Positions 1 through 47,640 of a DNA stretch of 47,640 nt are shown one piece after another. Location of the stretch: assembly GCF_000773685.1 (NCBI RefSeq), contig NZ_JPQO01000200.1, positions 1 through 47,640 of the forward strand, written 5' to 3'. The translations under genes were made by a program, and so were the position numbers. This DNA is from Acinetobacter sp. HR7. GTDB taxonomy: Bacteria; Pseudomonadota; Gammaproteobacteria; Pseudomonadales; Moraxellaceae. Every line of letters begins with the position of its first letter. Position 1 is the first letter of the stretch. The notes under the pieces were generated by a model, which worked only from the letters and a program-made list of their open reading frames with translations, had not been told where the DNA came from and ran no database searches.

Positions 1-35
1 CACTCATTTTTACTACATTTTGCTAATATTTGCTT

Positions 36-70
36 AACTGACTGGCATTACCCCAATGGAGTGCTTTTAA
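36..70 (+). repeat. 18-bp repeat plus terminator-like hairpin, left edge
   Basis: Positions 36-53 read AACTGACTGGCATTACCC, the exact reverse complement of the last 18 bases of the window. On the plus strand it runs into a small imperfect hairpin (GCATT pairing with AGTGC around a CC/GG step) and a short T-run. This looks like the 3' end of a plus-strand transcript that begins left of the window and converges on hslO. It could be a terminator of a neighbouring gene or the end of a small repeated RNA gene. I could not identify the family. Confidence 0.5.
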
Positions 71-87
71 AAGACCTGTTTCAGTCA

Positions 88-963
88 TTAACTGAGATGT
101 TCACCAAATAAACCCAGCGCTTCTTCAGCGGTAAAAGTGTAGTGGCTATTACAGAACTGGCAGTTCATTTCAATCGGATTCTGGAATTCCAGGGTCTCAC
201 GTACTGCTTCTGCACCAATCTGCTGTAGGGCAAGGGCACAACGCTCTTTGGAACAGGTACAGCCGAATTTCAAATGTTCGACTTCCGGTAAACGTACCTG
301 TTCTTCGTTATACAGGCGATACAGGATTTCATTGGCATCCAGACCAATCAGCTCTTCGGCTTTCAATGTTTCGGTCAGCATGGTCAGACGTGGCCACAGG
401 TCTTCATCGACACGGCGTTGCTCTTCTTCGCTGTTACGTGGCAACAGCTGGATCAGCAGACCGCCAGAGCGTTTCAGGTCACTCGCCAATACAATATGGG
501 TCGGAATCTGGGCAGACAGGTCATAGTATTGCATCAGGCAACCAGCCAGCGTGTCACGATCCAGCGGAACAATCCCCTGATAACGTTCACCAAATTCTGG
601 TTCGATATTGATAAATAGCACCGGATTGGTCAGGGATTTTAAAACGGTACTGCTGTCTTCAGCGACCTGAAAACGTGGGTCTTCTTCATAATCTGCCAAC
701 GCACGGACTTCACCCAGATGGTTACATTCAGCCATGGCCCATTTAAAGGTACCCGAAGCCTGAATCTGCAGACTGATACGGCCCTTGATTTTCAGGGTGC
801 TAGCCAGTAGCGCCGTCGCACTGAGCATTTCACCAATCAGGATTTGTACCGCAGGGGCGTAGTTACGCTGTGCCAGAATGGTTTGTAAAGTTTCCTGAAG
901 ATGCACTACTTCACCACGAACAGGGCTATCTTCAATAAAAAAGCGTTGGCGTAAATCAGACAT
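88..963 (-). CDS. hslO: Hsp33 redox-regulated chaperone
   Basis: Cytosolic holdase that is activated by oxidative unfolding and protects proteins during oxidative or heat stress. The 291-residue length matches the family. The C-terminal zinc redox switch is intact: a CxC pair at Cys235/Cys237 and a CxxC pair at Cys268/Cys271, with an extra cysteine at 242. The start at 963 is preferred over an ATG at 975 because the GGAG just before it lies at normal spacing and overlaps the upstream ATG. It is the last gene of a minus-strand run priA, antiporter, hslO, and is 50 bp from the antiporter gene. The redox-switch motif makes the identification very secure. Confidence 0.96.
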   Translation of the reverse strand: MSDLRQRFFIEDSPVRGEVVHLQETLQTILAQRNYAPAVQILIGEMLSATALLASTLKIKGRISLQIQASGTFKWAMAECNHLGEVRALADYEEDPRFQVAEDSSTVLKSLTNPVLFINIEPEFGERYQGIVPLDRDTLAGCLMQYYDLSAQIPTHIVLASDLKRSGGLLIQLLPRNSEEEQRRVDEDLWPRLTMLTETLKAEELIGLDANEILYRLYNEEQVRLPEVEHLKFGCTCSKERCALALQQIGAEAVRETLEFQNPIEMNCQFCNSHYTFTAEEALGLFGEHLS

Positions 964-1013
964 AAAATTCTCCATAACCCTGCTTTAATGGTGGCACTAT
1001 TGTAAAACACAAG

Positions 1014-2867
1014 TTATGACAGATCATCTGTTAAAGCATCAATTCCTGTGCCGTTTGAATTCTGTTGTTTCTGTATTAGCTTGTTGATGGTTTTGCCATG
1101 CTGATCCTGTTCAAATAGATGGCTGAGTTCAGCCATGCTGCTGTGGTGCTGTTCATATAGTGGGGCAGAACCCGGTTCAGCTTGCTGCTGAGCTGTAAGC
1201 AAAGCTTCATCGTGTTTTTTGAATTTTAAAACTGCCTGTTTGGCGTCCTCGACAGACTGAATGGTTTCGGTCAGAAATGCTTGGGTCAGCGCCAAGGCAG
1301 AGAGATAGGTTTCCCGGAAAATCTGTTCCACACCCAGTTCACTCAGCAAATGTGCATGATGACGATCCCGGGCACGTACCCATAATTTCAGATCGGGATA
1401 ATTCCAGCGTAGATGACGTACGACCAGTAGCGAGTCTTCAATATCATCAATCGCAACGATGATCTGCTGTTTAGAATCAATATCAACTAACTGTAATGAA
1501 GTGGGTTCAGTTGCATCAGCCTGATAAAAGGGAATGCCTTGTTCTTTGAGTAGATTAGAGGCTTCCACGCTATTGTCCATGACGCTAAAGCTCAGACCTT
1601 GTTGATGCAGAATCCGTCCGATGATCTGCCCAAAACGGCCAAAGCCGATCAATAGAATCGGCGTAGTAGGCAGACTTTCACTCTGCTGTTCAAAGTCTGT
1701 GACCAGATAAGATGGCTTGTTCAGTCGGGGCAAAATTTGACGATCCAGCAGCCAGTATAAGAGTGGCGTAAACAGCATGGACAATGAAACTATTGCCAGC
1801 AATAGGGACAGTAATTGTTGATCCAGTATTTGATGGTTTATGGCAATGATCAAGGCAACAAAGGCAAATTCACCACCCTGTGCCAGACTGGCGGCCATCA
1901 AGCTGCTGGTGCGCCAGCTGTTTTGGTAATAACGGGCAATCGCCAGACTCAGTGCAAATTTACATAGAACCAGCAGCAAAGTACCGCCAATGATCAGTCC
2001 CGGTATGTTCAGTACATCGGGTAACTGAATCGCTAGACCGATACTAATAAAACATAATCCGATCAGTAAGCCTTGAAATGGCTGTACCGCATGATCAACA
2101 TGGGATTTAAATTCAGAATCTGCTAACAGGATACCGGCAAATAGAGCACCCAGATAGAGATTCAGTCCCAGAGTTTGCATTAGAACTAGCAGCCCTAGCG
2201 TTACAGAAATCGCGACGACTGCATGTAGGTCATGACTGTGGCTACGGGCGATCCAGCGATAGAGGGGCTGCATCAAATAACGATTGCACAGGAATAACCC
2301 GGTAAAGGTCGCGATGATCGCAGCAAAATAGGCCACGCCATGTTCGGTAGAGTTCATGCCCGCAAACAGGGGAATCACAGCGATTAAAGGAATCACGAGC
2401 AGTGCCTGAATCAGCAGGCTGCTATAGCTGAGCTGTCCATGGCTGGTATTGAGCTGATCCTGACGTATCAGCTGCTGAATACTTAGGCTCATGGCAGACA
2501 AGCTGCCTGCTAGCCCAATGACCACACTACTGACCAGACTTTGCTGTAGCAATAGAGCAGCTAATAGGGTGAATACTGTCGCGGAACCAAAGACTAGGAC
2601 TGCCGTTGAAATCCAGGTCGATTGCTTGATCTGGAGAAAGCGTTGTGGCTGTAGCTGCAGGCCCACCCAGAATAATAATGTCAAAATGCTGACTTCGAGT
2701 AATCTAGATTGCAGGGCAGGATCAATTTCTAGCCCTAATACACCGGAACCCAGCAACAGTCCAACCAGTAAATAGCTAAGTACCGCAGGCAATTTCAGAT
2801 ATCGGGCTATGGGAACGAACAGCAGGGCCATCGCCAGAATCAGGGTCATTTGCAACAGTATCGACAT
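1014..2867 (-). CDS. KefB/KefC-type monovalent cation:proton antiporter (CPA2)
   Basis: Inner-membrane cation/proton antiporter of the CPA2 family, probably moving K+ or Na+ against H+. The first ~380 residues are a chain of about 12 hydrophobic helices (Na+/H+ exchanger domain). From about residue 400 comes a cytosolic TrkA-N nucleotide-binding domain with the glycine motif LLIGFGRFGQIIG and a downstream acidic DATEP motif. The 617-residue length is typical of KefB/KefC, and the C-terminal tail is hydrophilic and Gln-rich. AAGG sits about 7 nt before the ATG. It lies between priA and hslO on the same strand with short gaps, so co-transcription is likely. Whether it is glutathione-gated like true KefC cannot be told, and no KefG/KefF ancillary gene is adjacent. 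Confidence 0.88.
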   Translation of the reverse strand: MSILLQMTLILAMALLFVPIARYLKLPAVLSYLLVGLLLGSGVLGLEIDPALQSRLLEVSILTLLFWVGLQLQPQRFLQIKQSTWISTAVLVFGSATVFTLLAALLLQQSLVSSVVIGLAGSLSAMSLSIQQLIRQDQLNTSHGQLSYSSLLIQALLVIPLIAVIPLFAGMNSTEHGVAYFAAIIATFTGLFLCNRYLMQPLYRWIARSHSHDLHAVVAISVTLGLLVLMQTLGLNLYLGALFAGILLADSEFKSHVDHAVQPFQGLLIGLCFISIGLAIQLPDVLNIPGLIIGGTLLLVLCKFALSLAIARYYQNSWRTSSLMAASLAQGGEFAFVALIIAINHQILDQQLLSLLLAIVSLSMLFTPLLYWLLDRQILPRLNKPSYLVTDFEQQSESLPTTPILLIGFGRFGQIIGRILHQQGLSFSVMDNSVEASNLLKEQGIPFYQADATEPTSLQLVDIDSKQQIIVAIDDIEDSLLVVRHLRWNYPDLKLWVRARDRHHAHLLSELGVEQIFRETYLSALALTQAFLTETIQSVEDAKQAVLKFKKHDEALLTAQQQAEPGSAPLYEQHHSSMAELSHLFEQDQHGKTINKLIQKQQNSNGTGIDALTDDLS

Positions 2868-2906
2868 TTCTAACCTTAAATTTTATTTCATGTACCACAG
2901 ACAGGC

Positions 2907-5144
2907 TTAGCTCAGCTCTTGAGGATCGACATCTAGCGTGAGTTTCATGGAAGAGGGTTTATCCTGCAGCATGGCCTGCCACCATGCCCGGACATAATAG
3001 TGCAAGCGGGCACGCTCAGCAGAGAGCAGTACCATATGCGACTGGTAACGTCCCGCCTTGCGTTCCATGGGGGCCGGAATTGGTCCCCAGATCTCTAGAT
3101 CAAGGTCCTGATATTGCCTCAACAGCGCTGCATGTTTCTGTAGGAATTCAGTATTTAAGTTCTGGTCACGTGATTCACAGCGGATCATCACCGCATAGCG
3201 ATAGGGTGGCATGCGGGCAATTTGCCGCTGTGCCAATGTCTGTTTGGCGAAAGCACGGTAATTTTCATTGACCAGAGTATTCAGCAAGGCATGATCGGGA
3301 CGCAAGGTCTGTAAATAGACATCGCCTTTACGTTCACCACGGCCAGCACGGCCCGCCACCTGTACAATCAGCTGGGCGGTACGTTCCGTGGCTCGAAAAT
3401 CGACACTCAGCAGGCCAGAGTCAATATCCAGGATTGCCACCAGCGTCACATAAGGGAAATGGTGACCTTTGGCCAACATTTGGGTGCCGAGCAGAATTGC
3501 CGGTTCGCTTTTCTGAATCTTGTCATAGATTTTCTGCCAGCTGCCGACCCGGCTGGTCGAGTCGCGATCGACCCGGATCACCTCATGATTCGGGAAGAGT
3601 TCATTCAGCTGTTCTTCAACCTTGCCGGTGCCCATGCCTAGGGTTTTTAGTTCGGTATGGTTACAGCTCGGACAATGATCCGGCATGCGGTGAATGGTAC
3701 CACAGTGGTGGCAATGCAGATGCTGATAAGGCTGGCGGTGCACCGTGAAATTCGCATCACAATGCGGGCATTGCGCCTGCCAGCCGCAGCTGTCACAGAT
3801 CAGTACCGGTGCATAACCACGACGGTTCAGGAAAACCAATACCTGTTCCTTTTTATCCAGCCGTTTCTGCATTTCCTGAATCAAATGCAGACTGATGCCA
3901 TGCTGCTTCTGAGCAACTTTCAGGTCCAGAATATGCAGTTTTGGCATCAATGCCGCACCGGCACGCTGGTTCAGTTCCAGCACCTGCATCTTGCCATTTT
4001 CCACTAATGCATAACTGTCGATGCTTGGCGTGGCAGAACCGAGCACGACGGGACATTGCTGTAAATGTCCACGATACAGGGCCACGTCCCGAGCATGATA
4101 GCGGAAGCCTTCCTGCTGTTTAAAAGACAGGTCGTGTTCTTCATCCAGAATAATCAGGCCCAGATTCGGCATTGGGGTATAAATTGCAGAACGGGTGCCG
4201 AGTACGATCGAGGCTTTACCGGTTTCTGCGGCCTGCCAGGCTTGCAGACGTTTCGAGTCATTCAGGCCAGAATGCAGCAGGGCAATATGGCAATGGAAGC
4301 GTGATTGGAAACGACTGATGGTTTGCGGGGTCAGGCCAATTTCCGGTACCAGTACCAGCACTTGTTTGCCCTGTTTCAGTACCTTTCCCATGATCTGTAA
4401 ATAGACTTCGGTCTTGCCGCTGCCGGTCAGGCCATCCAGCAAAAAAGCCTGGTATTTATTTTTGTATTTTAATACCTGCTGAATGGCATGCTGCTGTTCC
4501 GGGTTTGCAGTCAGTGGCATCTGTGCCAGCTGAACAGGTGGTGGGCTAAAATCCTGCGCTTCCAGCACACATTCACAAATACCTTTTTTCTCTAAAGCCT
4601 TCAGGGTTGCGGTATCAACACCCGCCAGATTCAATATGGTTTCTGTAGTACCGACAGGATGCAGTTTTAAAATCTTATAGGCTTCTTGCTGACGTTCGGA
4701 ACGACGAACTTTGGCTTCAGCCTGATCATCCAGCAGTTTCCAGGTACGTGCCAGCAGGTTATAAGGTTTGCCTTGACGGAGTAATGTTGGTAGGGCACTT
4801 TGCACCACTTCACCAATCGGGAACTGATAATACTGCGCCGACCAGTTCAGCAGATTGAGTACTTTGGCATCAATAATCGCCCGATCATCCAGCAGCTCGG
4901 TAATGTCTTTGAGCTTGAAACTGCTATCCAATGGAGCATCTGGAGGCAATTTTTCCATAATTACCCCAACCAGATGCTGCCGACCAAAAGATACTGCCAC
5001 GCGTGCGCCAACTTCGGCCTGCTGGTATTGTCCTGCACTTAGGCTGTAATCAAAACAGTCAAACAGATGTACAGGCACGGCGACACGGACGCGATAAATC
5101 GGAGCAGGGGAAACAGGCTGATCGGGCATGGGTAAATGAGGCAT
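2907..5144 (-). CDS. priA: Primosomal replication restart helicase PriA
   Basis: 3'-to-5' DNA helicase that reloads the replisome at stalled forks. Visible in order are the N-terminal DNA-binding domain, the Walker A motif GLTGSGKTEVYLQ, the DEEHD Walker B box, the eight-cysteine zinc-binding region (CDSCG, CPHCD, CHHCG, CPSC) and helicase motifs V/VI ending with VAGRAGRG. The open frame extends 76 codons further upstream to 5372, but that part does not resemble PriA. I chose ATG 5144, which gives 745 residues, close to the family's ~730. It is divergent from gspF with a 135-bp gap, and the long version would overlap gspF. It heads the minus-strand run into the antiporter and hslO. Confidence 0.95.
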   Translation of the reverse strand: MPHLPMPDQPVSPAPIYRVRVAVPVHLFDCFDYSLSAGQYQQAEVGARVAVSFGRQHLVGVIMEKLPPDAPLDSSFKLKDITELLDDRAIIDAKVLNLLNWSAQYYQFPIGEVVQSALPTLLRQGKPYNLLARTWKLLDDQAEAKVRRSERQQEAYKILKLHPVGTTETILNLAGVDTATLKALEKKGICECVLEAQDFSPPPVQLAQMPLTANPEQQHAIQQVLKYKNKYQAFLLDGLTGSGKTEVYLQIMGKVLKQGKQVLVLVPEIGLTPQTISRFQSRFHCHIALLHSGLNDSKRLQAWQAAETGKASIVLGTRSAIYTPMPNLGLIILDEEHDLSFKQQEGFRYHARDVALYRGHLQQCPVVLGSATPSIDSYALVENGKMQVLELNQRAGAALMPKLHILDLKVAQKQHGISLHLIQEMQKRLDKKEQVLVFLNRRGYAPVLICDSCGWQAQCPHCDANFTVHRQPYQHLHCHHCGTIHRMPDHCPSCNHTELKTLGMGTGKVEEQLNELFPNHEVIRVDRDSTSRVGSWQKIYDKIQKSEPAILLGTQMLAKGHHFPYVTLVAILDIDSGLLSVDFRATERTAQLIVQVAGRAGRGERKGDVYLQTLRPDHALLNTLVNENYRAFAKQTLAQRQIARMPPYRYAVMIRCESRDQNLNTEFLQKHAALLRQYQDLDLEIWGPIPAPMERKAGRYQSHMVLLSAERARLHYYVRAWWQAMLQDKPSSMKLTLDVDPQELS

Positions 5145-5176
5145 CCTGATGAATTTTCGTCGTGCTGAAAAGTCAG

Positions 5177-5206
5177 TTGTGTTAGAGTGAGCAGATAATT
5201 TATATC
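5177..5206 (+). promoter_or_regulatory. Possible sigma70 promoter for gspF
   Basis: TTGTGT at 5177-5182 and TATATC at 5201-5206, separated by 18 bp, lie in the divergent priA/gspF gap about 75 bp before the gspF start. This is only a moderate match to the -35/-10 consensus. Confidence 0.3.
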
Positions 5207-5279
5207 TAAGAATATGAATGATTTTGATGGTCTGACGCAACTGCGTTAGCGCAATTTTTGGGAAAATTAGAGCATTACA

Positions 5280-6485
5280 ATGCCTGCATATCAATTTATC
5301 GCGCTTGATGCCTCGGGCAAGCAGCAAAAAGGCGTGCTTGAAGGAGACTCTGCACGTCAGATCCGTCAGCAATTACGTGACAAAGATCTGATTCCGGTCT
5401 CCGTCGATCCGGTCGAGCAGAAAGACAAGCACTACCGGCCACGCTGGTTTGAAAAAAGCATCACGGCTTATGATCTGGCACTGATGACCCGACAATTATC
5501 GGTGCTGGTGGCTGCCGGTATTCCGCTGGAAGAAGCGATTCGTGCCGTGGGCAAGCAGAGCGAAAAGGTGCATGTGCAGAACCTGCTGATGTCCGTGCGT
5601 TCCAAGGTGCTGGAAGGGCACAGTCTCGCGCAGGGTTTGCAGCAATCTGGACGGTTTCCGGAACTATATATTGCCACCATTGCGGCGGGTGAGCGTTCTG
5701 GACATCTGGATCTGATCATGGATCAGCTGGCGGACTATACCGAAAACCGCTTTGCCATGCAGAAAAAAATTCAGGGCGCGATGATCTATCCGATCATTTT
5801 GCTGCTGATGTCCTTTGCCATTGTCATGGGACTGATGACTTATGTGGTACCGGACATTGTCAAAACCTTTGACCAGAGTAAAGATGCCTTGCCGTGGATC
5901 ACCGTGGCTTTAATGAAAGCCAGCGATTTTATTCGGATGGCTTGGCCTTTTCTATTAGCGGGTAGCGCCGTCGGTATTTTCCTGTTAATCCGTTTTCTGC
6001 GGACGACAGCAGGGCATTATGCCTTTGACCGGCTGACTCTAAAATTACCGCTGTTTGGGAAATTATCGCGTGGCATTAATGCCGCACGTTTTGCCAGTAC
6101 CTTATCGATTCTGACCCGTTCTGGCGTACCACTGGTTGATGCACTAAAGATTGGTGCAGCGGTAAGTAATAACTGGGTGATTCGCGATGCAGTGAATCTG
6201 GCAGCAGAAAAAGTGACTGAAGGTGGCAATTTGGCGACTCAGCTGGAGCGTAGTGGTTATTTCCCACCGATGATGGTACAAATGATTCGCAGTGGTGAAT
6301 CTTCCGGTGAGCTGGACCGGATGCTGGAGCGGGCATCGACTATGCAGGACCGCGAAGTGACCACACTGATTTCGACTTTACTGGCTTTGCTGGAACCACT
6401 GATGTTGGTGCTGATGGCGAGTATTGTATTGGTGATCGTGATTGCAGTGATGCTACCAATTGTAAATATGAATAATATGATTTAA
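5280..6485 (+). CDS. gspF: Type II secretion inner-membrane platform protein GspF
   Basis: Polytopic inner-membrane platform protein of the type II secretion system, which couples the GspE ATPase to pseudopilus assembly. It starts with the family's typical MPAYQFIALDASGKQQKG N-terminus and has two T2SSF repeats (roughly residues 70-190 and 270-395). Three hydrophobic segments lie near 168-192, 220-240 and 370-397. The length of 401 is standard. It is followed 73-88 bp later by gspG, with which it probably forms an operon. The other gsp genes are not in this window. Confidence 0.95.
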   Translation: MPAYQFIALDASGKQQKGVLEGDSARQIRQQLRDKDLIPVSVDPVEQKDKHYRPRWFEKSITAYDLALMTRQLSVLVAAGIPLEEAIRAVGKQSEKVHVQNLLMSVRSKVLEGHSLAQGLQQSGRFPELYIATIAAGERSGHLDLIMDQLADYTENRFAMQKKIQGAMIYPIILLLMSFAIVMGLMTYVVPDIVKTFDQSKDALPWITVALMKASDFIRMAWPFLLAGSAVGIFLLIRFLRTTAGHYAFDRLTLKLPLFGKLSRGINAARFASTLSILTRSGVPLVDALKIGAAVSNNWVIRDAVNLAAEKVTEGGNLATQLERSGYFPPMMVQMIRSGESSGELDRMLERASTMQDREVTTLISTLLALLEPLMLVLMASIVLVIVIAVMLPIVNMNNMI

Positions 6486-6573
6486 ACCGGATATGGGTAA
6501 AATTCCAATTATAGAAAGCCCAAACAGATTTTTGAAATTAAGCAATGAGAGACATTGAATGAAAAGGACTGAC

Positions 6574-7044
6574 ATGATGAATCAACAGCTAGGTTCTTCA
6601 AAAGTAGGTGCATGTATGACGCGTATCAAACATGCTTCAGGTTTTACCCTGATTGAAGTGATGGTAGTGATCGTGATTCTTGGCGTACTGGCTGCACTGA
6701 TCGTACCAAATGTGATGGGCCGTGGTGAAAAAGCCAAAGTCGATACAACTGTCATTAAGCTGCAAAGCGTGGCTGGTTCACTGGACCAGTACAAGCTCGA
6801 CAATGGCAAATATCCAAGCATGCAGGATGGTGGTCTAGATGCTTTAGTGAATAAACCAGCTTCAGCAAAAAACTGGCTGCCAGGTGGCTATGTCAAAGGC
6901 GGTTATCCGAAAGACAGCTGGGATAATGACCTGCAATATGTGATTCCGGGCACCAATGGTCGTCCATTTGATCTGTACTCATTTGGTGCCGATGGTCAGT
7001 CTGGTGGCGAAGATACTGATGCTGATATTTATTATCAGCCTTAA
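6574..7044 (+). CDS. gspG: Type II secretion major pseudopilin GspG
   Basis: Major subunit of the type II secretion pseudopilus. The prepilin peptidase site is visible as ASG/FTLIEVMVVIVILG, with Glu at position 5 of the mature protein. The C-terminal half has the GspG signatures of a substrate-like LDNGKYPS region, the glycine/tryptophan-rich SWDNDLQY segment and an acidic calcium-loop-like end (GGEDTDADI). The start is uncertain: AAAAGGA at 6562-6568 supports ATG 6574 or the adjacent ATG 6577, giving a leader of about 22 residues. ATG 6616 would give a more usual leader of about 8 residues, and ATG 6559 is also open. The mature protein is the same in every case. Confidence 0.94.
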   Translation: MMNQQLGSSKVGACMTRIKHASGFTLIEVMVVIVILGVLAALIVPNVMGRGEKAKVDTTVIKLQSVAGSLDQYKLDNGKYPSMQDGGLDALVNKPASAKNWLPGGYVKGGYPKDSWDNDLQYVIPGTNGRPFDLYSFGADGQSGGEDTDADIYYQP

Positions 7045-7078
7045 CTGAGAATCATTATAAATTTCCAGTAATGGAATA

Positions 7079-7123
7079 TATCACTTCACTTGATTGGATA
7101 TCTCAATTTTAAGTGAAGTGATA
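7079..7123 (+). terminator. Perfect 13-bp hairpin downstream of gspG
   Basis: TATCACTTCACTT (7079-7091) is exactly complementary to AAGTGAAGTGATA (7111-7123) around a 19-nt loop, starting 35 bp after the gspG stop. No T-run follows, so it could be a 3' stabilising stem rather than an intrinsic terminator. The rest of the gap to 7328 is AT-rich and shows no gene. Confidence 0.5.
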
Positions 7124-7327
7124 ATAACTCTTAATTATAAAATATAATCTAAAATTTTGAATCTTATATAAATTTTATAATAAGCTTTATTTGAGAGTTA
7201 TAATAAGAATTATTCCCATATTGATTGATTACAAATATCGTAAAATATGGAGATATATAGACTTTTCATTTTTCTAAAAAAGCTCATAATGATCTCAATG
7301 GCACTTATTTAGCCAAAGGAGATGAGT

Positions 7328-7663
7328 ATGAAAGCATTAATTTTAGGAGATGAAATAAACCAGTTTCATTGGTCAATGCTGAAATCTGTCCTTTTGGTTT
7401 TGAGTATTCTTCCAGTCAGCCAAGGGATGTTGTATCTATGGCAAAGCACTGAAGGTAGCAGCCAGATTATGGTAGGTTTCTTTGCCTTGAGCCTGATGAG
7501 TAGCCTGTTGGCTTTGTGTTTCTGGTCTGCCTTAAAAGCTAGTGTGAGCTATGTACATCAGGAAGATGTATCATCTTTTGAGCGTACCATCGTTCAACTC
7601 TATCGTTACCTGCCGATGCTGTCTTTGGCGAGTATGATGTCTTATCTCACTACACAGATTTAA
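7328..7663 (+). CDS. Small membrane protein of unknown function
   Basis: 111 residues with two clear hydrophobic helices (about residues 20-37 and 46-70) and a weaker third near the C-terminus (93-108), so it is probably an inner-membrane protein. The start at 7328 is chosen because a strong AAAGGAG lies six bases before it; an ATG at 7322 overlaps that ribosome-binding site. It is a stand-alone gene between gspG and a strong terminator. I recognise no family. The convincing ribosome-binding site and the following terminator argue that it is real. Confidence 0.75.
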   Translation: MKALILGDEINQFHWSMLKSVLLVLSILPVSQGMLYLWQSTEGSSQIMVGFFALSLMSSLLALCFWSALKASVSYVHQEDVSSFERTIVQLYRYLPMLSLASMMSYLTTQI

Positions 7664-7680
7664 TCATCTCTCCCAATAAA

Positions 7681-7711
7681 AAAAAACCGAGGATTGCGCC
7701 TCGGTTTTTTT
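7681..7711 (+). terminator. Rho-independent terminator
   Basis: AACCGAGG (7685-7692), loop ATTGCG, CCTCGGTT (7699-7706), flanked by an A-run and a T-run. It ends the small membrane-protein gene and could also work on the minus strand. Confidence 0.9.
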
Positions 7712-7712
7712 A

Positions 7713-7822
7713 TAGCTCCTCCCTTTTAAAAAGGGTGAGAAGCAATGCTTCGTAAAGGAGGGATTAAAAATAAGCTATAAATTTAATCCCCCTAAATCCC
7801 CCTTTGATAAAGGGGGACTTCA
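7713..7822. repeat. Multi-hairpin palindromic intergenic element
   Basis: Four nested or adjacent inverted repeats in 110 bp: CCCTTT/AAAGGG with outer CTC/GAG (7718-7739); GAAGC/GCTTC (7739-7751); GGGATTAAA/TTTAATCCC (7760-7790); and TCCCCCTTT/AAAGGGGGA around a 3-nt loop (7797-7817). This layout resembles dispersed palindromic elements common between Acinetobacter genes. It lies just after the 3' end of lnt. The family assignment is from memory only. Confidence 0.6.
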
Positions 7823-7830
7823 TAGGTGAA

Positions 7831-9393
7831 TTACCTTCTCGACTTAAAGCTGACATCTACTTTACGCGGACGGAAACGCCATCCAATCAATAGCAACAGT
7901 GCCGAGAAGATCAGTACCGGCCAGTCGCTCAGTTTCATATACAGGGTTTCACCCTGCATGGCAGGCAACTCACCACGTAACACAGCTTCTTTGTCCATTG
8001 GTGCGCGTTTTACGATATGCCCGTTATGGTCAATAAAGGCAGTCACACCGGTGTTGGTTGCTCGGATAAACCAGCGGCCATTTTCCTTGGCACGCATCTG
8101 TACCATTTGTAAATGCTGCTGTGGACCAGCAGTCCCGGTAAACCAGGCATCATTGGAAACGGTTACCAGAAAATCACTCTGGCGGGCATTGCGACGGGTC
8201 AGGTTTGGATAAGCCACTTCATAGCAGATCGCAGAACCGAGGTGATGCTGTTTCACATTTAACGGTTTTTGATCCCGTGCACCACGCGAGAAACCACTCA
8301 TAGAGGGGTCATTCTGCAAGGCAGGTAGTACCCAACTGAGCGCACCAGAAAGTGGAATATATTCCCCGAAAGGTACCAAGCGTTGTTTCTTGTATAGACC
8401 ACTCGCTTCATCACCGCTGGCCATGATGCTGTTGTAGTACATCGGACGGCCTTCAGCTTTGGTCTCCGCCAGATCCCAATATGGCAGGCCCGTCACCCAG
8501 GAGGTTCCAGATTTTTCTGCCTGATTTTTCATGGCATCCAGAAAATCTGGAATATCGGTCTGGAACATGGGAATCGAAGATTCCGGCCAGACAATCAGGT
8601 CACGTCCCCATTCAGTCTTGGTCAGGTTGGCGTAGATCAGCAGGGTTTTGATCTGATATTCGGTCAACCATTTCAAATCTTGCGGAATATTGCCCTGAAT
8701 CAGAGAAACACTCAGTGGTTTGCTGCCGGCCTTTTGTTCCACAAAATTCAGCTGAGAAGCACCCCATGCACCCAATAATAGAAGTACAGAAGGCACCGCC
8801 CAGAACACACGGCGATTCAGGATTTCCACCAGTGCACAGGCCAAGGTAATGACTACAAAGGACACCCCAAACACGCCGAACAGTGGTGCATAACCATCAA
8901 GGAAGCGTTCGGTGAAGGCATAGCCGGCAAACAGCCATGGGAAGCCGGTAAACACCCAGGTTTTTGCCCATTCAAATAACACCCAGAGTGGGGCAAAGGT
9001 CAGCGGAGTTTCCGGGAAAAAGCGACGGTAAAGAAAGGTCTGTACCGCGGTAAACAGTCCCATCACCAGTGCCATGATCAGGATCATCAGCACGCTGAGA
9101 GTTGAGCTGGTATCCCCATATTCATGGATCGAGGTATACAGCCAGAAGGCACCGACAAACCAGAGACCAATCCCGTATGCCCAACCAATTCCAAAAGCTT
9201 GTTTGGCAGAGCGCTGACGCAGGCAGGCATACAGCAGTGCTGGAGACAGAATTGCCAGCCACCAGTAATGATAGGGTGCCAGGGCAAGGCTAAAGATTGC
9301 ACCTGCCAGAAGAGACAGCAGCAGTGGGTAAATCAGCGGAAGCTGTTTGGAGTCTTCGGACAGCTTGAGCAGTTTGTCAAAATGTGCCCTCAT
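7831..9393 (-). CDS. lnt: Apolipoprotein N-acyltransferase
   Basis: Inner-membrane enzyme that adds the third acyl chain to the N-terminal cysteine of lipoproteins, needed for their transport to the outer membrane. About eight hydrophobic helices at the N-terminus (residues ~20-210) are followed by a periplasmic nitrilase-type domain. The catalytic triad regions are visible: Glu in VWPESSIP, Lys in YKKQRLVPFGEY and Cys in AICYEV. A last helix follows near the C-terminus. The length of 520 is normal. Its ATG overlaps the corC stop (ATGA), so it is translationally coupled to corC, the same pairing seen in many gamma-proteobacteria. Confidence 0.96.
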   Translation of the reverse strand: MRAHFDKLLKLSEDSKQLPLIYPLLLSLLAGAIFSLALAPYHYWWLAILSPALLYACLRQRSAKQAFGIGWAYGIGLWFVGAFWLYTSIHEYGDTSSTLSVLMILIMALVMGLFTAVQTFLYRRFFPETPLTFAPLWVLFEWAKTWVFTGFPWLFAGYAFTERFLDGYAPLFGVFGVSFVVITLACALVEILNRRVFWAVPSVLLLLGAWGASQLNFVEQKAGSKPLSVSLIQGNIPQDLKWLTEYQIKTLLIYANLTKTEWGRDLIVWPESSIPMFQTDIPDFLDAMKNQAEKSGTSWVTGLPYWDLAETKAEGRPMYYNSIMASGDEASGLYKKQRLVPFGEYIPLSGALSWVLPALQNDPSMSGFSRGARDQKPLNVKQHHLGSAICYEVAYPNLTRRNARQSDFLVTVSNDAWFTGTAGPQQHLQMVQMRAKENGRWFIRATNTGVTAFIDHNGHIVKRAPMDKEAVLRGELPAMQGETLYMKLSDWPVLIFSALLLLIGWRFRPRKVDVSFKSRR

Positions 9394-10229
9394 TGACGCA
9401 CAGCCCGGATCGAGTGAATGGAGCGTGCATCTGCTTCCAGAATGGTAAATGCCCAGTTATCCAGTTCCACGACCTGACCTTCCAGATCACTCACCAGGCC
9501 AATTTCCTGTAACAGCAAGCCACCCATGGTTTCGACTTCATCATCCGGGAAATTGGCATCCAGCAGATCATTAAAATATTCAATTGGTGTTAAGGCTTGC
9601 ACGATCCAAGTGTTAGCCGTTTTGGAATCATTATCTGGAACAATGTATTGTGCTTCTTCATCAGCAATATCGTGCTCATCTTCAATTTCGCCGACAATCT
9701 CTTCCAGAATATCTTCCAGGGTGACTAGACCAGAAGTCGCACCATATTCATCAATTACGATCGCAATATGGGTCTGGGTGTTTTTCAGCATACGCAGAAC
9801 CTGGTCAGAACGGGCACTTTCTGGCACGAATAGAGGCTGGCGCATCAAGGCACGAATATCCACCTTAGACGTTGGTTCGGTCAGGAACGGTAACAGGTCT
9901 TTGGCCAGCAGGATGCCGACAACATTATCCGGCTGATCGGCGGAAAAGACTGGGAAGCGGGAATGAGCAGATTCCACCAGCACATGCAGGATATCCAGCA
10001 GTTGGTCATCTTCCTGCAGACTGATCATGGAAGTTCGTGGAGTCATCACTTCACGAATCTTGGTCGCTGGAAGGTCGAGTACACCTTCCAGCATCGCAAC
10101 TGTATCGGGTTCTAAAAATCGACGTGAATCTTGTACTAATTTTAACAGTTCGTCGCGGGTTTCGGGTGCAGTTCCCAGCCATTTGCGTAAGCCGCGCATG
10201 CCCCACGACGGGCCTGATTCCTCGTGCAT
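9390..10229 (-). CDS. corC: CorC-type CBS-domain protein (Mg/Co efflux accessory)
   Basis: Cytosolic protein of 279 residues with two CBS domains (about 60-190) followed by a C-terminal CorC/HlyC transporter-associated domain (about 205-275). It lacks the N-terminal DUF21 membrane domain, so it is the short CorC (YbeX) type linked to magnesium/cobalt efflux and ribosome-related phenotypes. AGGA lies 7 nt before the ATG. It forms an overlapping operon with lnt, as in Escherichia coli, where ybeX and lnt are adjacent. Confidence 0.92.
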   Translation of the reverse strand: MHEESGPSWGMRGLRKWLGTAPETRDELLKLVQDSRRFLEPDTVAMLEGVLDLPATKIREVMTPRTSMISLQEDDQLLDILHVLVESAHSRFPVFSADQPDNVVGILLAKDLLPFLTEPTSKVDIRALMRQPLFVPESARSDQVLRMLKNTQTHIAIVIDEYGATSGLVTLEDILEEIVGEIEDEHDIADEEAQYIVPDNDSKTANTWIVQALTPIEYFNDLLDANFPDDEVETMGGLLLQEIGLVSDLEGQVVELDNWAFTILEADARSIHSIRAVRQ

Positions 10230-10272
10230 GATTTTTCCTAAAGACTCTTAATATCTAAAAAAACGTGATTTT

Positions 10273-10300
10273 ATCATACCGCAGAAAACGTGCTTGTCTA
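10273..10300 (-). promoter_or_regulatory. Sigma70-type promoter for corC-lnt
   Basis: On the minus strand, TAGACA (10295-10300) and TATGAT (10273-10278) are separated by 16 bp, about 45 bp upstream of the corC start. Confidence 0.55.
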
Positions 10301-10430
10301 TCGCAATTATTGAGGTGCTTTGTGACCATTACAGTCAGGTCTTCTTAGCTAGAATAGCGGGGAAATGCAGGCATGGGTACAAGCACAGGTTTATGCTAAA
10401 ATAGGCCCGTCTTTCTTTCTGAGCATGCTA

Positions 10431-10688
10431 ATGTCTGACGCTGAAATTACCCCAAGCCTACAATTGAATACCCGTGGTTTACGCTGTCCTGAGCCAGTCA
10501 TGATGCTGCATCAGGCGATCCGTAAGTCCAAGTCAGGTGATGTAGTTGAGGTCTTTGCAACGGATAATTCAACGTCATGGGATATTCCAAAATTCTGTAT
10601 GCATTTGGGGCACGAATTATTGCTGCAGGAAGAGCGTTTGGATGAAAATGGCAATAAAGAGTTTCATTATCTGGTGAAGAAAGGCTAA
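10431..10688 (+). CDS. TusA-like sulfurtransferase
   Basis: 85-residue cytosolic protein of the TusA/SirA family, which carries persulfide sulfur for tRNA thiolation and related pathways. The family motif RGLRCPEPVMML holds the persulfide-bearing cysteine near residue 21, and the small alpha/beta fold follows. The open frame reaches back to 10365, but the first 22 codons do not fit the family. ATG 10431 is preferred; ATG 10425 is possible. No clear ribosome-binding site is seen for either. It is monocistronic and ends in a terminator. It could be TusA itself or a TusA-like paralogue; the window does not decide. Confidence 0.88.
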   Translation: MSDAEITPSLQLNTRGLRCPEPVMMLHQAIRKSKSGDVVEVFATDNSTSWDIPKFCMHLGHELLLQEERLDENGNKEFHYLVKKG

Positions 10689-10707
10689 TTCTTTTTAATT
10701 CAGATAT

Positions 10708-10740
10708 AAAAAATCCCTGCACTTGGCAGGGATTTTTTTA
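10708..10740. terminator. Bidirectional rho-independent terminator
   Basis: AATCCCTGC (10712-10720), loop ACTTG, GCAGGGATT (10726-10734), with A-run before and T-run after. It separates the convergent tusA-like gene and ETF:ubiquinone oxidoreductase gene. Confidence 0.92.
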
Positions 10741-10813
10741 TGGCTTAAGAAAAATCACAGATTTTTCTCTTGCGTGATGACCGAGCAGTGCTCAATCATC
10801 ACTCATATCCAAA

Positions 10814-12526
10814 TTACATATTAGGGTAGTTCGGACCACCCGCACCCTCAGGGGTTACCCAAGTGATGTTTTGAGATGGGTCTTTGATGTCACAGGTCTT
10901 GCAGTGTACACAGTTCGCTGCATTGATCTGGAAGCGTTTCGAACCGTCATCATTTTCCATGATTTCATAAACGCCGGCAGGGCAGTAGCGCTGAGCAGGC
11001 TCATCCCATTTTGGCAGGTTTACGTTCACTGGAATTGAAGGATCAGTCAGTTTCAGGTGAGCAGGCTGGTTCTCTTCATGTACCGTATTCGAAATAAACA
11101 CTGACGACAGACGGTCAAAGGTCAGTTTGCCATCCGGTTTCGGATAATTCGGTTTGAAGTTCACTGCATCAACAGTTTTCAGCGTCTTGAAGTCTGGCAC
11201 CAGGTCATGCAGGGTAAATGGAACCTTGAAGACGTTCTGGTCAATAAAGTTGAATGCACCACCGATCCATTGACCAAACTTGTGCATTGCAGGGCCGAAG
11301 TTACGCGCGCTATAAAGCTCTTCTTTTAGCCAGCTGTTGTTGAACTTGTCGGTATAAGCAGTCAGTTCTTTTTCGAAGAAGTCTTCACCTTCAGTCACAC
11401 GAGCAACCGCAAGGTCACCACCTTTTTCTACACCAGCCTTAATTGCTTCAAACACTGCTTCACCACACAGCATGCCTGATTTCATCGCAGTGTGTGAGCC
11501 TTTGATCTTGGCAAAGTTCAGGAAGCCAGCATCATCACCGATTAAGCAGCCGCCTGGGAAGGTAAATTTAGGCAGAGAGTTGAAACCACCTTTGACTACT
11601 GCACGCGCACCATAAGAAATACGTTTACCGCCTTCCAGATACTGTTTAATCAGTGGATGGGTTTTCCAGCGCTGCATTTCCATGAATGGATACATATGTG
11701 GGTTTTCATAAGAAAGATCCACGATCATGCCCAGAGTCACCTGGTTGTTTTCAGCGTGGTACAGCCACCAGCCGCCTGAAGAACCGGTTTCAGATAAAGG
11801 CCAGCCGGCACCGTGCATCACCAGACCTGGTTTGTGCTTGGCAGGATCGATTTCCCACAGTTCTTTAATCCCGATACCGTAGTGCTGAGGATCAGCATCT
11901 TTGTCCAGATTGAATTTCTGGATCAGGCGTTTACCGAGATGACCACGGCAGCCTTCAGCGAATAAAGTATATTTCGCATGCAGTTCATAACCTGGAGCAA
12001 AGTTATGGGTTGGTTCACCATCTTTACCAATGCCCATATCACCAGTCTGGATGCCTTTCACTGAACCATCTTCATGGTACAGAATTTCAGCAGCAGCAAA
12101 GCCCGGGAAGATTGATACTTCCAGCTCTTCCGCTTTCTGGCCTAACCAGCGAACTACGTTACCCAGTGAGATCACGTAGTTACCATCGTTATGCATGGTT
12201 TTTGGCACCATCCAGTGCGGTGCTTCTTTATAAGTAGTTTCAGACAGGGTGAAGTAGGTTCTGTCTTCGGTCACAGGAACATTCAGCGGAGCGCCTTCTT
12301 CTTTCCAGTTCGGGAAAAGTTCATTGATCGCACGCGGTTCCAGCACAGCACCGGAAAGAATATGAGCACCCACTTCGGAGCCTTTTTCCACGACACAAAC
12401 GGACAGATCATTCAGGTTGTTTTCAATTGCAAGCTGACGGATTTTGATCGCCGCAGAAAGACCCGCAGGGCCTGCACCTACGATGACTACGTCAAACTCC
12501 ATCGATTCGCGTTCGATGTGCTCCAT
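10814..12526 (-). CDS. Electron transfer flavoprotein-ubiquinone oxidoreductase
   Basis: Membrane-associated FAD/4Fe-4S enzyme that passes electrons from reduced ETF (from fatty-acid beta-oxidation and amino-acid dehydrogenases) to ubiquinone. The N-terminus has the FAD dinucleotide-binding motif DVVIVGAGPAGLSAA. The C-terminus has the cluster-binding cysteines in CPAGVYE and NCVHCKTCDIKDP and the typical GGPNYPNM end. The length of 570 is typical. GGAG lies 8 nt before the ATG. It is a stand-alone gene, divergent from the DUF1285 gene with a 186-bp gap. The etfAB genes are not in this window. Confidence 0.97.
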   Translation of the reverse strand: MEHIERESMEFDVVIVGAGPAGLSAAIKIRQLAIENNLNDLSVCVVEKGSEVGAHILSGAVLEPRAINELFPNWKEEGAPLNVPVTEDRTYFTLSETTYKEAPHWMVPKTMHNDGNYVISLGNVVRWLGQKAEELEVSIFPGFAAAEILYHEDGSVKGIQTGDMGIGKDGEPTHNFAPGYELHAKYTLFAEGCRGHLGKRLIQKFNLDKDADPQHYGIGIKELWEIDPAKHKPGLVMHGAGWPLSETGSSGGWWLYHAENNQVTLGMIVDLSYENPHMYPFMEMQRWKTHPLIKQYLEGGKRISYGARAVVKGGFNSLPKFTFPGGCLIGDDAGFLNFAKIKGSHTAMKSGMLCGEAVFEAIKAGVEKGGDLAVARVTEGEDFFEKELTAYTDKFNNSWLKEELYSARNFGPAMHKFGQWIGGAFNFIDQNVFKVPFTLHDLVPDFKTLKTVDAVNFKPNYPKPDGKLTFDRLSSVFISNTVHEENQPAHLKLTDPSIPVNVNLPKWDEPAQRYCPAGVYEIMENDDGSKRFQINAANCVHCKTCDIKDPSQNITWVTPEGAGGPNYPNM

Positions 12527-12712
12527 GTAGGACTCCTCATATTACATTCGGTGGCAACCAAAATCGGGGTGATCAGGTGCTGCCATGAGTATTTATAATT
12601 CCTGGACACAAAAAGCTTAGTGTCTTTAATCTTGTGGGCTAGTATAGTTTTAAACCCAGTTGAAGCCAATTGGCTGAAACATATTATTTTTCCGTCATTA
12701 AGGTCTTCTACG

Positions 12713-13324
12713 ATGAATAACGCAGCAGAGAACAATCATTCGACGAAAAATCCAGCCATGAGCGATGATAAAAATTTAACGAATATTGCACAATACATAA
12801 AAAATGCACAGGGCAGTCACAAAAGGTCAATCCCCCCTCTAGAGCAGTGGCATCCAAAGCATTGTGGGGCAATGGATCTCAAGGTTTTTGCTAATGGAGA
12901 ATGGTGGCACGAAGGTCAATTGATCAAACGCCAGGCCATGATTGACCTGTTCTCGACTGTACTGTGGAAGGAAGATGGCAAGTTTTACCTGAAAACTCCG
13001 GTTGAGCAGATCGAAATTGAAGTGGAAGATGAACCGCTGTTTGTCAATCAGGTGGATCAGGTTGAGATTGAAGGGAAGACTTATCTCCAGCTCACTACGA
13101 CAACGCAGGATGTGATTATTGTAGATCAAGAGCATCCGATTTTTATGCGGGCTTTTGGTGATGAATTGCGTCCTTATGTGCATGTGCGTTTCGGCATCAA
13201 TGCATTGATCCAGCGTGCTGCCTTTTTACACCTGGTGGAAATGGGGGAGCTCAGTGAAAATTCGGATGGAGCGACAGTTTTAAGCTTGAAAAGTGGAGAT
13301 TTAGACTTGCAATTAAGCACCTGA
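12713..13324 (+). CDS. DUF1285 domain protein
   Basis: 203 residues, no signal peptide, probably cytosolic. The segment from about residue 40 (IPPLEQWHPKHCGAMDLKV) through FANGEWWHEGQLIKRQ matches what I know of the DUF1285 family, whose role is unknown. The first ~35 residues are polar and probably disordered. The open frame continues upstream to 12620, but that part is unlike the family. ATG 12713 (AAGG ~10 nt upstream) or ATG 12758 are the plausible starts. The murI gene follows 48 bp later on the same strand. Confidence 0.82.
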   Translation: MNNAAENNHSTKNPAMSDDKNLTNIAQYIKNAQGSHKRSIPPLEQWHPKHCGAMDLKVFANGEWWHEGQLIKRQAMIDLFSTVLWKEDGKFYLKTPVEQIEIEVEDEPLFVNQVDQVEIEGKTYLQLTTTTQDVIIVDQEHPIFMRAFGDELRPYVHVRFGINALIQRAAFLHLVEMGELSENSDGATVLSLKSGDLDLQLST

Positions 13325-13372
13325 GGTTTAAGCTTTGTGGCATGTCCGTCCACTTGAGCACATAGCCCCGGT

Positions 13373-14242
13373 ATGAGCGCCATTTATCCGATTTCTTCAA
13401 CACTTGATCCCGTCCTTGATGTTACTGCAGACGCACCCATTGGGATTTTTGATTCAGGAATCGGAGGACTGTCAGTGGCGCTCGAAATTGCGCGATATTT
13501 ACCGAATGAGCGCTTCGTTTATTATGCCGATACTGCCAATGTACCCTACGGTCCGCGTGAAGATCAGGACATTCGTGAGCTGACTGCGCATGCAATTGAA
13601 TGGCTGTATCGTCGTGGCTGTAAAGCCGCTGTAGTGGCTTGTAATACCGCTTCAGCCTTTAGTCTGGATTATCTACGTGCCCATTATGGTGAACGTTTTC
13701 CCATTATTGGACTGGTACCCGCTTTAAAACCCGCAGTCCTGGCGACCAAATCGAAAACAGTGGCAGTGCTTGCCACTCCGGCGACCTTTCGCGGCAAGCT
13801 GATTAAAGATGTCATGACCCGTTTTGCCGAGCCGGCACAGGTGAAAGTCATTCCGGTGACCTGTCTGGATCTGGTGCCCTTTGTGGAGGCCGGAGAACAG
13901 ATGAGTCCCGCGTGTCTAGCGACATTACGCCTGCTTTTACAACCAGTTGTGGACCAGGGCGCGGATTATTTGGTGCTTGGATGTACACATTACCCCTTCC
14001 TAAAATCGTCAATTCAGTATATTTTTGGTCATAAAATGACATTGATTGACTCTGGTTTGGCAGTTGCGAGACAAACTGCCCGCGTTCTGATCAAAAATGA
14101 GCTATTATTTGGAAGCGAACGTGAAGAAAACGTGCGGATTGAACTGTTTGTCAGTGGTCAAAATGCTGAGCAAATGCAACCGATTATCCAGCGCCTGATT
14201 CCAGACGATATTTCGTGGTCTGTGAATAATATTGAAGCTTGA
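13373..14242 (+). CDS. murI: Glutamate racemase
   Basis: Cofactor-independent racemase that makes D-glutamate for peptidoglycan. The family motifs are present: IGIFDSGIGGLSV near residue 23, the first catalytic cysteine Cys90 in VACNTAS, and the second, Cys204, in LGCTHYP. The 289-residue protein carries about 20 extra N-terminal residues before the conserved domain, and no strong ribosome-binding site is visible at ATG 13373. It sits between the DUF1285 gene and the DUF4062 gene on the same strand. Confidence 0.96.
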   Translation: MSAIYPISSTLDPVLDVTADAPIGIFDSGIGGLSVALEIARYLPNERFVYYADTANVPYGPREDQDIRELTAHAIEWLYRRGCKAAVVACNTASAFSLDYLRAHYGERFPIIGLVPALKPAVLATKSKTVAVLATPATFRGKLIKDVMTRFAEPAQVKVIPVTCLDLVPFVEAGEQMSPACLATLRLLLQPVVDQGADYLVLGCTHYPFLKSSIQYIFGHKMTLIDSGLAVARQTARVLIKNELLFGSEREENVRIELFVSGQNAEQMQPIIQRLIPDDISWSVNNIEA

Positions 14243-14375
14243 ATTTAGTTTAGTTGTCAGTCAGTGAATTACATTATTTTAAAATTTGATATTTTTAATT
14301 GGGGCACGCTTGTGCAACAGCTCATGGAGTTAGAGGTGAACTGTGCACATTCGCGGTAATTGGAGAGGGTTCGCA

Positions 14376-15404
14376 ATGCTCGATAAACGCTATCAGGTCT
14401 TTATATCGACCTCTGGTCAGGATATGCAGCCGGAGCGCATCATCTTGGCACAGACGTTGGTGGGTATGGGGTTCTTCTCCTGGGGCCTAGAGCAGCGTAC
14501 ACCTCTTAGTACAGCCTTTGCTCGTCGTCAGATTGATGACTGTGATTATGTGGTAATTCTGCTCGGTAGCCAGTACGGTGAACAGTCCGTCTCTGGCGTA
14601 GGTTATATGCATCTTGAATATATCTATGCAGTGAGCAAGCAGAAACCGGTGATAGTGTTTATGCATGATGACCCGGATTCACGGGATGAATCGCTGCATG
14701 ATGCCAAACCGGAACTACGTGAAAAATTCAATGAATTCCGTAAACTGCTGCAAAACGAAGTTGACCAGATCTTTACCTACCGCAGCCTGCGTGACTTGGA
14801 AATGGCTGTTCGCCTGAACATGCCGCAAATGCTGGAGCGTTATCCAGTCACGGGTTGGGTTCGTCCGCAAAATACGCAAGCGTTACATGATGAAATTGAT
14901 GAACTGAAAGCTAAGATCGCGCAGATGGAAGCGGATGCCGATAAAAGCGAACCGGATCCGTTCCTGACTTTGCCGAAAGTGTCGATGCATGAAGTATTTT
15001 CCTTTGAATACCGCATGCATGCCTATCAGGACGGGAATTTCAAGGAATTAAAAGTTCAGAAAAAACTGACCTGGGCAGAATTGCTGGTCATTCTTGGCGA
15101 TACCTTTATCAATCCGACACCAGAAGAATTTTTCTCTAAGCGCATGAATGAATATCTGAATGAAACTGGTCTGGAAGATGCACGGGTGGAAATGCCTCGT
15201 GCCCATGCTGTTGCCCGTGCCCAGATGAACATTCGTGCCTTGCATAGTCTGAAATTGCAAATGCGTCAGAATGACTGGATTGTGCCAACCGGCCGGGATG
15301 ACCGTCAGCGTCTGCTGTGGCAACTGACCTCAAAGGCGCAAAAATTGATGGAAAGTAATTTGCTGGATAAAGATCGTCTTCTTCCATATAAATCAGCATA
15401 TTAA
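14376..15404 (+). CDS. DUF4062 (TIR-like) domain protein
   Basis: 342-residue soluble protein. The first ~110 residues (RYQVFISTSGQDM, MQPERIILAQTLVGMG, DCDYVVILLGSQYGE, HLEYIYAV) match the DUF4062 family, a TIR/flavodoxin-like fold usually found at the N-terminus of signalling or defence NTPases. Here no NTPase follows. A short charged helix (about 175-200) leads to an uncharacterised C-terminal domain rich in Arg/Gln. The start at 14376 is supported by GGAGAG eight bases upstream; a GTG at 14343 is open but less likely. The gene sits between murI and hemH. Function unknown. Confidence 0.8.
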   Translation: MLDKRYQVFISTSGQDMQPERIILAQTLVGMGFFSWGLEQRTPLSTAFARRQIDDCDYVVILLGSQYGEQSVSGVGYMHLEYIYAVSKQKPVIVFMHDDPDSRDESLHDAKPELREKFNEFRKLLQNEVDQIFTYRSLRDLEMAVRLNMPQMLERYPVTGWVRPQNTQALHDEIDELKAKIAQMEADADKSEPDPFLTLPKVSMHEVFSFEYRMHAYQDGNFKELKVQKKLTWAELLVILGDTFINPTPEEFFSKRMNEYLNETGLEDARVEMPRAHAVARAQMNIRALHSLKLQMRQNDWIVPTGRDDRQRLLWQLTSKAQKLMESNLLDKDRLLPYKSAY

Positions 15405-15470
15405 TCTATACTGTAAATACATAGAAAGCTGTTAAAGTACAGAGGTTGACCCTTAAGACGGAAGATCTGC

Positions 15471-16478
15471 ATGTTAGCCAAACCGAAAGTCACCATTATT
15501 CTGGCCAATCTCGGTACTCCGGATGCACCTACGGTTCCCGCAGTACGTGCATTTTTGCAGGAATTTCTGTCCGATCAGCGCGTTATTGAAATTCCAAAAC
15601 CAATCTGGCAGATCATTCTGCGTCTGTTTATCTTGCCATTCCGTCCTAAACGCGTAGCCCATGCCTATGCAGCCGTCTGGGGCAAGGATTCACCGATGCG
15701 TGAAATCCTGTCGCAGCAGGTTGAAGCCGTTAAGGCTGAACTCATTTCACGCTATCCGCAGTTTGAACTCAATATTGTTCCTGCCATGACCTATGGCAAT
15801 CCAAATATTCGGGCAGTACTGAACCAGCTCAGTGCCAATCCGCAGGATCATGTCATTCTGTTGCCGTTGTTCCCCCAATATTCAGCCACTTCGACTGCAC
15901 CACTTTACGATGCTGTAGCGAAATGGGTCCTGACCCAGCGTAACCTGCCAGGTCTTTCCATCATTCGGGATTATTATCAGCATCCGCTATTTATTCAGGC
16001 ACTAGCGCAAAGTGTACGAGACTATCAGGCCGTGCATGGTAAGCCGGAAAAGCTGCTGATGTCTTTCCATGGTATTCCACAGCCTTATGCTGATAAGGGA
16101 GATCCGTATGCGGATCGTTGCCGCATTACTGGAAAATTGGTGGCAGAAGCTTTGAGGCTATCTGATGATGAATATGGCATCAGTTTCCAGTCACGTTTTG
16201 GCAAGCAGGAATGGGTCAAGCCTTATACTGATGCCTTAATTGAAGACTGGGCCAAGCAGGGTGTGAAATCGATTCAGGTGATGAGTCCGGCATTTTCTGC
16301 GGACTGCCTGGAAACGCTGGAAGAATTGGCCATGCAAAATGCAGAGACTTTTAAAGCCCATGGTGGTGAGCAGTATAGTTATATTCCGGCTCTGAACAGC
16401 CGTGAAGATCATTTGCAATTGCTCAATTCCCTGCTACAGGCTAATCTTGACGCATTAACCCATACTCTTGCTCACTAA
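15471..16478 (+). CDS. hemH: Ferrochelatase
   Basis: Inserts Fe2+ into protoporphyrin IX, the last step of haem synthesis. Conserved pieces are the N-terminal [11 protein letters not shown], the active-site histidine in [18 protein letters not shown], the [14 protein letters not shown] segment, and the later [15 protein letters not shown] region. The length of 335 is as expected for a proteobacterial enzyme. It is followed 18 bp later by a metallo-hydrolase gene, likely co-transcribed. Confidence 0.97.
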
Positions 16479-16496
16479 TTTGAGGTTTTGCAGCCT

Positions 16497-17141
16497 ATGC
16501 TCCAAGTCAAAATTGTTCCTGTCACTGCCTTCCAGCAAAACTGTTCTATTCTTTGGGATACAGACAGTAAAGAAGCAGTTTTGATTGATGCGGGTGGTGA
16601 GCCGGAAAAACTGAAAGCCGAAGTTGAAGCGCTAGGACTGAAAGTCAAAGCCCTGTGGCTGACCCATGGCCATTTAGACCATGCCGGAGCAGTGGGTGTC
16701 CTGAAAAAAGCTTGGAATGTACCGGTGATCGGTCCACATAAAGACGATGCTTTCTGGCTGGATATGATTCAGGAAGTATCTGCCCGTTACGGCTTCCCGA
16801 TTCCGGAAAAAGTGGAAGTGACCGAATGGCTGCAGGGCGGTGAAGTGCTGAAACTGGGTGATGAAGAATTTGAAGTCCGTTTTGCACCCGGCCATACCCC
16901 CGGGCATGTGATGTTCTATAACCAGAAACATAGTTTGCTCTGGACCGGGGATGTACTGTTTAAAGGTTCGATTGGCCGTACCGATTTCCCGCGTGGTAAT
17001 CACCAGCAACTTTTGGATTCGATCCAGCGCGAATGCTTTAGCCTGCCGGATGACACTCAGTTTATTTCTGGACATGGTCCAATGAGTACTATTGGTTTTG
17101 AAAAGCAGCATAATCCCTTTGTGGCGGGTACCGCGGGTTAA
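16497..17141 (+). CDS. Metallo-beta-lactamase-fold hydrolase (glyoxalase II-like)
   Basis: 214-residue cytosolic zinc hydrolase. Metal ligands are seen in THGHLDHAG (HxHxDH), FAPGHTPGH, WTGDVLF and ISGHGP. The short length and the lack of the glyoxalase II C-terminal domain point to the YcbL-like subgroup of GloB homologues rather than a full GloB. GAGG lies about 11 nt before the ATG; a TTG at 16488 is open but closer than ideal. It lies 18 bp after hemH. The substrate is not known; a small thioester is possible by family. Confidence 0.9.
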   Translation: MLQVKIVPVTAFQQNCSILWDTDSKEAVLIDAGGEPEKLKAEVEALGLKVKALWLTHGHLDHAGAVGVLKKAWNVPVIGPHKDDAFWLDMIQEVSARYGFPIPEKVEVTEWLQGGEVLKLGDEEFEVRFAPGHTPGHVMFYNQKHSLLWTGDVLFKGSIGRTDFPRGNHQQLLDSIQRECFSLPDDTQFISGHGPMSTIGFEKQHNPFVAGTAG

Positions 17142-17160
17142 TACCTAGCTTAGCGGATAA

Positions 17161-17190
17161 AAAAAGGAATCTTATATAGATTCCTTTTTT
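17161..17190. terminator. Bidirectional rho-independent terminator
   Basis: AAAAAGGAATC (17161-17171) pairs with GATTCCTTTTTT (17179-17190) around TTATATA. It separates the convergent hydrolase gene and yacG. Confidence 0.9.
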
Positions 17191-17204
17191 ATTTCAGTTT
17201 GTGC

Positions 17205-17390
17205 TTAATACTGATCCTCTTCACTGCCACCATCCGCTTGAGGTGCATCCTGGGTTGGCAGTTTGTATTCCTCATTGGCCCAGGCACCAAAATCAATCAG
17301 CTTGCAACGCTCGGAACAGAAAGGGCGGAACGCATTGTCTTCCCAGGTGGTCAGTTCACCGCAGCGTGGGCAGGTTAAGGTGGTTGGCAT
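17205..17390 (-). CDS. yacG: DNA gyrase inhibitor YacG
   Basis: 61-residue zinc protein that binds GyrB and inhibits gyrase in Escherichia coli. The four zinc ligands are in CPRCG and FCSERCKLIDFGAW, followed by the acidic tail usual for the family. ATG 17390 is used, with GGAG about 10 nt upstream; a GTG at 17399 is too close to that site. It is divergent from the TrmB-like gene and convergent with the metallo-hydrolase. In many proteobacteria yacG sits near coaE and pilD, which are not seen here. Confidence 0.93.
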   Translation of the reverse strand: MPTTLTCPRCGELTTWEDNAFRPFCSERCKLIDFGAWANEEYKLPTQDAPQADGGSEEDQY

Positions 17391-17481
17391 CGACAACACT
17401 CCAACAAAAATCCAGGAATCAATTAGGCAAATATAGCCGCACTTGTTAGACTTATGCGGTTTTCCTTAGTTTGATCTGATT

Positions 17482-18129
17482 ATGCCAATTCGTCAATTTC
17501 AAGCGCAGCGCATGCATGCCCCTCGTGATTTTCAAAGCATCAGCCCTGAACCGATTTGTGTAGAAATTGGAGCTGGCAAAGGGAAGCATGCATTGCTCTT
17601 TACCCGGAACAATCCGGAGCGTCAACTGATCGCGATTGAACGTACCCGGGAAAAATTCCTGGCGATGCAGAAGCAGCATGTGCTGGAAGGGCAGAAGAAT
17701 CTACAAACCGTACATGCCGATGCCTTGCCGTGGGTGGTGCATGCGCTTTATCCGGCACAGGTGGAACAGTTTTTTATTCTGTATCCAAATCCGGAACCGC
17801 ATAATCCGGCACAGCGCTGGGCCAATATGCCATTCTTTGAATTCCTGCTCTCACGTCTGCAAACGGGCGGCACAATTACCTTGGCCAGCAATATTCCGGA
17901 ATATATCGATGAAGCAGAACAGCAGATGCAGGAACTGTGGAAGCTACCTTATGTGAAAGAGGGGATTCCAAAAGATTCTGCCCGTACCCATTTTGAAATC
18001 AAATATCTGGAACGGGGTGAACTGTGCCAGCAGCTGATTATTACCAAGCCGGAAGGCTATAGCACCCGTTTTGATGAATTCCAGCCTCTGCAGGGGCAAA
18101 AAATGCAACAGCTGCGGAATAAGCCATGA
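17482..18129 (+). CDS. TrmB-like class I methyltransferase, divergent
   Basis: 215-residue SAM-dependent methyltransferase. Motif I is ICVEIGAGKGKHALLF (residues 25-40), followed by the acidic strand-2 end IAIERTREK and a DA(L) motif at 80-82. The overall pattern follows tRNA m7G46 methyltransferase TrmB. The catalytic PDPWxKxxHxKRR stretch of true TrmB is replaced by YPNPEPHNPAQRW (101-113), which lacks the aspartate and most of the basic residues. It is therefore probably a paralogue with a different substrate or a specialised TrmB. Its last four bases overlap the start of the flavoprotein gene. Confidence 0.72.
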   Translation: MPIRQFQAQRMHAPRDFQSISPEPICVEIGAGKGKHALLFTRNNPERQLIAIERTREKFLAMQKQHVLEGQKNLQTVHADALPWVVHALYPAQVEQFFILYPNPEPHNPAQRWANMPFFEFLLSRLQTGGTITLASNIPEYIDEAEQQMQELWKLPYVKEGIPKDSARTHFEIKYLERGELCQQLIITKPEGYSTRFDEFQPLQGQKMQQLRNKP

Positions 18130-19328
18130 GCAAACGCATTGCAATCGTGGGTGCAGGGCCTGCTGGATTAATGGCGGCAGAAGTGTTGAGCCAGCAGGAT
18201 TTTGAGATTCATGTCTATGAGCAGAAACCTTCAGCGGCCCGTAAATTCCTGATGGCGGGAAAAACTGGACTGAATATTTCCCATGCTGAGCCAGTAGAAC
18301 AGTTCATCCAGCGTTATGATCAGCCGGAATGGCTGGCACCATGGGTGAAACGTTGGGATGCCGTCTGGATCCAGCAGTGGATGCAGGACTTAGGCATTGA
18401 ACCTTATATTGGCTCATCTGGCAGGGTATTCCCAACCGAAATGAAAGCGGCTCCGCTGCTACGTGCCTGGTTAAAACGTCTGACTAAACAGGGTGTGCAG
18501 TTCCATTATCGTCATCAAGTGACACAGCTTGAGCAGAATCAGTTGTGGCTACTTGACCTAAAAACAGATGAGTCACGAACTGAATCTTTTGATGCGATTA
18601 TTCTGGCCTGTGGGGCTGTGTCTTGGTCCCGACTCGGCAGTGATGGCAAATGGCAAGCTTGGCTGCAGCCGGATGACATTCAACCGTTTCAGGCCAGCAA
18701 TGCCGGGGTGGAATATCCATGGTCCAAGTTTATGCAGTCGGTGTTTGGTCAGCCGCTGAAACGGGTTGCAGCCTGGGTGGAAGGCGGTGACAAGACTATG
18801 GGCGATATCGTCATCAGTCATTATGGTCTGGAAAGCGGCTTGGTCTATAAACAGGGTAGAGGTCTACGCGAACAGGTCAAACGCGGTCAGCCAATGCAAC
18901 TGTATCTGGATTTATTCCCGGATCAAACAGCAACACAACTAGCCAAAAAACTGCAGCCGAGCAAAAAACAGTCTTTAAGTAATGTCTGGCGCAAGGCCGG
19001 GTTAGAGGGGGCCAAAGCCGCACTGGTACGCGAGCTGGTGCCAAAAAATCTTTGGCAGGATGCGGAACAGCTAGCGCAGCAAATCAAGCAGTTGATGATT
19101 CCTTTAACTAGTTTTCGTCCCATTGAAGAAGTCATCAGTTGTGCCGGTGGGGTAAAGCGTGAAGCACTCACTGAACAGCTGCAATTAAAATTCAATCCGC
19201 ATGTATTTCTGTGTGGGGAAATGCTGGACTGGGATGCTCCAACGGGGGGATATCTGCTGACCGCCTGTATGGCCACTGGTCGTGCTGCAGGGGAAGGCGT
19301 AGTGGCTTATCTGAACGAAAAGTCTTAA
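18126..19328 (+). CDS. HI0933-type NAD(P)/FAD-dependent oxidoreductase
   Basis: 400-residue flavoprotein of the HI0933/YhiN/BaiN superfamily, most like the TIGR03862 subgroup. It has an N-terminal FAD motif (IAIVGAGPAGLMAAE), the GKTGLNISHAEP segment (about 46-57), and a C-terminal FAD contact region with SCAGGVKREAL and APTGGYLLTACMATGRAAG. The reaction is unknown for this subgroup. The ATGA overlap with the upstream methyltransferase gene suggests translational coupling, so the two may work together. Confidence 0.88.
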   Translation: MSKRIAIVGAGPAGLMAAEVLSQQDFEIHVYEQKPSAARKFLMAGKTGLNISHAEPVEQFIQRYDQPEWLAPWVKRWDAVWIQQWMQDLGIEPYIGSSGRVFPTEMKAAPLLRAWLKRLTKQGVQFHYRHQVTQLEQNQLWLLDLKTDESRTESFDAIILACGAVSWSRLGSDGKWQAWLQPDDIQPFQASNAGVEYPWSKFMQSVFGQPLKRVAAWVEGGDKTMGDIVISHYGLESGLVYKQGRGLREQVKRGQPMQLYLDLFPDQTATQLAKKLQPSKKQSLSNVWRKAGLEGAKAALVRELVPKNLWQDAEQLAQQIKQLMIPLTSFRPIEEVISCAGGVKREALTEQLQLKFNPHVFLCGEMLDWDAPTGGYLLTACMATGRAAGEGVVAYLNEKS

Positions 19329-19411
19329 ATTTTCTTTAGTTTAAGATATTCACGCCCGTTCTAGGTTTGCGTTATATTGAACAAAAATCATGCATCAGGA
19401 TGTTTTTGCTT

Positions 19412-19822
19412 ATGTCTACGCAAGCGCATTATGCCGGGAGCTGTCTTTGTGGTGGAATTCAGTATGAGATTCGTGGGCCACTTGGCGATATAATGCAGTG
19501 TCATTGCCGCCGTTGCCGAAAAGCCAATGGCAGTGCTTTTGCTGCGAATAGCCCGATTGCCAAGACAGATTTTCAGCTGTTACAGGGTGAGCAGTTGCTC
19601 AAAGCTTTTAATCCGAATACTGGCGTGATCCGCTATTTCTGTAGTGACTGTGGTTCCCCGATCTATAGTGTTAGAACCGATGTACCAGACATCTATCGCT
19701 TACGCATCGGCACGCTGGATACTCCAATCGAGCAGAAGCCGGTCTGTCATATCTTTACCGGCTCCAAAGCGGAATGGGAAGACATCTGCGATGCCTTACC
19801 GCAATATACCGAGCGTCCTTAA
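19412..19822 (+). CDS. GFA/CENP-V-type zinc protein
   Basis: 136-residue protein of the glutathione-dependent formaldehyde-activating (GFA) family. Zinc ligands lie in GSCLCGGIQYEI, MQCHCRRCRKANGSAF and YFCSDCGSPIYS. Most members have no proven activity, so enzyme function is not assumed. ATG 19412 is used because the conserved domain starts directly after it; upstream TTG 19367 and ATG 19400 are open. AGGA lies about 11 nt before the chosen ATG. It is convergent with a lipoprotein gene. Confidence 0.88.
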   Translation: MSTQAHYAGSCLCGGIQYEIRGPLGDIMQCHCRRCRKANGSAFAANSPIAKTDFQLLQGEQLLKAFNPNTGVIRYFCSDCGSPIYSVRTDVPDIYRLRIGTLDTPIEQKPVCHIFTGSKAEWEDICDALPQYTERP

Positions 19823-19843
19823 GGCTGGATAGTTTCTAGCTTC

Positions 19844-20404
19844 TTATTTCCTGGTTTGGGTTTGGCCATACTGGCTACGCCAGTGGTCTAGCTGTTCCTG
19901 TGCCTGAATATATTGTCCCAAACCTTTCACGGTTTCTTTAGCATCATTCTGGCTAGCCGGTTCTGAAGCTGGCGAACTCAGAAATTTTTCCTGCTGTTCC
20001 CAATATTTATACATCAGACCCTGAATATAGCGGCCCTGTTCGGTTTTCAGTTCCAGACTCTTGAGCAGGGCCAAAGCGCCCTGTACATGATCGAGTTGAC
20101 GCTGCTCGACCATCTCTTCATTCAAATTGCCTTCACTGCGGATCCGGGCCATTTCCGTTTCAATTTCATCATTCAGGGTCTGCATGCGCTGTTCATAATC
20201 ATCCAGTACGGCAATATCATGCTGGTCATCCGCCGTTTTCGGGAAGTCTTTGACTGGCTCGGTCTTTAATTCCCTCATCATTTCTTCAGCCGCTCCATCC
20301 TGCTGAGTGGCTTCCTGCTTGGACGCATCTTTCTGGTTACAGGCAGCCAATAGCAGGGCAGAGACCAGCAGGCTGATACGGCTAAGATTTTGAAGTTTTG
20401 GCAT
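19844..20404 (-). CDS. Lipoprotein of unknown function
   Basis: 186 residues with a lipoprotein signal peptide: a basic N-terminus, hydrophobic SLLVSALLL and the lipobox LAAC (lipidated Cys22). The mature part is hydrophilic, rich in Glu/Gln, with long helical stretches likely to form a coiled coil (about 65-130). AAGGA lies 7 nt before the ATG. It follows the methyltransferase gene by 28 bp on the same strand, so the two probably share an mRNA. No family recognised. Confidence 0.82.
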   Translation of the reverse strand: MPKLQNLSRISLLVSALLLAACNQKDASKQEATQQDGAAEEMMRELKTEPVKDFPKTADDQHDIAVLDDYEQRMQTLNDEIETEMARIRSEGNLNEEMVEQRQLDHVQGALALLKSLELKTEQGRYIQGLMYKYWEQQEKFLSSPASEPASQNDAKETVKGLGQYIQAQEQLDHWRSQYGQTQTRK

Positions 20405-20432
20405 GATTAATCCTTTAATAATTTATAAGCTT

Positions 20433-21206
20433 TTAAATTTTCTGAAAAATATAGGCATGGGTGACATACGGAAAGTCGATATGGTCTTGTGGCTGCTTGC
20501 CGGTATATTTTTCGACGATCTGTTCAAACTGCTGTTTAAGTAGCTGCTGTTCCTGTTCAGGCTGTGCGGCAATAAAACTGGTCGAGAGCAGACGTTTGGA
20601 CACGACCTGCTCCACCGTGCCGGAATGAACGTGTTGCAAGGTGGTTTCTGCAAACGGCTGAAACAGGTTTTGATCCTGAAAGGCTTCGCGCCATTTTCCG
20701 CTATGGTAACGCGGTGTATCGCCTTCCATCGGCAGGATAAAGTCTGCCAGTGCCTTGACCCAGTCCACGGTAACATCACGCTGGTTCCAGACCAGTACCA
20801 GATAGCCTTGATTCTTAAGTACCCGATGAATTTCTTTCAGGCTGTCCAGATGGGCAAACCAGTGAAAGGATTGTGCACAGAATACCGCATCAATCGAGGC
20901 ATCCTCTAACGGTAGTGCATCACTCATCGCTTCTAGGGTCGTAATCTCTGGATGTGCCAGCTTGAGTTGCGCTAACATTTCCGCCACAGGATCAACTGCC
21001 AGAATATTCGGGCTTAGCTGTTTTAAATGCGGCAGGAATTTACCGGTACCAGCACCGAGGTCGAGCAGTTGGGCATCTTGAGTTAATGCAAGTTGCTGTT
21101 GCAACCAGGGCATCAATGCTTCAGGATAGCTCGGTCGCACCTGCTGATAGCGTTCAGCAGCTGTACTAAAACCCTGTTTTGCAGCGGGATGCAGTGATTG
21201 TGTCAT
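20433..21206 (-). CDS. Class I SAM-dependent methyltransferase
   Basis: 257-residue cytosolic methyltransferase of the UbiE/YcgJ-like type. Motif I is LLDLGAGTGKFLPHL (about 44-58), motif II is NILAVDPVAEML, and the post-motif IDAVFCAQSFHWF is typical of methyltransferase type 11 domains (about 46-140). The substrate is unknown. No strong ribosome-binding site is seen before ATG 21206. It lies upstream of the lipoprotein gene on the same strand, and is divergent from the GxSxGG protein gene with a gap of about 113 bp. Confidence 0.87.
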   Translation of the reverse strand: MTQSLHPAAKQGFSTAAERYQQVRPSYPEALMPWLQQQLALTQDAQLLDLGAGTGKFLPHLKQLSPNILAVDPVAEMLAQLKLAHPEITTLEAMSDALPLEDASIDAVFCAQSFHWFAHLDSLKEIHRVLKNQGYLVLVWNQRDVTVDWVKALADFILPMEGDTPRYHSGKWREAFQDQNLFQPFAETTLQHVHSGTVEQVVSKRLLSTSFIAAQPEQEQQLLKQQFEQIVEKYTGKQPQDHIDFPYVTHAYIFQKI

Positions 21207-21319
21207 TTTTTGCGCTTTTTAATCCTGGTCTTCGCTATAAAATAGCATATTCATTTGGGCGGTAGATTTCGCCGCAGAAATTGTATTGGAAGCGTTCGTT
21301 TAACAGGCACGGGAAAGTT

Positions 21320-22591
21320 ATGGAAAAACAAATCGTCTTTGAAGATGAGCATATACGCGCAATCTTTATGCCGGGATCATCTTCAGAACTGATCTTTTCT
21401 TTTGGAGATCTGATTACCCGTGCCAAGGGCCTAACCATTAATGCCGAGAAGTCATTACAGAAATTTGACTTCAATGTGCTCGGGATTATGCCCAAGGACA
21501 AGTCCTGGTTCCCGCAAGGTTCCATGTGGAACATGCTGGAAGCTGTGACAGAACTGATCGCGCCATTTAAAAAACGTATTGCCTATGGCGGTTCCATGGG
21601 CGGTTATGCCGCAATCAAATATTCCAATCTGCTGGATGTGCAGCGCGCCGTGGCGATGGTGCCGCAGTATTCGATTGACCCGGAAGATGTGCATGATGCG
21701 CGCTACAACATGTTCTTTCAGTCGGAACTGAATGCGGATATGCGCGTTAAGCCGGAAGATGTCAGTAGCAAACGCGAATACATCATCATTTATGACCCAC
21801 ACTATGCCCAAGACCGCGCGCATTACCAGAAACTGAAAGAAGTCCTGCCAGCGCATCATGTATTGCATCTGGCTTTTACCAATCACGATGCCATTGCCGT
21901 ACTGGCCAGCTCGGAGCTGGTCAATGATTTCCTACTGCATGAATTTGACGCCAGCTATTTCTACCAGAAAATGCGCCGGGTGAAAAAAAACAGCAAATTC
22001 TATTACCGCAAGGTGATTGAAAACCTGCTGCCACGGCATCGCATGGCACTGGGCCGGATTCTAAAGAATAATGACCTGCAGCTGGATGCACAGTTCTTTG
22101 ATGCCAGCCAGAAACAGACCATTCTGCGTGAGCTGCTCAGTAACAAGCAGGTCGATCAGTATGACCTGATGAAGCTTGGCATCCAGCTGAATTTGCCACA
22201 AGAAAACCGCCAGATCTTGCTGGACTGCTATGGGCATGGTCTGGTTTTTAATGTGATTAGTAACAAAATTGAGAGCTATGCCGATCAGGCCATCGCACTG
22301 AATCACAAGTTCCTGATCCCGATTTATGCGCGAGGGAACGGGCTATTAACCATCACCTTGAATGACGAACGTTATCTGGTAGTGATGAATGACCGGCATA
22401 TTATGAAGCTGGTCAAGGAACGGGATGCACTTTCGGTCGGAATGCACCCAATTTTGATGAAACGTTATGCAGATTACTATATGTTCAGTTATAAGGAACT
22501 GAATCTCAGAACTGATGAATACGGGGCTGCGACATTCGTTGACGACAGTGACAAAAATACGCACTTTGTGACACGCAGTGAAGCGAATTAA
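21320..22591 (+). CDS. Alpha/beta-hydrolase-like protein of unknown function
   Basis: 423 residues, no signal peptide. The first ~200 residues resemble an alpha/beta-hydrolase: a FMPGSSSELIFSFG strand region, then the nucleophile-elbow-like sequence YGGSMGGYAAIKYS near residue 100, and a possible catalytic His in FTNHDAIAV (about 190). The region from 215 to 423 has a basic helical segment (MRRVKKNSKFYYRK) and an all-unknown C-terminal half. GGAAAG precedes ATG 21320. Similar hydrolase-like regions occur in polysaccharide-related and secretion accessory proteins, but I cannot assign a role. It ends in a hairpin. Confidence 0.75.
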   Translation: MEKQIVFEDEHIRAIFMPGSSSELIFSFGDLITRAKGLTINAEKSLQKFDFNVLGIMPKDKSWFPQGSMWNMLEAVTELIAPFKKRIAYGGSMGGYAAIKYSNLLDVQRAVAMVPQYSIDPEDVHDARYNMFFQSELNADMRVKPEDVSSKREYIIIYDPHYAQDRAHYQKLKEVLPAHHVLHLAFTNHDAIAVLASSELVNDFLLHEFDASYFYQKMRRVKKNSKFYYRKVIENLLPRHRMALGRILKNNDLQLDAQFFDASQKQTILRELLSNKQVDQYDLMKLGIQLNLPQENRQILLDCYGHGLVFNVISNKIESYADQAIALNHKFLIPIYARGNGLLTITLNDERYLVVMNDRHIMKLVKERDALSVGMHPILMKRYADYYMFSYKELNLRTDEYGAATFVDDSDKNTHFVTRSEAN

Positions 22592-22607
22592 CTTAAAATA
22601 ACACTAA

Positions 22608-22633
22608 AAAACAATAACTTGACTTATTGTTTT
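22608..22633 (+). terminator. AT-rich terminator hairpin
   Basis: AAAACAATAA (22608-22617) pairs perfectly with TTATTGTTTT (22624-22633) around CTTGAC, 16 bp after the stop of the hydrolase-like gene. Confidence 0.6.
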
Positions 22634-22638
22634 GTCAT

Positions 22639-22716
22639 CATAAGATGTACTTATGCGGTACTTAAATAGACGGTATCGCACGCGGTGATTTTCGTGAAGG
22701 AGGGGTACATCTTATG
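22639..22716 (+). promoter_or_regulatory. Structured leader pairing with the start codon of the next gene
   Basis: CATAAGATGTAC (22639-22650) is perfectly complementary to GTACATCTTATG (22705-22716), whose last three bases are the ATG of the small membrane-protein gene. Inside the 54-nt loop, TGCGGTAC (22654-22661) can pair with GTATCGCA (22673-22680). AAGGAGGGG (22697-22705) lies directly before the occluding strand. Such a fold would hide the start codon. If transcribed as one RNA it is a candidate translational switch; as DNA it is simply an inverted repeat. Confidence 0.45.
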
Positions 22717-22911
22717 CAATCCAAATCATTTGTTGCTGCATGTTTTATGTTGATGTCAGGTCTGCCTAATCTGGCTTATGCCCGGGATCACGTTCACCCA
22801 ACCATTATTTTTCTGAGTGCGACCATCATCTTTCTGATGATTCTAACTGTGTATATCGTGTTTAAAATTCGCCGTTCTTTACGTAACGATTTAGACAAGC
22901 CGGCAAATTAA
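22714..22911 (+). CDS. Small signal-peptide-bearing membrane protein
   Basis: 65 residues. A signal peptide with a likely cleavage after LAYA (near residue 23) is followed by a short HVHP segment, one hydrophobic helix (about 30-50) and a basic tail (KIRRSLRNDL). It is predicted to sit in the inner membrane with the tail in the cytoplasm. A strong AAGGAGG lies somewhat far upstream (about 11 nt). No family recognised. It resembles the 65-residue protein at 26929 in layout but not clearly in sequence. Confidence 0.62.
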   Translation: MQSKSFVAACFMLMSGLPNLAYARDHVHPTIIFLSATIIFLMILTVYIVFKIRRSLRNDLDKPAN

Positions 22912-23042
22912 AATTGCCTAGATAAATTTTAAAAATCATTTAAAAAATAAAATTAAAACACTGCTTCGGAAAATATGATTGCAAAGCTGTCCTGAGTTGC
23001 TTTAAATGGTCTACCAATAAGATCTAGTAATGCGAGGGGACT

Positions 23043-23996
23043 GTGAAAGCGGTATATCTGGATTATAAATCCTTGGATCAAGATGATTTAAACTTGCAGG
23101 GTCTAGAGGCTGTTTTTGACGAGCTAACCCTGTATCCAAGCACTGCCAAGGCGGATGTCCTTTCTCGTGTGCAAGATGTGGATGTGATCATTACCAATAA
23201 GGTGCTGATCGATGCCGATCTTATTGCACAGTGTCCAAATTTAAAAATGATTCAAGTATCTGCCACCGGTACCAATAATGTCGATTCAGCCGTAGCCAAA
23301 GCACGTGGCATTGTCGTGTGTAACTGCCAGGCTTATGGCACGGCAGCAGTGGCGCAGCATACCATCATGCTGATGTTGAACCTGGCGACTTCCTTCCTGC
23401 GTTACCAGCAAAAAGTGCAGCAAGGTGAATGGCAGAAGACTGACCAGTTCTGCCTGCTGGATGCACCGATTGTCGAGCTGTCCGGAAAAACTTTAGGAAT
23501 TGTAGGCTATGGCGAGCTGGGTAAAGCCGTTGCTAAACTGGCAGAAGCCTTTGGCATGAACATCATCGTAGGTGCATTACCGAACCGTCCGGGCGATGCT
23601 TCACGTGTGCCATTTCAGGAATTATTGCCACAGGTAGATTTCCTTAGCCTGCACTGTCCACTGACTGAAGAAACCCGTGATCTGATCAGCCATGCTGAGC
23701 TGGACGCGATGAAATCAGGTGCATTCCTGATTAACTGTGCGCGGGGTGGAGTGATCAATGAAGCGGCACTAGCTCAAGCCTTGCGTGAAGGCAAAATTGC
23801 TGGAGCAGCAGTGGATGTGCTGACTGTAGAGCCGCCAAAAGAAGGCAACGTGCTGCTCGATCCAAGCATTCCGAATTTGATTGTCACTCCGCACAATGCC
23901 TGGGGCAGTGTCGATGCACGTCAGCGTATTGTGGATCAGATGATCGAAAATATTAAAGCCTTTCAATCTGGTCAGCCGATCCGTCAGGTCAATTAA
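23043..23996 (+). CDS. D-2-hydroxyacid dehydrogenase
   Basis: 317-residue NAD(P)-dependent enzyme of the D-isomer 2-hydroxyacid dehydrogenase family, probably a glycerate dehydrogenase/hydroxypyruvate reductase type. The Rossmann motif LGIVGYGELG lies at 151-160. The catalytic set is intact: Arg234 (NCARGGVIN), Glu263 (VEPP) and His284 (TPHNAWGS). The start is GTG 23043, preceded by GAGGGG at good spacing. It ends in a strong terminator. The exact substrate cannot be read from sequence alone. Confidence 0.92.
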   Translation: MKAVYLDYKSLDQDDLNLQGLEAVFDELTLYPSTAKADVLSRVQDVDVIITNKVLIDADLIAQCPNLKMIQVSATGTNNVDSAVAKARGIVVCNCQAYGTAAVAQHTIMLMLNLATSFLRYQQKVQQGEWQKTDQFCLLDAPIVELSGKTLGIVGYGELGKAVAKLAEAFGMNIIVGALPNRPGDASRVPFQELLPQVDFLSLHCPLTEETRDLISHAELDAMKSGAFLINCARGGVINEAALAQALREGKIAGAAVDVLTVEPPKEGNVLLDPSIPNLIVTPHNAWGSVDARQRIVDQMIENIKAFQSGQPIRQVN

Positions 23997-24013
23997 AACC
24001 AGTTTATGAAAAC

Positions 24014-24044
24014 AAAAATGCTGATCCGAGGATCAGCATTTTTT
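24014..24044 (+). terminator. Rho-independent terminator overlapping the convergent gene
   Basis: AAAAATGCTGATC (24014-24026), loop CGAG, GATCAGCATTTTTT (24031-24044). It serves the dehydrogenase gene. Its right arm includes the last codons and stop (24033-24035) of the convergent minus-strand gene. Confidence 0.88.
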
Positions 24045-24560
24045 CTGGTTTTCAGGTGTGACGTATTTTTTTAACAGGTTAGCAAATTCCATCTGTACTA
24101 GTTCAGAATTTGGATTGAACACAGTTTCCTGATAAATCCGTTTCGATTCCGGTGCCTTCTGATCAGGAAATTCCTCAAAAGAAGTCCGATATTGCGTTTC
24201 AAACATATAGCTCAGACGGTTTTGATGGAAATAGGTAGTTCTGAAGTTATAAGCAGTTTCACCATAAATGCTAATCTTTAACTTACACATGCCAGCCAAC
24301 TGATACAGGTCGGCATTATTTCCGGATGCTGACTGAAACTGCTCTTCATCCAGATGTTCGATATGCTGGATTTTCTTGCCTTCTGCCTCATGGCTATATT
24401 CATTTTTGCCATTAAACAGGCTGCGTTGTGGTCGTGGTGCCTCACCATTTAAAGCGGTGATGGAAGTGAGGAGGGTTTCGCTGGAAAACAGCAGAACCAG
24501 GTAGAGGATACCGACACCGGTGAGAATGCCGACTATAAAGCTGAGGAGAATCTTTTTCAT
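24033..24560 (-). CDS. Membrane-anchored protein of unknown function
   Basis: 175 residues. An N-terminal hydrophobic helix (about 4-28, after Met-Lys-Lys) acts as an anchor or uncleaved signal, and the remainder is a soluble domain, likely periplasmic. Two cysteines (about residue 92 and the C-terminal residue) are present. No family recognised. Its stop codon lies inside the terminator of the convergent dehydrogenase gene, so the two 3' ends overlap as transcripts. Confidence 0.72.
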   Translation of the reverse strand: MKKILLSFIVGILTGVGILYLVLLFSSETLLTSITALNGEAPRPQRSLFNGKNEYSHEAEGKKIQHIEHLDEEQFQSASGNNADLYQLAGMCKLKISIYGETAYNFRTTYFHQNRLSYMFETQYRTSFEEFPDQKAPESKRIYQETVFNPNSELVQMEFANLLKKYVTPENQKKC

Positions 24561-24633
24561 TTTTATAATCTTCTTGTGGGGTGCCTAAGTATCAGTCTAA
24601 ATCCAGCTTCTGAGATGTTCAATGCTGCAAAAT

Positions 24634-24658
24634 AAAAAGCCCATAAAGGGCTTTTTTT
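24634..24658 (-). terminator. Rho-independent terminator
   Basis: On the minus strand AAAGCCC, loop TTTAT, GGGCTTTTTATTTT. It ends the 24670-25185 gene and separates it from the gene at 24560. Confidence 0.85.
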
Positions 24659-24669
24659 GAAGAGATTTT

Positions 24670-25185
24670 TTACAGATCGGTCACGGCATAACTGGTGGCA
24701 CCACCTGAGCTGGACTCTTGCTGCGGTGCTGTGCTTTGGGTTGCAGAAGAAGATTGGCTTAGAGGCTGTTGCTCAATCGGTGCTGGCTGCTCCGGACTGC
24801 CGAGCCAAACGTCTTTGGTTTTCTGAATTTTCTGGCCAGTTTGCTGTGCTGCTTGAGTTGCGGTCTGGTCTACTTTTTCAATGGTGGTTGCAGCGGTAGA
24901 TTTGGTGCTGTTCCAGGCACGGTCAACTTTTGGTCTGACTTTCTCTACCCCTTTTTCAGCTGCCTGACCGACTTTTTCAGCGGTATTGATCACGCCTTCC
25001 TGAGCTTTATAAGCAAAGACATGCAGCAGGTTTGGATTATCGCCATACGGTTTGATTGGCTTGCCTGAGCCTTGCTGCTCGGTGCTTTCACTAGCTTGAA
25101 CGTTTTGAATCACAATAGGTGCGCACAGCAACAATGCGGTGCCGAGGATCATGCTTTTTTTCATCATCATTTTTTTCATGGTCAT
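24670..25185 (-). CDS. Secreted or periplasmic helical protein of unknown function
   Basis: 171 residues with a signal peptide (Met/Lys-rich start, hydrophobic MILGTALLLCAPIVI) and probable cleavage near NVQA/SES. The middle (about 60-125) is an amphipathic, Ala/Lys/Gln/Thr-rich helix-forming region with repeated VxxAAEK/TAxxxxQK-like patterns. The C-terminus is low-complexity Ser/Gln/Pro-rich. ATG 25185 or ATG 25179 could start it; the ribosome-binding site is weak. It may interact with the envelope, but no function can be assigned. Confidence 0.72.
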   Translation of the reverse strand: MTMKKMMMKKSMILGTALLLCAPIVIQNVQASESTEQQGSGKPIKPYGDNPNLLHVFAYKAQEGVINTAEKVGQAAEKGVEKVRPKVDRAWNSTKSTAATTIEKVDQTATQAAQQTGQKIQKTKDVWLGSPEQPAPIEQQPLSQSSSATQSTAPQQESSSGGATSYAVTDL

Positions 25186-25374
25186 AGGGTAGTCGACCTC
25201 ATCATTCGCTGGTGGTCTTTAATTGCTGTATTTCAGTGTAATGGAAAGGGATGTAAAAACAATGGATTTTCTGTGCAATTCACTTAACTGAGCGCGTGCA
25301 AAAGGAAGCAAGTTGTTTTGGTTTTGAAGAAGAAAAATCAGTGAATTTTTGTGGGAAGAATTAAAGGGGGGAAT

Positions 25375-25401
25375 GCCCTGTATTAGTATTCAATACAGGG
25401 C
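25375..25401 (-). terminator. 10-bp hairpin after the 25410 gene
   Basis: GCCCTGTATT (25375-25384) and AATACAGGGC (25392-25401) pair perfectly around a 7-nt loop, just past the stop of the minus-strand gene. No T-run follows on that strand, so intrinsic termination is uncertain. Confidence 0.45.
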
Positions 25402-25409
25402 GGTGACGC

Positions 25410-25799
25410 TTAGTCACATTGTTCGATCGCTTCTTTGGCAAAGTGGTTGCGCAGTGCCAGGAAGTTCTTCTGCACGGTCTCGCTGTGCAGGTCAAATTTT
25501 TGTGCAGTACTGGTTTTGTCGCGCTGGAAGGTTGCTGAACCAGCGTCAATTAAAGTCAGACCTTTAAATGACCATTGTTCGATCACGCGGCCTTCTTCAA
25601 GCTGGCCTTTAAATTCGATGACGCATTTGTCCATGAATTTGGTCAGTTTTGCACTGTTATTGGCGGTTTCAGGATAAACGTCAATATTTTGAACTTCCTG
25701 TAATACCCCAAGTTCCAGTTGTGGAATGGTTGGCTGTGATGTACATGCTGTAAGTGCGATACCCGCAAGAGTCGTCATAATGAGAGTTTGAAATTTCAT
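25410..25799 (-). CDS. Small lipoprotein of unknown function
   Basis: 129 residues with a lipoprotein signal peptide and lipobox LTAC (lipidated Cys19). The mature domain has two further cysteines (DKCVIEF and the C-terminal EQCD) that could form a disulfide in the periplasm. No family recognised. It is divergent from the AT-rich HEPN-like gene, and a 10-bp inverted repeat lies in the gap. Confidence 0.75.
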   Translation of the reverse strand: MKFQTLIMTTLAGIALTACTSQPTIPQLELGVLQEVQNIDVYPETANNSAKLTKFMDKCVIEFKGQLEEGRVIEQWSFKGLTLIDAGSATFQRDKTSTAQKFDLHSETVQKNFLALRNHFAKEAIEQCD

Positions 25800-25834
25800 G
25801 TGCTTCTTTCTTGTAGAGTGTTGTTAAGGTGAGT

Positions 25835-25861
25835 ATAGGCAATTCAGATGAAATTGCCTAT
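25835..25861. promoter_or_regulatory. 10-bp inverted repeat in a divergent promoter gap
   Basis: ATAGGCAATT (25835-25844) and AATTGCCTAT (25852-25861) with a 7-nt spacer lie between the divergent lipoprotein gene and the HEPN-like gene. The 17-bp centre-to-centre spacing fits a dimeric repressor site; no convincing -35/-10 pair could be fixed next to it. Confidence 0.4.
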
Positions 25862-25904
25862 GATCTAAAAACTAATTTTTAAACAATAATCTACCCTTAT
25901 AGAT

Positions 25905-26711
25905 ATGAATCACCTACTAGACTTATTAGATCAAATAGAAAATTTAGAAGATCAGTTACGTGATCATATTAATCGGGGAGTTCTTCATTACCAATTATTA
26001 AATGATAAGCATAAGTGGTGGATGCTATGTAGTGCTTTAGATGTTTTGGGCGATACATCTATAGCCTTTAAAGATTATTTGCAAACGGAGTTCCCTAAAG
26101 AAACAGGGCTGAAATACATTTATTGCTATGGAATTTTGCAATGTTTCATTCTTCAACAAGATAGTTTGAAGCATCTATATGAAGTATTTGCAGTTCAGTG
26201 GGAAGTAACTAGTGAGTTGAAGCAAATTCGTAAAGTTAGGAATGCTTCGATAGGTCATACAGTTTTAAACAATGAAGGAGGAAGAAGCGAAAAGGATAGG
26301 AATGAATTTAATAATTTTATTTCCCGTATCACTATTAATAAATTTGGTTTTGATCTACTGAGATATTCAAAAAAGACGAAAGATACAGTTTATGAAGAAA
26401 TTCATATTCATGAGTTGCTTACGAAGCAACTGGATGAAGTGATTGTTCTATTAAGACGACTAATAAAAGAAATCATTACTATGGAAAACGAAGAAAAAAA
26501 GAAATTTGAAAATGAAAAAATAGTTGATTTACTGCCAATTTCTTATTGGTTTGAAAAAATTCATAGCATTTATGATGAGCAAAATAAGTTATTTGCTTAT
26601 ACAGCTTTGGATCATATCCAAAAGCAATATTTAGAGTTGAAACAGTCTTTAGAAAATAGATTATTGCAGGGTGAAGACTGGTTTAATGAAATTAAAGAAA
26701 ATCAATGTTAG
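25905..26711 (+). CDS. HEPN-like protein of unknown function
   Basis: 268-residue, mostly helical, hydrophilic protein without signal peptide. RKVRNASIGHTV holds Arg112-Asn113 and His118, an R-N-x4-H pattern like the Rx4-6H active-site motif of HEPN ribonuclease domains. The C-terminal half is Glu/Lys-rich and may form coiled coils (about 180-260). The region is visibly more AT-rich and uses AT-ending codons compared with neighbours, suggesting acquisition by transfer. No clear ribosome-binding site precedes ATG 25905. A 40-residue ORF overlaps its end. The HEPN assignment rests on one motif and helical character only. Confidence 0.6.
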   Translation: MNHLLDLLDQIENLEDQLRDHINRGVLHYQLLNDKHKWWMLCSALDVLGDTSIAFKDYLQTEFPKETGLKYIYCYGILQCFILQQDSLKHLYEVFAVQWEVTSELKQIRKVRNASIGHTVLNNEGGRSEKDRNEFNNFISRITINKFGFDLLRYSKKTKDTVYEEIHIHELLTKQLDEVIVLLRRLIKEIITMENEEKKKFENEKIVDLLPISYWFEKIHSIYDEQNKLFAYTALDHIQKQYLELKQSLENRLLQGEDWFNEIKENQC

Positions 26712-26827
26712 ATAATGATGAGCATACTGCACGTATATGTAATTTTTATCTTGATGAAAAGAATGATTATTTCAAAAGATTAATGGCGGAAATTGATGAA
26801 AAGTATGAAATAAGAAATGATCTCTAA
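26705..26827 (+). CDS. 40-residue ORF overlapping the HEPN-like gene
   Basis: Starts at ATG 26705 inside the last codons of the HEPN-like gene (ATG then TTAG, a 7-bp overlap in another frame) and ends at TAA 26827. The product (starting MLDNDEHTARICNFYLDEK) is acidic and strongly charged and looks like a helical small protein. The overlap would allow translational coupling. It could be a true small partner protein, a remnant of a longer gene, or chance in AT-rich DNA. Confidence 0.4.
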   Translation: MLDNDEHTARICNFYLDEKNDYFKRLMAEIDEKYEIRNDL

Positions 26828-26928
26828 AGCGGATTTTTTTAAATAATAAGTCTATGTGAAAAATACTCTATCTCAAAGCATGCTTGATCCGAGAGTAGAA
26901 TCTAAATATAAAAACTAGAAAGAAAGAT

Positions 26929-27126
26929 ATGAAAAGTTTTACTCAGATTTTTGCAATATGTATGTTGCTTGTCTTACCCATCATTACGCATGCGGATGGG
27001 GTTATGCCATTAGGCCAACTATTCGTGATGAGATTCTTTATCTTGGTTGTGATTGCATTCCTAGCGCTGTTATTGGGTGGGGAGTTTGATGTTAAAGACG
27101 ATAAAAATCAGGATAAAGACAAGTAA
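26929..27126 (+). CDS. Small signal-peptide-bearing membrane protein
   Basis: 65 residues. A signal peptide (KSFTQIFAICMLLVLPII) with probable cleavage after THA is followed by one hydrophobic helix (about 31-50) and a highly charged Asp/Lys tail. Likely anchored in the inner membrane. AGAAAGA just upstream is a modest ribosome-binding site. It ends before a strong terminator. No family recognised. Confidence 0.6.
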   Translation: MKSFTQIFAICMLLVLPIITHADGVMPLGQLFVMRFFILVVIAFLALLLGGEFDVKDDKNQDKDK

Positions 27127-27146
27127 GAAATTATTTTCACCATAAT

Positions 27147-27177
27147 AAAAAAAACCCGCTCTAAAGCGGGTTTTTTT
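27147..27177. terminator. Bidirectional rho-independent terminator
   Basis: AAAACCCGCT (27151-27160), loop CTAA, AGCGGGTTTT, with flanking A- and T-runs. It separates the convergent small membrane-protein gene and glyS. Confidence 0.93.
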
Positions 27178-27190
27178 ATTGAATCAGAAC

Positions 27191-29260
27191 TTAGTGTTGA
27201 AGCACTGAAATATCTGCAACTTTAGTGAACAGGTCACGCAACTGAGCAAGCAGACGTAAACGGTTTGCTTTCAGGTTAGCATCATCCGCCATTACCATGA
27301 CACCGTCAAAGAACGCATCTACTGGCGCACGCAGGGCAGCCAATGCAGACAACGCCGCAGTGTAATCTTTAGAAGCAAATAGTGGCTCAACCACTGGTGT
27401 GATTTTTTGCAGTTCAGCGAACAATGCTTTCTCAGCATCTTCAACCAAGTTTGCTTCAACCACAGCACCTTCAGGTGCTGCTTCTTTGGCAAGGATGTTC
27501 GCAACACGCTTGTTCGCAGCAGCAAGCGCAGCAGCTTCAGGCAATGCACGGAAGTGATTTACCGCATTTACACGCTTGTCAAAATCAAGTGGAGATTTTG
27601 GTGACAACGCTTGAACAGCCTGGATCACATCAACATCAACGCCTTGGTCTTCGTATTTCGCACGGTAACGACCTTCCAGGAATGTAACTGCATCCGCCAG
27701 AGTCTTATCGTGGTCTTTCAATATGTCGCCATACGCAGCCAATGCCAACTTGATCAGGTCTTCAATAGATACATCCAGTTCATTTTCAGTCACCAGACGT
27801 AGGATACCAATGGCAGAACGACGCAGCGCAAACGGGTCTTTAGAACCTGTAGGTGCCTGCCCGATACCGAAAATACCAGTCAAGGTATCTAGACGGTCCG
27901 CAAGGGCAACGGTTGTACCTGTTTTAGTCTTAGGCAGAACATCACCTGCGAATTTAGGCAGGTACTGTTCACCCAACGCTTCAGCCACTTCGAGGTTTTC
28001 ACCTTCAAGACGTGCGTAGTAAGTACCCGCGATACCTTGAAGTTCTGGGAATTCGCCCACCAGCTCAGAAGTTAAGTCGCATTTCGCAAGTAAAGCTGCT
28101 TTTTCAGCATCTTCCGCTTTGGCACCAGTAATCGGCGCCAGTGCGACAGCCAGTTTGGCAATACGTTGAGATTTGTCCCAAAGTGTACCCAGTTGTGCCT
28201 GGAATACCATATTGGCCAGTTTCTCTTTGCGAGAAGCCAGTGGCTGTTTCTGGTCTTGCAGGAAGAAGAACTCGGCATCAGACAGACGTGGACGAACCAC
28301 TTTTTCATTACCTTCAATGATCTGGCTTGGGTCTTTAGACTCAATGTTCGAAACGGTAATGAAGTAAGGCTGTAATTTATTTTCAGCATTCACCAGACAG
28401 AAATATTTCTGGTTGTCCTGCATGGTGGTGATCAGGGCTTCTTGAGGAACCGCAAGGAAGCGTTCTTCGAAGCTTGCACGTAATGCTACAGGCCATTCCA
28501 CCAGTGCAGTGACTTCGTCACGAAGATCCGCAGGAACGATGGCAATCGCATTCACTTCATCCGCCAGCGCTTTTACTTGCTGGTCGATGATGGCTTGACG
28601 CTCTTCAAAAGACGCTACCACTTTCGCAGCGCGTAGGGCATCCAGGTAAGCATCAGCATTTGCCAGGGTAATCGCTTCAGGAGCGTGGAAACGGTGACCA
28701 TAAGTCACGTTGCCTGCTTTGTGATCCTGAATCGTTGCATCAATCACTTGATCATCTTTCAGCAAGACTACCCATTTTACTGGACGTACGAATTCGGTAC
28801 GGCTTGCTGCAGAACGCATGCGTTTTGCGATTGGCAACTGATCCAGTGAATGTTGCAGGATTTGTGGCAGTAAAGCGTCCAGGCTTTGACCTTTGACATC
28901 TTTCAGGTAGCAAACTTTTTCAACTTTACCGGCCTGGAAAGTAGATATCTGATCAATGGTGATGCCTTGACCACGCATAAAGCCTTCAAGCGCTTTGGTT
29001 GGTTTGCCGTCGCTATCATAAGCGGCTTGCACAGCAGGGCCGTCAAAACGTTTTTGAGTGTCGGCTTGCGCACCATCTACATTCACGATTTTCAAAGCCA
29101 GACGACGTGGCGCTGCATAGGCTTCGATCGCATCGAAAGCCAGACCCGCATCTTTTAAGCCTTTTTCAGTTTCGGCTTTTAACGCGTCACGTAATTTTTT
29201 CAGGCTTTTTGGTGGAAGTTCTTCACAGCCAAGTTCAAATAAAACTGTATGTTTAGACAT
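27191..29260 (-). CDS. glyS: Glycyl-tRNA synthetase beta subunit
   Basis: 689-residue beta subunit of the tetrameric (alpha2-beta2) bacterial glycyl-tRNA synthetase, which carries the tRNA-binding role. The N-terminal [17 protein letters not shown], the middle [11 protein letters not shown] and [16 protein letters not shown] segments and the C-terminal anticodon-binding-like domain ([10 protein letters not shown]) are typical. Its ATG overlaps the glyQ stop (TAATG), giving tight co-translation with the alpha subunit. Confidence 0.98.
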
Positions 29261-30249
29261 TATTTGTTCTCCGCTGATTTTTCTGCTTGAGCAGCTTCGG
29301 CTTCCACTTGAGCTTTAAGCTGGGCCAGGACTTCGTCACGTAGGTGTGGTTCTGCCATTGGGAAACCAAGTTTCGCGCGTGCAGCCACATAGCTTTGTGC
29401 AATTGAACGTGCCAGAGTACGGACACGCAGGATATAACGTTGACGTTCAGTCACAGAGATCGCGCCACGTGCATCCAGCAGGTTAAAGCTGTGTGATGCT
29501 TTGACTACCTGTTCGTATGCAGGCAATGGCAGTTCAGCTTCCATCAGGCGAGTTGCTTCTGATTCATAGAAGTCGAACAGTTCAAACAGTTTGTCGACTG
29601 GTGCATATTCGAAGTTATAAGTCGATTGTTCCACTTCGTTTTGATGGAACACATCGCCATAGGTCACTGTACCGAACTGGCCTTTGGTCCAAACCAGATC
29701 GTAAACCGAGTCTACGCCTTGCAGGTACATGGCCAGGCGTTCCAGACCATAAGTGATTTCACCGGTTACTGGGTAACATTCAACACCACCAACTTGCTGG
29801 AAGTAAGTGAACTGAGTCACTTCCATACCGTTCAGCCAGACTTCCCAGCCTAGACCCCAAGCACCCAGTGTTGGAGATTCCCAGTTATCTTCCACGAAAC
29901 GGATGTCGTGAACGAGAGGATCAATCCCGATCGCTTTTAAAGAATCCAGATACAGCTGCTGGATGTTGTCCGGGTTTGGCTTCAGGACTACCTGGAACTG
30001 GTAGTAGTGTTGCAGACGGTTCGGGTTTTCACCATAACGGCCATCTTTAGGACGACGTGATGGCTGAACATAAGCGGCATTCCAGGTTTCTGGACCGAGC
30101 GCGCGAAGGAATGTTGCAGTGTGGAATGTCCCTGCACCCATTTCCATGTCGTAAGGTTGTAAAACGACGCAGCCTTGCTCCGCCCAGTAGTTTTGTAAGG
30201 CAAGAATTAAGCCTTGGAAGGTATCAATATGCGATATGGCGCGACTCAT
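29260..30249 (-). CDS. glyQ: Glycyl-tRNA synthetase alpha subunit
   Basis: Catalytic alpha subunit of the class II glycyl-tRNA synthetase. Recognisable parts are [25 protein letters not shown], shown in part as QNYWAEQGC at the N-terminus, then TFLRALGPE and [18 protein letters not shown]. About 329 residues from ATG 30249; an ATG at 30255 is also open. The C-terminus is longer than the Escherichia coli protein (303 residues) by an Ala/Glu/Lys-rich tail. It is the first gene of the glyQ-glyS operon, behind a strong sigma70 promoter. Confidence 0.98.
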
Positions 30250-30285
30250 GGTCATCCACTTAAAATTAGAGAAAAATTGCGCTCA

Positions 30286-30314
30286 ATTATAAGGATTTTA
30301 AGGGGGAGTGGCAA
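30286..30314 (-). promoter_or_regulatory. Strong sigma70 promoter for glyQS
   Basis: On the minus strand TTGCCA (30309-30314) and TATAAT (30286-30291, a perfect -10) are separated by 17 bp. The start site would be near 30279, leaving a leader of about 30 nt to the glyQ start. Confidence 0.8.
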
Positions 30315-30556
30315 AGGTTAAACCGCTGTTCGGCAGTTTTTATCGAGAATAAGATAAATGCACGACAGTGGATGAATACAGTCATAAATTACATTGTGAT
30401 TCTTTGAAAATGGGTCGGTCTCATGAAAATTTTTCATCTAATAAAAAGATTGCAATGAATAAGATAGAAAAAATGAATATTTTTTGCTCTTTATTTTGAT
30501 TTAATTTCTTTAAATGAATTAAAAACTTACATTTTTATAAGCAAAAAAATGATTAT

Positions 30557-30585
30557 TTAAAGATGTAAAATTAATACATCTTTAA
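30557..30585. promoter_or_regulatory. 11-bp perfect inverted repeat upstream of the HPP/CBS gene
   Basis: TTAAAGATGTA (30557-30567) and TACATCTTTAA (30575-30585) with a 7-bp spacer, in the 390-bp gap between glyQ and the HPP/CBS gene. The symmetry fits a dimeric regulator site; it also lies just before the ribosome-binding site for the leader ORF. The rest of the gap (30315-30556) is very AT-rich and shows no gene. Confidence 0.5.
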
Positions 30586-30601
30586 GATGGAGAGTTTTAT
30601 A

Positions 30602-30649
30602 ATGCCGCGACTCCCCAAAACAACAATTCAGGCCAACCGTGTTTCATAG
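30602..30649 (+). CDS. 15-codon leader ORF before the HPP/CBS gene
   Basis: ATG 30602 has GGAG about 9 nt upstream and encodes MPRLPKTTIQANRVS before a TAG at 30647. It overlaps by 11 nt, in a different frame, the GTG start proposed for the HPP/CBS gene, which lacks its own ribosome-binding site. It could be a translated leader that couples to the main gene, or the main gene's true N-terminus separated by a single-base indel. Confidence 0.4.
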   Translation: MPRLPKTTIQANRVS

Positions 30650-31748
30650 CTCTTCAGAATGGCTACTCAGCCTTAAGCCGAATTTTAAGATTCTTCCTGT
30701 CAAAGACCGACTCCTGTGTGGCCTTGGTGCACTGATTGGTCTGGCACTTTCGTCCCTGATCAGCTGGTGGGTGCTGGGTGATTTTCAAGCCTGGTATATT
30801 GCGCCGATGGGAGCTTCATCGGTACTGCTGTTTGCTGTACCTGCCAGTCCATTGGCACAGCCGTGGAATATGGTGGTCGGGAATACCATTGCCGCGATTG
30901 TCGGGGTGACTTGTACTTTGCTATTCCCAAGCTTAACACTGGCATTCAGTTTTGCCGTATCGATTGCGATTATCCTGATGCTGAGCACAGATTCGCTGCA
31001 TCCACCAAGTGGTGCGGTAGCGATTACCGCAGTGCTGGGTGGCGATGCCGTGCATGAGCTGGGTTATGCCTTTGTGTTCTATCCGGTCTTGCTGAACTCG
31101 GTATTGTTGATGGTCGTGGCGATTGTGTTTAACCGGATGCTGGGGAAGGCCTATCCGCAGCAGATCCAGATCAATACCCGTTCCAAAGACCCGACACCAA
31201 CCCAGAAAGTCACCATTCAGCCACAGGATATTCAGGCGGTGCTGGATCAGCAGACCCAGTTACTGGATATCAGTGAATATGACCTGCAAAAAATCATTCT
31301 GGAAGCGCAGAGCAAGGCCAGCGAACGTGCCGATAGCCCGTTCCTGTGTCAGGACATTATGAGTAAGGATGTGGTGAGCCTGCAGGAAACTGATGATATT
31401 CAGCATGCTCTAGCCAAATTCAGACAGATGAACCTGATGAGTCTGCCGGTGATCAATGCCGAGAAAAAACTGGTCGGCACGCTGGCCATGTATCAGGTGG
31501 TGGAATGGTTCCAGCGGGCCAGTGATATCCGTAGCGGCTGGGAATCTGAAGTGGGGCATATCATGAGCCGCAAGGTGGTAACAGTGCAGCCAAACCAGCC
31601 AATCAAGGATCTGGTGCCGTATTTTGTAGAACGCTCATTTAACTATATCCCGGTACTGAGTGAAGAGAGAGTCGTGGGCATTATCAGCCGTGCCGATATG
31701 ATTGCTGCGCTGCATCAGGAGCTGAATGCATTTAAGTTGAGTGCCTGA
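30639..31748 (+). CDS. HPP-family membrane protein with two CBS domains
   Basis: 369 residues. The N-terminal ~170 form an HPP-family membrane domain of about four to five helices, with the signature DSLHPPSGAVAITAVLGG near residue 118. A polar linker follows, then two CBS domains (about 240-295 and 305-362), the second opening with HIMSRKVVTVQPNQPI. HPP proteins are integral membrane proteins, some linked to nitrite transport; the CBS pair suggests regulation by adenine nucleotides. Start is GTG 30639, overlapping a leader ORF, so the first residues are uncertain. Confidence 0.85.
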   Translation: MFHSSSEWLLSLKPNFKILPVKDRLLCGLGALIGLALSSLISWWVLGDFQAWYIAPMGASSVLLFAVPASPLAQPWNMVVGNTIAAIVGVTCTLLFPSLTLAFSFAVSIAIILMLSTDSLHPPSGAVAITAVLGGDAVHELGYAFVFYPVLLNSVLLMVVAIVFNRMLGKAYPQQIQINTRSKDPTPTQKVTIQPQDIQAVLDQQTQLLDISEYDLQKIILEAQSKASERADSPFLCQDIMSKDVVSLQETDDIQHALAKFRQMNLMSLPVINAEKKLVGTLAMYQVVEWFQRASDIRSGWESEVGHIMSRKVVTVQPNQPIKDLVPYFVERSFNYIPVLSEERVVGIISRADMIAALHQELNAFKLSA

Positions 31749-31770
31749 TCTGGACTGATTCCCAAAATAA

Positions 31771-31796
31771 AAAAGCACGCCGTGGCGTGCTTTTTT
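31771..31796. terminator. Bidirectional rho-independent terminator
   Basis: AAAAGCACGC (31771-31780), loop CGTG, GCGTGCTTTTTT (31785-31796). It separates the convergent HPP/CBS and DASS-transporter genes. Confidence 0.93.
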
Positions 31797-31807
31797 ATGC
31801 GCTGAAG

Positions 31808-33220
31808 TTACAGGAAGAACCAGTAAATAAATAGTGAAACGATGAATACGCACATGATATTCAGCACGACACCCACCTTCATCATTTCAGACTGCCGGAT
31901 ATGACCGGAACCAAACACAATCGCATTTGGTGGTGTAGCCACAGGCAGCATGAAGGCACAGGAAGCACCAATACCAATCACGATCACCAGAATTTCCTTC
32001 GGCATCCCCATCTGGTCGGCAATGGCCGCGAAAACTGGTACCAGCAGGGCAGCAGAAGCCGTGTTACTGGTAAATTCGGTCAGGAAGATAATGAAGGCTG
32101 CCACGACAAAGATAATGAGCAGAGGGGAAGCATCACCAAAGGCATTGGCCAGGGTTTGACCCAGTACCAGCGAGCTGCCGGAATCTTTTAGAACCGCACT
32201 TAAGGTCAGACCACCACCAAACAGGAACAGCACGCCCCAGTCGGTATTGTCTGCCACCTGTTTCCAGGTGGCTGTACCTAGAATCACCACCATACAGGCG
32301 GCCAGAATCGCGATCCAGGTATCTGGCTGGCTGATGCCAAAGTTTTCAGTCAGCTTTTTACTGAAAATCCAGGCCAGTGCAGTACAGATAAACAGCACCA
32401 TCGTCGCAATACGGGTGCGATTCCATGGAATGTCTTCAGTGACAAAATTTACTTTATGATTCAGCTTCGGACGTAGCACCAGATACAGGCTGACCAGCAT
32501 GGCAGGCAGGATGATGAACATCATTGGCAAGCCGATTTTCATCCAGTCTGCGAAGGTATAGTCTAAAGCCTTGGCAGCAATCGCATTTGGCGGTGAACCC
32601 ACGATAGTGCCCAGACCACCAATACTGGCGGAGTAGGCAATCCCCAGCAGAATAAAGACAAAGGTTTTGCGGTCTTTTTCTTCATCCAGATGGCTGAGTA
32701 AGCCCAGGGCTAGCGGTAACATCATGGCTGCGGTGGCGGTATTGGAAATCCACATCGACAGTGCAGCAGTCACAATGAAGATCGCCAGTACGGCAGCACC
32801 CAAGTGACCACCAGACATCGAGATAATCCACATGGCGATTTTTCGGTCCAGCTTCTGGATATGCAGTGCCGACGCAAGCGCAAAACCACCAAAGAACGGG
32901 AAGATGGTTGGGTCTGCAAAGGTGGTCAATGCAGCCTGTGTGGTGATCGGTACCAGTTCATCCCCTTTGGCCATGGGCATGGCCAGGATCACGGCCAGGA
33001 TCGGCACAAGTAGGGCGGTAATGGTGATATGAATCGCTTCGGTTAGCCAAAGGATGCCAATGAAGCACAGCAGGGCCAGACCTTTATTGGCATTCTGGTC
33101 ATAGGGCAAAATCTGGTACAGGCCAAAGGAGACAATGGCGGCGATAATAATCAGCACCCATCCTTTGACAAGCCCCTTGGGTATGGCATCGGTGGGAGTG
33201 GCGAGGTTTGGGCTTGTCAT
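31808..33220 (-). CDS. SLC13/DASS-family anion symporter
   Basis: 470-residue inner-membrane transporter of the divalent anion:sodium symporter family (CitT/SdcS/YfbS group), probably importing dicarboxylates or related anions with Na+. About 11-12 hydrophobic helices are visible. The two SNT-like motifs are present: ISNTATAAMMLP near the middle and TSNTASAALLVP toward the C-terminus, each followed by a substrate-site loop, and PPNAI appears twice. ATG 33220 is preferred because GGAGGG lies 6-7 nt before it; ATG 33226 is open. The substrate is not decided by sequence. Confidence 0.92.
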   Translation of the reverse strand: MTSPNLATPTDAIPKGLVKGWVLIIIAAIVSFGLYQILPYDQNANKGLALLCFIGILWLTEAIHITITALLVPILAVILAMPMAKGDELVPITTQAALTTFADPTIFPFFGGFALASALHIQKLDRKIAMWIISMSGGHLGAAVLAIFIVTAALSMWISNTATAAMMLPLALGLLSHLDEEKDRKTFVFILLGIAYSASIGGLGTIVGSPPNAIAAKALDYTFADWMKIGLPMMFIILPAMLVSLYLVLRPKLNHKVNFVTEDIPWNRTRIATMVLFICTALAWIFSKKLTENFGISQPDTWIAILAACMVVILGTATWKQVADNTDWGVLFLFGGGLTLSAVLKDSGSSLVLGQTLANAFGDASPLLIIFVVAAFIIFLTEFTSNTASAALLVPVFAAIADQMGMPKEILVIVIGIGASCAFMLPVATPPNAIVFGSGHIRQSEMMKVGVVLNIMCVFIVSLFIYWFFL

Positions 33221-33304
33221 AAGCACCCTCCGTAGTGTTATCTAGCTAATTTTTATTAAGAATATATTGCTACTATATAGGCTTTTCAGTGCAGAGGAAG
33301 TAGA

Positions 33305-34090
33305 TCACGGCAAAAATAAATTGTTCGAATGTTGTAATAGGCCGACGCTTTGCCAAAGGGTCTCCACGCCCAGCACCATCAGTAGACTGAGAATCAGGAG
33401 CTTGAAATGATGTTGGGACAGGCGATGCCGGATTTTGCTGCCGATCCAGACTCCGAACAGGGCAAAAATTGTAATGCCCAGTAGCAGGGACTGCTGTTGC
33501 GGGTTGATCTGAACCAGAATGGGAAATAGCAGCAATAACTGGATCAGTTTGCTGGCAATAAAGTTCAGGTTGCTGATAATCACAATATCGGTTTTGCTGA
33601 GCTGGCAGCTAAGCAGATACATCATCAGGAAGGGGGCCATGGCATTGGTGGCACCACCAATCACTCCGGCAAGCAGACCAAAACATAACATGCTGATCAC
33701 ATGGGGACTGGTTTTAAAGGATTTATCCCGTAGCTGATCCAGAACATAAAAAAGAATGACCAGACCCAGCAACAGTTTCAAATAGCCTTCATTCAGCCAC
33801 AGCAGCAGTTGGACACCCAGCAAACTGCCCAGCAGACTGCTTAAAATCAGCGGCCAGTACAATTTCAGATAATGGCGAATGCTTTGCAGCAGGCTATGCT
33901 CTGAATCTGAATTCAGCATCAGCAAGTTGAGCATCAGGCAGGGCAGAATTACCAGTGTCACCGCCAGGTTTAAAGAATATTGTGTTGACAGTACTGCTGT
34001 GCTCAGCATTGGAAAGCCGAAACCGCTCAAGCCATGCAATAGCGCGGCAAGGGCACACAGGCACAACACAATCCATTCTGCTTGACTCAT
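33305..34090 (-). CDS. TauE/SafE-family permease
   Basis: 261-residue inner-membrane protein of the TauE/SafE (sulfite exporter-like) family with about eight hydrophobic helices. The two-fold repeated pattern is seen in LLHGLSGFGFPMLSTAVL (residues ~18-35) and LLAGVIGGATNAMAPFLMMYL (~140-160, shown as GVIGGATNAMAPF). Family members export sulfite, sulfoacetate or other organosulfur compounds. It sits 85 bp upstream of the DASS gene on the same strand, so a shared transcript is possible. Confidence 0.88.
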   Translation of the reverse strand: MSQAEWIVLCLCALAALLHGLSGFGFPMLSTAVLSTQYSLNLAVTLVILPCLMLNLLMLNSDSEHSLLQSIRHYLKLYWPLILSSLLGSLLGVQLLLWLNEGYLKLLLGLVILFYVLDQLRDKSFKTSPHVISMLCFGLLAGVIGGATNAMAPFLMMYLLSCQLSKTDIVIISNLNFIASKLIQLLLLFPILVQINPQQQSLLLGITIFALFGVWIGSKIRHRLSQHHFKLLILSLLMVLGVETLWQSVGLLQHSNNLFLP

Positions 34091-34137
34091 CCTGAATCCA
34101 TTTTTTACTTGGTGTTTTATTTAACTTATCGATAAAA

Positions 34138-34157
34138 CAGGCTTTTGGCAAAGCCTG
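34138..34157 (-). terminator. 8-bp hairpin with T-run upstream of the TauE/SafE gene
   Basis: CAGGCTTT (34138-34145), loop TGGC, AAAGCCTG (34150-34157); on the minus strand it is followed by TTTTATC. It lies between the PspC gene terminator and the TauE/SafE start, so it may be a second terminator or an attenuator in the leader. Confidence 0.5.
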
Positions 34158-34200
34158 AAGAAATAATTTAACAATCTGATAGGTTTCCCAAAAAACAGGC

Positions 34201-34239
34201 AAAAAAATGCTGTGGTCATTAGGGGAAATGCCACAGCAG
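34201..34239 (-). terminator. Rho-independent terminator for the PspC-domain gene
   Basis: TGCTGTGG (34208-34215) pairs with CCACAGCA (34231-34238), extended inward by CATT/AATG with one bulge; on the minus strand seven T follow. Confidence 0.9.
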
Positions 34240-34303
34240 AAAAGGGGTAAACGGACTAACTTTGATTAAGAATAAACTTCAATCAACTTCCTTTAAGAGT
34301 AAC

Positions 34304-34573
34304 TTACAGCGGATCTTTGTTGATATCCCGGATTGGTCGCTGATACCCCATGGATTGATAGGGGGTATGTTCAACCATTTCCTGTTTTTTAGGGATCACC
34401 AGCCACAACACCAGATACACCAGAATCCCTGGAAAGGCCGCGCTCATAACGGATATCAGCACGAAAATCACGCGCAATAAATTTGCATTCCAACCAAAAC
34501 GTTCAGCAATACCACCCATTACACCAGCAATCATGTTTGAGCGGTTAGAGCGATATAAACCAGTATTGGCCAT
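34304..34573 (-). CDS. PspC-domain membrane protein
   Basis: 89 residues with one PspC domain (phage-shock-protein C). The N-terminal LYRSNRSNMIAGVMGGIAERF segment, seen as NMIAGVMGGIAERFGW, is followed by a long hydrophobic helix (about 32-62) ending in LWLVIPKK. The C-terminal tail is short and polar. No pspA or pspB gene is adjacent, as is common for stand-alone PspC-like proteins. It is divergent from a lipoprotein gene across a 235-bp AT-rich gap in which no other gene is supported. Confidence 0.92.
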   Translation of the reverse strand: MANTGLYRSNRSNMIAGVMGGIAERFGWNANLLRVIFVLISVMSAAFPGILVYLVLWLVIPKKQEMVEHTPYQSMGYQRPIRDINKDPL

Positions 34574-34808
34574 CCAGGTCTCCTTAAAACTTGGGAAGAA
34601 AGAACAACAATGTTCTTAAATAAATATGGAGATTCATTCTGCTTTTTAAAGTGTCTGAATTCAGTTTATTGGTAAAGTTATGTAAAGGGCGATTAAGTAT
34701 TTTTCCATAAATCATTAACATGAAGCCGAGGGGACTGGAATTCAATAATAACGTTATGTCCATCACTTTATAAAAACATCTGCAAGTATGTAATCTGGTT
34801 GAAATTAA

Positions 34809-35489
34809 ATGAAATTTAAGCTTTTAAATGGAGTGAAAGTGCTGAGCTACGTGTCCAGTGCTGCGCTGCTCAGCATGCTGACCGTTGCCGGATGTGAAAA
34901 GCATTCCGGGAAGCCGATTAGCGATGCTGATCTGGCCTTGATTCCGAAAGAAGGTGTGCCGGTATCGATGGCCAATCAGGAGATGACATCTGAAAGTGCG
35001 GCAGCCAAAAAACTTACCGATATTGCCGGTCAAGCGACCATGCCTTTGCGGGATGATTCAACAGTTGGACCTGTGCCGGATTATGCCAAGGATTTTGTCG
35101 GGCGTTATTATACCGAAGTGTCCTGTAATGACGGTTTCTCTCCGTGTAGTGGTGGCAAGGCGATTTTTGTGCTGACTTTGGCTCAGGATGGCACCGTGTA
35201 TCGCAGCATCCTGCAGCATGGCAAGGTGTTTACTTTCCAGAATAAGGTTGAAGCACCCAATTCAACCTATACCAAAGACCGTTGGGAAATGAACCCAAGC
35301 CTGAAGGAATTGAAGGTTTACCGCAAAGAAGGACTGGTGCTGTATTACGATGTCAAAGATGACACCACCTTGGTGATGAATATTGCGAAAACCCAGCAAG
35401 AAAACCAGCAGGAACTGATGGAAATGCATTACAAACTGCCACGAATTTCGTATCAGCTGACCAAAGATGTGAGGAATACTTTGCCTTAA
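34809..35489 (+). CDS. Lipoprotein of unknown function
   Basis: 226 residues with a lipoprotein signal peptide and lipobox VAGC (lipidated Cys29). The mature part has a low-complexity region (about 30-90) followed by a compact domain (95-220) with two cysteines in SCNDGFSPCSGG, probably a disulfide loop, and strand-rich sequence (FVLTLAQDGTVYRSI). The layout is reminiscent of NlpE-like or other small beta-barrel lipoproteins, but I do not recognise the family. Monocistronic. Confidence 0.78.
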   Translation: MKFKLLNGVKVLSYVSSAALLSMLTVAGCEKHSGKPISDADLALIPKEGVPVSMANQEMTSESAAAKKLTDIAGQATMPLRDDSTVGPVPDYAKDFVGRYYTEVSCNDGFSPCSGGKAIFVLTLAQDGTVYRSILQHGKVFTFQNKVEAPNSTYTKDRWEMNPSLKELKVYRKEGLVLYYDVKDDTTLVMNIAKTQQENQQELMEMHYKLPRISYQLTKDVRNTLP

Positions 35490-35584
35490 AGGGTGAGATG
35501 GGAATATTGATAAAAATTAAAAAGCTAAAATAAGAATTATTAGAAAGTATAAAAAATATTTGTTTTAAATCAATCAAATAATCT

Positions 35585-35660
35585 TGGTGGGTTGTGTGGG
35601 GTTCGAACCCACGACCAATAGATTAAGAGTCTACTGCTCTACCAACTGAGCTAACAACCC
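35585..35660 (-). tRNA. tRNA-Lys (anticodon CTT)
   Basis: 76 bases including encoded CCA. Acceptor GGGTTGT/ACAACCC, D-arm TTAGCTCAGTTGGTAGAGC, anticodon loop CTCTTAA (CTT reads AAG) and T-arm GTGGGTTCGAACCCCAC are all visible. Last gene of the four-gene lysine cluster; 222 bp downstream of the next one. Confidence 0.97.
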
Positions 35661-35882
35661 TGAGTAAGGATTAGTGAACTTAAAGCAAAGCTTTAAAATT
35701 TCACCCGACCACAAGAAAAAATCTAAGACTTTTTCACAGTACATTCAAGTACTGTAGGTTTGCAATCGGTAAGCAAAATTTCGAGAATGGCAATACAAAA
35801 CCGGGAATGGTTTGTTGTCTTGGTCGGAATATGCAGGTTTCGTTATCTTCGCAGACTGGAAGAAAGAAGCCCTAAGAAAGAA

Positions 35883-35958
35883 TGGTGGGTCGTCCGCGAC
35901 TCGAACGCGGGACCAACGGATTAAAAGTCCGCTGCTCTACCAACTGAGCTAACGACCC
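35883..35958 (-). tRNA. tRNA-Lys (anticodon TTT)
   Basis: 76 bases including CCA. Acceptor GGGTCGT/ACGACCC, anticodon loop CTTTTAA, T-arm with TTCGAGT. Identical to the copy at 36113-36188. The 222-bp spacer to 35660 holds no gene; it contains only a 7-bp hairpin ACAGTAC/GTACTGT (35736-35755). Confidence 0.97.
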
Positions 35959-36015
35959 ATTCGGATAATCAAAGTAGCTTTGATTGAAATTTCTAAAAAG
36001 AGTTTTTAGAAATGA

Positions 36016-36091
36016 TGGTGGGCCGTCCGCGACTCGAACGCGGGACCAATGGATTAAAAGTCCACTGCTCTACCAACTGAGCTAACGGCCC
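36016..36091 (-). tRNA. tRNA-Lys (anticodon TTT)
   Basis: 76 bases including CCA. It differs from its two neighbours by paired changes: acceptor GGGCCGT/ACGGCCC instead of GGGTCGT/ACGACCC, and an anticodon-stem pair changed from C-G to T-A. The base pairing is kept. Confidence 0.97.
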
Positions 36092-36112
36092 ATCAAGGGA
36101 TATCAAATTTAA

Positions 36113-36188
36113 TGGTGGGTCGTCCGCGACTCGAACGCGGGACCAACGGATTAAAAGTCCGCTGCTCTACCAACTGAGCTAACGACCC
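36113..36188 (-). tRNA. tRNA-Lys (anticodon TTT)
   Basis: 76 bases including CCA; first gene of the cluster behind the promoter at 36208-36235. Acceptor GGGTCGT/ACGACCC, anticodon loop CTTTTAA. Confidence 0.97.
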
Positions 36189-36207
36189 ATATCATTTGAT
36201 GGAGCGT

Positions 36208-36235
36208 ATTGTAGCAAGATATGAAATCAGCGCAA
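36208..36235 (-). promoter_or_regulatory. Sigma70 promoter for the tRNA-Lys cluster
   Basis: On the minus strand TTGCGC (36230-36235) and TACAAT (36208-36213) are separated by 16 bp. The region after the -10 (ACGCTCC) is GC-rich, as in stringently controlled stable-RNA promoters. The start would be near 36201. Confidence 0.7.
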
Positions 36236-36319
36236 GTAAAAAATAACAAAGTTGCCCATGTTTGATTATAAATACAACAATTTGAATTTATGTACACAAA
36301 AAATAGGCAACTTCAGCGT

Positions 36320-38161
36320 TTAGAAACGATATTGATAGGCCTGGATATTGGCAAAGATCTCAGGAGTTACATCGGTATAGGCATCGGTTCCTGGCAGCCA
36401 GACCAGCAGGCGCTCATCGGTTTTGCTTGGATCAAATGCTTGCTCTTTCAGTTTATTTTTCTGGTATTTAAAGGTACCAGTGGTCTCAACCTGTTTCTGT
36501 ACCCGCAGGAATACCGGGACTGCATAAGCGGGCAGGCATTTCTTGAAACAGCTTAGCATTTCTTTCAGATCAGCCTCGTTCAACTGCGTATCTGGCTTCA
36601 AAGTAATCGCAGCCATACCGGCACGGCCATTGGTATTGGGAATTTCCACACCATAAACCACGGCTTCCACGATCTTGTCGTACTCGGTTAGCATGTTTTC
36701 CACTTCGGTTGTCGAAACATTCTCGCCTTTCCAGCGAAAAGTATCACCGAGACGATCGACAAACTGAGCGTGGCGGAAACCGATATCACGCACCAGGTCT
36801 CCGGTGTTGAAATAGGCATCGCCTTTGCAGAACACGTCTTTCATGATCACGGACTTGTTTTTTTCCGGGTCGGTATAGCCATCAAATGGTGAACGACGGG
36901 TAATTTTACCTATTAACAGACCAGTTTCGCCTTTTTTGACGCGTTTGCAGCGGCCTTTGGCATCACGGATTGGCTCGTTTTTATCCTTATCGAATTCAAT
37001 GATCGCATACGGCGTTGGTGAGAAACCGACGGTGTTGTCAAAGTTGAATACATTACTGAAGCCAACGTTGCCTTCACTAGAAGCATACAGTTCCAGCACT
37101 TCTTCAATGCCAAAGCGTTCCTTGAACTTATCCCAGATATTTGGACGCATGCCATTCCCGATCATCTTTTTGACGCGGTGGCCTTTTTCCAGCTCAAATG
37201 GTGGCGCATCCATCAGGTAGCGGCATAGTTCACCAACATAGCCGATGGCAGAGGCATCGAATTTTTTCACGTCTTTCCAGAAGGAAGAAGTCGAGAATTT
37301 ACGGCGAATGGCAAAAGTACCGGCACCGGCAATCACGCCACACCAGCACACCACCATACCAGTCGCGTGATAGAGCGGCAGGGTGCAGTACATCACGTCA
37401 TCTGGTCCCAGATTCAGCACATGACCATAAGTCCCATAAGCCAGTGTCCAGCGGCTATTGGTGAAGATCACCGCTTTAGGCAGGCCTGTGGTACCTGAAG
37501 TATAGATATAGAACAGGCCATCCTTACCTTGCACAGTGTGGGTGGTCGATGGATTGAATTTCGGGAAGCTGTCAATCACTTCGGCCAGATTGACAAAACC
37601 TTCGGGTGCAGTGCCAACATCTTGTCGGGTCGGCTGATCTGCAAACCATTGGAAGCGGTCAGCGGCAATATTCAGGTCATTACGAATTTCTTCAACTGCA
37701 TGACGGCATTCTTCACCAACAATCACAGCAATCGGTTTAACCAGATTAATGCTATGGGATAGTACTTTACCGACTTGAGAGGTGTTGAGCAGGGCAATGG
37801 TGACACCAAGTTTGGCCAGACCAATCACGCTGGCGACCATTTCCGGACGGTTCTCGACCATCACCGCAACCACATCACCTTTTTTTGCGCCGAGCGACAG
37901 GTAGTAATGCGCAATCTGGTTGGCCCAGCCATTCAGTTCTGAATAGCTAAAACGCTGGTCTTCAAAGTGCAGAGCAATCCCGTCCGGATTACGCTGCACC
38001 GCTTTTTCAAACGCCAGGCCCAGACCGGCAGGAGTATTCGGGGTACGTAAATAGGCCTGTTTCAGTCCATTTACCAGGTTCGGTACTTTTTTCAGGAAAG
38101 CAGGGATTTTGGCAGCGACATCAGCAATACCAATCAGATCATGTTGTGTGGTTTGGCTCAT
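36320..38161 (-). CDS. FATP-type (very) long-chain acyl-CoA synthetase
   Basis: 613-residue AMP-forming ligase that activates fatty acids to acyl-CoA, of the FATP/very-long-chain subgroup rather than FadD proper. The phosphate-binding motif YIYTSGTTGLPKAVIF lies at about residue 218. Later motifs are LELYASSEGNVGF and the adenylate-binding FNTGDLVRDIGFRHAQFVDRLGD region, seen as YFNTGDLVRD and FVDRLGDTFRWKGENV. The near-C-terminal lysine lies in TGTFKYQKNKLKEQ. AGGA precedes the ATG. It is monocistronic, downstream of the rne terminator. Confidence 0.92.
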   Translation of the reverse strand: MSQTTQHDLIGIADVAAKIPAFLKKVPNLVNGLKQAYLRTPNTPAGLGLAFEKAVQRNPDGIALHFEDQRFSYSELNGWANQIAHYYLSLGAKKGDVVAVMVENRPEMVASVIGLAKLGVTIALLNTSQVGKVLSHSINLVKPIAVIVGEECRHAVEEIRNDLNIAADRFQWFADQPTRQDVGTAPEGFVNLAEVIDSFPKFNPSTTHTVQGKDGLFYIYTSGTTGLPKAVIFTNSRWTLAYGTYGHVLNLGPDDVMYCTLPLYHATGMVVCWCGVIAGAGTFAIRRKFSTSSFWKDVKKFDASAIGYVGELCRYLMDAPPFELEKGHRVKKMIGNGMRPNIWDKFKERFGIEEVLELYASSEGNVGFSNVFNFDNTVGFSPTPYAIIEFDKDKNEPIRDAKGRCKRVKKGETGLLIGKITRRSPFDGYTDPEKNKSVIMKDVFCKGDAYFNTGDLVRDIGFRHAQFVDRLGDTFRWKGENVSTTEVENMLTEYDKIVEAVVYGVEIPNTNGRAGMAAITLKPDTQLNEADLKEMLSCFKKCLPAYAVPVFLRVQKQVETTGTFKYQKNKLKEQAFDPSKTDERLLVWLPGTDAYTDVTPEIFANIQAYQYRF

Positions 38162-38275
38162 GGTAATCCTATTTCTTCTACGTATCCGATACGCGCAATA
38201 AATATGCAGTAACTGTCCATTGTATTTTTAATCGTTGATTCCAAGAGTAATCAACCTAATTTGACAGAATCTAGC

Positions 38276-38312
38276 AAAAAAAACCTAGCCACCGGAATGA
38301 CTAGGTTTTTTT
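38276..38312 (-). terminator. Rho-independent terminator of rne
   Basis: AAACCTAG (38281-38288) pairs with CTAGGTTT (38301-38308) around a 12-nt loop; on the minus strand eight T follow, 20 bp after the rne stop. Confidence 0.88.
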
Positions 38313-38333
38313 AGTTCACTGCAATTCGGCAAA

Positions 38334-41300
38334 TTATGATTCAGTTGCAGTATTGGCTTTTTTCGGTGGACGACCACGTGGACGACGTGGGCGGGCAGGC
38401 GATTTCTCAGCTTTCGCTGGTGCTGCTTCCACTGTTTCAGCCTTTGGCTTAGCTGTTTCAGCTGCATTTTCTTCTGCAACTGGCGCTGCTTCTGCTGTTG
38501 ATTGCTCAGCTTCCGCAGTTGCTGGTTCAGCCTGTTCAGCCAATTCTAGCTGTGCAGGAGCTTCAGCTACCTGTTCAGTCTTCAGCGCCTCTACAGTTTC
38601 AGCAGGCTCTGCTGCAACTGCTTGAGCTTCTGCAGCCGGTTCAGCTAGCGGCTGTTCAGCTTGTGCTTCAGCTTTTTCTTCAGTTTGTTGAGCTGCCTGT
38701 TTAGCCTGCTCAAGTGCTTGTTCTGCAGCAAGTTTTGCCAGACGACGACGTTCACGTGGATCATTCGCTACACGTTTGGTTGCTACAGGTTTAGGTGGAG
38801 TCAGATCCAGTACCGGAGCTGGCTCTGGTTCAGGCTGAGCTTTCGCTACTTCTACATCACGCGTTACGGGTTTCTTCTCAACAACTGCTTGAGCCGCAAG
38901 GCTTTCGTTGTACTGTTGAGTGAACTTGTCCAGTGCACGGTTGAAGGTTGCCATCAGGCCGAACTGTTCGATCAGCACTGAGCAGTCTTCACCGTAAACA
39001 TGACGGATCAGCGTGCCGACAGTGTATTGACCAAGGGTTGGTACCTGACTTGGACGCACTTGTTCAACCTGAGCCTGCTGACCTTGTGCGGCACGACGGT
39101 CACGACGACGTTGACGTGGGTCATTGCTGGCACGGGTTTTTTCCGCAGCTTTCGGCGCTGCCTGTTCAAGTGCAGCCGCTGGAGCAGGTGGTTCAGTCAG
39201 TTCAACCGCTTCAGTTTTCTGTTCCAGTTCTGCTGCCATGGTAGCTACCGCTGGCGCCTTTTCAGGTGCAGTTTCAGCTGGAGCAGCAACCACAGGTGCA
39301 GTACCGTTCAGTGCCACGATTTCGCTTTGACCCTGGTCAATGTTCACGACCATCGCAGTTGCAGTTACTTCCTGACGCGGTGCATCAACAAGTTCGACAC
39401 GCACTTGCTGTTCATTCACGACCGGAGCTTCAACCACTGGCGCTGGCGCAGCAGCTTGCTCGTTCAGCACGCTTTGATCGCGGTGGCGATTTGGACGTTC
39501 TGGACGTGGCTGGTTACGGCGGTCACGACGTGGCACATTTTGCTGTTGCTCATTGCCCTGATTATCACCTTGTTGTGCAGACTCGTTATGGTGCTGACGG
39601 CGAGAACCACGTTGTTTATTTTCACGTGCTTCCTGGCGTTGTTCCTGGCGAGACAACTGAACCACTTCTTCATGCACCTGATGTTGTGCATTGTCGTGCT
39701 GCTGAGAATCACGTGGCTCTTTGTGCTTGTTACGCTGTTTCTTGTTGCGTTGTGATTTCTCATGTTCAGCTTTTTCAGTCTGATCGCGTTCAGGTTTGTG
39801 GACTACAGTCGATGGTGCCAGATAAGCATTGCTAGCCGCTGCAGGTGCGACTGCTGGAGCTGCCTGGACTGGCGCTGCTGCTGTAGGTGCAGCAACCTGA
39901 CCGAACTGACCACGACTTACTGCGCCGCTGTTGACCATCTGTTCAATCGCTGCTGCGGCATTGTTTGCAGTACGGGATTGATCAATTGTGGTTGCCTGTT
40001 TTTGTACAAACAGGTTTTCTAGCCATGCACATGGGCTGGCAGTTGGAGCAGTAGCAGCTTGTGCAGGTGCTGGTTGTGCTGCAGCAGGTGCCTGCTGTGC
40101 ATTCTGGTTATTGCGGCGTTTGTTGTTTTTGCCGTTTTGCGGTTGTGCTGGAGCCGATGCAATAGCAAGTGCGTGCTGTTCTTCTTCCAGATGCCATTCA
40201 GAAGCTTCGTAGCCCAACTCTTTTTCGCTTGAACGGGTTGCTTCAGTGCGTTCATAACTGGTTGGTGCAAAGCCTTCTGGGTTATAAGAAATCTCGTAAT
40301 GTGGAGTTTCTAAGTGAGGGTGAGGCAGTACAGTCACACGAACATTGGAAGTCTGTTCCAGATATACTAGGCTGTGACGTTTTTCATTGAGCAGGAATGC
40401 CGCGATTTCTACTGGTACTTCAACCTGAACTTCACCATGACGTTCACGCAGGGCAATTTCTTCCACTTTACGCATGATTGAAAGGGATAGAGAACGCAGG
40501 TCACGAACCATACCGGTACCATGACAACGTGGGCAAACATAGCCAGTTGCTTCTTCAAGTGAAGGACGCAGACGTTGACGGCTCATTTCCATCAGGCCGA
40601 AACGTGACAGCTGGCCGAACTGGATCCGTGCACGGTCGCTTTGCGTTGCTTCACGCAGTTTCGCTTCTACCATACGCTGGTTGCGGTCTTTGGTCATGTC
40701 GATAAAGTCGATCACCACCAAGCCACCGATATCACGTAAACGTAACTGGCGTGCAATTTCTTCTGCAGCTTCAAGGTTGGTGTTCAGCGCGGTGTCTTCA
40801 ACGTCCTGACCACGGGTTGATTTTGCTGAGTTGATGTCGATTGAAACCAATGCTTCAGTCTGGTCAATCACGATCGAACCGCCAGAAGGCAGTTTTACTT
40901 CACGTTCATAAGCAGTTTGAATCTGGCTTTCGATACCAAAGTGAGCGAATAAAGGCTCATTTAAAGTATAGGTTTTCAGCTTGTCTAACTGGCGTGGCAT
41001 GACCGCTTTTACGAAGTTATAGGCTTCGTTGTAAGCTTGTTCAGAGTCAATCAGGATTTCAGCAACATCATCACGTAAATAGTCACGGATGGCACGAGTC
41101 ACCACACCTGCTTCCTGATGTACCAGCATTGGTGATGGACCAGAGTTAGCCGTGCTTTGGATTTGCGCCCAAAGGTCTAGCAGATGTTGCAAGTCAAGTT
41201 GCAATTCTTCTTGCGTACGGCCAATACCTGCAGTACGTACGATCACGCTCATACCACGTGGTACGTTTAAAGACGCCAGCATTTCTTTCAGTTCTTCACG

Positions 41301-41735
41301 CACTGAACCGGAAATCTGACGGCTGATACCACCACCTTTCGGGTTGTTTGGCATCAAGACCAGATAACGACCAGCAAGTGAGATGAAAGTAGAAAGAGCA
41401 GCACCTTTGTTGCCACGTTCTTCTTTTTCAACCTGAACCAGAAGTTCTGTGCCTTCAGTAATCAGTTCACGGATATTTGAAGTCTGGCGAGGATCTGCCT
41501 TGAAATAAGAGCTTGCGATTTCTCGCATTGAAAGGAAGCCTTGGCGGCCTGCACCGTATTCAACGAATACTGCTTCCAAAGAAGGTTCTACGCGAGTGAC
41601 GTGACCTTTATAGATATTCGATTTTTTTTGTTCACGGGTACGATTTTCTAAATCGAAATCGTAAAGACGCTGACCAGTGACAAGTGCAACGCGAATTTCT
41701 TCGGCATGTGTTGCATTAATCAACATACGTTTCAT
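38334..41735 (-). CDS. rne: Ribonuclease E
   Basis: 1133-residue endoribonuclease that drives mRNA decay and rRNA/tRNA processing and scaffolds the degradosome. The N-terminal half is highly conserved: S1 domain (about 36-120), catalytic Asp300 (SIDINSA) and Asp343 (VIDFIDMT), and the zinc-link CPRCHGTG with Cys401/Cys404, three residues offset from Escherichia coli numbering. After about residue 500 the protein is low-complexity, Ala/Gln/Pro/Arg/Glu-rich and disordered, with basic patches (EPRDSQQH region, [18 protein letters not shown]) and two copies of an NDPRxRRR motif. Its GC-rich repeats create long spurious antisense frames. Confidence 0.98.
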
Positions 41736-42300
41736 GGGTGTAACACCTTATAGTGATACACACCAAAAAATCGCTATTCACGTAGCGAACATCAAACATC
41801 ACGGATCAATGGCTCAGATCGCAAATGTTTTGGCATCGTGGTCTGAGTCTTTTATTCCCGGCGTCTATTTTGATATAGATCAGCTTCGGTTTTTTGATTC
41901 ACGTATTGATGATGGCAATACGGCTTCAATCTTTAAACGATTAAAGTCACCTGAACGCTTCACTGGCGGACGAGCGGTGCATTGGATGTGAGTAACTTTC
42001 ACTGTCACATTGCTCGAAGAGCATCTCTTCTTTGTAGATAGAGTGTCTTGATACGGAATTATCGTCGTATCTTTACAAACTGTGCAGATCCAATGCATCA
42101 GACGCTGTAGCCTGAAGTCGTTTTCCAGGGTGCGACTAATCTGATGTGTATCAGTTTACGTTTAAAAGCCAACAAAGTTGGCAGCATATTTTTTCCGGCA
42201 AACTGATTTATGTACCCGAGGTACAATTAAACGCAACAGTTTGCTTTTTTGCCGATATAATAAGCCTTCGGCGTCGGCATAATTCTTTTGGGACCTTCCC
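41736..42300 (-). promoter_or_regulatory. Long structured region upstream of rne (candidate leader)
   Basis: About 560 nt between the rne start and the divergent rluC region contain no supported gene but several stems: TGCATTGGAT (41978-41987) with ATCCAATGCA (42088-42097); GCCAAC/GTTGGC around AAA (42168-42182); GCAAACTG (42198-42205) with CAGTTTGC (42237-42244), enclosing TGTACC/GGTACA (42211-42225); TGCCGA/TCGGCA (42250-42279), enclosing GCC/GGC. RNase E leaders are known in enterobacteria to be long and autoregulatory, so this is a plausible counterpart. No convincing promoter was placed. Confidence 0.55.
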
Positions 42301-42463
42301 GTATTATGTGAGGCTTTAATTGAATGATCATGCACAGAATTAGACCTGGCAGTCACTCACTTTCACTCACAAACGATGGTTTCCGTGCGCTGACTATATC
42401 AAACCTTGCATCATCTGCCTATGGGCTAAGCTTATGTTTCTTGTGTAAAGCATAGCCTAAGTG

Positions 42464-42490
42464 ATCAATATTTAATCAATTTCAATCAAT
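42464..42490 (+). repeat. Three phased ATCAAT repeats before rluC
   Basis: ATCAAT occurs at 42464, 42475 and 42485, 10-11 bp apart, so all face the same side of the helix. They lie 20-45 bp before the rluC start in the divergent rne/rluC gap (42301-42510 otherwise shows no gene). They may be a regulator site or simple AT-rich repetition. Confidence 0.4.
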
Positions 42491-42510
42491 TTTTAGGTCA
42501 TAGTAACTGT

Positions 42511-43449
42511 ATGAATTCTACGCAACAATGGCAAAACGTCACGTGGTTTGAGGTGGATGAACACCAAGACGGACAGCGAATCGATAATTTCCTGTTTAGT
42601 CGTCTGAAAGGTGTACCCAAAAGCCGCATCTATCGTTTGATCCGTGAAGGCCAGGTTCGCGTCAATAAAAAACGGATTAAGGCAGAAACCAAACTGAATA
42701 TTGGTGACCAGATTCGTGTCGCCCCCATCCGTTATGAACAAAAAGATGAGTCTGCTGCGCCAGTGTCTGACAAAGTTGCGCAAGGTCTTTTAGCCCGAGT
42801 GGTATATGAAGATGAAGGTCTGATGGTGGTGAACAAGCCATCCGGTATTGCTGTACATGGTGGTAGCGGTGTGGCTTATGGTCTGATCGAAGGCTTGCGT
42901 GCCGCGACTGGTAAAAAATATCTGGAATTAATTCACCGCATTGACCGTGACACTTCCGGTCTGGTAATGATCTCGAAAAAGCGCAGCACCTTGAAAACGC
43001 TGCAGGATATGTTGCGTGAACACAAAATCCGTAAAACTTATGCTGCCATTGTCAAAGGGCAGGTAACGCTGGACAAGCAACTGATTGATGCACCTTTACA
43101 CCGTTATGAACTGTCCAATGGTGAACGTCGTGTGCGTGTCTCTAAAGAAGGGAAAGAGTCGAAAACCCAGTGGAACGTGGCAGAGCGTTTTATGCATGCG
43201 ACACTGGTGTATGCCTCTCCGCTGTCTGGTCGTACCCATCAGATTCGTGTGCATGGACTCAGTATTGGTCATCCACTGGTTGGGGACGAGAAATACGGTC
43301 ACCAGACTGAATACAATGGTCCAAAGCCACGTCGTTTGTGCCTGCATGCGATGCGTCTGGAAATTCCGGGTTATCCGGTGATTGAAGCGCCATTGCCGGA
43401 AGATATGCAGAGTCTGGTAGCGCAGTTAAGAGCGCAGAAGCCGGATTAA
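42511..43449 (+). CDS. rluC: 23S rRNA pseudouridine synthase RluC
   Basis: 312-residue enzyme that isomerises uridines 955, 2504 and 2580 of 23S rRNA (Escherichia coli numbering). An N-terminal S4 RNA-binding domain (about 18-75, QRIDNFLFSRLKGVPKSRIY) is followed by the RluA-type catalytic domain with the aspartate in LIHRIDRDTSGLVM and the later GRTHQIRVHGLSIGHPLVGD motif. It is divergent from rne, as in many gamma-proteobacteria. The short spacer downstream holds a palindromic repeat, then the HAD phosphatase gene. Confidence 0.95.
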   Translation: MNSTQQWQNVTWFEVDEHQDGQRIDNFLFSRLKGVPKSRIYRLIREGQVRVNKKRIKAETKLNIGDQIRVAPIRYEQKDESAAPVSDKVAQGLLARVVYEDEGLMVVNKPSGIAVHGGSGVAYGLIEGLRAATGKKYLELIHRIDRDTSGLVMISKKRSTLKTLQDMLREHKIRKTYAAIVKGQVTLDKQLIDAPLHRYELSNGERRVRVSKEGKESKTQWNVAERFMHATLVYASPLSGRTHQIRVHGLSIGHPLVGDEKYGHQTEYNGPKPRRLCLHAMRLEIPGYPVIEAPLPEDMQSLVAQLRAQKPD

Positions 43450-43489
43450 TCTTTCTTCATAAGATTATCTCCATCTTCTAAGGATATTG

Positions 43490-43680
43490 AAGGCGACAGG
43501 GATGTCGCCGTTACGCTGTGGTATAGGGATGTACCATCAGCGTAACAAAGGATTTTTTGCTACTTTTCATCCTTGAAAAGTAGGTAATACCTACGCGAAA
43601 ACAGTTGATCATTGAAGCTAATGATGGTTATGAATTAATTTAACCTCTCCCTAACCATCTCCTAGAAGGAGAGGGGCGGT
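43490..43680. repeat. Multi-hairpin intergenic element with AGGGATG loops
   Basis: In the 313-bp rluC/HAD gap lie four hairpins: GGCGAC/GTCGCC (43492-43509); GTTACGCTGTGGTA with TACCA-t-CAGCGTAAC (43510-43546); CTACTTTTCA/TGAAAAGTAG around TCCT (43560-43583); and CCTCTCC/GGAGAGG (43644-43674) with a nested TCTCCT/AGGAGA. The first two share the loop sequence AGGGATG. A GTAGGTAATACCTAC palindrome overlaps the third. The layout resembles dispersed Acinetobacter intergenic repeats; family from memory. Confidence 0.6.
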
Positions 43681-43762
43681 TGCGATAGCTTATTTCATGT
43701 TTTGAATTTTCCCGCAAGAAGTAATGAAGCTTTTCTTACTGACTTAAATATAGGAACCTTAT

Positions 43763-44431
43763 ATGAATTCACCTGTAAAACTGGTCATTTTTGATTGGGA
43801 TGGCACTTTATTTGATTCAGTGGGTCAGATCGTGTCAAGTTTACAGTTTGCCGCGCAGCAGTTTCAGCAACCTTTAACTGATGCAGATGCGAAAAGCATT
43901 ATTGGCCTTGGTTTACCAGAAGTAGCACAGCGACTGTTTCCCGACGTGCCAGAATTACATGCCGATATTTTGCAGGCCTATTCAGAACATTATGTGGCGA
44001 ACTCAGTCAATGATGCCTGGTTTGAGGGCGTAGCTGAGATGCTGTATAGCTTAAAAGGTGGAGGCATCAAACTAGCAGTGGCAACCGGTAAAAGCCGTAA
44101 AGGATTGGATCGAGTACTTAATCAGACCAAAAGTATGGATCTGTTTCATGTGACTCGTGCTGCCAGTGAAACTCATTCCAAACCACACCCGCTGATGCTG
44201 GAAGAAATTCTGACTGAAACTGGAGTGCAGGCGCATGAAGCGATTATGGTCGGTGATACTTCTTATGACCTGGAAATGGCCATGAATATTGCCATGCCGA
44301 GTGTTGGCGTGGCTTATGGTGTGCATACACCAGAAACTTTAGCGCAGTTTAATCCGCTGTCGATTGTCAACGATGTCAGCAGTTTGCATGAGTTTTTATT
44401 GGCTAAAGTCCAATGGAAGGAAGCGATTTAA
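43763..44431 (+). CDS. HAD-superfamily phosphatase (phosphoglycolate phosphatase-like)
   Basis: 222-residue HAD-IA hydrolase. Motif I is VIFDWDGTLFDS (two catalytic Asp), motif II is LAVATGKSRKG, Lys in SKPHPLML, and motif III/IV VGDTSYDLEMAMNI. The cap domain (about 17-85) matches the phosphoglycolate phosphatase group. Members next to rluC in pseudomonads and Acinetobacter are usually annotated as HAD-IA family proteins. It could repair phosphoglycolate or another small phosphate ester; the substrate is not decided. Confidence 0.9.
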   Translation: MNSPVKLVIFDWDGTLFDSVGQIVSSLQFAAQQFQQPLTDADAKSIIGLGLPEVAQRLFPDVPELHADILQAYSEHYVANSVNDAWFEGVAEMLYSLKGGGIKLAVATGKSRKGLDRVLNQTKSMDLFHVTRAASETHSKPHPLMLEEILTETGVQAHEAIMVGDTSYDLEMAMNIAMPSVGVAYGVHTPETLAQFNPLSIVNDVSSLHEFLLAKVQWKEAI

Positions 44432-44740
44432 TCTGGTATTCTGCTTTTCATTAAGAAACAGGTATTCTAGTAACCGGGAATGCCTGTAACTGGGTTAAAT
44501 TCGTGCTTTTAGTCTCATCTTTTAGTCTAATGCTGCAAACTTGACCAAATTAAACCAAGAATATTGTTGATGATTTCACTCGGAATTTTTCTAGAGAAAA
44601 TAAATAAATCACTGTTTTTATTAAATTAATATAATAAATATTTATAGTTAATAGCTATAGCAAAAAATAAAATAACTATTGGCATTCGTTTCCTAATTTT
44701 CCCATTCTTAGACTGTTTATTTTTATGCTCTTTTCAGGAT

Positions 44741-44795
44741 AGGTCTATTTCCCAAATTGCAGATGCTCGTATCGCGGTTTGTTGAGGTCTATTTC
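44741..44795 (+). promoter_or_regulatory. 11-bp direct repeat upstream of the meta-cleavage operon
   Basis: AGGTCTATTTC occurs at 44741-44751 and 44785-44795, 44 bp apart and about 45-100 bp before the hydratase start. This arrangement may be a regulator site or a duplicated promoter part. The 408-bp gap (44432-44840) is otherwise AT-rich with no gene; an ATAGTTA/TAACTAT inverted repeat is at 44644-44679. Confidence 0.4.
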
Positions 44796-44840
44796 TGGAT
44801 TTCAGCATAAGCCTCATTTTTGCAGTTTAAGGAAACATTG

Positions 44841-45638
44841 ATGTCGAATTCTGCTGTTGTTGAATCAGTTGCACAAGCATTACGTAGCGCTGAATTATCA
44901 AAAACTGCGATCGCACCGATCCGTCCACAACTTGGTGGTGAAAGTGCTGACGTGGATATCGCATACGCCGTTCAGGAAGTAAATACAGAGCGTGCATTGT
45001 CTGAAGGTCGCCGTTTGGTCGGTCGTAAAATCGGTTTGACATCTAAAGTTGTTCAAGCGCAACTCGGTGTAGACCAACCTGACTTCGGTATGTTATTTGC
45101 CGATATGGCCTATGGTGATGGTGAAGCGATTCCTGCAGGTCTATTGATTCAACCGAAAGTTGAAGCAGAAATTGCATTGGTGATCAAAGAAGACTTAACC
45201 AAAGCAAAACACACGTATGCAGACATTATCAGTGCAACTGATTATGCATTGCCTGCGGTAGAAGTGGTCGATAGCCGTATCGAAAACTGGAAAATCAGCT
45301 TGATCGATACTGTGGCTGATAATGCATCTTCTGCTGCATTCGTTCTGGGCTCTAAGCCTGTCAAACTGAAAAACCTTGATCTTGTGAACTGCAAGATGGT
45401 CATGACACGTGGCGACGAAGTGGTTTCTCAAGGCGTGGGTAAAGCATGTCTGGCAAACCCATTAAACGCTGCTGTGTGGCTGGCAGACGAAATGGTACGT
45501 CGTGGCCGTCCATTGCTGAAAGGCGACATCATCCTGACTGGTGCTTTGGGTCCAATGGTTGTCGCACAACCAGGCGACGAATTTAAAGTTGAAATTGAAG
45601 GCTTCGGTTCTGTAACAGCTGCTTTTGCTGCTGAATAA
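44841..45638 (+). CDS. 2-oxopent-4-enoate hydratase (meta-cleavage lower pathway)
   Basis: 265-residue enzyme of the 2-keto-4-pentenoate hydratase/4-oxalocrotonate decarboxylase family. It adds water to a 2-hydroxydienoate to give a 4-hydroxy-2-oxo acid. Family features include VGRKIGLTSKVVQAQLGV near residue 60, the metal-binding acidic residues in QPKVEAEIALVI, then ATDYALPAVEVVDSRI, and the C-terminal LTGALGPM. AAGGA lies about 8 nt before ATG 44841. It is first of a three-gene operon, with 22 bp to the dehydrogenase gene. Homologues are called MhpD, DmpE, BphH or TesE; a hydratase rather than decarboxylase role is favoured by the neighbours. Confidence 0.88.
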   Translation: MSNSAVVESVAQALRSAELSKTAIAPIRPQLGGESADVDIAYAVQEVNTERALSEGRRLVGRKIGLTSKVVQAQLGVDQPDFGMLFADMAYGDGEAIPAGLLIQPKVEAEIALVIKEDLTKAKHTYADIISATDYALPAVEVVDSRIENWKISLIDTVADNASSAAFVLGSKPVKLKNLDLVNCKMVMTRGDEVVSQGVGKACLANPLNAAVWLADEMVRRGRPLLKGDIILTGALGPMVVAQPGDEFKVEIEGFGSVTAAFAAE

Positions 45639-45660
45639 GGGAATATAAGAGAGTACATTC

Positions 45661-46557
45661 ATGAAAAAGATTAAATGTGCATTGATCGGTCCAGGTAACA
45701 TTGGTACTGACTTGCTTTATAAACTGCAACGTAGCGAATGGTTAGAACCAGTATGGATGGTGGGTATTGACCCAACTTCTGAAGGTCTGGCGCGTGCAGC
45801 GAAAATGGGCCTAAAAACCACTGCTGAAGGTGTAGATGGTCTGCTTCCTCACGTAGTTGAAGATGACATCAAAATCGCATTTGATGCAACTTCCGCTTAT
45901 GTACACGCTGAAAACAGCCGTAAGCTGAACGAGCTTGGCGTGTTAATGATCGACTTGACTCCAGCTGCAATCGGTCCTTACTGCGTACCGCCAGTGAACC
46001 TTGAAGCATTGCTTGAACAAGGCGAAGTGCCAAACGTAAACATGGTGACTTGTGGTGGTCAGGCAACAATTCCTATGGTTGCAGCAATTTCTCGCGTTCA
46101 GCCTGTGAACTATGGCGAAATCATCGCGACTGTATCGACTAAGTCTGTAGGTCCAGGTACGCGTAAAAATATCGATGAATTCACTCGTACAACTGCAGGT
46201 GCGATTGAGAAAGTCGGCGGTGCGAAACAAGGTAAAGCGATCATCATCATTAACCCGGCTGAGCCACCACTGATGATGCGTGACACTGTTCACTGTCTAG
46301 TAGAAGGTGAGCCAGATCAGGCAGCGATCACTGAATCTGTATACGCGATGATCAAAGAAGTTCAAAAATACGTACCAGGTTACAAGCTGGTCAATGGTCC
46401 AGTATTTGATGGCAACCGCGTATCGATCTTCCTTGAAGTTGAAGGTCTGGGTGACTTCCTGCCGAAATATGCAGGTAACCTCGACATTATGACTGCAGCA
46501 GCTGCACGTACCGCAGAAATGTTTGCAGAACGTGTTTTAAATGCAGTTGAAGCTTAA
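45661..46557 (+). CDS. Acylating acetaldehyde dehydrogenase
   Basis: 298-residue NAD+/CoA-dependent enzyme that converts acetaldehyde (or propanal) to acyl-CoA. The NAD motif [14 protein letters not shown] is at the N-terminus and the catalytic thiol is Cys131 in [10 protein letters not shown]. It works in a channelling complex with the aldolase encoded next, taking the toxic aldehyde directly. Homologues are MhpF, DmpF, BphJ and TesF. It lies 22 bp after the hydratase and 11 bp before the aldolase gene. Confidence 0.96.
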
Positions 46558-46568
46558 GGAGCACCTTC

Positions 46569-47588
46569 ATGTCTAAGATTATTATTAATGATATGACTTT
46601 ACGTGATGGTATGCATCCAATGCGCCATCAAACTACACCTGAGCAAATGGTTGCAATCGCAACTGCTTTGGATGATGCCGGTGTGCCTTTAATTGAGGTC
46701 ACTCACGGTGACGGTCTTGGCGGTAACTCTGTGAACTATGGTTTCGCAGCAGCGACTGACGAAGAATATTTAAAAGCGGTGATTCCAAACCTTAAACAAG
46801 CCAAAGTGTCTGCACTTTTACTTCCTGGTATTGGTACTGTTGATCACCTGAAAATGGCACATGATGTAGGTGTAGCAACCATCCGTGTTGCGACTCACTC
46901 TACTGAAGCGGATGTTTCTGAACAACATATTACTGCTGCTCGTAAACTGGGTATGGACACTGTGGGCTTTCTGATGATGGCGCACATGGCTTCTCCAGAA
47001 AAACTGCTTGAAGAAGCACAAAAAATGGTGTCTTACGGCGCTAACTGTATCTATGTGACTGACTCTGCAGGTTATATGCTGCCTCAAGACGTAACTGACC
47101 GTGTTGGTATCTTGCGTGGCAACCTAGGTTCAGACATCGAAATCGGTTTCCACGGTCACCATAACTTAGGTATGGGTGTTGCCAACTCTGTTGCTGCAGT
47201 TCAAGCCGGTGCAACACGTGTTGACTTGGCATCTGCTGGCCTGGGGGCTGGTGCAGGTAACACTCCACTTGAGTTGTTTGTGGCAGTTGCAAACCGTATG
47301 CAAATCGAAACTGGCGTGGACCTGTTCAAAGTTCAAGACGTTGCAGAAGATCTGATCATCCCAATGATGACTCACCAGATCCGTGCGGACCGTGATGCAG
47401 CAACTTTAGGTTATGCTGGTGTTTACTCTTCATTCCTGCTATTTGCTAAACGTGCTGAAGCAAAATATGGCGTATCTGCTCGTGAAATTCTGCTTGAGCT
47501 TGGTCGTCGTGGCACCGTTGGTGGTCAGGAAGATATGATTGAAGACTTGGCACTAACTATGGCAAAAGCTAAAGAGCTGCAAGCTTAA
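46569..47588 (+). CDS. 4-hydroxy-2-oxovalerate aldolase
   Basis: 339-residue divalent-metal class II aldolase that cleaves 4-hydroxy-2-oxovalerate into pyruvate and acetaldehyde. The active-site Arg12-Asp13 lie in MTLRDGMHP, and the metal ligands His195/His197 in GFHGHHNLG; a C-terminal helical domain contacts the dehydrogenase. AAGGAG lies 8-9 nt before the ATG. Homologues are MhpE, DmpG, BphI and TesG. It is the last gene of the operon seen here; the repeat at the window end follows. Confidence 0.96.
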
Positions 47589-47604
47589 TAGTTAAAAGCT
47601 AAGT

Positions 47605-47640
47605 TTAAAAAAGCGTCCGAAAGGGTAATGCCAGTCAGTT
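47605..47640 (-). repeat. 18-bp repeat plus terminator-like tail, right edge
   Basis: GGGTAATGCCAGTCAGTT (47623-47640) is the reverse complement of 36-53. Read on the minus strand it is followed by TTTCGGACGC and a six-T run, a short GC-rich, terminator-like end pointing into the window. It may also lie in the 3' region of the aldolase operon. Confidence 0.5.

Follow-up and report, generated by a model that had tools for sequence, protein, structure and literature searches.

The two overlapping open reading frames (ORFs) at 25905-26827 of the window, the whole 47,640-nucleotide stretch of DNA analysed here, are parts of one gene that has been cut by a 28-bp deletion. The window belongs to the 3.12 Mb genome of an Acinetobacter species, assembled in 227 contigs (G000), and the gene lies in it between a lipoprotein-like gene and glyS, at a site whose contents differ between genomes and include known defence genes. 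On balance, the gene probably specifies a one-gene defence effector of the HEPN RNase type that carries a C-terminal control module and is broken in the window strain. In this proposal, a single accessory gene, inserted at an Acinetobacter site that takes many cargo genes, would encode a protein of ~316 residues composed of an N-terminal HEPN-type domain and a C-terminal module of ~115 residues. The putative active site would comprise R112-N-x4-H118, with D46 and D50 as candidate acidic residues. The protein would most likely act as a metal-independent endoRNase whose activity is blocked by its own C-terminal module; phage infection or some comparable stress would lift this block. The released RNase would then cut RNA and so stop growth or phage production, a one-gene form of abortive-type defence, and the frameshifting deletion in the window strain would have taken away the end of the controlling module.

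The larger of the two window ORFs (25905-26711, plus strand) encodes 268 residues, including the R112-N113-A-S-I-G-H118 stretch that had drawn attention to it in the first-pass annotation (codons at 26238-26258). Residues ~1-195 form the N-terminal HEPN-like domain, and the C-terminal module begins within the same ORF. The reported contrast in base composition is also real: the GC content of this ORF is 0.302, with two 600-bp bins over it at 0.315 and 0.285, against about 0.41-0.51 in the nearest other bins. Matches to the 268-residue protein at E<=1e-3 were found in 8 of 175 genomes of the genus, its own included, and six of these share at least 65% identity. The close relatives are 99% (G163), 90% (G139), 87% (G042), 86% (G075) and 65% (G126) identical, and a contig of an A. 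kookii genome carries a relative at 87%. More distant matches within the genus comprise one copy at 35% (G153) and two copies at 30% on a single plasmid contig (G022). This patchy presence, which had been put forward as a check on whether the gene is accessory, shows that it is not a core gene.

Relatives of the gene are rare beyond the genus too. Profile searches recovered one other genome of 369 in a sample of the class and six others of 398 in a sample of the phylum. The genus of one match yielded two of 59 genomes, both already known, and a second phylum sample yielded five of 349, in which the only new match was weak and partial (G574, E=6e-5). Among plasmids, the profile identified one relative from Marinobacter and one from Acinetobacter; a plasmid search with a short relative (L034) gave no match, and no relative was present in phage records or in three scans of viral contigs. 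The family occurs in short forms (~180-210 aa), which consist of the N-terminal domain only, and long forms (~310-325 aa), which add the C-terminal module. One short relative belongs to a pair of ORFs of very low GC content (26% and 29%) that, judged by eye, lie inside a his-type biosynthetic cluster of another genome (G881; L033:9571-10110 and 12371-13246).

The site occupied by the gene is bounded on the left by the lipoprotein-like gene (25410-25799, minus strand, 129 aa) and on the right by the glyS-like gene (27191-29260, minus strand), both labelled by eye. Of the 175 genomes of the genus, 152 have a match to the former, and all have one to the 3' part of glyS. Of the 72 genomes with the strongest lipoprotein matches (E<=6.7e-48), the site was followed in the 70 that also carry glyS on the contig of the match; the remaining two, together with about 80 weaker lipoprotein matches except that of G153, fall outside this set. 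Across the 70 genomes, the distance between the two flanking genes ranges from 272 bp to 39.6 kb. Six of them hold the HEPN-like gene, two others with long intervals (G150, 10 kb, and G109, 40 kb) were left out, and 62 were analysed for other cargo. At least one mechanically called ORF of at least 90 aa is present in 60 of these 62 intervals, giving 92 such ORFs overall. The cargo varies between species, although certain families turn up repeatedly, in clusters of up to seven members.

Part of this cargo resembles known defence systems. In a PADLOC comparison at 1e-5, the 92 cargo ORFs match 330 models, whereas 39 other window ORFs together yield one model, through a single protein. These figures overstate the contrast, since PADLOC models are redundant and the numbers are not counts of systems. 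Seven of ten chosen cargo proteins have PADLOC matches. The types matched include a retron reverse transcriptase (RT_I-A, L115, 1.6e-133), DRT UG17 (L107, 2.8e-139), the Gabija pair GajA (1.5e-207) and GajB (3.6e-114) in L113, Old (L102, 2.4e-192), PDC-M63A (L098, 4.5e-72) and TIR-type models (L086). The other three of the ten (L065, L074 and L093) look HEPN-like by eye, with RNLLAH, RNKIIHE and RGSIVHG stretches, yet have no PADLOC match at 1e-5. Among the 25 of 41 cargo families listed in a Pfam comparison, AAA_15/AAA_21, OLD-like TOPRIM, SLATT_5, TIR_2 and UvrD domains are found, as are transposases, DUF3060 and YadA-type proteins; not all of the cargo is therefore defensive. Other cargo at the site (L054-L119 and window 25800-27191) includes a nucleotidyltransferase, lipoprotein and membrane genes and many unassigned genes. 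The lipoprotein-glyS interval is thus a defence hotspot, with fixed flanks, interchangeable cargo and a share of defence genes across genomes, and the defence role that had been raised as a possibility for two-gene HEPN modules is supported, as far as location goes, by the retron, Gabija, Old, DRT and TIR-type genes found at this site. A relative of the gene seems to have arrived at this site on two occasions: in G153 (L119:4514-5266 and 5398-6330), the distant relative, flanked by attC-like sites, lies directly beside glyS and adjoins a cargo gene of 250 aa, with a lipoprotein homologue ~3.4 kb upstream.

The boundaries of the site are themselves recognisable. A left boundary of the form TGTTG...GAGTATA (25832-25862 in the window) occurs, whatever the cargo, in 54 of the 63 intervals made up by the window and the other 62, and a CTATA-type end follows 24-40 bases on in 51 of the 62 intervals, as against 101 of 1602 control segments. 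Within it lies the 10-bp inverted repeat described earlier as preceding the gene. The repeat is real (arms at 25835-25844 and 25852-25861), but it is not specific to the gene, as versions of it adjoin unrelated cargo. Among the 62 intervals that hold different cargo, 23 keep at least eight of the ten arm pairs, where ~1.6 would be expected from shuffled sequences, a count drawn from related genomes and so not from independent events; perfect repeats are found in four of the 62. Because imperfect versions recur beside unrelated cargo, the repeat belongs to the flank, and the perfect copy of the window is one version of a flank element. A role as the operator of the HEPN-like gene was rejected, since the element is present beside different cargo as well.

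On the right, the site is bounded by the glyS terminator, which in the window is a palindrome resembling a terminator where glyS ends (3' end, 27153-27172); a pattern for it gave matches in 29 of 63 intervals. The gene has its stop codon inside this palindrome in G042 and G075, and in the window a degenerate version of the terminator that closes the gene in those two genomes can be made out by eye at 26824-26839 (plus strand). A small ORF of 65 aa (26929-27126, plus strand), resembling a membrane peptide, lies outside the gene, and its start is also present in the same-species copy. Similar ORFs of 65-92 aa with signal-like and membrane segments recur near the site (window 22714-22911 and 26929-27126; L056) and possibly represent one family of small peptides that are secreted or lie in the membrane. 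Elsewhere in the window, a cluster of four tRNA-Lys genes, one with a CTT and three with a TTT anticodon, occupies 35585-36188.

Several relatives of the gene are associated with integron cassettes. Ten distant relatives were compared (L007, L011, L012 and L028-L034, with G574 left out), and attC-like sites stand beside the gene in five of them, on both sides in three (L029, from G626; L030, from G811; L007, from G153). The other two, on the Marinobacter nauticus VT8 plasmid pMAQU01 (L011) and on an Acinetobacter plasmid (L012), have one attC-like site past the stop codon. A strict attC consensus missed real sites, and a looser pattern was used instead; this pattern also matches unrelated DNA, and therefore only sites adjacent to the gene or within the L029 array were counted. 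In L029, the gene lies within an array of 27 attC-like repeats that share a core, most of them 114-123 bp as matched, and the loose pattern gives 38 matches (30 separate ends) on one strand and two on the opposite strand. Bottom-strand hairpin z scores are -3.4 for L012, -2.7 and -2.6 for L007, -2.3 for L030, -1.8 for L029 and a weak -1.6 for L011, and the outer stem of attC forms in the folds of L012, L029 and L030 and is absent from those of L007 and L011. No attC-like site was seen for the remaining five distant relatives, and the looser pattern gave no match in the window between 25000 and 27400 and none adjoining the gene in the five intact copies (L002-L006). An integron integrase is present in G268, G626, G811 and G898, and was absent from the eight Acinetobacter genomes tested, of which G153 is 64% complete, and from the Marinobacter plasmid. 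In G811, genes for RloB and an AAA_21 ATPase lie near the attC-flanked relative, on the other strand (L030:1246-3226).

The C-terminal module has a distribution of its own. A tblastn search with the L029 protein matched 1582 plasmid records, whose names are mostly those of Klebsiella, Escherichia and other enterobacteria. Among the 30 of these matches listed, one is a full-length Marinobacter gene and 29 span residues 203/205-309 at ~41% identity. Nine of the plasmid loci were read, and in eight a gene of 116 aa is annotated at the match (for example L045:2977-3327 and L048:2860-3210); in three loci tested, no remnant of the N-terminal domain was found near it. A site-specific integrase gene lies within the stretch in five of the nine loci, and annotated defence or toxin genes lie upstream in six, including SIR2 with an ATP-binding protein, an S-4TM effector with or without a nucleotidyltransferase, VapBC and Abi. 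The surroundings of the 116-aa gene are possibly a plasmid defence site. On pSE11-1, the gene directly downstream encodes a RiboL-PSP-HEPN-like protein (WP_001316850.1; PF18735, E=6.7e-5, below the cut-off) with an RNDLVH stretch. A fixed pairing of the 116-aa gene with a HEPN gene was considered and rejected, since at least 80% of this two-gene stretch is held in 77 of 2193 matching plasmid records and the neighbouring gene varies across the nine loci. These observations suggest that the C-terminal part is a separable module and not a member of a fixed pair.

The carriage of relatives on cassettes gives rise to the strongest alternative to an anti-phage effector, namely a self-contained RNase, toxin-antitoxin-like or acting in stress dormancy, that stabilises integron arrays or slows growth and whose C-terminal module is a fused antitoxin-like inhibitor. 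The attC-like flanks of the relatives agree with it, as do the plasmid genes in which relatives of the C-terminal module stand alone and the stress-dormancy role proposed for an integron-cassette HEPN family in excerpts of an earlier survey (PMC3710099). The Acinetobacter copies, however, share their site with anti-phage genes, half of the ten distant relatives have no visible attC, and the integrase is absent from the eight Acinetobacter genomes, one of them 64% complete. We consider this alternative a fairly unlikely one. The preferred reading, a defence effector, can be extended to a new one-gene anti-phage family in which a HEPN-type RNase carries a sensor or inhibitor module at its C-terminus. 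The module would be the one that stands alone on enterobacterial plasmids, beside varying and often defence-type genes, and the family would be spread by integron cassettes and through the lipoprotein-glyS hotspot. This extension is put forward tentatively, as a possibility that we ourselves rather doubt.

The assignment of the protein to the HEPN RNases has to be weighed separately. Over 11 diverse relatives, four of which share 18-25% identity with the first, the residues D46, D50, Y75, Q85, R109, R112 and H118 are invariant and N113 is nearly so. The R-N-x4-H motif noted at the outset is therefore a conserved feature of the family, its Rx5H spacing lies within the Rx4-6H active-site pattern of HEPN RNases, and D46 and D50 supply candidate acidic residues N-terminal of the motif. 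The search for remote homology that had been suggested as a check gave the assignment no support. The protein scored above the cut-off for none of the families in Pfam or NCBIfam, and PADLOC assigned no family to the two window ORFs or to eight family members. When the profile of the N-terminal domain was compared by hhalign with two curated HEPN families, PF05168 (21 sequences) and AbiU2 (4 sequences), the probabilities were 0.2% and 0.5%, no better than a FliS control (0.2%). Sequence searches of the PDB gave nothing convincing; the best profile match of the N-terminal domain there is FliS, another helix bundle (E=0.02), and in the long cassette forms phage shock protein A matches the C-terminal part (E=0.008). 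Two AlphaFold2 runs, on only two sequences each, gave mean pLDDT values of 35.7 and 38.3, below usable confidence. With the family, hhalign and PDB comparisons negative and the structure models unusable, the HEPN assignment rests on the motif.

This leaves room for a different kind of helical bundle, such as a chaperone, an adaptor or an RNA-binding protein, in which R-N-x4-H has another role. Such a protein would fit the FliS match and the lack of a profile match to the two HEPN families, but not so readily the invariance of R112 and H118 across 11 relatives. In addition, the FliS match is confined to profile positions 6-108 and thus leaves the conserved motif unexplained. A non-HEPN bundle is accordingly judged unlikely, and a HEPN-type fold with RNase activity is the reading to which the motif points.

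That the two window ORFs derive from one gene follows from comparison with the five intact copies (G163, of the same species, and G139, G042, G075 and G126, from other Acinetobacter). In each, a single protein of 311-323 residues is encoded, the frame runs past the point at which the window ORF stops, and a separate partner ORF is absent. The shorter window ORF (26705-26827, plus strand), whose ATG overlaps the 3' end of the longer one just as the first-pass annotation stated, consists of the last 40 codons of the gene in their original frame. The family profile recognises both ORFs as consecutive parts, positions 1-269 and then 274-318, with the latter matching window 26696-26818 in the region of the 40-aa ORF (E=1.4e-11). 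In a DNA alignment with the intact copies, the 28-bp gap is unique to the window copy, and its junction lies at a 3-base microhomology (26696-26699, plus strand) when compared with the same-species copy. The 268-aa ORF thus contains the first ~265 codons of the gene and, as a result of the deletion, several codons in another frame before a stop. Purifying selection on the intact copies is evident from dN/dS values of 0.10-0.18 in nine of ten pairs, with dS near or above 2 in three of these nine and the tenth pair saturated, and of 0.10-0.25 in the C-terminal part. The plain reading is that the deletion in the window strain is recent and inactivating or truncating. As it shifts the frame and removes the end of the C-terminal module, the window copy has probably lost its function, or has at least been changed.

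The fragmented state of the assembly, in 227 contigs, might raise the suspicion that the deletion is an assembly error and the gene of the strain intact. Real deletions often show short microhomology at their junctions, as is the case here, and over the first 2.7 kb compared, G000 agrees with its conspecific G163 but for two substitutions and two gaps, of 28 bp and 1 bp; an error is therefore very unlikely. Past 2.7 kb the two copies no longer align properly (421 mismatches in 4048 columns), as the interval of G163 is ~1.4 kb longer. Least credible of all is the first-pass annotation's two-gene toxin-antitoxin or defence module, a 268-aa HEPN toxin with a translationally coupled 40-aa partner, for which the overlap of the ATG with the end of the longer ORF speaks, and which is refuted as an ancestral design by five copies in one continuous frame, in which the 40 codons are a C-terminus conserved at a dN/dS of 0.10-0.25. 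The 40-aa ORF is likewise rejected as an antitoxin or partner, being the C-terminus of the gene itself in the intact copies and in the profile match; a search of plasmid records with it gave no match.

With the gene restored, the tempting two-gene module is corrected, and the partner, which was the main strangeness of the locus, falls away. What remains is a HEPN-like family that is small and unclassified, conserves the active-site motif, is absent from Pfam, NCBIfam and PADLOC, and links integron cassettes with a chromosomal defence site. New anti-phage systems may well be sought among the cargo of the compact lipoprotein-glyS hotspot, where the genes that lack an assignment are promising candidates. 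The plasmid gene that is related to the C-terminal module and stands alone, in turn, offers a handle on whether this module controls HEPN effectors, as the proposed mechanism would have it. A literature search that took in mostly titles and the beginnings of abstracts, and few subscription journals, found neither the family, beyond a 2013 note of an integron HEPN family, nor the lipoprotein-glyS hotspot.

Among known systems, several invite comparison with the gene described here. The HEPN-MNT (HepT/MntA) toxin-antitoxin systems, whose HEPN component belongs to PF05168, have an RNase motif of the Rx4-6H type and an accessory distribution. The present family is alike in both respects, but differs in that a separate partner gene is absent from the five intact copies and the profile comparison with PF05168 is negative. 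The pSE11-1 protein WP_001316850.1 has a HEPN-type RN...H stretch (RNDLVH) and adjoins a relative of the C-terminal module; however, a relation between the two HEPN-type domains was not seen, and the pairing is that of a minority, 77 of 2193 records. Another parallel is the integron-cassette HEPN family noted by Anantharaman et al. (2013; PMC3710099), which, according to excerpts of that paper, is represented by PDB entry 3jrt, occurs in gammaproteobacterial cassettes and was proposed to act as an RNase in stress-induced dormancy. Both families, as far as those excerpts describe the earlier one, have a motif of the Rx4-6H type and are carried on cassettes. In contrast to the family so described, the long form reported here adds a C-terminal module of ~115 aa, and in six Acinetobacter genomes the gene stands at a fixed chromosomal site without attC; 3jrt is also absent from the PDB matches (E<=5 or 10) of the family profiles and of two single relatives. 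More generally, integron cassettes are presented as stores of anti-phage genes in excerpts of a recent review (PMC12409362, citing Darracq 2025 and Kieffer 2025). The six Acinetobacter copies at the glyS site, which have no attC beside the gene, differ from the cassettes outlined there, whereas the small attC cassettes that carry relatives of the gene, and the inference of a defence-type role, are shared with them.
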